Shown in pieces: positions 1-45,756 of a stretch of DNA of 45,756 nucleotides. The DNA lies in assembly GCA_003697365.1 (NCBI GenBank), contig RFGP01000191.1, positions 1-45,756 on the forward strand, read 5' to 3'. How positions within the stretch are numbered: the first letter of the stretch is position 1; every line of letters starts with the position of its first letter. Origin of the DNA: Chloroflexota bacterium (GTDB lineage: Bacteria; Chloroflexota; Anaerolineae; Aggregatilineales; J027). Under the pieces are notes generated by a model, which worked only from the letters and a program-made list of their open reading frames with translations, did no database searches and had not been told where the DNA came from. Made by a program: the position numbers and the translations under genes.

Positions 1-993
1 GATCTCAATTTTTATGCTGGCCCCATTGCCGCTGATGTGTGTCAATTACCCTATGCTACTTACTGTGCAATTGTCAACACACATCGTTCCTCCGATTGTC
101 CACCCTATGGGCTAGGAAGTGATTGGTATCCACCACATCATCCCGTTCGCTTCTTATGGCCTTTCTTAAATATACCCGTAGAAATGGTATTATGGCGACA
201 TGATCAAATTATTAACCGAGTACGCCGTCATTACGGACTACCTGCTGTGCGTGGAGGCATGTTAGCGCATTCTCCCTATCTTTCCTTAATTCCAACCACC
301 GATGCTTACGAATATCCACGCCATCATGTTCCCCCACAAATGATGTACGTCGGCCCTGTAACAAGCGCTATTAGAGGTGAGTTGCATGACAATTTCCCTT
401 GGGAGTGGCTGGAAGATAAACGTCCTACACTTTATGTTTCGATGGGAACTATTGTGGGAGGTATATCCGTATTTCAAAATGTGATGAAATTAGCAAAAGA
501 AGCACATTGGAAAGCTATTTTTGCCTTAGGAAATCACACCAATATAGAGCTGTTTAAAGATGCTCCGAAGAATGTGCTAGTAAAGCGCTTTGTGCCACAG
601 CTACAACTACTCTCAAAGGTCGATGCGGTGATCAGTCATGGAGGAAACAATACTGTCTCAGAAACTTTGTTACATGGTCTCCCCTTAATTGTAATTCCAA
701 TCAGTGCTGATCAACCTGAATCTGCCGCACGAGTAAAGGCCTGTGGCGCAGGTATACGCCTACGCCCCGCGCTTGCTAAAGGAAAAAGGCTACAAAAAGC
801 AATAGAGGCAATCTTATTTGACGAGCGTTATCGTCAAGCTGCACAAAAAGTTATGCAAAGTTATCGCCGTATGGGAGGAGCAGAAACTTGCGCAGTGCTT
901 ATTGAAGCGCTTATTGCCAAACAGCAGCCGCTACAGCGTCCATATGCAAGCCCTAATGTAACACTTGAAGAAGCTGAGAGCTTGTTAGGCTAG
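1..993 (+). CDS. UGT/MGT-type glycosyltransferase, 3' part (5' end outside window)
   Basis: The reading frame is open from base 1, so the N-terminal acceptor-binding half is cut off and the ATG at 37 is only an internal codon. The remaining 330 codons carry the C-terminal nucleotide-sugar-binding Rossmann half of a GT-B enzyme. There is a strand-turn motif YVSMGTIVGG, then FVPQLQLLSKVDAVISHGG followed by the donor-site pattern HGGNNTVSE and GLPLIVIPISADQPESA, which matches the GT1 (UGT/macrolide glycosyltransferase) signature. The role would be transfer of a sugar from an NDP-sugar to a lipid or small-molecule acceptor; the acceptor cannot be read from sequence. The gene converges on the yigZ-like gene with a 3-bp gap and there is no room for a separate terminator. 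GT28 (MurG-like) enzymes share this fold, but the HGGNNTVSE wording favours GT1. Confidence 0.85.
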   Translation, partial: DLNFYAGPIAADVCQLPYATYCAIVNTHRSSDCPPYGLGSDWYPPHHPVRFLWPFLNIPVEMVLWRHDQIINRVRRHYGLPAVRGGMLAHSPYLSLIPTTDAYEYPRHHVPPQMMYVGPVTSAIRGELHDNFPWEWLEDKRPTLYVSMGTIVGGISVFQNVMKLAKEAHWKAIFALGNHTNIELFKDAPKNVLVKRFVPQLQLLSKVDAVISHGGNNTVSETLLHGLPLIVIPISADQPESAARVKACGAGIRLRPALAKGKRLQKAIEAILFDERYRQAAQKVMQSYRRMGGAETCAVLIEALIAKQQPLQRPYASPNVTLEEAESLLG

Positions 994-996
994 TTA

Positions 997-1617
997 TTAA
1001 ACATTCTCTTCTAAGATTGTAATGTGAACTTGTCCAGAAGACAGATCACGCAAGCGTTCAGAGAACGACTCAGTATTGTCACTAGGTATGCGAAAAACAA
1101 TTGTTACATCAGCAGCAAAAATCTCTTCATCAATCTCAGCATCAAATTCATGAAGCAGTAACTTAACTCGTTCATAAAGAGAATAAGGAATATCTACGCC
1201 CGCTAAGGTTCGCACAATTAATGTCTCAACAGGCAAAGCTAGGAGTGCTTCCTTTGCTGCTTGTCCGTAGGCGTGTACTAACCCTCCCGTTCCCAACTTT
1301 GTCCCACCAAAATAACGAGTGGTCACAAGAACAATATTTCCTAGACCAGAGCCGCGCAAAACCGCAAGTGTGGGCGGGCCAGCCGTGCCTGAAGGTTCAC
1401 CATCATCACTCATTCCTTCAATAACACTGCTGCCATGTCCGATAACATAGGCATAGACGTGATGAGTGGCATCAGGCATCTCTTGGCGAATAGATTGAAT
1501 GAAACTTTTTGCTTCTTCTACACTATCAGCCCGACCAATAGTGGCATAAAACCGCGAATTTGATACTTGGTATTCTATGCGAACCGTCTGTTTAGGAACT
1601 TGATAAGATGTCTTCAT
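997..1617 (-). CDS. YigZ/IMPACT family protein (UPF0029)
   Basis: This 206-residue protein has the IMPACT/YigZ N-terminal fold. The diagnostic run includes DATHHVYAYVIG, DDGEPSGTAGPP and VLVTTRYFGGTKLGTGGLVHAY, followed by a shorter C-terminal ferredoxin-like domain (about residues 135-206). Length is typical of bacterial YigZ. Family members are linked to translation control or ribosome association, but the bacterial role is poorly defined, so I give no symbol. I chose ATG 1617 because GAAAG lies 7 nt upstream; a GTG at 1623 would add two residues. The gene overlaps the 3' end of recJ by 26 bp and is the last gene of the operon that begins with the AddB-like gene, so it is probably translationally coupled. 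The link to DNA end processing is positional only. Confidence 0.9.
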   Translation of the reverse strand: MKTSYQVPKQTVRIEYQVSNSRFYATIGRADSVEEAKSFIQSIRQEMPDATHHVYAYVIGHGSSVIEGMSDDGEPSGTAGPPTLAVLRGSGLGNIVLVTTRYFGGTKLGTGGLVHAYGQAAKEALLALPVETLIVRTLAGVDIPYSLYERVKLLLHEFDAEIDEEIFAADVTIVFRIPSDNTESFSERLRDLSSGQVHITILEENV

Positions 1618-3886
1618 GATCACTTTCTAATTTAGCACGATTCAAGTATCGACGGTATGCGGCAATTTCCTGCCATAAATATTCAAAACGTCGATACAAC
1701 AAAGTAATCGTTTCATGATCTGCCGATTTTATTTGTTCTACTTCTTGTACACGTACATTGCCCCGTTGAGTTATGTCGATCTGAATCGGACGGCGTAATT
1801 GTATAAACTGAAGTGCTACATCAATTAATGTCTCAGTAACGGCCAAACGCTCCGCTAATTGCAGTAGGGTAGTCTTGCCGTCCATGCTGCGTATAACCGT
1901 ATTCAAGAGCCCATATAATGTTTGCAAAAATTCTGTACTATCTTGAATAGGTGGTAATGTCGCCAATAAATAAACCCGTTGCGGCGTGATTTTCTTTAGC
2001 ACCTCTTCTAAAATAAAGTGAGAAGGCGGAGAAGTATAAATGAGCAAGGCCTCTGTTGGCTTTAAACTGCTACGACCCATACCGGGTGAACTCTTAGAAG
2101 GAAGCCCCTCCGCCCAAATCTGATAGTCATTTTCTAGCTGGGCTATTCTCTGAATGGCTAGCTCTGGCGGAAGTGATCGCCAGTCGATCATTTGTTGTAA
2201 CTCAGTAATACTGTGGGGATCAGCAGGGGCAACAATGGTAAAGTCTTCTAAAGTAAGTTGTAACTCTTCATTATCTTTAAATCGTGATATTCCCACTGTG
2301 TAGACAACATCTAAAATCCCCTCAGGTTGAGGAAGGTCTGCACTGTTCCACCAGAAAAACGGACGACGCACGCCATCAACATCTTGTAATGTTAAACGCC
2401 TGTGCTTTTCATTGCGCCCCAATTTTGCGCTGCTCACAATTTGAACCCGCTCTGATTTGAACAGAGGAATTGGGTTACCCTGTCCGAAAGGCTCAAGGCG
2501 TTGTAATTGATAGGCAAAATCTAGTGTTAAACGCTCAAAAGGTAAAGTTGCTGCTATTGATAACTCTTGATCGGTAATAGGTTGGGCAGTGTTTTTAAAA
2601 GCATCCGAAAGTAAACGTCGCAACTTAGCCAAATGCTCAGATGGTACACTCAATCCACCCGCCAACTCATGACCACCATATTTCTCCAGAATATCAGCGA
2701 TCTGATCTAGTGCTTGGCTTACATGATAGCCGGGCACAGCTCGAATTGATCCTCGCGCGCTGCCATCTTCAGATTCAACTAATAAAACTACGGGCTTTTC
2801 ATATTTTTCGGCTAAACGAGCAGCTACAATGCCAACAATGCCGCCATTCCAATGTGGGCTACTTAAGACTAATGCCTCCCAGTTAAGCAGATTCGGATCA
2901 TTTTCAATCATTTCAATAGCGGATTGTGTCATCTGATCTGTAATCATCTTGCGTTGCTCATTGAGCGCACGCGCTTCGGCTGCTAATGCAACAGCTTCTG
3001 CCATGTCTGTAGTGCTCAATAACTGTACGGCAAGTTCAGCTGAAGCTAAACGACCTAACGAATTTAATACAGGAGCAATTTTAAAACCTATGTCTTGCGC
3101 AGAAAGATAAGCAGTATTAAGCATAAACTGCTGACATATCGCTATAATGCCGTGCCGTTGAGTAGTCCTTAAAGCAGCAAGCCCTCGCTGTAACCAGTAA
3201 CGAGTATCACCAACCAGCTCTACAACATCTGCCACCAATCCCAAAGCTAGCAGATCAAGAAACCGATTTGTTTCGTGTAACTTTCCACGCCGCTCAAAGA
3301 GTACTCTAAGCAATAGAAAACTTACCCCAGCTCCTGATAATGTGCGCAAAGGATGTTCTTCTGGCAAACGAAGCGGATTTACTAAATAGTCAGCAGGGGG
3401 TGGAGGCTCAGAAATTTCATGATGATCGCTTATGATCACGGGAAGATGCTTAGATTTAGCAAATTCAACACCCTCTACTTCTGCTGAACCAGTATCACAA
3501 ATTAATAGCAAATCGGGAATTTCTTGCTCTACTAATAGGGCCAGCTTATCAACTTGCACACCATGCGAATCTTCAACTCGATCTGGAATGTGATAGATGA
3601 CATTTCCGCCCAACAAACGCAACCCTTCTACTAACATAGTCGTTGCTGTTTGTCCATCTACATCAAAATCACCCCAGATGAGTATTTTTGCCCTAGCATT
3701 TAGCATATCATCTAGTAATGCAGCCGCGCCTTCAATATCAGGCAAAACTGTTGGTGAGCTTGGGTGGTAATAATCGGGCGAGAGAAACCCTGCGATTTGT
3801 TCTGTAGTTTGATAACCTTGACGATGAAGCCAATCCAAAAGCTCATCAGGTAATGGGCCACCCGGTAACGCCAAATTATTAATCAT
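1592..3886 (-). CDS. recJ: Single-stranded-DNA-specific 5'-3' exonuclease RecJ
   Basis: RecJ degrades single-stranded DNA from 5' ends in recombination and mismatch repair in the cytoplasm. The 764-residue protein has the DHH phosphoesterase motifs in order: DFDVDG (about residue 74), CDTGSAEVE (about 130), the DHH motif ISDHHE (about 152), then NP and LSGAGVSF. The DHHA1 domain follows with GGIVGIVAARL and GGHELAGGL (about 420), then an OB-like region and a long C-terminal extension. These are the metal-binding and nucleic-acid-binding motifs expected of an active enzyme, although DFDVDG and DTGSAEVE are slight variants of the usual DYDADG and DxGI wording. The length exceeds the E. coli protein (about 577) because of roughly 200 extra C-terminal residues, a feature seen in several phyla. 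ATG 3886 shares one base with the stop of the upstream nuclease gene (TGATG), implying coupling. Confidence 0.93.
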   Translation of the reverse strand: MINNLALPGGPLPDELLDWLHRQGYQTTEQIAGFLSPDYYHPSSPTVLPDIEGAAALLDDMLNARAKILIWGDFDVDGQTATTMLVEGLRLLGGNVIYHIPDRVEDSHGVQVDKLALLVEQEIPDLLLICDTGSAEVEGVEFAKSKHLPVIISDHHEISEPPPPADYLVNPLRLPEEHPLRTLSGAGVSFLLLRVLFERRGKLHETNRFLDLLALGLVADVVELVGDTRYWLQRGLAALRTTQRHGIIAICQQFMLNTAYLSAQDIGFKIAPVLNSLGRLASAELAVQLLSTTDMAEAVALAAEARALNEQRKMITDQMTQSAIEMIENDPNLLNWEALVLSSPHWNGGIVGIVAARLAEKYEKPVVLLVESEDGSARGSIRAVPGYHVSQALDQIADILEKYGGHELAGGLSVPSEHLAKLRRLLSDAFKNTAQPITDQELSIAATLPFERLTLDFAYQLQRLEPFGQGNPIPLFKSERVQIVSSAKLGRNEKHRRLTLQDVDGVRRPFFWWNSADLPQPEGILDVVYTVGISRFKDNEELQLTLEDFTIVAPADPHSITELQQMIDWRSLPPELAIQRIAQLENDYQIWAEGLPSKSSPGMGRSSLKPTEALLIYTSPPSHFILEEVLKKITPQRVYLLATLPPIQDSTEFLQTLYGLLNTVIRSMDGKTTLLQLAERLAVTETLIDVALQFIQLRRPIQIDITQRGNVRVQEVEQIKSADHETITLLYRRFEYLWQEIAAYRRYLNRAKLESDHEDILSSS

Positions 3887-4731
3887 CAAAACTCCACCGT
3901 ATAGTTGTCAATATCACTGTACCAATCTATATCTTCGTCTAAGTCACTCAACATAGCAACGCTGTCTTCATGCCATGAAGCCTTGCCGCGCCCACACAAT
4001 CCGCGATAAATACAATAACGACAAGGGGTTTCATTTATCACTTTATCGAAACTACTCACTTTAATTTGTTCGATAACCTCTAAGATGCGCATTTCTAAGG
4101 CCGCCACACTAAGTGCCGTTACGTTGAAATTTTGTATTTCATTACTTTCTAAACTTATGTAACGAAGTGTAATAGATGAAGGTCTTTGATTTAATAACGC
4201 CGTTGATGCTTGGTACAGCACCAATAAATACACGATTGTTTGCATTCGTTCTTCTAGTTGCGAAGGCTTAGGAAGTTTACCTGTCTTCCAATCTATAGCA
4301 ATCAGATTATTACTCCCATCAGTCATCAAAACATCATACTTTGCAAGCAATGTATATTCGTCTATATGCGTTGATAATAGCATTTCTGGATAAATAGCCC
4401 GCATATGTGCAATGGTATTCTGGTAATGTGTTAAATAAACTTGCCACCACTTTTGAAGTTGTTCATTATGATAAGTACTAAATTGTTGTTCTATAACTGA
4501 GTGTGGAACGCCTGACAAGTGCTGCTCAATATATTGATGCATCAGCTGACCATAGCGCAACGCTTCTTCTAAACGTTCTTGAGGCTCAGTTACAGGAGCT
4601 GGCCAGCGCTGCTCTTCAATATACTTCAAATAAAAACGGCGAGGGCAATCTAAAAAATCTTGTAATTTTGATTGCGTAAACACGAAGTGATGTCCTAATT
4701 GTGTATTGAGTTTGACGATCTTATCGGACAT
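3886..4731 (-). CDS. Stand-alone PD-(D/E)XK nuclease with Fe-S cysteine motif (AddB C-terminal/Cas4-like)
   Basis: This 281-residue protein has the layout of the RecB/AddB/Cas4 nuclease domain. The N-terminal part has FTQSKLQDFLDCPRRFYLKY, giving the first cysteine. The nuclease core includes LIAIDWKTGKL (the D-x-K part of the active site) and the downstream RMQTIVYLLVLY (Q-x-x-x-Y type motif). The C-terminus has CRYCIYRGLC, a C-x2-C-x5-C pattern. Four cysteines in this order form the 4Fe-4S staple known in AddB and Cas4. In AddB this domain is fused to the C-terminus of the inactivated helicase subunit; here it is a separate gene. ATG 4731 is chosen over a TTG at 4737 because GAGG precedes it at normal spacing. 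It overlaps the helicase gene by 11 bp and touches recJ. No CRISPR or cas genes are nearby, so Cas4 as a CRISPR factor is unlikely. Confidence 0.85.
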   Translation of the reverse strand: MSDKIVKLNTQLGHHFVFTQSKLQDFLDCPRRFYLKYIEEQRWPAPVTEPQERLEEALRYGQLMHQYIEQHLSGVPHSVIEQQFSTYHNEQLQKWWQVYLTHYQNTIAHMRAIYPEMLLSTHIDEYTLLAKYDVLMTDGSNNLIAIDWKTGKLPKPSQLEERMQTIVYLLVLYQASTALLNQRPSSITLRYISLESNEIQNFNVTALSVAALEMRILEVIEQIKVSSFDKVINETPCRYCIYRGLCGRGKASWHEDSVAMLSDLDEDIDWYSDIDNYTVEF

Positions 4732-7003
4732 TATCAACTACCTCGCAAAGATGATATAAAGGCAAGGCAGCTTGCTTAACATGTTGCCCACCTTTGTCCC
4801 AATAGCGCCCCATGTTCCAAGTAATAATTAATTCAGAGCGCGCCCGTGTAATGCCGACATACAACAAGCGCAAACGTTCAGCTGCAACTTCCACACGGCT
4901 TTGTTGAGAAGCATCACCCAACTTATATTGCTTAAAAGTTCCACTCTGTGCTGCTTCAAGTTGTGCTATGATTTCGGCTTCTAAGTTAAGTTGATCGCGC
5001 AAGAACCATCGTTCGCCAATATAGGTTTCATTATTTAAGGCAGATGGAAAGCTGTAATTATTAACAGACATCAGATAAACGCGATCCCATTCTAATCCCT
5101 TAGCAGCGTGCATAGTACTGATAGTGACTTTACCGGGAGTTGGCTCATATCCCTCTTGGCTATCGTCGAATCCTAAGAAACGACGCTCATTATTGCTAAT
5201 ACGCCTTAATTCCTCTGTAAATTGTACAAGTCGATAACTTGGATTGTCGCGACCAATTCCCTTAAGCACAGCAGCAATTTTATAAGTCAATGCAATATCA
5301 GTAGGTTCTCGGAAAATGTCACCACCAATAGTTAAAATGAGTTGATCTATTGGCAAAATAGTAGCTTCTAGCCAACGTTTTACCATTACTAAGAAACGTT
5401 CAAAGTCCTCGATCCAAAATACATCCATATCATCAATGCGAAGCTCATCCTGCCATGAACCAACAACTGGCCATAAGAGGGTTTCTAGTTGTTGATGGCG
5501 CTGTACGATACGCATCAACCGCATACTTGGATGTTCATCATCATCTTCGATTTCGTGGCGTGTTATCCAGTCTAGCCAAACATAGCGATACAAGTTCGCT
5601 AGCTTGCGACCACGTCTTGGATCGGTCAAGTAATCCAAAACTAACATTAATATTTTGGCAGTTTGTCGTGTGTCGCTAGTGCTTCTCAGCAATTCTTCAA
5701 ACTCAATGTCTAAACTGCGTAAACGTTCTGCGACTTGGTATCCACGAGAATTTTCTGGTACAAGCACAGCAACTGTTTTGACACGGTTGCGTTCATCCTT
5801 GTACCAGCGCACCAAACTCGACACCACTTGATCTATTTCTTCCTCTGGCGTATACGCAGAATCTGTCGGTTGGATATAGATATTTGCCAAAGCGTCATCA
5901 GGGTTCTGTTGTGCATCGCCCGGCTCTGTGGGCTGAATGTAAATTTCGTAGAATGTTTGCTCGCGTAAATACTGTACAGGGTGTTCATGTATTGTCCAAC
6001 GCAGCAACTCATTTGCTAAATGAATAATCTTGGGTGCTGAACGTCCGGAGGTTGTGAGTTGACGTTCAATCACATCTTCACGTGCTAAAAAACGACGTAA
6101 AAAGCTAGGGTCTGCTGTTGTAAAAGTAGTGTTAATGGCTTGATTAGTATCGCCCACGCGCACCCAATTACGACCATTTGCCAACAGGTTCAGCATTTCC
6201 TCCTGTAGTCGACTACTATCTTGAGCTTCATCTTCTAAAATATATGGCCACTTTTGACGCAAGCGTTCTAAATACTTTTCTTCGCTCTCTAGGGCAAGAA
6301 TTGCAAAGTGAACCAAATCATCAAAATCAACAGCGCCTCGATACATTAAACTACGTTGATAGTCGTCATAGACAGCCGCTGCAAAACGTATAAGTATCCA
6401 ATCTTCATCTGTATTTTTTACCCACTTCAGCAACTGAGCAGGTGTAATGCGGTTTGCCTTACAACGACTAATGAATTGAGGAATCATCATTTCTAGCGCT
6501 TGTGGCAAGTCACGACGAAGTACATTTTGCTGTTGTTGATCGTTAAGCTCAGAATCAAAATACCACTTCATCTTTTCAGCCCAGCGCGGCCACTGAGCCG
6601 AAATCGCCTCTGACTGAATACGCTGAGAAGTGCGCTCATCAACAATATTGAAATCTTCTGATAAGCCTACAAGACCGGGACGTTCTCTTACAATATCATG
6701 TGCCAAGCCATGCAAGGTACGCACACGATACCCTGTATAAGGTAACAGCCCTCGTTCTTCTTTAAGGATTTTGGCAATGCGTGCTTTAAAACTGTTTACC
6801 GCTGAATTTGTAAAAGTCACAATGAGTACTTCACGCTCATTTTTGAAATTGCGCTCAGTGATACGTTGCACAAGTTGCGCAGCCAAATGCGATAAGGTGA
6901 ATGTTTTGCCACTGCCGGGAACCGCCGAAACCCCCATCATGCCGCGACTATAGTTGATAATTTCCCATTGTTGAGATCGGAATTTAAAAGGCGTTTCACT
7001 CAT
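4721..7003 (-). CDS. UvrD/PcrA/AddA-type superfamily 1A DNA helicase
   Basis: This is a 760-residue ATP-dependent 3'-5' helicase. Motifs in order: Walker A SAVPGSGKTFTL (about residues 26-37), motif II LEDEAQDSS (about 260), motif III GDTNQAI, motif V STMHAAKGLEWDRVYL (about 624) and motif VI RLLYVGITRAR (about 712). The protein lacks the C-terminal nuclease domain found in AddA or RecB, so it is helicase only. It lies between an AddB-like ATPase (4-bp ATGA overlap at 7000-7003) and a separate nuclease, which suggests that the three proteins form one complex. A plain UvrD/PcrA repair helicase is the alternative, but its position and the DEAQ rather than DEYQ motif argue against a simple housekeeping role. 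Confidence 0.9.
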   Translation of the reverse strand: MSETPFKFRSQQWEIINYSRGMMGVSAVPGSGKTFTLSHLAAQLVQRITERNFKNEREVLIVTFTNSAVNSFKARIAKILKEERGLLPYTGYRVRTLHGLAHDIVRERPGLVGLSEDFNIVDERTSQRIQSEAISAQWPRWAEKMKWYFDSELNDQQQQNVLRRDLPQALEMMIPQFISRCKANRITPAQLLKWVKNTDEDWILIRFAAAVYDDYQRSLMYRGAVDFDDLVHFAILALESEEKYLERLRQKWPYILEDEAQDSSRLQEEMLNLLANGRNWVRVGDTNQAINTTFTTADPSFLRRFLAREDVIERQLTTSGRSAPKIIHLANELLRWTIHEHPVQYLREQTFYEIYIQPTEPGDAQQNPDDALANIYIQPTDSAYTPEEEIDQVVSSLVRWYKDERNRVKTVAVLVPENSRGYQVAERLRSLDIEFEELLRSTSDTRQTAKILMLVLDYLTDPRRGRKLANLYRYVWLDWITRHEIEDDDEHPSMRLMRIVQRHQQLETLLWPVVGSWQDELRIDDMDVFWIEDFERFLVMVKRWLEATILPIDQLILTIGGDIFREPTDIALTYKIAAVLKGIGRDNPSYRLVQFTEELRRISNNERRFLGFDDSQEGYEPTPGKVTISTMHAAKGLEWDRVYLMSVNNYSFPSALNNETYIGERWFLRDQLNLEAEIIAQLEAAQSGTFKQYKLGDASQQSRVEVAAERLRLLYVGITRARSELIITWNMGRYWDKGGQHVKQAALPLYHLCEVVDNVR

Positions 7004-9045
7004 GATTCTTTTACTTCTGTATTTAGATTCAAAATTTGTTGGAACAAATACAATAGAGGCCCACGCTGCTCGAAACCTTGTTCACCTAAATCTGCTACCC
7101 CTAAGTATATTCGCTGGCGGCAACGTCGGATCAGACCCAATACTAACTTACGCAATGCAGCATAGTTACTAGCCATCTCATGTTCATCAGTCCACAGTTC
7201 GCCAATTGGATACTCTCGACGTACTACATAAGGATTGGTAAGTGGCTGTTCCAATCGCTCTCCCCAAGCAGGGCTGCCAACATCAAGCCAAAATTGATAA
7301 GTAGCTGGTCGATTTCGCATCAAATAAGTATATGCTGGTGCAATAAATACAGTATTAGCTAATTCTTTTTGCCAGCTAGGAACATAAGTTGCGGCCAATA
7401 GTCCTTCAGTCACGAGTTCTCGATATTCTTGCCACACCACTGCCCAATCCGTAGTCCCCTCTGGATACAGTGAACGACGAAATTCAAACGCAGACTCTAC
7501 CATCTGGCTTATTGCCGTTGCAGCATCAAAATCAGTTTGTAAAGCAAACCCCGGTTGAGCAACCATATCCCCAAACAAACGACGCAAAAAGTGATCAGGT
7601 GGGGTTTGTGAAACATATTCACGTTGCTCTAATAACCATTGACGCAATAGTTCATAACGCTCACCAACCGTATAAGTAATACGCGCTTGCATAATGGGTT
7701 GAATATCATCAAATGAGCCAAGTTCCTTACGGCCTATGCCATACACTAATTCAGTGAGTAGTGATGCGCGCACAGGATCGAGATCAGGGAGCAATACAGT
7801 AAGTGCATTAGCAACATCTTCAGGCGGGGGCAAAACCGCTTCATACGGGTTCACTAATTGCATCAATGTTAACATTGCACGAGCAGATGGCTCTTCTCGA
7901 ATTGCACGCGAAGGACGATGAGAAGCGATCGGTACTCCAGCATCTTCTAAGCGGCTCATCACCGCAAATCGCAATGCATCATTCAAGAATGGAGCGATTA
8001 CAACTATTTCAGATGGCGCAACACCAGATTGAACGAGCCTTAAAATCTCATCAACTGCCCACTCTAGCATCTGAGGATAAAAAGCGTGTAGTTCATAGAC
8101 AAAAGCATCAGTAGGATTAGCGATAAGCTCTTCAGGGGTAACACCATCAAAAGCCGCAATTACTGCTTGTTCAAGAGCTCTTAATGGTGGTGATTGAACA
8201 TAAGATTCTGACAAAGTGATAACTTCATCACAAGCCTCTTGCAGTTGATAGGCTAGATTGGGCTCAGCCCCTAGAAACAAGCGAAACCCTGCACCTTGAT
8301 CAAATAGCAATAATGCCGAATCAAGTTCTGGCAACATCCATTGCAAAAAGTCAAATACTACAGGGCTGTTTTCCTCTAAATTTTCAGCGATGAGATGGCG
8401 ATAGCGTTGGCGTAGCGTCTCTTGTACAAGCGGATGAGCCATTGCATATTGCGTGAATACCTCAATCTGTAGCGAAAAATCAAGCAAGTTATGTTGCAAG
8501 CAATATTGCCGAAATCTTTCAGCAACGCTTAGCCATGCATCATAGACTTCTAAGCGACTAGAATGCCCGCCCCATGCACTACTTAATCGTTCGGCCACTT
8601 CTTCCAAACTAAAACGATTGATCGCTGCTTTTGCAAGATTATCTAATGATTGAGCAATGAGACGCGCGCGCGCAACGCTTACACTGTCAAATCGTCCAGT
8701 AACCACGACATCATCAACAAATTGAGCAATATGATATTGGGCGGTCTCGATTGTCAAGAAAATCGGTGGTTTACCCGTAGCAAACCCGACTTGTTCATGT
8801 AACAACGGCCAAAAACGTTCAATAGCTCGCTGTGCCAAACCGCTAAATGTTATAACTTCTACCGAGGCAGTGTTTGGATATTGTAACTGTGACAATACTT
8901 GTTGATAGACACGTCCTAAAGTACGTTGCGGCACTAAAATCAATAATTGATGCGCCAAATTTCCATCTGCAAAATAATCTTGCAAATACTGTAGCGCTAA
9001 TGTTGTTTTGCCTGTGCCATAAGGCCCTTGTATGAATTTTTTCAT
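7000..9045 (-). CDS. AddB/RecC-like P-loop ATPase subunit without nuclease domain
   Basis: The 681-residue protein begins with FIQGPYGTGKTTLAL, a Walker A motif at about residues 5-17, and then resembles the helicase-like core of AddB (PD-(D/E)XK-helicase exonuclease family): LLILVPQRTLGR, HLIAENLEE in the motif II position with a weak acidic pair, and a long region with low similarity to active helicases. Unlike AddB (about 1150 residues) it stops after the second helicase-like domain; the nuclease module is encoded two genes downstream. It is the first gene of the operon and starts without an evident Shine-Dalgarno sequence (upstream bases GAATATTCAATACTC). The expected role is the scaffold or motor subunit of a double-strand-break end-processing complex. 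Family assignment rests on motif layout and neighbours and is less certain than that of the helicase. Confidence 0.75.
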   Translation of the reverse strand: MKKFIQGPYGTGKTTLALQYLQDYFADGNLAHQLLILVPQRTLGRVYQQVLSQLQYPNTASVEVITFSGLAQRAIERFWPLLHEQVGFATGKPPIFLTIETAQYHIAQFVDDVVVTGRFDSVSVARARLIAQSLDNLAKAAINRFSLEEVAERLSSAWGGHSSRLEVYDAWLSVAERFRQYCLQHNLLDFSLQIEVFTQYAMAHPLVQETLRQRYRHLIAENLEENSPVVFDFLQWMLPELDSALLLFDQGAGFRLFLGAEPNLAYQLQEACDEVITLSESYVQSPPLRALEQAVIAAFDGVTPEELIANPTDAFVYELHAFYPQMLEWAVDEILRLVQSGVAPSEIVVIAPFLNDALRFAVMSRLEDAGVPIASHRPSRAIREEPSARAMLTLMQLVNPYEAVLPPPEDVANALTVLLPDLDPVRASLLTELVYGIGRKELGSFDDIQPIMQARITYTVGERYELLRQWLLEQREYVSQTPPDHFLRRLFGDMVAQPGFALQTDFDAATAISQMVESAFEFRRSLYPEGTTDWAVVWQEYRELVTEGLLAATYVPSWQKELANTVFIAPAYTYLMRNRPATYQFWLDVGSPAWGERLEQPLTNPYVVRREYPIGELWTDEHEMASNYAALRKLVLGLIRRCRQRIYLGVADLGEQGFEQRGPLLYLFQQILNLNTEVKES

Positions 9046-9068
9046 GAGTATTGAATATTCAAAGACAT

Positions 9069-9079
9069 TTATATAGCAA
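9069..9079 (-). promoter_or_regulatory. Candidate extended -10 promoter of the helicase-nuclease operon
   Basis: On the minus strand the sequence TTGCTATATA supplies a TG-n-TATATA extended -10 element about 24 bp upstream of the ATG at 9045. No good -35 box is visible at 17 bp, which extended -10 promoters tolerate. The 179-bp divergent gap 9046-9224 must hold promoters in both directions; I see no convincing one for the plus-strand ATPase. This rests on consensus matching only. Confidence 0.35.
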
Positions 9080-9224
9080 TGTTTTTACAACTTCTATTGT
9101 ACCTGACACATTGGATAAAGCGAATTAACAAAAGTTTGTGGACACCAATCTTTGGAGTTTTGTCTTCACATGCTTTCAAGTATGCTAAGAGTTGTATTAT
9201 GACTTTGGAAAGGATACTCTGACG

Positions 9225-11987
9225 ATGGCATCGCCCACTTGGCACACCCTAACAACTGATGAAGTGCTTCAACAACTACACACAGACGAGCGTCTTGGTC
9301 TCAATGAAGCAGAAATTGCAAAACGTCGAGAACAATATGGCTATAACGAACTTGAAGAGGCTCCACCGCGCACGTTTTGGCAAAGGTTACTCGATCAGTT
9401 TAATAATTTTGTGATTTATATTTTATTGTTTGCGGCAGCAATATCATTGGTAATAAGTATCTCAGAAGGCGAAGCACCTTATGAGTCCATCGCTATTCTA
9501 GCCATTGTTTTACTAAATACCATATTAGGGGTTGTGCAAGAAGGACGTGCGGAACAAGCACTGGCTGCACTTAAGAAACTTGCCTCTCCTGAAGCGCGTG
9601 TCCTTCGGAATGGACGCACTCTATCAATTCCATCTAGAGAGCTTGTTCCGGGTGACATTGTCTTATTAGAAGCGGGAGACAGTATCCCCGCAGATTTAAG
9701 GCTTGTCGAAGCGGTTAATTTGAGAATCGAGGAAGCCTCTCTTACAGGTGAGTCAGTTCCTGTTCATAAAGGCACCGAACCCACGCAAAATCCTGATGCC
9801 GTATTAGGTGATCGGCATAGTATCGCTTATATGGGGACGGTGGCAACTTATGGGCGAGGTAAGGGCGTTGTGATTGCCACAGGGATGAATACAGAGATTG
9901 GAAAAATAGCAGGACAACTTCAATCTACACCAGAAGAAGAAACGCCGCTGCAACGACAACTTAACAATCTTGGCCGCACATTAAGCATTGCTGCGTTGGC
10001 TATTTGTGGGCTTATTTTTGTCATCAGCGTTGTACAAGCCCTGAGCCATGATGAACCTGTTTTGAAGGCCGTTGAGGAAAGTTTCCTCATCGCAATCTCT
10101 TTAGCTATTGCAGCTGTTCCAGAAGGATTGCCAGCAGTTGTCACGATTAATCTCGCTTTAGGAATGCGAGAAATGATCAAAAGAAACGCTCTCATTCGAC
10201 GTTTGCCCGCAGTAGAAACACTAGGAAGCGCAGACGCAATATGTTCCGATAAAACTGGAACATTAACGCAAAATGAGATGACCGTAGTAAGACTTGTTAC
10301 CTTAACCGAACAATACGCAGTTAGTGGACAAGGCTATCAACCTGAAGGGACATTCTTTAAGGATAATAGCAATACACAGACAGAATTAAATGAAGATGCT
10401 AAGCGATTATTATTGGGCGGTTTGCTTGCCAATGATGCACGACTCGAAAAAGATGAACACGACGGCTATCGTATGATCGGCGATCCAACAGAAGGCGCAT
10501 TAGTTGTTGCTGCTGCTAAAGCTGGGCTGTGGCGCGAAGAAATTGAAAAGGTCTATCCACGCAAAGCCGAAGTTCCTTTCGATGCAGATCGCAAAAGAAT
10601 GAGCACAGTACACCCTTTTAATGAAAATGGAAAAAATGGTTACATAGCTTTTGTGAAGGGTGCACCAGACATATTGATCAATCTGTGTACTCATATTCGC
10701 GAAAATGGGCAAACCATCCCCATGACAGATGAGCACCGTCAAACCATGCTTCAATGTAATACGGCAATGGCAAATGAGGCTTTAAGGGTTTTAGCGGTCG
10801 CTGAAAGATATATGCCCTCCATCCCTAATGCTGTAGAAGCTAGTACTATTGAAGATGGGTTGGAGCTCGTCGGACTTATAGCAATGCGCGATCCAGCGCG
10901 TCCGGAAGTAAAAGCTGCTATTCAAAAAGCGCGCAATGCTGGCATTCGTACCGTTATGGTGACGGGAGATTACCCAGCGACAGCAAGGGCTATTGCTGAG
11001 GAAATTGGGTTATTACGTCCCAACGGCAGAGTCATTAGTGGTGCAGAATTGGAAAACATAAGCGACGATGAGTTAGACCAACTGCTTCCCACAACTGATG
11101 CTTTTGCCAGAGTTTCGCCTAACCACAAAGTTCGTATTGTAGATGCATTTCGTCGCGGTGATCATGTGGTCGCAATGACGGGAGATGGCGTGAATGATGC
11201 TCCAGCTCTAAAGCGTGCCAGCATCGGAATCGCAATGGGGATTACAGGCACAGATGTAAGCAAAGAAAGTGCTGACATGATTTTAACGGATGACAATTTC
11301 GCGAGTATTATCGCTGCTGTCGAACAAGGACGCATCATTTACGACAACATTCGTAAATTTGTATATTTCTTGCTCAGTTGCAATCTCGCAGAAATTGCCA
11401 CCATATTCACTGCCACGATCGTTGGTTGGGGGTCTCCGCTTACACCTATCCAACTTTTATGGTTAAATCTTGTTACAGATGGCGCACCAGCTTTAGCCTT
11501 AGGTGTGGAAAAAGGCGATCCAGACATTATGAATCGTCCACCACGTCGTCCGAATGAACCTATTATCAATCGTCCTATGCGTCTAGGAATGTTAATCCAA
11601 ACCATTGTGATGGCAGCAGTGACATTAATTGCTTTTTCAATAGGTCGAGAAAAGAGCTTCACACTAGGAAGCACTATGGCGTTTCTAACTTTATCTGGAG
11701 CGCAACTCATTCGCGCCTATAGCTCTCGTTCAGAATTATATTCTGTGTTTTCTTTAGGAGTTTTTAGCAATCGATATATGCAGTATGCTGTACTATCTTC
11801 AGGTATTGGCTTATTGCTGACGATATATGTTCCATTCTTTAACAACATCTTTGAAACAACACAACCAACGCTAAGCGAATGGGGAATTATTATCGTTTTG
11901 ATGTCAATACCAACGGTTATTGCCGAACTTTCAAAGCCATTTATACGCAAGATCGTTAATGTTCGCCCAATATCGCAACAAGGATAA
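9225..11987 (+). CDS. P2A-type calcium-transporting ATPase
   Basis: This 920-residue membrane pump couples ATP hydrolysis to Ca2+ export. Domains in order: N-terminal cation-ATPase domain with LGLNEAEIAKRREQYGYNEL, first membrane pair, actuator domain with the TGES loop (EEASLTGESVPV), helix M4 with AAVPEGLPAV, phosphorylation site CSDKTGTLTQNEM (Asp342), nucleotide domain with KGAPD, hinge MTGDGVNDAPALK, then M5-M10. Ca2+ ligand positions known from SERCA are retained: Glu in VPEGLP, Asn and Glu in LSCNLAEIA, and Asn, Thr and Asp in LNLVTDG. ATG 9225 is preceded by AGGA at 10 nt; the longer frame from TTG 9192 lacks a ribosome site. It is followed after 5 bp by a kinase gene, so they form an operon. 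A Mn2+ or Na+/K+ role is less likely given the conserved Ca2+ ligands. Confidence 0.93.
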   Translation: MASPTWHTLTTDEVLQQLHTDERLGLNEAEIAKRREQYGYNELEEAPPRTFWQRLLDQFNNFVIYILLFAAAISLVISISEGEAPYESIAILAIVLLNTILGVVQEGRAEQALAALKKLASPEARVLRNGRTLSIPSRELVPGDIVLLEAGDSIPADLRLVEAVNLRIEEASLTGESVPVHKGTEPTQNPDAVLGDRHSIAYMGTVATYGRGKGVVIATGMNTEIGKIAGQLQSTPEEETPLQRQLNNLGRTLSIAALAICGLIFVISVVQALSHDEPVLKAVEESFLIAISLAIAAVPEGLPAVVTINLALGMREMIKRNALIRRLPAVETLGSADAICSDKTGTLTQNEMTVVRLVTLTEQYAVSGQGYQPEGTFFKDNSNTQTELNEDAKRLLLGGLLANDARLEKDEHDGYRMIGDPTEGALVVAAAKAGLWREEIEKVYPRKAEVPFDADRKRMSTVHPFNENGKNGYIAFVKGAPDILINLCTHIRENGQTIPMTDEHRQTMLQCNTAMANEALRVLAVAERYMPSIPNAVEASTIEDGLELVGLIAMRDPARPEVKAAIQKARNAGIRTVMVTGDYPATARAIAEEIGLLRPNGRVISGAELENISDDELDQLLPTTDAFARVSPNHKVRIVDAFRRGDHVVAMTGDGVNDAPALKRASIGIAMGITGTDVSKESADMILTDDNFASIIAAVEQGRIIYDNIRKFVYFLLSCNLAEIATIFTATIVGWGSPLTPIQLLWLNLVTDGAPALALGVEKGDPDIMNRPPRRPNEPIINRPMRLGMLIQTIVMAAVTLIAFSIGREKSFTLGSTMAFLTLSGAQLIRAYSSRSELYSVFSLGVFSNRYMQYAVLSSGIGLLLTIYVPFFNNIFETTQPTLSEWGIIIVLMSIPTVIAELSKPFIRKIVNVRPISQQG

Positions 11988-11992
11988 AAAAC

Positions 11993-14900
11993 ATGGCCGA
12001 GATTAGCAACACGCTTGATGACATTATCATTGGGCAAAAGGTTAGCGGATGCCTCATTATCGAACGCATTGGCAAGGGGGGTATGGCTAGCGTTTATCGA
12101 GCAATTCGCGATGGTGATGAGTCGTCTGTAGCAATTAAAATCCTCACACAGCAAATCGCAGAGTCCGATAATGGTATTGCGCGCTTTCAAAGAGAGGCGC
12201 GCTTGATGCAAAGTTTACAGCATCCCCACATTTTACCTGTATATGAGTATGGAACACTCGGCAGCTTGATCTACCTCATCATGAAACTTGTAGAAGGTGG
12301 TTCCCTAGAAGCGCTGCTAAAGCAAGGTCGTTTATCCATTGATCTCACATTGAAAATGCTGGCAGAGATTACTTCGGCTCTTGATTATGCCCATGATCTC
12401 GGCGTAGTACATCGAGACTTAAAACCAGCAAATATCTTGCTAGATATAGATGGTACCACTTACTTAACTGATTTCGGCATTGCTAAATGGAAAGAAGAAA
12501 GCATCGGCTTAACATTAACAGGTATGGTTCTTGGAACGCCGGGCTATATGGCACCAGAACAATGGCGCACAGACCCCGTTGATCGTCGTACAGATGTGTA
12601 TGCACTCGGCGTAATGACTTTTAAAATGTTAACAGGGCGTTTGCCATTTAATGCAGAAACGCCCTTTAGCTTGATGTATAAGCACCTCGATGAACCGCCG
12701 CCATTAGCCACAGACATTGTTCCAGAGCTTGAGCCCAGTTTAGATTATGTGATTCAGCGCGCACTGCAAAAAGAGCCAGAATTCCGTTATCCAACAGCTG
12801 GAGATTTTTTCGCCGCGCTGCAAGATGCGCTTAGCGGAACGCTTGCGCAACCACTTTTAGACGTTCCTAATCCTGATGAAGCAACTGCGGTAATAGCAGA
12901 GGGTGTCGTGAATGTTTCGCATCAAACAATACAAACACAAGGGCAATACCCACTAGCAGTTGCTGTTGGCGCAAGAGCACTTATTAATCGGGGACGAGAG
13001 GCCCTGCGTGAGGCAAAAAACGACGAATTACGTCATGCCATAGCAGGTGCATTCATTACCTATGTGCAAAATTTGCAAGAACGCATCAAAGAATCCCCCA
13101 CACTTGTTGGCCCTTATAAAGCCCTAGAATCCTATGATATTTCGGATAATCGCCTATTCTTCGGTCGAGAAAAAGCAATTGATGAAATGCTAGCGCGTGC
13201 CCCATTTTCCAAATTCACAGTACTTCATGCTGAAAGCGGGGCCGGCAAAACCTCTTTGATCCGAGCGGGATTGATGCCACGTTTACTAGCAGGTGGGTTT
13301 TTACCGTTATACATTCCTGTTCGTATTAGCTCGCCGCACGAGGCGCTAAAAAGACTTTTGCTTCCCCCTGAATTTGATGCGAAGCAACTTCGTTTGCTAG
13401 ACGTGCTGCGCTTAGTCGCTGACATAGTTGGGCCAACCCGCGAAATTTTTATATTCTTTGATCAATTTGAGACATTTTTTACAGATGTGTTTACAGACCT
13501 AGAACGCCGTGAATTTATTCAAGAACTAGCGGCTTGTATTGATGATCCTTTGTTGCAAGTGCGTGTTACCTTAGCAATGCGTACAGAATATTTTGGATTA
13601 GTAGCGAACTTTCAACCGCATATCGCTCAGCCATTTGAGCGCGAGTACCTACTTAAGCGCCTAACTCGTGCTGAAGCTGAACGCGCGTTACTATTCCCTG
13701 CACAAGAGGAGGGTTACACCTACGAGAGCGATCTTGCCGAAAGAATTTTAGATGATTTGGCTGATGAAAACGGAGCTATAGCGCCTCCACAACTTCAACT
13801 AGTAGGGACAGCACTTGTTGAACAACTTCCTCCAAACGAAAAGTTTATAACTCTTAAAATTTATGAAGCTGCAGGCGGAGCAGAAGGAGTGCTTGGCAAT
13901 TATCTCAAGCGAATGCTCGAACGCCTTCCTAGCGATCAACGCGAAGTTGGCCGTGTGGTTATTGAGAATCTTGTCCGTGATGATAGCACACGCGCTGTTC
14001 GCACAGCTGACGAATTACGTGCAATCTTAGCAGCTCGAAATATTCCAACAAATAATTTAGAAAAAGTCTTGTTGATCTTACGCGAAGGACACTTACTACG
14101 TGTTCTTGACACTGAAAAAGGTCAAGCCTATGAGCTCGTGCATGATTATTTGGCGCAACAAATCCAAGTTGATCCAGAAACAGCTGCTTTGCGCGCTACT
14201 CAAGAACTCTTAGAACGACGGCTAAAAGATTATCAGCAAATTAAATCGCTACTAACTCCAGAAGAGTTAAATATTATTCGCACTCATCGCCAACGCCTAG
14301 CGATTAGTCCTATGGCACAAGAATTAATTACTATTAGCGAGCGCACACATCGCCGCCAACGCCGAAGAACTACCGCACTGATAGTAGGCACTATGGTTGG
14401 GTTAATTGGGGCACTTGCCATTGGGCTGGTGCTACTTATCCGTGAGAATGAAAATCAGCAACGCCAGCTTGAATTAGCAGCCGCTGCAGCTGCTGAGCGT
14501 GACGAAAAACTTATCCAAGAATCTGAACGTTTAGCAAACTTAGTGGAAGACTATATTGAAATTGATCCTATGGTGGCATTGAATCTAGCACTAGCCGCTG
14601 TTACACCACGAGATCGTCCTTATGTATCATCAGCAGAATTTGCGCTAAGTGTAGCAGTGCAGAATGTCAAAGAAGCGCTCTATCTAGAAGCAAACACAAA
14701 TACTATAGGCGCAATTTGGTCGCCCGATGAAACACAAATTTTATGGTGGAGTCGAGATGCTGTTACCCTTACTAATGCCAGCTCTGGAGAAACCATCGCT
14801 CAACTCACAACCGATCAAGCAGTTGTTTTGTCAGCAGCATTTGGAACAAGTGGGCGTGAAGTGTTATTAGGGGATGAACAAGGTCGCTTAGCTTTTTATA

Positions 14901-17002
14901 CTATTACAGACACTTTTGAACTTGAATGGGAACAGCCCAATGCGTATCAAGACCCAATTCGTGGTATGACATGGTTATCAGACCAAGAGCTTTTCTTAGT
15001 ATGGAGTGTTGAAACGCCCGGCTTCAATCGTGGCAGCACCGCACTTTGGGCACCTAATGGAGAGTTGTTTGCCAGCATCGAAGGAACTTACCCTCAACTT
15101 AGCCACAACAGAAACTTCATTGCTACACGTGATACAAGTCAACAAGTTCACTTATTGGATTTAAATGATAAAGAAAGCTATACCATCCAAACTGGAAATA
15201 ATACGCTTGATTTCGTTGGCTGGTCACATGGCGATCAATTCATTGTTACTTGGGGGCTCAATTCGCCTATACAGATTTGGGATGCTGAATCTAGAGAACT
15301 CCTCAATACGATTCAGACTGAGCAACCAATAACAGCTATACACTTATCTAGCACCGATCTTATTGCTGCTCTAACTGAACAGCAAATTTTCATCTGGGAA
15401 GCTGCGACAGGAGAACTTGTTCAAGTTTTACAGCCAAACGGCCCCAATCTTGAGAATCTCTTGTGGCATCCTGCGGGTATCCAACTTCTAGCCATAGGAC
15501 AACCAGAGTCGATAACGCTGTGGAATACTGCTGACTGGCAAAAAGTGGAGTTACCCGATCTCAGTACACAAGTCTTCGTGACAGATACATTTAATACAGC
15601 TTCATGGAGCCCGTCTGGGCAATATGTCACGATCACAATCGACACTTTAGACCCAGAACTTTCATCGGGCATTCTTATTTGGGACACAACTAACTCTGTA
15701 ATTGTAGATGTATTGCGCGGACATACCGAACGTATCATACAAACAACGTGGGATATGAACGAGCGCAGATTGTTAAGTGTAGGCGGACGAGATCAATCAG
15801 TACGACTATGGCGTGTTATAGAAGACCCATCTCGCACTCAATATGGTGAAATTGCACGATTTATCAGCGATGATAGTCGCGTTGTAACAGCTGTCTGGAA
15901 TCTTGATGAAACCCTTGTTGCCACTGGACATGACAACGGAGTAGTCCGTATATGGAATGTTACCAACGGGGAAATTTTACATACACTAGAAGGACACACA
16001 GCAGCAGTAGATGTCATCGAATGGTCTCCTAATGGAGCACAATTGCTCAGTGGCAGCGACGATGGACTAGCTATTATATGGGATGTTGCTAATGGCGAGA
16101 CGCTACAAATTCTGCCTCATCGCTATGATAATCAATTATGGAAAGTGTGGTCAGCAGATTGGCATCCAAATGGAAAACTTGTATTAACAACAAGTGATGA
16201 TGGGGCAATACGTGTGTGGGATACACAAACAGGCGAGGAGCTAAAATTCCTAGCAAATAGCTATCGACTTGCTGATGATAGTATACCCGGTACAGGAACA
16301 ACCTCTGCATTTTGGAGTGATGATGGCACCAAAATTTTAGCCTCTAGTGACGATGGGGCGGTACAAGTATGGGATGTTGAATCAGAAACCGTTGAACTCT
16401 CGCTTTTCACTGATCTTCTCATAGCCTTTGGCGCAAAATGGAATAGTGATGAATCACAAATCCTTGTATGGGGAGCAGGATTATTTGATCTGGCTTTTGC
16501 GGGGGTTTATGATGCCAATAGTGGTGATCTACTTTTTGATCTTGTTGGGCATGAAGATTGGATTATCAGTGCTGATTGGAATCCCGATGAATCACGTATT
16601 TTGACAAGTGGGCGTGATACCACCATTCGTGTATGGGATGCAAAAACCGGTGAGCCGATTTACCAGATCACAGCGCATCGGGATTCTGTGCCTGAGGTAT
16701 TATGGAGCCCTGATGGACTAAGATTCCTTAGTCGTAGTGTTGATGGAACAGTGCGCGTGTGGGAAGCAAACGATGGAGTGGAATTATACCGTGTGGTTTT
16801 AGGGAGTTCAGCACGTCCTACTGATATACAGTGGAGCCAAGCCAGTAACCGCATCCTTGTAGGAGTTTCAGAAGATAAGCAAACGGGTACTGCGCGCATT
16901 ATCAATACACAAAACGATCTTGATGCACTTATTGACTATGCAGAGTCGCTAATCACACGTGCACTGACCCCTGAACAACGTCGTCAATTTTTAGGACAAT
17001 AA
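11993..17002 (+). CDS. Ser/Thr protein kinase - STAND ATPase - TM - WD40 signalling protein
   Basis: The 1669-residue protein has four parts. Residues 15-280 are an active-looking Hanks-type kinase: glycine loop IGKGGMASVYRA, VAIKIL lysine near 46, HRDLKPANILLD near 141, DFGIAK near 160 and GTPGYMAPEQW near 181. Residues 385-760 are an nSTAND NTPase: FFGREKAIDEML, Walker A HAESGAGKTSLIRAG near 412, Walker B IFIFFDQFE near 485. A membrane helix follows at about 793-815, with RRQRRR just before it. Residues about 880-1640 are WD40 repeats with many WSPDG/WNPDES and RVWD units, about a dozen or more blades. The basic flank places the kinase inside and the propeller outside the cell membrane. It starts 5 bp after the Ca2+-ATPase gene with AAGGAT upstream, so co-expression is expected and the pump may be a substrate; that last point is speculation. 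It converges on the cyclase gene with an 8-bp gap. Confidence 0.93.
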   Translation: MAEISNTLDDIIIGQKVSGCLIIERIGKGGMASVYRAIRDGDESSVAIKILTQQIAESDNGIARFQREARLMQSLQHPHILPVYEYGTLGSLIYLIMKLVEGGSLEALLKQGRLSIDLTLKMLAEITSALDYAHDLGVVHRDLKPANILLDIDGTTYLTDFGIAKWKEESIGLTLTGMVLGTPGYMAPEQWRTDPVDRRTDVYALGVMTFKMLTGRLPFNAETPFSLMYKHLDEPPPLATDIVPELEPSLDYVIQRALQKEPEFRYPTAGDFFAALQDALSGTLAQPLLDVPNPDEATAVIAEGVVNVSHQTIQTQGQYPLAVAVGARALINRGREALREAKNDELRHAIAGAFITYVQNLQERIKESPTLVGPYKALESYDISDNRLFFGREKAIDEMLARAPFSKFTVLHAESGAGKTSLIRAGLMPRLLAGGFLPLYIPVRISSPHEALKRLLLPPEFDAKQLRLLDVLRLVADIVGPTREIFIFFDQFETFFTDVFTDLERREFIQELAACIDDPLLQVRVTLAMRTEYFGLVANFQPHIAQPFEREYLLKRLTRAEAERALLFPAQEEGYTYESDLAERILDDLADENGAIAPPQLQLVGTALVEQLPPNEKFITLKIYEAAGGAEGVLGNYLKRMLERLPSDQREVGRVVIENLVRDDSTRAVRTADELRAILAARNIPTNNLEKVLLILREGHLLRVLDTEKGQAYELVHDYLAQQIQVDPETAALRATQELLERRLKDYQQIKSLLTPEELNIIRTHRQRLAISPMAQELITISERTHRRQRRRTTALIVGTMVGLIGALAIGLVLLIRENENQQRQLELAAAAAAERDEKLIQESERLANLVEDYIEIDPMVALNLALAAVTPRDRPYVSSAEFALSVAVQNVKEALYLEANTNTIGAIWSPDETQILWWSRDAVTLTNASSGETIAQLTTDQAVVLSAAFGTSGREVLLGDEQGRLAFYTITDTFELEWEQPNAYQDPIRGMTWLSDQELFLVWSVETPGFNRGSTALWAPNGELFASIEGTYPQLSHNRNFIATRDTSQQVHLLDLNDKESYTIQTGNNTLDFVGWSHGDQFIVTWGLNSPIQIWDAESRELLNTIQTEQPITAIHLSSTDLIAALTEQQIFIWEAATGELVQVLQPNGPNLENLLWHPAGIQLLAIGQPESITLWNTADWQKVELPDLSTQVFVTDTFNTASWSPSGQYVTITIDTLDPELSSGILIWDTTNSVIVDVLRGHTERIIQTTWDMNERRLLSVGGRDQSVRLWRVIEDPSRTQYGEIARFISDDSRVVTAVWNLDETLVATGHDNGVVRIWNVTNGEILHTLEGHTAAVDVIEWSPNGAQLLSGSDDGLAIIWDVANGETLQILPHRYDNQLWKVWSADWHPNGKLVLTTSDDGAIRVWDTQTGEELKFLANSYRLADDSIPGTGTTSAFWSDDGTKILASSDDGAVQVWDVESETVELSLFTDLLIAFGAKWNSDESQILVWGAGLFDLAFAGVYDANSGDLLFDLVGHEDWIISADWNPDESRILTSGRDTTIRVWDAKTGEPIYQITAHRDSVPEVLWSPDGLRFLSRSVDGTVRVWEANDGVELYRVVLGSSARPTDIQWSQASNRILVGVSEDKQTGTARIINTQNDLDALIDYAESLITRALTPEQRRQFLGQ

Positions 17003-17010
17003 TAAACTGT

Positions 17011-20000
17011 CTAGCTGAATAGGGCATTATCAGACTCATGTATGGTAATGCCCATCTGATCAAAGTATTGCTGAGCAGAATCCAATAGTAACTGATCCTT
17101 GTTCACCCTTCCTAAGTAAAACTCAGCAATGGCTTTTTCGTAAGCCATCTTTTTTCGTTCTGCTAGCTGCAAAGCCCTTCGTAGAGTCTTTATCATAGGC
17201 TTAGATGAGTCGGGGTAAATGAATCTGGAAGCCAATGCTTGCAAAATATAATAGCGTGGCTGCAAGATAGAAAATGTTCTTGAAAATCGCTTAAGCGCCT
17301 TTAAGTAATATTGAAGCTGTTTAACTTCTATAGCGCCAGTATTTTGTTGTCTTATCCATAAAGCAGCTAGAATGCGGTAAGTATAGGCTCCGGCCCCAAC
17401 ATAATTTAATAAAGCACGCTTTGCTAGGGCAGTATCAATATCCTTAAGGTAAGCCTCAGCGGATGAGAAATCCCCAAGACGAACGGCACCATAAGCTAAT
17501 ACTCCTAAATTATTAAGGTAAGCTGCGCGGTCTGTTGTCGCTTGTAACAATTGTTGTGCTGCCAAGCCCATATCATACGCGGCTTGAAAATCTCCTCGCA
17601 AAGCTGAAAGACTTGCCCTGCCAATAATTGCCCATGCTGTATATTCACGATTACTACTTATCGCTGCCACTTGTTCCAATTGATCAAATTGAGCTGAAGC
17701 TAAGGTGAGTTGTCCTTGCAAAAGCTGCGTAAACCCTAAAAGTGCTAACGCTTCACCGCTTCCTGTAATATCACCAAGTTGCCGATAGAGATTGATGGCA
17801 TACTGAATATAGTCAGTTGCAACTTGCCATTCGCCGCGTGCTGCATGATATAACCCCAAACGAGTATATACAGCAGCAACTGTTTGTTTATCCTGTTGTT
17901 CAATCTGACGCATAACCTGCGCAGCATAATATTGAGCTTGCCGATGCCACCGCAAAAGCCCTAAACTTACGACAAAATTACTTCTTGCAATTGCTAGTTC
18001 TGGTGTTGGTCTACCTACGCGCTCCGCAATATTTAGCATATATATGCCAGCATAAAAAGAAAGTATCCCTTGATTTTTGAAATAATAAATTTCTTGCAAA
18101 CGCCTTAATGCACGCGCTATTTGCAATAAGGTCTGATGACGTTTTGTATCATGGCTAGTGAAAAGTCGAGGCAAAAAACGATGCAATATTTGAGTTAAGG
18201 CTTGCTTTAATATACCTAAATAAACAGCACGCACACTCTGTGGCCAAGCTAATCCAAGATTTTTTAATATTTCTTTGAATTCAAACTCACTGTCATCTAA
18301 ATTACCAATACCCCAATGTGCTTCTCCAAGCAATTCTGACCACCGAAGACGACGTGTAGAGTTGATGTTTTGCTCTAACATTTCTGCTTGTTCTAAAAAA
18401 TCAATGACTTCAGCATATGCACCATCATAGCGGGCCTTTTGCGCAGCTTTTTCGTAATAATCAATAGCCAATTTATTATTACCACCTTGTTGCCAGTGAT
18501 ACGCCAACAAAGCATAAAATGGCGATAAGTCATAAACATAGTTGCGCTCAAACCACTTTGCAATCTCAAGGTGAAGTTCTTTGCGCTGGGCAAATGCCAT
18601 TAAATCATAAGCAACATCTCGCACAAGACGTTGCTTAAACTGAAAGATGTCTTCCGATGACACCCTTTCAACCAAATCAAGGGCTTGTAAATCTTCTAAA
18701 TACACATCCACTTGGTGACGTTCATCAGCTATTGGAAAAATATCTTGTAGTGTTTGGTATAGGAAAGATTCGCCAATAACACTTGCAACCTTAAGTGTCA
18801 GTTGTAAATTGGGTGGCAATCGATCAATGCGTGCCGTCATCACATCTCGTAATGTGCTAGGGATGGCTAATTCGTCAGGTGTTTTAATTTCTGCGCGCAA
18901 CCGACAATGCCCATTAACATTTTCAATATAGCCACCATCTCGCATAGCATAGATAAGTTGATCGGTAAATAATAAATTCCCATGCGCTTTAGCAAACACA
19001 ATATCTGTGATTCGCTCTGAAACAGTTGAAGCATCTAAGCGCCGCGCGATCAGTTTCGCTGTTTGTTCGCGACTCAAAGGTTGTAATTCTATCTCTATAG
19101 TTTGAGGCAATGTTCGCAGTTGCAGAGCCTCATTTGGCAACTTGTTGCCACTACGAAACGAAAGCACCATCATCACAGATGGCATTCTTTGAGCGACTGT
19201 TCTTGCCAAAGCCCAACTTGCTGAATCCATCCAATGGGCATCGTCAAGAACAATAAGCATAGGGCGATCGCGACTATGCAAGCTCAGAATTTGCATCAGC
19301 AGCCAGCGCGTATTTTCGGCGCGTATTTCACCCGTCATAGCGTTGGTTTCGTCATTTTCGGGAATATCAAGTGGCAAAATTGAATTCAGCAATGGTGCTA
19401 GGCGTGCAAGTTGTGGTTCTATTGCTAGCTTCGCCAGAATCGTCAAGCTACGAGATCGAGTTTTGCTTAGATTGCTAACTTCAAAAATAGCCGAGAGGGG
19501 GCCACTCCAGCCATGATATGGCGAAGCGCGATCTACAAATTCGCCCTTCCCAAACAAAACACGAAACCCTTGATGACGTGCACTACGCATGAGAGTTTCT
19601 AGTACACCAGATTTACCGCTACCATCATCACCGCTAAGCAAAACCGCTTTTGATTCCCCATCTTTTACTTCGCGAAGGATATTCTCTAGTTGGGTGATTT
19701 CATCCTCGCGCCCCAGAACCTCATCATGATTTTGGTCAATTATTTCATCAAAAATAGGCAAAAATATACGTACGGGTTCATCAAAACCTTTAAGTGGCAA
19801 AGCAGGTTGCTCAGAAACTCGCATATAATTTCTTATATACTGATATGTAGCAAAATCGCACAGTATTGTATTAGGGGGAGCAATTCCCATTAAACGTGCT
19901 GCAAGAATAACGACATCACCCACAATCGCGTATTCACGACGAATGCGGTTTCCAACAGGGCCACAAAATGCCAATCCTGTAGATATGCCCACTTTACAGC

Positions 20001-21057
20001 TATAGCCTAGCTCATTGATTTTCTGGCGCAATTCATATGCCGCTTTTACCGCACGTAATGGATCATCTTCGTGGGTTAAGGGGGGAATGCCGAAAACTGC
20101 AATAAAGATAGTTCCCTTATCGTCGATGATAAATTGGCGCACGCTTCCTTCATGATGATACAAACCAAGTTGCATTGAGCGCATGACTTTGTGCATATGC
20201 TCAATCAAATCAGAAGTCGTTTGCGTAATACCACTAAGCTGAATAAAAATAATAGAAACGCGCCGATTTTCTGCGACCCATTCATCTTGGTTTGCGTTAA
20301 GTCTTGAAGTGATTGCCCCCGCCACAAAGCCACTTAAAGCTCGTGATGCTTCTGGGGCTAGATTAGGCTGTGAAATAGGAAAAAACGTTTTTTGCTTTAA
20401 GAGCTCCGATACACGCCAAAAGGGTTGCTCTTCTTCAGGAACATGGATTGGCTCTGCGACCAAATCAGATTTTAGTAATTGGTAAACAGCATCACTAACG
20501 ACCACTTCCCCCTTTGAGGCTAATGTGCTGGCTGTGTTGACTTGTCCTATAGGATGGCCAACTAACAATAATTCCCAACGCTTCAAGATACCACCTACGC
20601 TCGTTGCTGTAACATGTCCCGCAGCAACGCCTATTCGTAATGATAGAATATGCCCAGTCTCAAGCGTATAATTTTTCAGCTGTTTTTGGGTGATGAGCGC
20701 GCATTGCACCGCCGCATGGCTTACAGTTTGTAGTGTTTCTTGGTGCGCTATAGTTGGCCAGACTGCGTAAATAGCATCCCCTGCAAATTTCACCACATCG
20801 CCACCATGTTGCCAGATGAGATCAATAAGTGCCCCAAAATAACGATTTAACATGACTGTTAAATGTTCTGGCCCTTGTAAACCTTCTTGAGAAGACAAGT
20901 GCTTCGCCAGTTTTGAAAATCCCGAAATATCAGCAAAAAAAACAGCGGCTTCAAATTGTTCTGTATGCGCTTCTGACAAAGGAGACGGATCATCTACAAA
21001 TTGTTTAGCAACAAGCCAAGGTACATAACTGATCAAGGCATCAAGCAAGGTGGGCAT
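17011..21057 (-). CDS. Double class III cyclase-domain protein with AAA-type ATPase and TPR-like repeats (soluble adenylyl cyclase-like)
   Basis: This 1348-residue protein has two class III nucleotide cyclase domains, an ATPase and a helical repeat tail. In the first cyclase domain (about 30-215) metal-binding Asp43 (FADISGF) and Asp94 (KFAGDA) and substrate-side Lys90 are visible. Their spacing closely matches human soluble adenylyl cyclase (D47, K95, D99). The second domain (about 265-430) has lost the first metal Asp (FIQLSG instead of FxDxxG), as in the regulatory half of soluble cyclase. The ATPase follows with Walker A LSGDDGSGKSG near 478 and Walker B LIVLDDAHWMDS near 605. From about 880 on there are TPR-like helices such as AIDYYEKAAQKARYDGAYAEVIDFLEQA. 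There is no signal peptide or membrane helix, so it is cytosolic. The likely product is cAMP, but substrate specificity was not established. Confidence 0.9.
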   Translation of the reverse strand: MPTLLDALISYVPWLVAKQFVDDPSPLSEAHTEQFEAAVFFADISGFSKLAKHLSSQEGLQGPEHLTVMLNRYFGALIDLIWQHGGDVVKFAGDAIYAVWPTIAHQETLQTVSHAAVQCALITQKQLKNYTLETGHILSLRIGVAAGHVTATSVGGILKRWELLLVGHPIGQVNTASTLASKGEVVVSDAVYQLLKSDLVAEPIHVPEEEQPFWRVSELLKQKTFFPISQPNLAPEASRALSGFVAGAITSRLNANQDEWVAENRRVSIIFIQLSGITQTTSDLIEHMHKVMRSMQLGLYHHEGSVRQFIIDDKGTIFIAVFGIPPLTHEDDPLRAVKAAYELRQKINELGYSCKVGISTGLAFCGPVGNRIRREYAIVGDVVILAARLMGIAPPNTILCDFATYQYIRNYMRVSEQPALPLKGFDEPVRIFLPIFDEIIDQNHDEVLGREDEITQLENILREVKDGESKAVLLSGDDGSGKSGVLETLMRSARHQGFRVLFGKGEFVDRASPYHGWSGPLSAIFEVSNLSKTRSRSLTILAKLAIEPQLARLAPLLNSILPLDIPENDETNAMTGEIRAENTRWLLMQILSLHSRDRPMLIVLDDAHWMDSASWALARTVAQRMPSVMMVLSFRSGNKLPNEALQLRTLPQTIEIELQPLSREQTAKLIARRLDASTVSERITDIVFAKAHGNLLFTDQLIYAMRDGGYIENVNGHCRLRAEIKTPDELAIPSTLRDVMTARIDRLPPNLQLTLKVASVIGESFLYQTLQDIFPIADERHQVDVYLEDLQALDLVERVSSEDIFQFKQRLVRDVAYDLMAFAQRKELHLEIAKWFERNYVYDLSPFYALLAYHWQQGGNNKLAIDYYEKAAQKARYDGAYAEVIDFLEQAEMLEQNINSTRRLRWSELLGEAHWGIGNLDDSEFEFKEILKNLGLAWPQSVRAVYLGILKQALTQILHRFLPRLFTSHDTKRHQTLLQIARALRRLQEIYYFKNQGILSFYAGIYMLNIAERVGRPTPELAIARSNFVVSLGLLRWHRQAQYYAAQVMRQIEQQDKQTVAAVYTRLGLYHAARGEWQVATDYIQYAINLYRQLGDITGSGEALALLGFTQLLQGQLTLASAQFDQLEQVAAISSNREYTAWAIIGRASLSALRGDFQAAYDMGLAAQQLLQATTDRAAYLNNLGVLAYGAVRLGDFSSAEAYLKDIDTALAKRALLNYVGAGAYTYRILAALWIRQQNTGAIEVKQLQYYLKALKRFSRTFSILQPRYYILQALASRFIYPDSSKPMIKTLRRALQLAERKKMAYEKAIAEFYLGRVNKDQLLLDSAQQYFDQMGITIHESDNALFS

Positions 21058-21191
21058 TTATCGCTCATGCTCCATAAAATTTAAAGTTGAGGTATGTGAC
21101 AGAATTATTCTCTTACAAGCTATTTAGCAGTATAGTTTATGTTCCAATAACCGACAAATTTTCAAACAATAGCGAAAGAGAGCTCATAGAC

Positions 21192-21518
21192 ATGAAACCT
21201 TTACCTAATTTTATTCCACAAGATCGGCATTATGTTGAAGAACTGTTGGGGCGTATTCTCTCACATACTAACGATGACGATGAGACATTTTTAATTGAGC
21301 TCATTCAATATGAAGATCACCATTTCCGCGTTATATTTTCAACAGAATATTTTCAACGTGATACCCCCAAAAATGAGCTACTATCACCAACCAAATCTCA
21401 GTGGAATACGCTTAAGAAGAAGCTCAAGCGCCATGATCGGCGGATTTTCGTTTTTAAAGAACATGGCCTAATAGGACAACATGCCTTCCTCGATTTTGGA
21501 TTTTTAAAACCTAAATAA
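21192..21518 (+). CDS. Small protein of unknown function (108 aa)
   Basis: I do not recognise this protein. It is 108 residues, mixed acidic and basic, with no signal peptide, membrane helix or cysteine. An N-terminal acidic helix (DRHYVEELLGRILSHTNDDDE) leads into a possible beta hairpin (FLIELIQYEDHHFRVIF), then a lysine-rich segment (WNTLKKKLKRHDRRIFVFKEHG) and a hydrophobic C-terminus ending FLDFGFLKPK. The open frame extends upstream to a TTG at 21087, but ATG 21192 is preceded by AAAGAGAG and gives a compact protein, so I take that start. It is divergent from the cyclase gene and sits 75 bp before the lipoprotein gene. The coding call rests on frame openness, an apparent ribosome site and protein-like composition. 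Confidence 0.65.
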   Translation: MKPLPNFIPQDRHYVEELLGRILSHTNDDDETFLIELIQYEDHHFRVIFSTEYFQRDTPKNELLSPTKSQWNTLKKKLKRHDRRIFVFKEHGLIGQHAFLDFGFLKPK

Positions 21519-21525
21519 AGCTCTA

Positions 21526-21545
21526 CCGATCTCTTTCAGAGTCGG
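21526..21545 (+). other. Short hairpin between orphan gene and lipoprotein gene
   Basis: CCGA-t-CTCT pairs with AGAG-TCGG around a 3-nt loop, giving 8 bp with a one-base bulge, 7 bp after the stop of the 108-aa gene. There is no T tract after it, so it is a weak or non-intrinsic terminator, or an mRNA end-stabilising hairpin. Confidence 0.3.
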
Positions 21546-21593
21546 CTATGATGAAGTTCGCTTATTGGAATTACAGACAAAGGACTGCCGCTC

Positions 21594-23021
21594 ATGCAAG
21601 GGCGATTGTATTGGTTTTGGCATCTTCTTTTTTTGTTTGGGGTTATCTTTCTAAGTGGGTGTCTCTCAACATCATCAGAACCCGATATTGTTGCAACCAG
21701 AATCATCGAAAGCAATACGTCCACACCCTCGCTAGATTCTAACAATGCCACCGTTCAGACAACTGCTGAGCCCAGTGAATCATCGATTGCTACAACAGAA
21801 GAACCTGCAGAAACCACGCCAACCGTCCGTGATTTACCAGAACAATTTGATATTGTGGGTATCATCCGCAATGCCACCACAAACACCATCGTAGAAGAGC
21901 CCTTAGAGATCAATGCGATTTTTGTCACACAAGATGGGCTAGAAACCATTGAACTCTACAATGAATCAAAGCTGTCTAATCCTGATGGTACTTTTCGATT
22001 TGAAAATATCACAACCAATGATGGTTTAGTGAATCTTCGCGTTGAATATGCAGGCATACGGCAATTCTCAAAACTTTATCTTTTGCCTGCAGAACTCACT
22101 GACGATGGCATTTTAAACGTTGATTTTTTTGTGTATGAAGTAACGGGAGATCGCAGCACACTATCCTTTAATTATGTTGAAACTTTTTTTGATGCTTCTC
22201 CTAGCGAAAATGCGGCTACCATACTTCAGACAGTAGAACTTATCAATAACGGCAACCGAATTGTCTATGATGGAGAATACTCTTTCTCAATCCCTTTGCC
22301 AGATAATGCGCTCAATCCACGTATACAAGTACCGCCGATTATTGGTTTGCGCCCAGAAGATCTCGGTACGATTGAAGAAACAGCAGAAGGGTTTGTTGTA
22401 CAAGGACTAGTACCTTTGCTGCCCGGCCCAACTGGTCGCTTATTTTTTCAAATCATCTATGATTTACCCTATAACGAGTCCGTTTCAGTAACACAGCGCT
22501 TTGAATACCCTGTATCGCGTATGGTTTTATGGGTACCTGTTGAGAGACAGCTGAGCGTACAAAGTGAACAATTACCTCGCGAAGCTGATCAAAGCCGCGA
22601 AGACATTAACTACATAGGCTATACTGTTATTGATCCTATTGAAAGTGGTGAAACTCTCACATACCGCGTGTCAGGCGGCGTTGTGCTAGAGAGTGATATA
22701 ACATCACCAGCACCTGCCTCAACACCTACAACTGTAGCGTCCTCCAACGAAAACAGTGCATCAAGTGATTTTGGTATTGTTGTTGTGGGAATAGGTGTTT
22801 TGCTGATTGTGGCCGGTATTTTGTATTTGTTTTATGATCTTCAAAAAACGCGCCTTAAAATGCAAGCTCAGCATATCGAGAGTATCAAATCCCAGAAAGA
22901 TATTATCTTAGAAAAGATTGCAGAGCTTGATGCAGCTTTTGAGCGTGGAGAGATTGACGAAGAACAATATCAAAGTGAAAGACAATCATTAAAAGAGCAG
23001 CTACGTAAATTTTTCGTTTAA
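21594..23021 (+). CDS. Lipoprotein with C-terminal membrane helix and coiled-coil tail
   Basis: The 475-residue protein starts with a lipoprotein signal peptide: WFWHLLFLFGVIFLSGC, lipobox LSGC, acylated Cys23. A Thr/Ser/Glu-rich linker (about 24-80) leads to a carboxypeptidase-regulatory-like beta sandwich (GIIRNATTNTIVEEPLEIN to NPDGTFRFENITT, about 86-145), then a second beta-rich domain to about 365. A second low-complexity linker precedes a strong membrane helix at about 392-415 and a basic then coiled-coil tail with LDAAFERGEIDEEQYQSE. The tail resembles the short C-terminal segment seen after membrane helices in other bacterial envelope proteins. If the lipid is attached, the protein is anchored at both ends with the tail in the cytoplasm. 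AAAGGA lies 9 nt before the ATG. Function is unknown; an envelope or secretion-related role is only a guess. Confidence 0.85.
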   Translation: MQGRLYWFWHLLFLFGVIFLSGCLSTSSEPDIVATRIIESNTSTPSLDSNNATVQTTAEPSESSIATTEEPAETTPTVRDLPEQFDIVGIIRNATTNTIVEEPLEINAIFVTQDGLETIELYNESKLSNPDGTFRFENITTNDGLVNLRVEYAGIRQFSKLYLLPAELTDDGILNVDFFVYEVTGDRSTLSFNYVETFFDASPSENAATILQTVELINNGNRIVYDGEYSFSIPLPDNALNPRIQVPPIIGLRPEDLGTIEETAEGFVVQGLVPLLPGPTGRLFFQIIYDLPYNESVSVTQRFEYPVSRMVLWVPVERQLSVQSEQLPREADQSREDINYIGYTVIDPIESGETLTYRVSGGVVLESDITSPAPASTPTTVASSNENSASSDFGIVVVGIGVLLIVAGILYLFYDLQKTRLKMQAQHIESIKSQKDIILEKIAELDAAFERGEIDEEQYQSERQSLKEQLRKFFV

Positions 23022-23023
23022 CT

Positions 23024-23356
23024 TCAGATACCTTTAAGGGCTGTTTCTATGCTCGGATAACTTTTTACTTGCTGACGCAATCCTATGATCTCAAAAATAC
23101 GTTGCACAACAGGGCTTAAATGAGCAAAGCGCACATCACCGCCATTGTCCCGATTGTCTTTTAAGGCTTGAATGAGAAGATGTAGGGTTTGGCTATTCAT
23201 GTAGTTAACTTTGCTCATATCCATGACGACCGTATACCGCCCGTCATGTTGTGCTTGTTGCAAGACCTTTATGAAATCATCCGTACTGGTTGCATCCATG
23301 CGCCCATCAAATTCAACCACACGAACATCTTGATGATCATATTGCAAAACTTTCAT
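23024..23356 (-). CDS. STAS-domain anti-sigma factor antagonist (SpoIIAA-like)
   Basis: The whole 110-residue protein is one STAS domain. It has the family pattern VVEFDGRMDATSTDDF, then TVVMDMSKVNYMNSQTLHLL with the phosphorylatable serine at Ser55 (Ser58 in B. subtilis SpoIIAA), and ends RIFEIIGLRQQVKSYPSIETAL. The expected role is to bind and be switched by a serine kinase of the RsbW/SpoIIAB type in partner-switching signalling. No such kinase, phosphatase or sigma factor lies in this window. A clear ribosome site TTAGGAGAG precedes the ATG. Its stop codon lies 2 bp from that of the converging lipoprotein gene. It has its own upstream region of 92 bp with an inverted repeat, so it is probably monocistronic. 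Confidence 0.93.
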   Translation of the reverse strand: MKVLQYDHQDVRVVEFDGRMDATSTDDFIKVLQQAQHDGRYTVVMDMSKVNYMNSQTLHLLIQALKDNRDNGGDVRFAHLSPVVQRIFEIIGLRQQVKSYPSIETALKGI

Positions 23357-23401
23357 TTTTTACTCTCCTAAAAAATTTTTTATTACTATATGTTATACGA
23401 A

Positions 23402-23421
23402 TGAGACAATGATTAGTCTCA
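23402..23421. repeat. Inverted repeat upstream of the STAS gene, overlapping a candidate promoter
   Basis: TGAGAC and GTCTCA form perfect 6-bp arms around an 8-bp spacer. On the minus strand TTGAGA followed 19 bp later by TATAAC could be a -35/-10 pair for the STAS gene, which would put the repeat between the two boxes, as for a repressor operator. The long spacer makes the promoter assignment uncertain; the repeat itself is exact. Confidence 0.4.
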
Positions 23422-23448
23422 ATATAAAAAGTAATAATTTATAGAACT

Positions 23449-24240
23449 CTAACGATAAGCGTTGATTTGTTGTTGTAATACTTGTGCTTGGTGTGCAGGG
23501 TTTTCGCTAAAAATAATTGAACGGGAAGCGTTAATAATAATTCCGCGCTTTTGTGAGTCTAGCCCATTTAGTAGGACTGCTGCCAAGTCTCCCCCTTGTG
23601 CGCCTATACCCGGTACTAGAATAGGCATATCTCCGACAATATGGCGTACTTGTTTTAGCACAGAAGGTTGAGTTGCCCCAACGACTAGCATACAGTTATG
23701 ATATTGATTCCAATGTTTACTGACTCTTTCAGCGACGTATTGCCACAAAGGGCGATCTTCAACTATCAAATTTTGAAATTCATCTGCACCTACATTTGAA
23801 GTACGACAAAGGATAATACACCCCTTTTCTTTTCTTTCCAGAAAGGGCAATAAAGCCGTGTATCCTAAGTAGGGATTCAAAGTGATAGCATCAAAACCTA
23901 GCTCATCAAAAATGCTGTGTACATATCCTTCATTCGTGCTGCCAATGTCTGCCCGTTTAGCATCAGCAATCGTCACAATATCAGGATGATACTCATGTAA
24001 ATAAGCTAGTGTTTTTTCTAATGCCTGATACCCGCTTACACTTTCATAAAAAGCCAAATTAGGCTTATATGCTAGAGTATAGGTATGCGTTTGTTCAATA
24101 ATCCATCGATTGAATGCAAATTGAGGATGAGGGTCACTATAAAACGATTGCGGTATTTTATCAAGCCGACTGTCAAGTCCAATACATAACAAACTATTAG
24201 CTTTTTCAATGCGTTGTGCCAGTTTATCTAAAATGTGCAT
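23449..24240 (-). CDS. pyrF: Orotidine 5'-phosphate decarboxylase (PyrF, type 2)
   Basis: PyrF converts OMP to UMP, the last step of de novo UMP synthesis. The 263-residue protein follows the longer type-2 pattern. It opens with SLLCIGLDSRLDKIP, has TLAYKPNLAFYE, then the catalytic TIADAKRADIGSTNEGY with the D-x-K-x-x-D triad, followed by DAITLNPYLGYTALLPF, and ends with the phosphate-binding LVPGIGAQGGD and the NASRSIIF motif. The reading frame also contains an ATG at 24267, inside pyrE, but ATG 24240 gives the usual N-terminus and a 2-bp gap after pyrE. It is the last gene of the minus-strand operon with pyrD and pyrE. Confidence 0.95.
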   Translation of the reverse strand: MHILDKLAQRIEKANSLLCIGLDSRLDKIPQSFYSDPHPQFAFNRWIIEQTHTYTLAYKPNLAFYESVSGYQALEKTLAYLHEYHPDIVTIADAKRADIGSTNEGYVHSIFDELGFDAITLNPYLGYTALLPFLERKEKGCIILCRTSNVGADEFQNLIVEDRPLWQYVAERVSKHWNQYHNCMLVVGATQPSVLKQVRHIVGDMPILVPGIGAQGGDLAAVLLNGLDSQKRGIIINASRSIIFSENPAHQAQVLQQQINAYR

Positions 24241-24242
24241 TC

Positions 24243-24881
24243 TTAGAATCCATGCTTTTTGGCCCATTCATGAGCATCCGATAACCAATCTAAAATGATT
24301 GAACATTGCTCTTGAGTAAGTTCTCCTCGTGATACAGCCATTTCAACTAATGTTGAAAACTCAACTAGAGCATGAAGTTCAACGCCCATTTCTTGGAAGG
24401 CTTTTTCAGCAAATCCATAAGTTGTGATGCATAGGCAATGCTCAGCAATAGCACCTGCTGTCCGCAGCGTCTGCACAGCTTTAAGACTACTGCCTCCAGT
24501 AGTTACCATATCTTCCACTAAAATCACAACTTGATCTTGAACATCTCCCCCTTCGATGAGTTGCCCTGTTCCGTGTTCTTTAGCTTCTTTACGAACAAAA
24601 ACAGACGGCGTTTGTCGATAAAAAGCCAATGCTGCGCTATGAGGAACGCCAGCCATTGCTACCCCTGCGATCACATCGCATAACCATCGATTTCGATCGA
24701 GTAATTGTCCAAAACCTTCAATGACAACACGCCACTGAATAGGGTGAAAGGGCAAGCGACGATTATCAACATATACAGGAGAAACAATTCCTGATTTAAA
24801 AGTAATAGGTTTGTTGGGTTGAAAATGCAATGCTCCAATATCAAGTAGAGCATGTGCTACTTGTTCGGTAATATTCATCAT
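24243..24881 (-). CDS. pyrE: Orotate phosphoribosyltransferase (PyrE)
   Basis: PyrE joins orotate and PRPP to give OMP. The 212-residue protein contains FKSGIVSPVYVDNR near residue 28, the flexible-loop region FVRKEAKEHGTGQLIEG with the catalytic lysines, and the PRPP-binding motif VVILVEDMVTTGGSSLKA near 118-135. The length is normal. The start ATG at 24881 overlaps the pyrD stop as ATGA, so the two are translationally coupled. Its neighbours pyrD and pyrF catalyse the preceding and following reactions, which supports the call. Confidence 0.96.
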   Translation of the reverse strand: MMNITEQVAHALLDIGALHFQPNKPITFKSGIVSPVYVDNRRLPFHPIQWRVVIEGFGQLLDRNRWLCDVIAGVAMAGVPHSAALAFYRQTPSVFVRKEAKEHGTGQLIEGGDVQDQVVILVEDMVTTGGSSLKAVQTLRTAGAIAEHCLCITTYGFAEKAFQEMGVELHALVEFSTLVEMAVSRGELTQEQCSIILDWLSDAHEWAKKHGF

Positions 24882-26014
24882 ATGTTCCTGTTTGCTTTAT
24901 GCGAGATGAGTGCAGCTGCTAGTGGACCCAGATACACGAGTGCTGACCAATACTGCATAGCCTTAACACCCAATTGAGAATAAGCAGAATATTGCTCATG
25001 AGAGAGGATACCACCACATGCGATGATGTCAATCTTTGCGCCCAACATTTGCTTCTTTTCCATAAGTATTTTCACAGTATCTATAGCATAAGGGTATAAA
25101 CAGCCGCCGCCTACGCCTGCCATTAGATGAGGATCATTCGGAGCTGGCATTGGAAGTGTATTGGTAGCGATAATAGCTTCTCCGCCTGCTAGCTCAGTTG
25201 CTTCTATCAAGGCAACGTACTGTTCTTCAGAAAGACGCGGACTTATCTTTACCCAAACTGGTATGGGATCGACAATTTCGACAAGTGCCTTGACCAATCG
25301 CATCGTTTTTCCATGTGTTTGATGCCCAGAAGGATCATCCTCTGTGTTAGGGCAACTAATATTCAACGTGAACCAAGTGGGATATACATTTCGTGATAAA
25401 AACGCCATTGCAGCTTCTTGAATGTCAGCGATTTCTTCCGATTCATCATCAACGCTAGGGCTAATAGCGATATTGATGCCATATTGTGGTGGAAGTTTGT
25501 TTAATCGTTGACCTAAAAACTCGGCAGCAGCCACAGCTCCCGGATTTTTTAGACCAAATCGGTTTTGTGTGGACATATCCTCAGGATGTCGCCAGATTAC
25601 AGTGCCAGCATTTCCTAAACGAGGATACCGCGTGAATGACCCATATTCTACTAGTCCTACAAGGCTCGGCATCATATGCCATCCCGGAATAATATTAATT
25701 CCTTGATTTACGGCTTTCAGTGCTTCCTCTTCTGAAGCAAATCCCATCCCTTTCACAAAGCCTGCTGCTAAAATTAACGGATATTTAAGTTGTAATTTGC
25801 CAACTGGCGTAAGTTGTCGAGCAAATGTTAATTGCTGTGTTAACTTAGCGAATTTGACTGCCAAGAAGCTATCATCAGTTCTTGTAAGTTGGTTCAAAGC
25901 CCATTCATGAGCATCTTGCGCGGTCATTTTAAATAAGTGGGGACGTATAACAGACGAGTATAATCTTTCATAAAGATTAAGCGCTAAGCCACGTATCATG
26001 CTTAAGTTCCTCAT
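24878..26014 (-). CDS. pyrD: Dihydroorotate dehydrogenase, class-2-like with a class-1-type catalytic cysteine
   Basis: The 378-residue protein oxidises dihydroorotate to orotate on FMN. The N-terminal extension, RPHLFKMTAQDAHEWALNQL (about residues 23-42), is the amphipathic membrane-docking helix pair typical of quinone-dependent class 2 enzymes. The barrel shows YPLILAAGFVKG (FMN/orotate lysine), NRFGLKNPG, NISCPNTED, VWVKISPRL, IIATNTLP and IIACGGIL. In E. coli class 2 enzymes the base is the second serine of NISSPNTPG; here that position is cysteine, as in class 1 enzymes. The segment INIIPGWHMMPSLVGLVEYG also departs from the class 2 consensus. The start at 26014 overlaps the upstream transporter gene by ATGA. 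I am sure of the family, less so of the electron acceptor. Confidence 0.92.
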   Translation of the reverse strand: MRNLSMIRGLALNLYERLYSSVIRPHLFKMTAQDAHEWALNQLTRTDDSFLAVKFAKLTQQLTFARQLTPVGKLQLKYPLILAAGFVKGMGFASEEEALKAVNQGINIIPGWHMMPSLVGLVEYGSFTRYPRLGNAGTVIWRHPEDMSTQNRFGLKNPGAVAAAEFLGQRLNKLPPQYGINIAISPSVDDESEEIADIQEAAMAFLSRNVYPTWFTLNISCPNTEDDPSGHQTHGKTMRLVKALVEIVDPIPVWVKISPRLSEEQYVALIEATELAGGEAIIATNTLPMPAPNDPHLMAGVGGGCLYPYAIDTVKILMEKKQMLGAKIDIIACGGILSHEQYSAYSQLGVKAMQYWSALVYLGPLAAALISHKANRNI

Positions 26015-26469
26015 ACAACTGGTTTAGGACGCAGAAAGATAAGGCGTGGTGCAGCAATACCAATCGCAATAGCTGCCAAAACTAAACCAGTCATCACTCC
26101 GTTTCTGGCAGCAATGAGTAATATATCAGAATTATCGGCTTCTGGGATTTGTAGAATGTAGATCATCGTCCGAAAAGCAAATACACCCGGCACCATTGGT
26201 ATTGCACCTGTTATCGCAAAAATTGATGATGGCATTTTGTGATACCTCGCCAGAAAAATAGCCATAAAGCCTACAACGCTCGAACCAACTAGAGTTGCTG
26301 TCGGCAAGGGTAAACCAACTTGGATCGCTACTTCGCGCATAGCATGTCCTAATGCGCCACATAATACACAAGCATATAATACACGACGTGGCACATTAAA
26401 TAATATTGCAAAACCTAATGCGGCAATGCCTGACCAAAATGCATCTAAAAAAATAACGAAAAAGATCAT
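26011..26469 (-). CDS. Threonine/serine exporter family, small subunit (ThrE_2/YjjB-like)
   Basis: This is a 152-residue integral membrane protein with about five helices, matching the C-terminal half of ThrE (DUF3815/YjjB). Visible features are FWSGIAALGFAILFNVPRRVLY, CGALGHAMREVAIQVGLP, and SSIFAITGAIPMVPGVFAFRTM, the conserved glycine/proline-rich segment of the family. ATG 26469 overlaps the stop of the large-subunit gene as ATGA; an upstream in-frame extension to 26523 would intrude into that gene. ThrE exports threonine and serine in Corynebacterium; the split YjjP/YjjB pair of E. coli has been linked to succinate export. The substrate here is unknown. It is cotranscribed with pyrDEF. 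Confidence 0.88.
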   Translation of the reverse strand: MIFFVIFLDAFWSGIAALGFAILFNVPRRVLYACVLCGALGHAMREVAIQVGLPLPTATLVGSSVVGFMAIFLARYHKMPSSIFAITGAIPMVPGVFAFRTMIYILQIPEADNSDILLIAARNGVMTGLVLAAIAIGIAAPRLIFLRPKPVV

Positions 26470-27269
26470 AGTCCATTTATCCCCAACAATTGAATTGCCA
26501 GTGATAATCCTAAAGCAATACATAAAGCGATTATTCCGCCCAAAATAGAACGAGCAATACCCATGATGAAGTGTCCTTGCAATAAATCCTCAGCTGAGTT
26601 AATCAAAGGTACCCCCGGCACGAGTAAAAGTACTGATGAAGCTAGCGCAATAGAAGGCTCATCACTTAGTTGCAAAACAGCTGTCAAGCCTGCAATTAAG
26701 GTAGCAACAAATGCGGTAACAATGACTATCAAGAAGTCATTAAAATAGCGATGCTTCATTTCTTGGCGGACAAACATCGCTATTGATGAAGCCAAAAATG
26801 TCATAAAGAAGACAGGCCAATCACCATGAAATAAACGGCTAAACGCAGCGCAGGACAGCCCTACCGTGATCACTACCACCCAACGACTATATTGGGGAGA
26901 AAGATTTGATAGTCGTTCTAATTCTTCACGTAAAGTAAAGCGATCTAATTCGCCAGATTCAACACGATAGCGTAAATCGTTTGTTGCAGCAAAAACACTC
27001 ATATTTACGCCAAAGCCTACAACGCGACGTACTTTCGTTCTAAATTCGCCATTGCTCACCGTAGATGCAATAATGGTATTAGAAGACACGAGAATATCCA
27101 TCCAATCGCACCCAAGCCCTGTACCAATGCGGTGAACAACTTCTTCGACGCGCTTGCTATCTGCACCGCTATTCATCAAGAGTTGTCCAGCCCAAAGCGC
27201 TAAATCTACAACATCGCGCAACTCATCTCGACTCATTGGTGGTTTAGAGGATGTATGAACGGTCTCCAT
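26466..27269 (-). CDS. Threonine/serine exporter family, large subunit (ThrE_1/YjjP-like, DUF1212)
   Basis: The 267-residue protein has the DUF1212 layout. A soluble N-terminal part holds the family signature LALWAGQLLMNSGADSKRVE, followed by VHRIGTGLGCDWMDILVSSN, and about five membrane helices follow from residue 125 (VVVITVGLSCAAFSRLFHGD onward), including VLLLVPGVPLINSAEDLL. It partners with the adjacent small subunit as one transporter. The ATG at 27269 has GGGAGA at about 9 nt. It is the first gene of a five-gene operon ending in pyrF, so its transcription probably sets pyrDEF expression. Substrate could be an amino acid or dicarboxylate; the sequence does not decide. Confidence 0.9.
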   Translation of the reverse strand: METVHTSSKPPMSRDELRDVVDLALWAGQLLMNSGADSKRVEEVVHRIGTGLGCDWMDILVSSNTIIASTVSNGEFRTKVRRVVGFGVNMSVFAATNDLRYRVESGELDRFTLREELERLSNLSPQYSRWVVVITVGLSCAAFSRLFHGDWPVFFMTFLASSIAMFVRQEMKHRYFNDFLIVIVTAFVATLIAGLTAVLQLSDEPSIALASSVLLLVPGVPLINSAEDLLQGHFIMGIARSILGGIIALCIALGLSLAIQLLGINGL

Positions 27270-27321
27270 TTTTATTTTCTCCCAATCTAGTTATGTCACT
27301 ATCTTAAAATAAAAAAAACGC

Positions 27322-27356
27322 TTGTGTTGGCTAACATTTTGTGCAAACCAACACAA
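27322..27356. repeat. Perfect inverted repeat in the divergent thrE-like/SDR intergenic region
   Basis: TTGTGTTGG and CCAACACAA are exact 9-bp arms around 17 bp. On the minus strand the repeat is followed after 3 bp by a run of eight T and then ATTTT, 40-50 bp ahead of the exporter-pyrDEF operon. It could be an operator serving both divergent genes, or a leader terminator for the minus-strand operon. The gap 27270-27384 holds no gene. Confidence 0.5.
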
Positions 27357-27384
27357 TAAAAAGAATTAGAGAGGATCATCACCT

Positions 27385-28245
27385 ATGAACGACGTAAAAG
27401 ATCATAAAGCTGTAGTAATTACTGGGGCATCAAGTGGCATTGGCTATTCATGCGCTTTATTTCTTGCCCAAAAGGGGTTTCAAGTTTTTGCGGGTGTTCG
27501 CAAGCAATCGGATGCTGAACGTTTGCAACAAGCTATACCGTCTGTCACCCCTTTAATACTTGATGTCACAAATGCCGAACAGATCGCTCATAGCGTAGAA
27601 GTTGTGAAGAATGCCGTTAGAACAAAAGGTATTGTTGGTTTGGTGAATAATGCAGGGATCACAGCTACGGCCCCTGTTGAATTTTTATCCCTTGAAGAAT
27701 TACGCACCGTTTTAGAAGTAAACGTTATTGGCGTTGTGGCAACCACTAAAGCCTTTATGCCTTTATTAAGACAAGCGCCATATGGCCGCATTATCAATAT
27801 AAGCTCTCTTGGCGGCACGATCTCTAGCCCGTATTTATCGGCATATCACGCATCGAAGTTCGCATTAGAGGCAATATCAGATGCTATGCGCATGGAATTA
27901 AAAGCATGGAAAAATTTAGATGTCGTTGTGATCAAACCCGCGAGCATCAAAACGCCTATTTGGCAAAAGGCAGTTCGCGATTTTAGCGCATTGCTAGAAC
28001 AGATGCCTGATGAAATACGCCCACAATATGCAAAAGAACTAGAAATTGTCACCCAACATCGCCAAAAAGCGGATGCTAACGGTGCTGACCCTGAGGTTGT
28101 TGCCCAAGCGGTGCACAAGGCACTCATTGCACCTAAGCCTCGCACTCGCTATTTGCTTGCATTCAACCCCGTGATTTTTGCCCTATTACGCTACTTGCCA
28201 GATCGTTGGCGCGATTCGATAATCAGACGCAATCTAGATTTGTAA
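27385..28245 (+). CDS. Classical short-chain dehydrogenase/reductase
   Basis: The 286-residue enzyme has the SDR nucleotide-binding motif VVITGASSGIGYS near residues 10-22, LILDVTNAEQ (adenine-side Asp), GLVNNAGI near 85-92, IINISSLGG with the catalytic Ser, and YHASKFALEA with the catalytic Tyr and Lys. A basic residue after the second strand (GVRKQ) suggests NADP(H). The C-terminal extension with the hydrophobic YLLAFNPVIFALLRYLP resembles retinol- or steroid-dehydrogenase-type SDRs that act on lipid substrates. The substrate is unknown. GAGAGGAT precedes the ATG. It reads toward pyrB but is separated from it by a hairpin and a terminator. Confidence 0.9.
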   Translation: MNDVKDHKAVVITGASSGIGYSCALFLAQKGFQVFAGVRKQSDAERLQQAIPSVTPLILDVTNAEQIAHSVEVVKNAVRTKGIVGLVNNAGITATAPVEFLSLEELRTVLEVNVIGVVATTKAFMPLLRQAPYGRIINISSLGGTISSPYLSAYHASKFALEAISDAMRMELKAWKNLDVVVIKPASIKTPIWQKAVRDFSALLEQMPDEIRPQYAKELEIVTQHRQKADANGADPEVVAQAVHKALIAPKPRTRYLLAFNPVIFALLRYLPDRWRDSIIRRNLDL

Positions 28246-28266
28246 TACTTCACATTGCAATTCTAA

Positions 28267-28288
28267 GAGCAGCTTGTTAAAGTTGCTC
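28267..28288 (+). other. Hairpin after the SDR gene / in the pyrB upstream region
   Basis: GAGCAGCTT and AAGTTGCTC pair over 9 bp (one G-U) around the loop GTTA, 21 bp after the SDR stop. No T tract follows, so it may be a factor-dependent terminator element, an mRNA 3'-end stabiliser, or part of the pyrB leader RNA if transcription starts upstream. Confidence 0.4.
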
Positions 28289-28319
28289 ACTAATGACTTC
28301 AGAAATTGAATAGTGTTCT

Positions 28320-28385
28320 ATGTCCAACGATGATAATAAACAGCTCTTTCATTATTTACCTGTCACAATAAAAGGCCATCCCTAA
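28320..28385 (+). CDS. Putative 21-residue pyrB leader peptide
   Basis: An ATG-initiated frame of 21 codons runs from 28320 and ends with TAA at 28383-28385. That stop lies exactly in the 4-nt loop of the terminator preceding pyrB. The coding strand contains a pyrimidine-rich stretch (CTCTTTCATTATTTACCT) at about 28344-28361, the kind of U-rich tract that in E. coli pyrBI makes RNA polymerase pause at low UTP. A ribosome translating to the stop would cover the 5' arm of the hairpin. No clear Shine-Dalgarno sequence precedes the ATG, which is the main weakness. The frame may be fortuitous if the promoter lies at the GATAAT at 28332. Confidence 0.4.
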   Translation: MSNDDNKQLFHYLPVTIKGHP

Positions 28386-28398
28386 GGATGGTCTTTTT
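28371..28398 (+). terminator. Intrinsic terminator/attenuator in the pyrB leader
   Basis: GGCCATCC (28374-28381) pairs with GGATGGTC (28386-28393) over 8 bp with one G-U, with loop CTAA, preceded by AAA and followed by TTTTTG. Only 12 bp separate its T tract from the pyrB ribosome site GGAGAGG (28411-28417), so no promoter fits downstream. Transcription of pyrBC must therefore pass through this terminator, which makes it an attenuator or a leaky SDR terminator. Confidence 0.8.
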
Positions 28399-28420
28399 GT
28401 AGTTTCTTTTGGAGAGGACT

Positions 28421-29494
28421 ATGTCAAATATCCCTACTCAAACACGTGATATTCGCCAATCTATTCAGTATGTCGAACTATACAAACCGCCAGCGATCAA
28501 CGGTGATTTTAAAGGTAAGCATATCATCACTGTTGATCAATTTGAGCGAAAAGACCTACAGACTTTATTCGATGCTACTTTTTCTTTGCGTAAACGTGTT
28601 AAACAAAATGATCGAGGATTATTAGAACTTAGCACCGGAAAAGTTATGGCAAGTCTTTTCTTTGAAGCAAGTACTCGCACAGATTTATCATTTCAAGCGG
28701 CTATGCGGCGCTTGGGAGGAGAAGTGATCGCAGCAAGTAATGGTGTACAATTTTCATCTGTCTATAAAGGCGAAAATCTTGCTGATACCGTGCGTGCTGC
28801 TGCTTGTTATGCCGATGTCATCGCACTTCGTCATCCAAATGTTGGTTCTTCTTACGAAGCTGCCTATTATCTTGATATGCTAAACCAGCAAATCGACAAT
28901 CCAACAGTAGTCATCAGCGGTGGTGATGGCGTTGGTGAACATCCTACCCAAGCATTACTAGATATTTTCACTATATATGATTTCAAACGCACTATTGATA
29001 ACTTAACAATTACAATGGTGGGCGATTTAAAACATGGTAGAACCGTTCATTCACTAGCAAAATTAATTGCACGTTATGGGGCAGTGAACACAACACTTTG
29101 TTTTGTTGCACCAGAAACGCTCAAAATGCCTACAGACATTGTGAACTTTATTCGCGAACGCGGTATCAGTGTCTATGAAACAGAAAATTTATATGATGTT
29201 CTGGCTGATAGTGACGTGATCTATTGGACACGTATTCAAGAAGAACGTTTTGACACACCCTATGAGTACGAAGCGATCAAGGATCGCTTTATCATGTTGC
29301 CATCGGTGTTGCAACAAGCAAAAACAGATGCAATCTTGATGCACCCGTTACCACGTAAGCACGAGATGGGCACACCAGATGATCATGATCAATTGGATCG
29401 TGATCCGCGTTCGGTATACTTTCGTCAAATGGAAAATGGTATGTTCATTAGGATGGCTTTATTGGCTAAAGTCTTGCGTGGAGTCTATGTATGA
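28421..29494 (+). CDS. pyrB: Aspartate carbamoyltransferase catalytic subunit (PyrB)
   Basis: PyrB condenses carbamoyl phosphate with aspartate, the committed step of pyrimidine synthesis. The 357-residue protein has the carbamoyl-phosphate loop FFEASTRTDLSFQAAMRRLGG near residues 70-90, IALRHPNVGSSYEAA, the GDGVGEHPTQALLDI motif near 165-180, TMVGDLKHGRTVHSL, and MHPLPRKHEMG near 305. The protein is about 40-50 residues longer than the E. coli catalytic chain, mostly at the N-terminus. No pyrI regulatory subunit is adjacent. ATG 28421 is chosen because of GGAGAGG directly upstream. It overlaps pyrC by 4 bp (ATGA). Expression is probably controlled by the leader terminator. Confidence 0.95.
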   Translation: MSNIPTQTRDIRQSIQYVELYKPPAINGDFKGKHIITVDQFERKDLQTLFDATFSLRKRVKQNDRGLLELSTGKVMASLFFEASTRTDLSFQAAMRRLGGEVIAASNGVQFSSVYKGENLADTVRAAACYADVIALRHPNVGSSYEAAYYLDMLNQQIDNPTVVISGGDGVGEHPTQALLDIFTIYDFKRTIDNLTITMVGDLKHGRTVHSLAKLIARYGAVNTTLCFVAPETLKMPTDIVNFIRERGISVYETENLYDVLADSDVIYWTRIQEERFDTPYEYEAIKDRFIMLPSVLQQAKTDAILMHPLPRKHEMGTPDDHDQLDRDPRSVYFRQMENGMFIRMALLAKVLRGVYV

Positions 29495-30561
29495 GTTTGT
29501 TACGAATCAATGGTATGATCGATCCGCATGTTCATTTACGAGACCTTGATTGGGAACATAAAGGGACATTTACAAGCGAGACAGCGGCAGCAATTGCTGG
29601 TGGTTATTGGGCAGTGCTGGATATGCCTAACACCATGCCTTCTACTATTGATTCATCCACGTTAGCAATGAAGAAAAACACTATCCGCAATAAAGCCCTC
29701 AGCGATTGGGGGCTTTATTTTGGTGCAGCAGCTTCTGATAACACAGAATTTTACCGAAGCATATGGGGTTCTGTTTGCGGCATTAAAATTTATAATAATG
29801 CGACAACTGGTAATCTTTTAATCGAAGAGCAGGCTCTGCGCGAAAAAATTTATCAAGCATGGCACTGTAAACGCCCAATAGCAGTCCATGCTGAAGGAGA
29901 AACAGTTGCTCAAATTCTTGAATTGGTGAAAAAGTATCGACGTTTTACACATTTTACGCATATCTCCACTGCAGAAGAAATTCATTATCTTCGTCAGGCA
30001 AAAGCCGATGGTCTACCTATATCAATAGGCGTAACCCCTCATCATCTTTATTTGACAGAAGATGACATACCTTCGCTAGGCTCACTAGGCTTGATGAAGC
30101 CAGAGCTCAAAACTAAGCACGATCAAGCAGCATTATGGCAGGCTATAGCTGAGGGGTTAGTAGATGTCATTGAATCTGATCATGCACCCCATACCCTTGA
30201 AGAAAAAATGTCTGACTCTCCACCATATGGTGTTCCCGGATTAGAGACAACATTGTCACTGATGCTATTAGCCGTTCGTGAAGAGCGCTTATCACTTGAG
30301 CAACTCATTCCGATGATTTCAGAGAATCCGCGATCTATATTTGGGATAAAGTGCCCACCAGACACATATACTTTAGTTGACATAAACATCTCTCATACTA
30401 TTCGTAATGATGAACTCTTTACACAATGCGGCTGGACTCCCTTCAATGGAATGCAAGTGATGGGAAGAGTGCGCGAAGTATGGATTAGAGGAGTTCAGGT
30501 GTTTGACGGAGAACAAATTCTAGTTGAAGCGGGTTTTGGTCAAAATATTATCGCAATGTAA
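29491..30561 (+). CDS. pyrC: Dihydroorotase (PyrC, class I-like)
   Basis: The 356-residue amidohydrolase cyclises carbamoyl-aspartate to dihydroorotate. The metal site is complete: IDPHVHLRDL (two His near 13-15), the presumed carbamylated lysine in GIKIYNNAT near residue 98, AVHAEGE near 131, FTHISTAEE near 155, and ESDHAPHT near 229 with the final Asp. The MPNTMP and YGVPGLETTL motifs match PyrC. It is shorter than typical class I enzymes (about 430) because the C-terminal beta domain is reduced to a short segment ending RVREVWIRGVQVFDGEQIL. It is coupled to pyrB by ATGA overlap; in Bacteria the two proteins can form a complex. A bidirectional terminator follows. Confidence 0.93.
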   Translation: MSLLRINGMIDPHVHLRDLDWEHKGTFTSETAAAIAGGYWAVLDMPNTMPSTIDSSTLAMKKNTIRNKALSDWGLYFGAAASDNTEFYRSIWGSVCGIKIYNNATTGNLLIEEQALREKIYQAWHCKRPIAVHAEGETVAQILELVKKYRRFTHFTHISTAEEIHYLRQAKADGLPISIGVTPHHLYLTEDDIPSLGSLGLMKPELKTKHDQAALWQAIAEGLVDVIESDHAPHTLEEKMSDSPPYGVPGLETTLSLMLLAVREERLSLEQLIPMISENPRSIFGIKCPPDTYTLVDINISHTIRNDELFTQCGWTPFNGMQVMGRVREVWIRGVQVFDGEQILVEAGFGQNIIAM

Positions 30562-30565
30562 AAGC

Positions 30566-30603
30566 TAAGGCGTTTGGCATATTTACCAAGCGCCTTAAAT
30601 TTT
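30566..30603. terminator. Bidirectional intrinsic terminator between pyrC and the R2-like oxidase gene
   Basis: AAGGCGTTTGG (30567-30577) pairs with CCAAGCGCCTT (30586-30596) over 11 bp with one T-G, extended by T30566-A30597, around an 8-nt loop. AATTTTC follows on the plus strand and GCTTTTAC on the minus strand. It can end pyrBC and the converging oxidase transcript. Confidence 0.8.
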
Positions 30604-30612
30604 CTGATCAAA

Positions 30613-31497
30613 TCAAATTTCTTCTTCTGCAAGCGCCTGAATATCTTCTAAACTTGCGCCACGTGATTGTTGCAGTCGTGCATAGCGCTTTTGGAGTTGC
30701 ATCATGGCATAGTTCACAAACTCATCTTGATTCAACCCAAATGGCACAACCTCATAATGCGAAAAAGCATCAGAGATAATGCCAAGTGCTGGCATTGTTA
30801 AGGTGTTAATGGTCGTTTCGATAACTTCCCATACTTCTTCATGCTCAGAAAGCAAGCGTGTCAACAAGTATAAACCATAAGCAATGTGACGCGATTCGTC
30901 CTGTTTCAAGCTCCAAATGGCTTTGCGTGTACTCGGCAACAAATCGTTGCGCTCTAGGGCTGTGAAATAAGCATGATAACCCGTTTCTGCTAACATTCCT
31001 TCAACAACAATGTTATAAGTAGTAGAAGCGCGCGCTTGCGCAATGGGTGATTGGTCTGTTTGTAGTGCCTGAAGTGCTTCAGGCAATGCCTGATAAAAGA
31101 TGAGCTTATAATTATCATCATGAAACTGACTTAATTCATCCGATGTCTTCGTTACTTCATCGACAAAACGACGAAAAAAATCAGTATGTTTGGCTTCTTC
31201 AAACAAAAATGTGGTGAGATATATCTCTTCTTCAATACGGCCTTCACGAGCAATAACCTGAATCAATGGCAAAAGATCAAGCGTAACGGCTTCTTCGCCC
31301 CCTTGAAACAAAGAGGTCAGACGGAGAATTAGATTTTGTTCCTCAGGAGACATCCGTCCCCAATCCTCTACATCTTGGCTAAAGTCAATATCAGTAGGAT
31401 TCCAAATCCCCAAGCGCTTAGCTTTTTCATACAATTTCATAGGAAAAGAATTGCGATTTAAGCCACTGGTCGTTGTCTGAAAGGTGTCACGCAACAT
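30613..31497 (-). CDS. R2-like ligand-binding oxidase (R2lox)
   Basis: The 294-residue protein has the ferritin-like fold of ribonucleotide reductase R2, but its wording matches the R2lox group (M. tuberculosis Rv0233 type), which uses a Mn/Fe site and a bound fatty-acid-like ligand. The metal ligands are visible: Glu in LFQGGEEAVTLD, Glu and His in FEEAKHTDFF, Glu in VVEGMLAETGYHAYF, and Glu and His in DESRHIAYGLY. The Val of EEAVT and the Tyr of ETGYHAYF are the pair known to form a Val-Tyr ether crosslink in R2lox. The N-terminal SGLNRNSFPMKLYEKAKRLG is also typical. No nrdA-type large subunit is adjacent. GAGGAG precedes the ATG at 9 nt. The physiological substrate of the family is unknown. 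Confidence 0.88.
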   Translation of the reverse strand: MLRDTFQTTTSGLNRNSFPMKLYEKAKRLGIWNPTDIDFSQDVEDWGRMSPEEQNLILRLTSLFQGGEEAVTLDLLPLIQVIAREGRIEEEIYLTTFLFEEAKHTDFFRRFVDEVTKTSDELSQFHDDNYKLIFYQALPEALQALQTDQSPIAQARASTTYNIVVEGMLAETGYHAYFTALERNDLLPSTRKAIWSLKQDESRHIAYGLYLLTRLLSEHEEVWEVIETTINTLTMPALGIISDAFSHYEVVPFGLNQDEFVNYAMMQLQKRYARLQQSRGASLEDIQALAEEEI

Positions 31498-31536
31498 GCG
31501 ATGTGCTCCTCATCTTCTAAATCGGATTGTATGTGC

Positions 31537-31545
31537 ATTTTAACA
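31537..31545 (-). promoter_or_regulatory. Candidate extended -10 promoter of the R2-like oxidase gene
   Basis: TG-t-TAAAAT on the minus strand lies about 40 bp upstream of the ATG at 31497 and would start transcription near 31530. The remaining part of the 249-bp divergent region 31498-31746 is very AT-rich; I see no gene in it and no convincing Pho-box repeat ahead of phoB. Confidence 0.35.
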
Positions 31546-31746
31546 TATAGTTAAATTATCTAGCGAAAGATGTGAGTACAGCTTATAAAATATCGCTTAT
31601 CTCCACTAATCTGATAAAGTATTAATGAAATTCGGACTATTCTAGATAAAAAGCACATTTTTAAAAGAGCTTAAATTAAAAAATCTTGTATTTTTTGATC
31701 TTATTCTGTAACGTTCAGAAGGTTATAGAGAAAAGGATATAAAACA

Positions 31747-32433
31747 ATGTCCCGCAAAATGAAAATCCTTCTGGTTGAAGACGATAAAACACTCCGCAAA
31801 ACGCTTGCCTTTAACCTTGAAAAAGAGGGGTATGAAATCCTCGAAACAGGTGAAGGTGCCGAAGCACTCACCATAGCACGAGAACATAATCCTGACCTCA
31901 TCGTACTTGATATTATGTTACCTACGCTCGACGGGTTGTCCGTTTGTCGTGTGTTACGGAATGAATCAAATGTTCCCATAGTAATGCTCACAGCGCGTGA
32001 CGGTGAAGTTGATAGAATCATCGGCTTAGAAAACGGCGCTGATGACTATATCGTGAAGCCTTTCAATCTTGGTGAATTTCTTGCAAGAGTACGCGCTGTA
32101 CTCCGCCGAACAGGTGATCCAAACCGACAACCTGATAAGCTCCAATCAGGCGATCTTGTATTGGATCTAATCGCACGCAAAGCTACTTTTCGCGGAGAAG
32201 AATTGCGCTTAACACACAAAGAATTTGACTTAATGGCTGCGCTTATGCGTAATAGAGGTGCAGTGCTCTCACGCGATCTATTATTGGAGCGTGTTTGGGG
32301 ATATGAGTATAGCGGTCAAAGCAAAACAGTAGATGTACATATTCGTTGGTTGCGCGAAAAAATCGAGGAAGACCCTTCAAATCCTAAACGAATTGTTACA
32401 GTTCGTGGTGTGGGTTATCGATTTGAGGAATAA
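31747..32433 (+). CDS. phoB: PhoB-type response regulator (OmpR family)
   Basis: The 228-residue protein has a receiver domain ([13 protein letters not shown] acidic pair, phospho-acceptor Asp55 in [12 protein letters not shown], Thr in VMLTARD, Lys in DYIVKPF) and a C-terminal winged helix with [25 protein letters not shown] and RTVDVHI-like wording ([15 protein letters not shown]). It overlaps the sensor kinase gene by one base (TAATG) and stands directly ahead of the pst genes. This supports PhoB, the activator of phosphate-starvation genes, over other OmpR-type regulators. AAAGGAT precedes the ATG. The symbol is based on context plus family. Confidence 0.9.
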
Positions 32434-33623
32434 TGGGGATGCAAATTTTATTGTTTCTAAGCATCATCATAACCATTGGGCTAGGAATTCTCTATCTTCA
32501 AGCCTTGCGTCAAGCACGTTCGTTAAAAACTCAAATCGAAGCATATTCCGCTGCTCAAAAAGAACTGCTATCACGAGTAGAGTTTAGCGAATTATTGGAC
32601 AGCGTTTTGCGAGAGGTTATCGACGACGGCATCGTTGTATTAGATGCAAATCAGCGCGTTTTATTTGCGAACAACAAGGCACGGGAGCTCGCCGATCATG
32701 AAATGGTTGGCGAGAGCTTGATCGCGTCCCTGAGGCATCGCGGTATTGATGAGCTGCTCCTAGAAGTCATAGAACACGATGAGCAAAGTTATGTTCAACA
32801 GTTACTCAATTTTAATAACAACATCAAACTAGATGTACAAATTCATCGTTTACAAAAAAGTAAACGCGAGACGTTTTATGTTTTACTGCTACGTGATGTC
32901 ACTGCCCTAAAGCGTGCAGAAGTGGCAAGACGAGAGATGGTAGACAACATTACTCACGAACTTAATACGCCTATCACAACAATGAATTTAGTTGTTGAAA
33001 CCTTAGACGATGATGACATCTTACGTTCTAAAAAAGGTCACAAGATTCTAAAAGAAAAGATTAGCGATTTAAGACGTTCACTGGGTGTTGTAACTCAGCT
33101 TATCGAAGAAATGAAGATTCTGTCAGAGATTCAATCAGGCGTGTTACCAATCCTACTTCAACCAACACCTTTATTGCCAATGATTGAATCAGCTATTGCT
33201 CCTCTGCATCCGTTAGCTGCTGATCATCAGCAACAAATTCAAGTCGAAATTCCAGATGATATTATTGTTTATGCTCATGCGTATTATTTGGAGCGCGTCG
33301 TCAAAAACATCACACATAATGCGATTAAATTTTCCCCTGAAAACGGCATAATTTGCATTACAGCCACCCAAGATGAACAAATGGTCACCGTTGCCATTAA
33401 AGATAACGGAATTGGCATCCCCGCAGATCAATTGCCGCGTATTTTTGAGCGTTTCTATCAAGTAGATCGCTCTCGCGATCGTGCACGGAAGAACGGCACT
33501 GGTCTAGGGTTAGCAATAGCTAAACATATTGTGCAAAAGCATGGCGGCGAGATTTGGGTAGAAAGCGAAGAAGGAAAAGGTACTACTTTTTTCTTTTCAC
33601 TTTACAAAGATACATCTTCATAA
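32433..33623 (+). CDS. phoR: PhoR-type sensor histidine kinase
   Basis: The 396-residue kinase has one N-terminal membrane helix (LLFLSIIITIGLGILYLQAL, about residues 5-24), a short coiled segment, a PAS domain (DGIVVLDANQRVLFANNKA, about 65-150), a dimerisation domain with phospho-accepting His175 in DNITHELNTP, and an ATPase domain with NITHNAIKFSPENG (N box), IKDNGIGIP (G1), FERFYQVDRSRD and GTGLGLAIAK (G2). There is virtually no extracytoplasmic part, so it cannot bind ligand outside and presumably reads the Pst transporter and PhoU inside, as known for PhoR. It is coupled to phoB and followed by pstS after 148 bp. Confidence 0.9.
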   Translation: MGMQILLFLSIIITIGLGILYLQALRQARSLKTQIEAYSAAQKELLSRVEFSELLDSVLREVIDDGIVVLDANQRVLFANNKARELADHEMVGESLIASLRHRGIDELLLEVIEHDEQSYVQQLLNFNNNIKLDVQIHRLQKSKRETFYVLLLRDVTALKRAEVARREMVDNITHELNTPITTMNLVVETLDDDDILRSKKGHKILKEKISDLRRSLGVVTQLIEEMKILSEIQSGVLPILLQPTPLLPMIESAIAPLHPLAADHQQQIQVEIPDDIIVYAHAYYLERVVKNITHNAIKFSPENGIICITATQDEQMVTVAIKDNGIGIPADQLPRIFERFYQVDRSRDRARKNGTGLGLAIAKHIVQKHGGEIWVESEEGKGTTFFFSLYKDTSS

Positions 33624-33659
33624 CCCAAGCATTAGATGAGTTAAATAAAATTTTATACT

Positions 33660-33688
33660 TTGAAAAACTTTTCTTAATTGCGTGTTAC
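33660..33688 (+). promoter_or_regulatory. Weak candidate promoter ahead of pstS
   Basis: TTGAAA (33660-33665) followed after 17 bp by TGTTAC gives a near-consensus -35 and a poor -10, as would be expected for an activator-dependent Pho promoter. The imperfect direct repeat CTCGTTAAAT/CTCTGTATAT sits downstream, near 33727-33746. No established Pho-box consensus for this group is available to me, so this is tentative. Confidence 0.25.
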
Positions 33689-33771
33689 ACCGCTCTTTAT
33701 TTTTTGCCGCTAATATCATCCCCATCTCGTTAAATCTCTGTATATTTCCTTTAGGAGGAAAACAAAGAGTT

Positions 33772-35145
33772 ATGCGTAAATCAATTTTTGCCAAAGTATT
33801 TTCTTTGGTGCTGGCAATCGCCATCGTTGTTCCCGCTTTTGGTGGAGTGGCTGCTCAAGATGCCCCTGCCACAGTTGTTGACATCGTCGTTAACAGTGAA
33901 GATCACAACACGCTTGAAACAGCCGTTGTTGCCGCTGGTCTCGTTGAAGCTCTCAGCAATCCTGATGCAGAGTTCACCGTTTTCGCTCCAGTGGATGCTG
34001 CATTTGCCGATCTTCCTTCAATAGTAGTCGAAGCTGCTCTCGCCAACACCGATTTACTTACAAGTTTGTTAACCTATCATGTTGTTGAAGGGCGCATACT
34101 TTCAGGCGATATAGCTGAAGGCTGCACAGATGTTGAAACTCTCAACGGCGCTACTATCACCGTATGCAATGACATGGGCAATGTCACCGTAAATAGCGCC
34201 ACTGTAACCGCCGCTGATCTCGAAGCGGGTAATGGCGTTGTACACGTCATTGATCGTGTCATCATTCCTCCTGTGGAATTACCAGCTGTTGACCCCTCAA
34301 CTATCAGTGGCCCAATTATTACTGCGGGTAGCTCAACCGTTGCCCCACTGACCACAGCCGTCGCCCAACGTTGGCAAGATGCAGGCGGTGTTGATGTTCC
34401 TACTGTTGATAGTATCGGTACAGGTGCAGGCTTTGAGCGTTTTTGTGAAGCACTTGAAAGCGACATTTCTAACGCTTCACGTCCTATTCGAGACAGTGAA
34501 ATTGAAACTTGTGTTGCTAATGGGCGTGTACCTCTTGAAATTCGCGTTGGTACAGATGCATTGGCAGTTACTGTCAGTGCCGAAAATGATTTCGTCGACA
34601 ATTTAACTCTTGAGCAATTAGCAGCTATCTTCAGCGGACAAGTTGAAACATGGGCAGATGTAAACCCAGACTGGCCCGACGAGGAAATTCTCCTCTATAG
34701 TCCCGGTACTGACAGCGGTACATTCGACTATTTCGTTGAAGCAGTTCTCGATGAGAACGCTGATGCGCTGCTCAATGCTAACCCTGAACTTAGCGAAAAT
34801 GATGATGTGTTGGTAGAAGGTGTTTCTGGTAGCCCATTTGCAATTGGCTACTTTGGTTATGCTTACTATATCGAAAATACTGACATTCTACATATCGTTG
34901 ATATTGAAGGCGTAACGCCAAGTGCAGCAAATGTCGATAACGGTTCCTACCCATTGGCTCGCCCGTTGTTTATTTACACAACAGCTGAGATCATGGCTGA
35001 AAAGCCACAAGTTGCAGCTTTTGTTGCCTTCTATCTCAATAACCTTGATGAAGCACTCGCAGAAGTAGGATATTTCCCTGCGAATGCCGATGATGAAAAT
35101 GTCGCCAAGCTATCATGGCTCATTGCCACAGGTAACATTGGTTAG
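33772..35145 (+). CDS. pstS: FAS1 (fasciclin) - PstS fusion, phosphate-binding protein
   Basis: The 457-residue exported protein begins with a signal peptide (MRKSIFAKVFSLVLAIAIVV to GVAAQDA, cleavage near residue 29). Residues about 34-168 are a FAS1 domain: TVVDIVVNSEDHNTLETAV, FTVFAPVDAAFADLP (the H1 motif), LLTYHVVEGRI (YHV box) and GVVHVIDRVIIPP (H2). Residues 178-457 are a PstS-type periplasmic binding domain: GPIITAGSSTVAPLT, the GTGAGFERFCEA and SNASRPIRDSE phosphate-contact loops, GTDALAVTV, IFSGQVETWADVNP and SPGTDSGTFDYFVE. The binding half is complete, so it should deliver phosphate to PstCA. FAS1 usually mediates adhesion or protein contact, and its fusion to PstS is unusual. ATG 33772 follows AGGAGG; the open frame extends upstream without a signal peptide. 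Confidence 0.92.
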   Translation: MRKSIFAKVFSLVLAIAIVVPAFGGVAAQDAPATVVDIVVNSEDHNTLETAVVAAGLVEALSNPDAEFTVFAPVDAAFADLPSIVVEAALANTDLLTSLLTYHVVEGRILSGDIAEGCTDVETLNGATITVCNDMGNVTVNSATVTAADLEAGNGVVHVIDRVIIPPVELPAVDPSTISGPIITAGSSTVAPLTTAVAQRWQDAGGVDVPTVDSIGTGAGFERFCEALESDISNASRPIRDSEIETCVANGRVPLEIRVGTDALAVTVSAENDFVDNLTLEQLAAIFSGQVETWADVNPDWPDEEILLYSPGTDSGTFDYFVEAVLDENADALLNANPELSENDDVLVEGVSGSPFAIGYFGYAYYIENTDILHIVDIEGVTPSAANVDNGSYPLARPLFIYTTAEIMAEKPQVAAFVAFYLNNLDEALAEVGYFPANADDENVAKLSWLIATGNIG

Positions 35146-35190
35146 GCAAAGCTATCACAGTGAATCAATTGTGAGGACATAAGTATATAT

Positions 35191-35219
35191 CTGGGGAGAA
35201 CGCTCTCCCCAGTTTCTTG
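35191..35219 (+). terminator. Intrinsic terminator-like hairpin between pstS and pstC
   Basis: CTGGGGAGA (35191-35199) pairs perfectly with TCTCCCCAG (35204-35212) over 9 bp with loop ACGC, followed by TTTCTTG. It lies 45 bp after pstS and 32 bp before pstC. A partial terminator here would raise PstS over the permease, a common arrangement for binding-protein transporters. The T tract is interrupted, consistent with read-through. Confidence 0.75.
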
Positions 35220-35251
35220 TCGGAAAGAAACCTTTCACACAGGATATAATC

Positions 35252-36244
35252 ATGGCATCGACCAGTATGCATCCCAAAGACGGCAGCCATATTGCCGAAA
35301 AAATGCGCAGACATCTGCGCCCCAGCGAATCAATCATTGGCAGCATTCTTTTCTTTTGTGCAATTGTCTCTATCTTCACAACAATAGGTATTGTCATCAC
35401 TTTAGGAGCTGAATCTTTTCGACTCTTCTCAAAAGAACAGTGCGTTGAAGTTACGTATCTTAGTACTGGGAAACGTTGTGAAGAGGTAACACTCAATGAA
35501 TTTCTTACCACGACAGAATGGGTTCCTCAAAGCCTTAAATTCGGAGCACTACCGCTCATTGCATCAACGCTCACCACTTCTTTTATTGCAATGACCATTG
35601 CAATTCCATTGGGCATTGGCGCAGCTATTTATCTTAGCGAATATGCTTCACCCCGCACACGTCGCGTATTGAAACCTATTCTGGAAGTCCTTGCTGGTAT
35701 TCCGACTGTTGTCTATGGCTTTTTCGCGCTTACATTTGTAACTCCTGTTTTGCGTGATGTATTTACTGTCACAGCTATGCCGACCCTTTTCAACATGCTT
35801 TCAGCTGGGTTAGTTATGGGGATTATGATTTTACCGCTTATGGCTTCAATGAGTGAAGATGCGCTTAATGCCGTTCCAAGAAGCCTACGAGAAGGCTCTT
35901 TTGGGTTAGGGGCAAATAAGTTAGAAACAACAGTCTCTGTTGTTCTGCCGGCTGCTCTATCAGGCGTTATTGCAGCGATGATTATTTCTGTATCACGTGC
36001 TGTTGGCGAAACCATGATCGTAGCTATTGCTGCTGGCGCAGGACCACGTTATACCATCGTACCTTTTGATGCTGCCGAAACCATTACTGGACATATCGCA
36101 CGTATTAGCAGCGGAGACATATCCTTCAATTCAGTCGACTATAACAGCGTATTCGCGTTGGGGTTAATGCTCTTTATTGTAACCCTATTCTTAAACATTA
36201 TTGGTCGGCAGCTAGCAACGATTTTTAGAGAAGAATACGACTAA
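35252..36244 (+). CDS. pstC: Phosphate ABC transporter permease PstC
   Basis: The 330-residue protein is the PstC permease, with a basic cytoplasmic start (KMRRHLRP), first helix IIGSILFFCAIVSIFTTIGI, and about five further helices from residue 105. It carries the PstC/PstA loop [33 protein letters not shown], and the EAA-like ATPase contact SFGLGANKLETTVSVVLPAA near 213-232, followed by SRAVGETMIVAIAAG. The extracytoplasmic loop after helix 1 is somewhat extended and contains Cys64 and Cys76, which could form a disulfide. AGGAT precedes the ATG. It pairs with the giant PstA encoded 20 bp downstream. Confidence 0.94.
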   Translation: MASTSMHPKDGSHIAEKMRRHLRPSESIIGSILFFCAIVSIFTTIGIVITLGAESFRLFSKEQCVEVTYLSTGKRCEEVTLNEFLTTTEWVPQSLKFGALPLIASTLTTSFIAMTIAIPLGIGAAIYLSEYASPRTRRVLKPILEVLAGIPTVVYGFFALTFVTPVLRDVFTVTAMPTLFNMLSAGLVMGIMILPLMASMSEDALNAVPRSLREGSFGLGANKLETTVSVVLPAALSGVIAAMIISVSRAVGETMIVAIAAGAGPRYTIVPFDAAETITGHIARISSGDISFNSVDYNSVFALGLMLFIVTLFLNIIGRQLATIFREEYD

Positions 36245-36264
36245 GGACGAGGGGAAATTCTGAA

Positions 36265-39200
36265 ATGGATAGAGCAGCTTTCATCTTCTGGGTTCTCGCT
36301 ACTATAGCACTTATTGATGTTGCAATTATCAACCTGCCATTGATTTTAGCGCGTAAAGGACACAAACCACGATTAGGATTGTTTGCTGGGCCATTGCTTG
36401 GGCTTATAGCCGCTTTTTTCGCTATTTTTGCCCTAAAACCTATCTTTTTTCTTGTACTTGATGGTGCACAAGCAGCGCTAGGCGTAGCCTTAAATGAAGA
36501 GCGAGAAATCATCGATGTCAATTGGGACGCTAGCGGCACACGACTTATTGCTTGGACAGAAAACGACACAGTAAGTTTGTATTCTCTTTCGCAAATCAGC
36601 TCACCCTCTAAATTTGAACACCAAGAAGGTGAACTGGAACATAGTGCATGGGGCCCAGATCAAGAACATCTTCTAACATGGGGGTCAGGAGATACTATTG
36701 AGTTATGGACAACGACAGACACCAACTCGCCAAAATACTTAATGCGGCATGATGCCCCCGTAGCGAATGCTATCTGGAACACAGATCGTGATGCTCCTAA
36801 AGTGTTATCTTGGTCAGAAAATGGTACTGTTTACATTTGGAATCCTAACGAAGACCTTGATCTTCCACTTATATTGCGTACTGTTGATGATAATGCCCAA
36901 CTGAACCAAGCCTCATGGAATGAAGATGAAACCAAAGTGCTTTTGTGGTACACCGATGGTACAGTCCGCATTTGGGACATCGAAGATATTGCAGCTGGTG
37001 CGCGGCTCTCAACAACAGAAAGCATCATTGAGCGCAGTCCATTTTTAGCCTTGCGTGTCCCTAAGCGTACAATCGCCCATCAAGGCGGCTTACGCAACGG
37101 TGATTTGTTGTTGCGTCTGGGCGAACAAACTTTTAATTTAGATGAAATTCTTCTAGAAAACGAACTTGATCCTTCAGAAGACCCTGCAACGATTGCTTCA
37201 ACGATTCGCAACAGTCTCAATAATCGAATTAATGCGGCATTTTCTGCGGCAATAGCAGACGGGTTTATATCAGTAGAGGTATATCGTCAGGGAGAAACTC
37301 GTACTGTTATTTTAGAAATACCGCCCATATCTGACACAAATGCTACTCAAGAGTTTAGCGATCTAGGTTTCACAGTTAACTATGTTGGACAAAACCCAAC
37401 AGTTGTTAATATCGGAGAAACTTCAGCGAACACCCTACCATGGAGCCCTAACCGTGATCGTATATTATCGTGGTCGATTGATAACGTAATTCGAGTATTT
37501 GATGTTGATAATCCTCAAGAATTTATAGCCTTACCCTATCAGCAAGAAGTACAAGGCGCACAATGGAGTGATAATAACGAGGAAATCATCTTCTGGACAG
37601 ATACAGAAGTGTTTGCTTGGAACTTGGACGATGATTATGCCGCTACTCGCTCTGCTGATCTTGATGCTATTGAGCGCCAACAGGGCTTCATTCTGAGTGG
37701 AAGCATACTAGAAAATATTGGCATTGAAAGCGCTCGCCTCATTAAAGTTGGTGACCGTGAGATTAATGTTGCCACTTTGATCACTGAATATGCGATAGAT
37801 GCCAGCACCACACGCCAAATCAATCGAGCACTGTCTCCCATTGTTGAAGAAATCATCGCACAAGAAGCAATACAGGCGGCTTTCAACAACCAATCACTTC
37901 CACTTGAACTGTACTATAATGGCGAGTTCACAACATTTGAGGTTAGTGTTAACCTTGATGATCCGACAATAAACCCTCCGCTCTTTCCCTCGCTGCGCCT
38001 ACCATTTCTAACCTCAGAATCGTTGGGCCTTTCAGTTGAATTTATTAGCGAAAATCCAAAGAGTGTTCCTCTAAATAGTGCTGTTATCGATGTTGTGGCG
38101 AGTACCGATGAAGCTGTAGCTGTTATCTTATTTGAGGATCATTCAGCTTTAATTTGGAACCTTGACCGTCAAGATGCACCCATTACTCTAGAAAATACAG
38201 CTCATGCTGTTTGGAGTAACGAGGGTAACCATCTGGTCACATGGTCTGATCAAAGCCAATTCATCAACATTCGCACCTTAGACGATCTAAATAGCCCAAT
38301 TCGCATTGAGATTAACAACGAAATCAGTAATGTAGTATGGTCTCTCAATGATGAATTCTTTGCAGTAATTGCTGGCAAAGAAAAGGTCTTAATATTCCAA
38401 GTAGAAGACCTTAACACTCCACTTTACACATTTGAACATGACGGCAACATATTAGGTGTAGAGTGGTCACCTAATGAACAACGACAAGCATTGCTAGTTT
38501 ATTTGGACAACGGTCTTATTGATGCTTGGTCTCTTGCTGATGGCTCCAAGCGTGAGATTAATTTGAATAGCGAAGTGGCATTTTCTGACAATCTAAATTT
38601 CGGAGTTTCATTTGACAATATTATTCCCCAATTTAACGTGTCAGATGCTCGTACAAGAAGCCTTGCATTTATTCAAGCATTAATGGCAGGGCTCTTAACA
38701 TTTTTTGGGGGATACCTTACATTAAAATTGATATATCGACTCATCCCCTCTGTTAATGAAGAAGCGATCTCAATGCAAGTTAGCACGCTAGCGCGCCAAC
38801 TGCGCGGACGAGTTTTGCAGATTCATTATTTTATTGCCATTGTTATTGGTATGCTTGCTCTATCTGCTCTTCTTTGGAATATCACCAAAGAAATATTCAC
38901 CATTGTAGCTGTGAGCGAAACCGTTGATCCCACAACGTTAACTGGTGGAAGAGAACTTTCTGAGCTTGACAAAGATGAAATCGCGCTGTTGATTGTAGAA
39001 AATGCTAACGCACAATTTGTGCGTACTGCAATTCGAGATTATGTATGGGGCGTTGACGAGAGAGTAGCTTCCGCAAATGGCGAGGGGTTAAAACCTATCT
39101 ACGAGTCATCACTAAGGGATAAATTGCCTGAAGGTATTCGTATCCCTGAAAATATAAGTTATGCTGATCTCTTAGAGCCTGAAAACACAGATGCCATTGT

Positions 39201-40857
39201 TGAACTCATGGCATATAACACTGACAAAGCAGTTTTAGATCGTCTAGCTATCATAACAGGATTAAGTCACGAAAACCTTGTCAAAGAGCTGCTTGAAGAA
39301 CTTGGCACTGAAGGTGTAATTGACTTAATCATTCAACAAAATATCTGGCCAGAGATCAACACCAACCAGCAAACACCCTATGATCCCACGTTGCTACAAA
39401 CAACATTTAATCTCTCAGAGTTGCCTCCCGATAACATTACATTTGAAACATTGCCAGAGCATCCAGAGATTTTGCGCGAAATTTTAATGGCATCCGCTCC
39501 CAATGGATTTACACGCGGTCAGCTTGAAGATGCGTTGTATGCTTCAAATGCTGAGTTTAACACCAGCCAATTACCCACCATTAATCAGTTTGGTGTTGAT
39601 AAAGCACCGCCCCAAAGCATTCTCAATCGTTTGGTAGCACAAGTTATTGTTGACAACACGCTGAAAAATAGCTCTATCGAACGATTACGCGAGATTTTCC
39701 GCATCTATACTTGGGGTATTGATGAAGAGACCGCACGAAATCTGGCCGAGCAACCAATTCTAGAAGTTTCAGAGCTAAAAGGTACCCCTTACATTCCCGC
39801 TGATCTCGATTTTGTTTTCTTGCAATATGATTCAGATGCAATGAGATATTTGTTGCGAGAAAACCTGAATAAAGTAGACCTTGAAGCCCTTGCCATTGAT
39901 CTTGTCGCACAACCCTTTATTGTTCGGACATGGACGCTTGATGTTCTCATTCAGCGTGAGCTTTTTGGCAGTGATGAAGTTGATGAGCAACTTCAAGCAT
40001 TAAATGCAGCACGTGCTGAAGAAGCCGCGCAAAATAACACAACATGGAACGATGCTGAGCTGGAATATCGTTCTTGGATTAATTTTAACTTTGTGCGCCG
40101 CACACTCAACGCTGATGCCGAACTCACCGGAATGCGTAACGCTATCTTAGGTACACTATGGGTAATTGCCGTCACCATTATTTTTGCTTTCCCAGTTGGT
40201 ATTGGCGCTGCTATTTATCTTGAAGAATACGCCGGTAACAATCCGATCAAACGCCTCATTCAGACCAATATTGACAATCTAGCAGGAGTACCATCAATTA
40301 TTTACGGGTTGTTAGGTGTTGCCTTGTTTGTAAGAGCACTTGAGCCTATTACAAGCGGAACAGCATTAGGGTTGAGCAATCCTATCACCGCAAACGGACG
40401 AACAGTCCTATCCGCAGGCTTGACAATGGGACTATTGATCTTGCCTATTATCATTATTAACGCCCAAGAGGCAATTCGTGCAGTACAACCCTCAATACGC
40501 CAAGCGAGCTATGGCTTAGGTGCAACAAAATGGCAAACGATTTGGAATCATGTTCTGCCATATGCAATGCCGGGTATCCTCACAGGGACAATTTTGGCAA
40601 CATCGCGCGCAATTGGTGAAACTGCGCCCTTACTTGTTGTTGGTGGTATCACATTTATCACTACTGATCCCACAGGGCCGTTCTCCAAGTTTACTGCACT
40701 TCCATTACAAATCTATTTTTGGACTTCACAACCACGAGATGCTGACAAAGCGGTGGCTGCGGCAACTATCGTTATTTTGTTAGCCATCCTCATTTCACTC
40801 AATTCATTTGCCATCATTCTTCGTAATCGCTTTGAAAAACAAGTAAGAGGTAGATAA
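36265..40857 (+). CDS. pstA: Giant PstA: WD40/PDZ-like sensor region fused to phosphate permease
   Basis: The 1530-residue protein is over five times the usual PstA length. Residues 1-65 hold two helices separated by the basic loop ARKGHKPR. Residues about 75-790 contain some ten WD40-type units (for example [40 protein letters not shown]) interrupted by two related PDZ-like segments (about 270-375 and 470-610). A helix at about 796-816, a basic linker (RQLRGR) and a helix at about 853-873 follow. About 400 mostly helical residues come next, and then the PstA core, residues about 1288-1525: [58 protein letters not shown] and [15 protein letters not shown]. The helix at 853 corresponds to PstA helix 1. 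The basic loops put the WD40 region and the insertion outside the cytoplasm. One uninterrupted frame joins all parts, and pstB follows after 5 bp. Confidence 0.93.
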
Positions 40858-40862
40858 TCATC

Positions 40863-41681
40863 ATGACTGATGCACAATTGATCGCTATACCAAACGCCCA
40901 ACAAGTTCGCCAAGAATATGCACTAGAAGCACACAATTTGAGCATCTTCTATGGTAATTTTCGTGCCGTAGATAGTGTATCAATGAAGATTCAATACAAT
41001 AAAATTACAGCCCTAATTGGCCCATCTGGATGTGGTAAAAGTACACTTTTACGTTCATTTAATCGAATGAACGACCTTGTACCGGGAGCGCGTATTGAAG
41101 GAGAACTCTTGTTTCAAGGGCAAAATCTTTACGATCCATTTGTCGATCCTGTAGAGGTACGTCGTCGCATCGGTATGGTTTTTCAGAAGCCAAACCCATT
41201 TCCAAAATCAATTTATGACAACGTCGCCTATGGCCCTAGAATACAAGGCATTCGCAAAAAATCACAACTTGATGATATTGTTGAGCGTAGCTTGCGACAA
41301 GCAGCATTGTGGGATGAAGTAAAAGATAAGCTACGACAATCGGGCTTGTCATTGTCTGGTGGTCAACAACAACGGCTATGTATTGCTCGTGCTATTGCTG
41401 TTGAACCAGAAATTTTATTGATGGATGAGCCTTGTTCCGCACTTGACCCCATCGCGACACTTCGCATAGAGGAACTTATGCGAGAATTGCAAGAAAACTA
41501 TACGATTGTCATCGTTACACACAATATGCAACAAGCCGCACGTGTATCAGACTACACTGCCTTCATGATGATTAACGAAAACCGTTCTGGTGGACTCGTT
41601 GAATTCGATCTCACTGAAAAGATTTTCACAAATCCATCAGATTCACGTACAGAAGATTATGTCACTGGACGCTTTGGTTAA
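40863..41681 (+). CDS. pstB: Phosphate ABC transporter ATPase PstB
   Basis: The 272-residue ATPase energises phosphate import. It has [16 protein letters not shown], Walker [20 protein letters not shown] near residue 53, Q-loop [19 protein letters not shown], signature [14 protein letters not shown] near 163, Walker [15 protein letters not shown] near 183 and the switch His in [13 protein letters not shown]. The FNRMNDL and [12 protein letters not shown] wording is specific to PstB. The length is normal (slightly extended N-terminus), so only the permease and binding protein are enlarged. It starts 5 bp after pstA with GAGG upstream. Confidence 0.97.
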
Positions 41682-41721
41682 AATCAAGAAAACCACAACC
41701 CAAAAAGATAAAATATCATAT

Positions 41722-41740
41722 GCCCCCATTGTGGGGCTTT
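41722..41740 (+). terminator. Weak terminator-like hairpin between pstB and phoU
   Basis: GCCCC and GGGGC form a 5-bp GC stem around a 6-nt loop, followed by TTTAACTT, 40 bp after the pstB stop. The short stem and T tract suggest partial termination, so phoU may be transcribed mainly by read-through or from its own start. Confidence 0.45.
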
Positions 41741-41806
41741 AACTTCTATGATAAAACGTTAAATAAACTTAGCGGGTTCTGATAAATGTATAACTTGGAA
41801 ACCATA

Positions 41807-42502
41807 ATGTCTACTACACCTCCACGCTCAAGAAGCCAACTAGATCGGGAACTAATGCTCCTTCGGGATAATGTGCTACGGTTATCGACGATGGTAGATG
41901 CAGCGCTTCAGCAACTTCAACAAATCAATCGACAGTTAGACGTTGCACAAGCCCGACAGATCATTGCTGATGATACAAAAATAAATCGGTTGCGTTATAA
42001 GATCGAAGAGGATGCATATAAACTCATTGCACGCCATCAGCCTACTGCGCGCGATCTACGAGGCATTATCACATCTATTCATATCGCAGTAGAGCTAGAA
42101 CGCATTGGTGATTATGCAGCCGGAAATTCGCGCTTGCTATTAGAAATGGTCGATGAAGCTCTATTGATTTCCACTTTTAGTAATATCACACGAATGCTCG
42201 ACCTATCCCGACAGATGATGCGCAATGCAATGAATGCCTATGTTCATTGGGATGAAGAACAAGCCCGAAGAGTTATCCAACGTGACAACGACATTGACGC
42301 TATTGACAAACAAGTGTATCAAGAACTCATCGACCTCATGACTAAGCAAAGTCACACCATTAGCCATGCTACTTATATGCTTTGGATTTCCCATAATTGC
42401 GAGCGCATTGGTGATCGTATCACCAATATTTGCGAACGGATCATTTATATGGTTAGTGGTGAAATGTATTATGGTATTCGCCAAAAAGGCGAAGAGCTAT
42501 AA
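41807..42502 (+). CDS. phoU: Phosphate signalling protein PhoU
   Basis: The 231-residue protein is all-helical with two PhoU three-helix repeats, each with the metal-binding pattern: HIAVELERIGDYAAGNSR in the first half and LWISHNCERIGDRITNICE in the second. PhoU links Pst transport activity to PhoR and prevents toxic phosphate uptake. ATG 41807 is favoured by GGAAA 5-9 nt upstream; an in-frame ATG at 41786 would add seven residues. The gene ends convergently with the next one, overlapping by 6 bp. Confidence 0.94.
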   Translation: MSTTPPRSRSQLDRELMLLRDNVLRLSTMVDAALQQLQQINRQLDVAQARQIIADDTKINRLRYKIEEDAYKLIARHQPTARDLRGIITSIHIAVELERIGDYAAGNSRLLLEMVDEALLISTFSNITRMLDLSRQMMRNAMNAYVHWDEEQARRVIQRDNDIDAIDKQVYQELIDLMTKQSHTISHATYMLWISHNCERIGDRITNICERIIYMVSGEMYYGIRQKGEEL

Positions 42503-43399
42503 TTGAGATTCTATCCATCGGATCACTTCTTGTGGCGTATCAAGCAACTCATCCGCAATCGGCTCAAGCAATAACCAACGTTCTAGGTGTTGCACGGTGT
42601 CTCCTGATTCTAATGAAACAAGCGGGCTAAGTGTTTCCAACTCTAGCATACGATGATCTGTAAAAACCTCAGTTACAGCTCCTAAATCAGGATAGATTTT
42701 ATCTTCGATCAGATATTGCTTTACAAATGTACCAAACGAGTGGCAATAAGCAATCCACCCGCGCCCATTACTGAAACCTATTTTTTGTGGGCTGGTTGCC
42801 TTTTCATCCTGCCATAAATACAAACATCCTGTATGGAAGCGCCAACGTGGATCGGCAAGATTAGTATATCCCCACAAAATAAAAGTTTGTGTGGGTAATA
42901 AGTGTTCATCATGCGACAATAAATCAGGTAGTGGCAAAACCGCTACGCCGTCAGGGCGCATTACTGATAAAGCCCAAGCGGCCAATTCTTGAGGATAAGG
43001 TGCATAATTTGTGATGCGATGAGTAATAACTACTGAATTTTCATCTTCCAAAGCAATTTCGATCTCTTTCTGAAGATGCGTGGTTGGTTCTATAGGTGCT
43101 ACGAATCGTCCGCCGTTGACCGTAGGCGAAAATGTAATCGGCTTATTATCTGGAAAATAGGTTTGCTCTCGATCTTCAGGTGCACGCCATAATCGATGGC
43201 CGCCATACAATCGAAAGGTATCTCCTTCTTGTATGCCCGCTGTTTGAGGATCAACCATAAATAAGTTTTCACCCTCTAAATGGGAAAAGTGGATAATACG
43301 TGGCCCAACAGCTGTTGTGATAACTAACTCCAATACATTATTAGACAACTTAACAGATTTTGGCCAACCTAGATAGTTAATCTCAGATATATTTACCAT
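42497..43399 (-). CDS. Galactose-mutarotase-fold protein (DUF4380-like)
   Basis: This 300-residue protein looks like the beta-sandwich fold of aldose epimerase-like proteins: LELVITTAVGPRIIHFSHLEGENLFM near residues 24-50, YGGHRLWRAPEDRE near 66-79, then alternating strands with HRITNYAPYPQELAAWALSVM and FHTGCLYLWQDE. The GPRI and GGHRLW motifs are those of DUF4380-type proteins, whose ligand is probably a carbohydrate. There is no signal peptide. It overlaps the upstream peptidase gene by 7 bp and is therefore cotranscribed with it. The enzymatic function is not determined, and the mutarotase catalytic His/Glu set could not be confirmed by eye. Confidence 0.75.
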   Translation of the reverse strand: MVNISEINYLGWPKSVKLSNNVLELVITTAVGPRIIHFSHLEGENLFMVDPQTAGIQEGDTFRLYGGHRLWRAPEDREQTYFPDNKPITFSPTVNGGRFVAPIEPTTHLQKEIEIALEDENSVVITHRITNYAPYPQELAAWALSVMRPDGVAVLPLPDLLSHDEHLLPTQTFILWGYTNLADPRWRFHTGCLYLWQDEKATSPQKIGFSNGRGWIAYCHSFGTFVKQYLIEDKIYPDLGAVTEVFTDHRMLELETLSPLVSLESGDTVQHLERWLLLEPIADELLDTPQEVIRWIESQL

Positions 43400-44370
43400 G
43401 ATATATTTTCCCTAATGTGTTTTCCTGTCGGCAAATTTCCTAGTGGTGTAGCTACTTCAACAGCTTGGCGAATTGCCATTGCCACAGCTTTTGCAGCATA
43501 AGCACCTAAAACATTCACATTACCTTGTTTAAATTCGCCAGTAGCAAGCGCAAATATTGTATCGCCATCATACATTGTGTGCGCAGGTCGTACAGCTTGT
43601 GCAATACCATTGTGTGCCATTTGTGCTACTTTATTAGCTTCCTCTTTGTTTAGTTTCGCGTTTGTTGCCACAACGCCAATAACAGTGTTCGTGGGCATAG
43701 AAGGCATCAAAGCAAGTTGACTTAAAGCTGAGAAGCTATCAATAAAAGAGCGGCCTTCAGGGGCTTGGCGTGTTCCCGCTAAAATAGTGCCATCATCATC
43801 GATGACATCGCCAAACGCATTAACTACCATTAGTGCACCAACTATAACACCTTCGCCTAAGGTAATAGCTACACTACCAACCCCTGACTTACAAGCAAAC
43901 TGAATGCCATTTAGCATCCCAACTTTAGCTCCCACACCTGCACCAACGCACCCTACCTGAACAGGGAGTGCACTCGCTGTTTCAGCTGCTTGATACCCCA
44001 TATGCATATCCGGCCGAATATCTGCCATACCAAAATCAAGATCGAAGATAACGGCAGCAGGCACAATAGGTACTACGCCTACACCAACATCATAGCCAAT
44101 CCCTTGCCGCTCTAAATAAGACATCACACCAGCTGCTGCGTTGAGCCCGTAGGCGCTTCCTCCTGTCAAGAGAATCGCGTGAACATGTTGAATCAGATGC
44201 ATAGGTCTCAATAGATCAGTTTCGCGAGTGCCGGGTGCACCTCCACGCTGATCAACACCACCAACGGTATTGGGGGGACACAAGATAACAGTACAGCCAG
44301 TCCCCGCATTTAAATTATGCGCATGGCCAACTTTTATTCCTTGAATTGCTGTTATAGTTTGATTTTCCAT
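43393..44370 (-). CDS. P1/S58-family peptidase (DmpA-like N-terminal nucleophile hydrolase)
   Basis: The 325-residue protein belongs to the DmpA/BapA/ornithine-acetyltransferase-like fold, which self-cleaves into two chains. Family motifs are IKVGHAHNLNAGTGCTVILC, GGAPGTRETDLL, HAILLTGGSAYGLNAAAGVM, VGCVGAGVGAKVGM and GALMVVNAFGDV. The usual Gly-Ser cleavage site (GSxxVVVAT) corresponds to NTVIGVVATNAKL, so the nucleophile is predicted to be Thr229 and cleavage to occur after Asn228. Known members are L-aminopeptidases or beta-peptidyl hydrolases in the cytoplasm or periplasm; no signal peptide is visible. No strong ribosome site precedes the ATG. It forms a two-gene operon with the mutarotase-fold gene. 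Confidence 0.88.
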   Translation of the reverse strand: MENQTITAIQGIKVGHAHNLNAGTGCTVILCPPNTVGGVDQRGGAPGTRETDLLRPMHLIQHVHAILLTGGSAYGLNAAAGVMSYLERQGIGYDVGVGVVPIVPAAVIFDLDFGMADIRPDMHMGYQAAETASALPVQVGCVGAGVGAKVGMLNGIQFACKSGVGSVAITLGEGVIVGALMVVNAFGDVIDDDGTILAGTRQAPEGRSFIDSFSALSQLALMPSMPTNTVIGVVATNAKLNKEEANKVAQMAHNGIAQAVRPAHTMYDGDTIFALATGEFKQGNVNVLGAYAAKAVAMAIRQAVEVATPLGNLPTGKHIRENISW

Positions 44371-44442
44371 TGCAGAAATCAGGCGTTATGTATTAAACGC
44401 TGCTCCCTTCTAAACAAATTTTCAACATTACTATCAGTCTTT

Positions 44443-44470
44443 TTGCTCACAGCATGACTAAGGATAAAAT
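44443..44470 (+). promoter_or_regulatory. Candidate promoter of coaX
   Basis: TTGCTC (44443-44448), a 16-bp spacer and TAAAAT (44465-44470) form a plausible -35/-10 pair with a start near 44477 and a leader of about 47 nt before coaX. The -35 box is weak. The rest of the 153-bp divergent gap 44371-44523 shows no gene. Confidence 0.4.
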
Positions 44471-44523
44471 TCTAAACTGAAATTATCATTTTGACATGTA
44501 CTCAAGTATTAGGATGTATAAAA

Positions 44524-45294
44524 ATGTTACTAGCAGTAGATATTGGCAATACCAATATTGTATTCGGAGTATATAACCAAAACACATGGCAGCATCTTTG
44601 GCGAATCCAAACAGTTCACAATCGAATGCCGGATGAGTATGCGGTATTGTTTCAAAGTTTATTGGGCCGAGATGGCGGATTAGAACTGGCACAATTTGAT
44701 AAGGCTATTGTAAGTAGTGTTGTGCCTCAACTAACCTATAATATAGTTCAAATGATTGAGCGTCGTATCAATGGAAAAGTTTTGTTGTTAACACACAATC
44801 TTGATTTGGGTATCCAAATTGATACTGATACACCAAACCGAGTTGGGGCTGATTTGTTAGCCGATAGCGTAGCCGCTTATACTCGTTTTCAAGATGATTG
44901 CATTGTTGTCGATTTTGGTACAGCGACGACTTTTACGACTGTAACAAAGCCCGGTGTCATGCGAGGTACTGCAATTGCTGCGGGCTTAAATGTGACGATT
45001 GATGCACTCGTACGTCATACAGCACAGCTTCCCCAAATCGAGTTAGTACCTCCGCCAAGCATAATAGGACGAAATACAGTACACGCTATGCAAGCAGGAT
45101 TAGTTGTTGGTTATGTTGCTATGGTAGAGGGTCTCATTCATCGCATTAAAGCCGAAATTGGCACTTCATCCATAAAAGTTATCGCTACGGGGGGATTATC
45201 AGGCATTGTTGCTAATTTGACAAACGTATTTGACGTTGTTGATCCATGGCTCACACTTGAGGGATTACGCTTAATTGCGGCGCGCAATATGTGA
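44524..45294 (+). CDS. coaX: Type III pantothenate kinase (CoaX)
   Basis: CoaX phosphorylates pantothenate in the first step of coenzyme A synthesis. The 256-residue protein has the ASKHA-fold motifs LLAVDIGNTNIVFGVY (phosphate 1, residues 1-17), DTPNRVGADLLADSVAAY near 100 (DxxxxxGxDR-like region, here GADLLAD), VVDFGTATTFTTV near 135 and IATGGLSG near 222. These place it in type III, which is insensitive to CoA feedback and may need a monovalent cation. ATG 44524 follows AGGA at 9 nt; the upstream in-frame codon at 44491 is not a good start. Its end overlaps the converging coaBC gene by 24 bp. Confidence 0.95.
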   Translation: MLLAVDIGNTNIVFGVYNQNTWQHLWRIQTVHNRMPDEYAVLFQSLLGRDGGLELAQFDKAIVSSVVPQLTYNIVQMIERRINGKVLLLTHNLDLGIQIDTDTPNRVGADLLADSVAAYTRFQDDCIVVDFGTATTFTTVTKPGVMRGTAIAAGLNVTIDALVRHTAQLPQIELVPPPSIIGRNTVHAMQAGLVVGYVAMVEGLIHRIKAEIGTSSIKVIATGGLSGIVANLTNVFDVVDPWLTLEGLRLIAARNM

Positions 45295-45756
45295 TGCTAT
45301 TACATCAATGATATGCTCGCTCAATTCAGCTTTAGACATTAATGGTAAATCCTCACGGCTTCCATCAGCAAATAAAAGCGTAGCCTTATTGGTATCAGAC
45401 TGAAACCCCGCATCTTCGGCGAGAATATTATTCGCCACAATTAGATCAAGCCCTTTGCGTTGTAGTTTACTCGTGGCGTTCTCAATTAAGTCTTTTGATT
45501 CTGCAGCAAATCCTACAATATATAACATCTTATGTTGCGTCTCAGAACGCCACTTCTTCACTGCCATCAAAATGTCAGGGTTATGTGTCAATTGTATTTG
45601 TAACGCTGTGTCATTTAACTGCATTTTTTTAATTTTATGAGCAGAAATTTCAGCAGGGCGAAAATCGGCAACTGCTGCTGCCATAATTAATATGTCAGTT
45701 TGTGGCAAATACTGAAAAATCGCATTCTGCATCTCTTGAGCACTTTGTACAGAAAC
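45271..45756 (-). CDS. coaBC: CoaBC, C-terminal phosphopantothenate-cysteine ligase part (5' end outside window)
   Basis: The frame stays open to the window edge, so only the last 161 residues of the fusion are seen. They match the CoaB ligase domain: VQSAQEM, ILIMAAAVADFRPAE (AAVADF motif), the KIKK lysine pair, LTHNPDIL, YIVGFAAES, KGLDLIVANNI and a C-terminal ADGSREDLPLMSKAELSEHI. CoaBC converts 4'-phosphopantothenate to 4'-phosphopantetheine through cysteine addition and decarboxylation; the N-terminal flavin decarboxylase half lies outside. It acts two steps after CoaX in the same pathway, and the two genes converge with a 24-bp overlap. Confidence 0.93.
   Translation of the reverse strand, partial: VSVQSAQEMQNAIFQYLPQTDILIMAAAVADFRPAEISAHKIKKMQLNDTALQIQLTHNPDILMAVKKWRSETQHKMLYIVGFAAESKDLIENATSKLQRKGLDLIVANNILAEDAGFQSDTNKATLLFADGSREDLPLMSKAELSEHIIDVIASHIARRN

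Follow-up and report, generated by a model that had tools for sequence, protein, structure and literature searches.

The window, the whole 45,756-nucleotide stretch of DNA analysed here, encodes a protein in which a FAS1 (fasciclin) domain is fused to the N-terminal side of a phosphate-binding PstS domain. We propose that FAS1 serves as a surface-retention module for an unlipidated phosphate receptor, and give this reading a probability of about 0.5; both the retention and the binding partner of FAS1 are read from domain architecture and genomic context. The receptor itself would be the PstS of a conventional Pst importer serving a monoderm cell, and the same figure covers this explanation as a whole. 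The 457-aa product is encoded by the plus-strand ORF 33772-35145, which starts with an ATG at 33772 and lies in a standard phosphate cluster with the gene order phoB-phoR-pstSCAB-phoU. The features of the cluster are as follows.

31747..32433, plus strand: PhoB-type response regulator (ORF and profile)
32433..33623, plus strand: PhoR-type PAS histidine kinase (ORF and profile)
33752..33771, plus strand: ribosome-binding region of the AGGAGG type (TAGGAGGAAAACAAAGAGTT), 5′ of the ATG (sequence)
33772..33861, plus strand: Sec signal peptide, type I-like (MRKSIFAKVFSLVLAIAIVVPAFGGVAAQD..), without a lipobox cysteine (motif inspection, not SignalP)
33865..34272, plus strand: FAS1 domain, aa 32-167, with the Pfam match at aa 44-166 (profile, phmmer, AlphaFold2 model, structural match)
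34273..34299, plus strand: short ordered linker between FAS1 and PstS, aa 168-176 (pLDDT above 90 throughout)
34300..35142, plus strand: PstS domain, predicted to bind phosphate, aa 177-457, with AGSST, GTGAGF, NASRP and DSGTFD motifs (profile, structure, motifs)
35252..36244, plus strand: PstC permease of ordinary size, 330 aa (TIGR02138 above cut-off)
36265..40857, plus strand: PstA permease, 1530 aa, with WD40-like propeller regions followed by the permease core at aa 1272-1524 (profiles)
40863..41681, plus strand: PstB ATPase (TIGR00972 above cut-off)
41786..42502, plus strand: PhoU-like regulator (sequence reading, no profile)

The first-pass annotation had described a signal peptide without a lipobox followed by complete FAS1 and PstS domains, and had named a lack of profile support for FAS1 at residues 34-168 as the result that would overturn this description. 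The profile searches strongly supported FAS1. The Pfam Fasciclin family (PF02469) matched aa 44-166 over profile positions 2-123 of 123 (E 1.6e-33; 116 bits against a gathering cut-off of 22), PBP_like_2 (PF12849) matched aa 176-422 (E 3.1e-36), and the NCBIfam PstS model TIGR02136 matched aa 179-436 with 241.3 bits against a curated cut-off of 206.6. When phmmer was run against solved structures, aa 34-172 matched TGFBIp and aa 173-435 matched the phosphate-binding protein 4jwo. The ligand-loop motifs AGSST, GTGAGF, ASR and DSGTFD were present in the window PstS and in most of its relatives. An AlphaFold2 model built from a 24-sequence alignment reached a mean pLDDT of 91.4 and a pTM of 0.85. 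Aligned with VIA-align, aa 32-167 of this model matched TGFBIp FAS1-4 (5nv6) with a Z score of 23.3 over 134 aa at 0.9 Å, and aa 177-454 matched PstS 4jwo with a Z score of 34.2 over 274 aa at 2.4 Å. The full-profile Pfam match and the TGFBIp fold match show that the FAS1 domain is complete, and the above-cut-off TIGR02136 score and the 4jwo fold match show the same for PstS. The pLDDT stayed above 90 around aa 161-180, where the linker lies, so the model predicts a defined placement of FAS1 relative to PstS and not a flexible connection. A motif search of the N-terminus found no lipobox cysteine, and inspection of sequence and motifs likewise placed a signal peptide without a lipobox ahead of FAS1. 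The fusion is not an assembly chimera, because it recurs in independent genomes.

ABC-importer receptors of monoderm bacteria are normally lipoproteins. It had been suggested at first pass that the organism may lack a classic periplasm or a lipidated PstS. Omp85 was found in 0 of 21 genomes of the lineage, while 7 diderm control genomes were positive, so the cells are very probably bounded by a single membrane, which supports the lack of a classic periplasm. The lack of a lipidated PstS in the lineage was also confirmed. Missing lipidation machinery was ruled out as its cause, since lgt was present in 61 of 61 genomes and lspA in 59 of 61.

Signal peptides and lipoboxes were assigned from motifs and visual inspection, and the counts rest on profile hits; the automatic lipobox flags of L058, L100, L103, L118, L287 and L289 were caused by ORFs extended upstream and were discarded as false on inspection. 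No FAS1-PstS protein of the order carries a lipobox. About 20 other PstS proteins of the order, bare or tandem, are unlipidated too, one of which (L100) has an ambiguous Cys motif within its hydrophobic core. Nearly all sampled PstS proteins of other orders have a lipobox and a low-complexity linker. In the genome of the window, all 18 SBP_bac_1/SBP_bac_5 proteins that were read lack a lipobox (two of them resemble Tat-type proteins, and in L138 the first helix may stay on). Across the order, no lipobox is present in 25 of 27 readable SBP_bac_5 proteins, the exceptions being L304 and L306, both of family f3; this count leaves out the unreadable L279, L288 and L307 and takes the flags of L287 and L289 as false. 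Outside the order, a lipobox was present in 27 of 28 readable SBP_bac_5 proteins, three of them read by eye. Because nearly all receptors are unlipidated but lgt and lspA are kept, the lineage gave up receptor lipidation, not lipidation as such. A PstS-like protein of the same genome (L066) keeps an LAGC lipobox. Among the solute-binding proteins of this genome and of the order (e.g. L136-L155 and L278-L307), nearly all are without a lipobox. A 732-aa ORF of this genome with two PBP_like_2 stretches (L067, G000:C199) is distantly related to PstS and has no lipobox. The halves of several tandem PstS-PstS proteins are nearly identical (L027/L093, L029/L095, L051 and L119).

A parallel was found in family f23, which lies elsewhere in the class. 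Its three sampled PstS proteins (L127, L255 and L256) carry a LysM-type segment between their non-lipidated signal peptide and PstS, so that LysM occupies the position of FAS1 relative to PstS. LysM was recognized by Pfam in L127, and the same segment was read by eye in the other two. L161, the one readable SBP_bac_5 protein of the outside sample that is unlipidated, also belongs to f23, and another SBP_bac_5 of this family (L257) lacks a lipobox as well. In known cases LysM binds peptidoglycan. The retention model would lead one to expect an unlipidated receptor of this kind, with a putative wall-type domain where FAS1 sits in the window protein.

FAS1 is not confined to PstS. The genome of the window holds eight FAS1 domains in six proteins, three of which are receptors: FAS1-PstS itself, a protein with FAS1 followed by a phosphonate-binding domain (Phosphonate-bd; L003, G000:C97), and a Peripla_BP_2 protein with a C-terminal FAS1 (L002, G000:C205). 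A sample of FAS1 proteins was scanned more widely. Within the order, FAS1 was joined to Peripla_BP_6 (profile-scanned in L193; L194, L196, L198 and L201 have FAS1 at the same position and a similar length), to SBP_bac_8 (L199) and to SBP_bac_3 (L223, L225). Altogether, FAS1 stands at the N- or C-terminus of receptors from no fewer than five binding-protein families of the order besides PstS. In the FAS1 tree, the Peripla_BP_6 and SBP_bac_8 fusions of family f1 group together (support 99) and the other receptor FAS1 domains lie apart, indicating that several separate acquisitions are likely. The sole FAS1-receptor case seen outside the order in this sample (L265) combines FAS1 with SBP_bac_8 and is lipidated. 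In other families, lipoproteins are common among the free-standing FAS1 proteins. Class-wide, FAS1 partners also include LysM, SH3_3, Ig-like, protease and pullulanase-type domains. FAS1 is often accompanied by DUF4397 in the order (L186, L192, L197, L202, L204, L206, L207, L212, L213, L218 and L219).

The distribution of the fusion was followed in 60 relatives and in a 396-genome class sample. FAS1-PstS was found in at least 25 genomes, all of the window's order: 9 of 10 genomes of family f1 (one truncated), 8 of 11 of f8, and part of f2 (8 genomes). Outside the order there was none among the matches listed for the class sample; six partly extended matches (L272-L277) proved on reading to be PstS lipoproteins that carry low-complexity linkers and no FAS1. 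Between close pairs, dN/dS was 0.05-0.16 for FAS1 and 0.06-0.16 for PstS, indicating that FAS1 is kept by purifying selection as PstS is. The fusions were somewhat scattered in both the PstS-domain tree and the FAS1-domain tree, and in the free FAS1 tree the FAS1 of the window's genus lay near Saprospiraceae FAS1 domains. A single origin followed by losses was not rejected by AU tests in either tree (p 0.66 and 0.235), and we claim neither a single origin nor several independent ones.

The retention model would work as follows. FAS1-PstS would be exported by Sec and cleaved by signal peptidase I, as its signal peptide suggests, so that no lipid would hold the receptor; with only one membrane, the cell could lose a receptor that it secretes freely. 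FAS1 may bind material of the cell wall, S-layer or matrix, or else other FAS1 proteins, and would hold the phosphate-binding domain close to PstC/PstA, which PstS would load with phosphate as usual. The monoderm setting, the lineage-wide loss of lipoboxes from solute-binding proteins, the presence of FAS1 on other receptors, the LysM-PstS of f23, the further domains paired with FAS1 across the class and the purifying selection on FAS1 suggest such a role. A cell-surface tether, as envisaged in the first-pass annotation, is plausible and is strengthened by FAS1 on other binding proteins and by the f23 proteins. FAS1 proteins are known to mediate contacts between the cell surface and the exterior (PMC6032426), and loss of the FAS1 protein Fdp lowered the adherence of Rhodobacter sphaeroides about 100-fold (PMC7561615). 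The former review also cautions that, where cells have a wall, speaking of 'adhesion' may be misleading, which counts against retention. Moreover, many unlipidated solute-binding proteins of the same genome have no FAS1; together with the roughly 20 bare or tandem PstS proteins, this indicates that not all such receptors need it. The lipidated L265 and the free-standing FAS1 lipoproteins indicate that FAS1 is not simply a lipid substitute. Both these numerous untagged receptors and L265 weaken the retention view.

The main rival holds that FAS1 is a docking or assembly module within the transporter, touching the outer loops of PstC/PstA or another FAS1 and thereby positioning PstS on the permease. 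We regard this as unlikely, although several observations are in line with it. The AlphaFold model predicts with confidence an apparently fixed two-domain arrangement, and related operons place extra domains in Pst subunits, with PstS-like regions in PstC (L093, L097, L098) or PstA (L052), as well as an enlarged PstA. Many interaction surfaces are ascribed to FAS1 in a review (PMC6032426). However, FAS1 occurs on unrelated binding proteins and at either end of them, which argues against a Pst-specific contact. In addition, its presence does not track the size of either permease: no association of FAS1 with PstA or PstC enlargement was seen among about 40 relatives whose operons were compared, the partners of FAS1-PstS ranging from 330 to about 500 aa for PstC and from about 467 to 1530 aa for PstA.

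Some features of these permeases were recorded in their own right. PstA size varies widely from relative to relative. A PstS-like insert precedes the permease core of PstC at L093:3902-6100, L097:3710-5896 and L098:12507-14615; these operons also hold a separate PstS, and the matched insert in PstC has no AGSST loop. At L052:3413-5662, a PstS-like region lies 5′ of the permease core of PstA. In the window, an open frame of 1680 aa at positions 11960-16999 (plus strand) shows weak BLAST similarity to PstA-derived queries, probably to their propeller part.

A role of FAS1 as a second domain that binds or scavenges a ligand (for example organic or polymeric phosphate, glycans or lipids) and would feed or sense for PstS seems to us more doubtful still. 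Carotenoid binding by the FAS1 protein AstaP (PMC10147662) offers a precedent, and the FAS1 partners in this genome include both a phosphate and a phosphonate receptor. Against it, no substrate theme unites the Peripla_BP_6, SBP_bac_3, SBP_bac_8, Peripla_BP_2, pullulanase-type and protease partners, and according to that paper no common small ligand is reported for FAS1.

The earlier proposal that PstS is tethered to the enlarged PstA was not supported by the operon comparison. FAS1-PstS and a WD40-bearing PstA share the window operon, but eight operons (L077, L081, L084, L085, L087-L090) combine FAS1-PstS with PstA ORFs of only 467-530 aa, a 1430-aa PstA ORF (L107) stands beside a bare PstS without FAS1, and the PstA extension varies even inside the window's own genus (1042 aa in L074 vs 1530 aa). 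With no association between FAS1 and PstA size, a specific tie of PstS to this PstA is very improbable. Equally improbable is a functionless FAS1 tolerated as a passenger in PstS: many otherwise similar PstS proteins of the order do without FAS1, but FAS1 is under purifying selection equal to that on PstS, and three families have kept the fusion.

A lineage without receptor lipidation must hold or replace its receptors by other means. On a broader scale, we tentatively suggest that ABC receptors of a whole monoderm Chloroflexota order switched from lipid anchoring to retention by protein domains, although we would bet against this wider version rather than for it. Lipoboxes would have been dropped from nearly all solute-binding proteins with lgt and lspA kept, FAS1 would have been recruited several times, for phosphate, phosphonate and other receptors, and LysM would play the same part in an independent family. 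If FAS1 is indeed the holder, a concrete and testable job could be assigned to bacterial FAS1 domains, about whose role little is known, and the anchor of a nutrient receptor would be swappable for a protein module; the LysM-PstS of the unrelated family f23 offers the natural comparison. Both domains are well known, and their combination was not found described in the literature searched. In the part covered, at the level of titles and abstracts, there was no description of this architecture in work on fasciclin with PstS, on fasciclin in Chloroflexi or on LysM with PstS, and the terms substrate-binding and periplasmic do not occur in the FAS1 review (PMC6032426).

Compared with known systems, the window protein resembles PstS of the TIGR02136 subfamily, the nearest solved structure being 4jwo from Planctomyces limnophilus, in its whole-domain match, fold, ligand-loop motifs and operon, but it adds an N-terminal FAS1 and has no lipobox. 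It shares a complete FAS1, with a fold nearly identical to TGFBIp FAS1-4, with FAS1 proteins such as TGFBIp and periostin and the bacterial MPB70 and Fdp; unlike in these, its FAS1 is joined to an ABC-transporter receptor. The lipoprotein PstS of other Anaerolineae (e.g. Caldilineaceae, L040-L055) has a PstS domain about 60-67% identical to that of the window, but is anchored through a lipobox cysteine plus a low-complexity linker and has no FAS1. Fusion of a receptor to its own permease, as in GlnPQ and OpuA, is another lipid-free way to stay near the transporter, whereas the window receptor is a separate polypeptide with a surface-type domain. The LysM-PstS of f23 likewise has a non-lipidated signal peptide, a small extra domain and PstS in a pst operon; its extra domain is LysM, and that of the window protein is FAS1.
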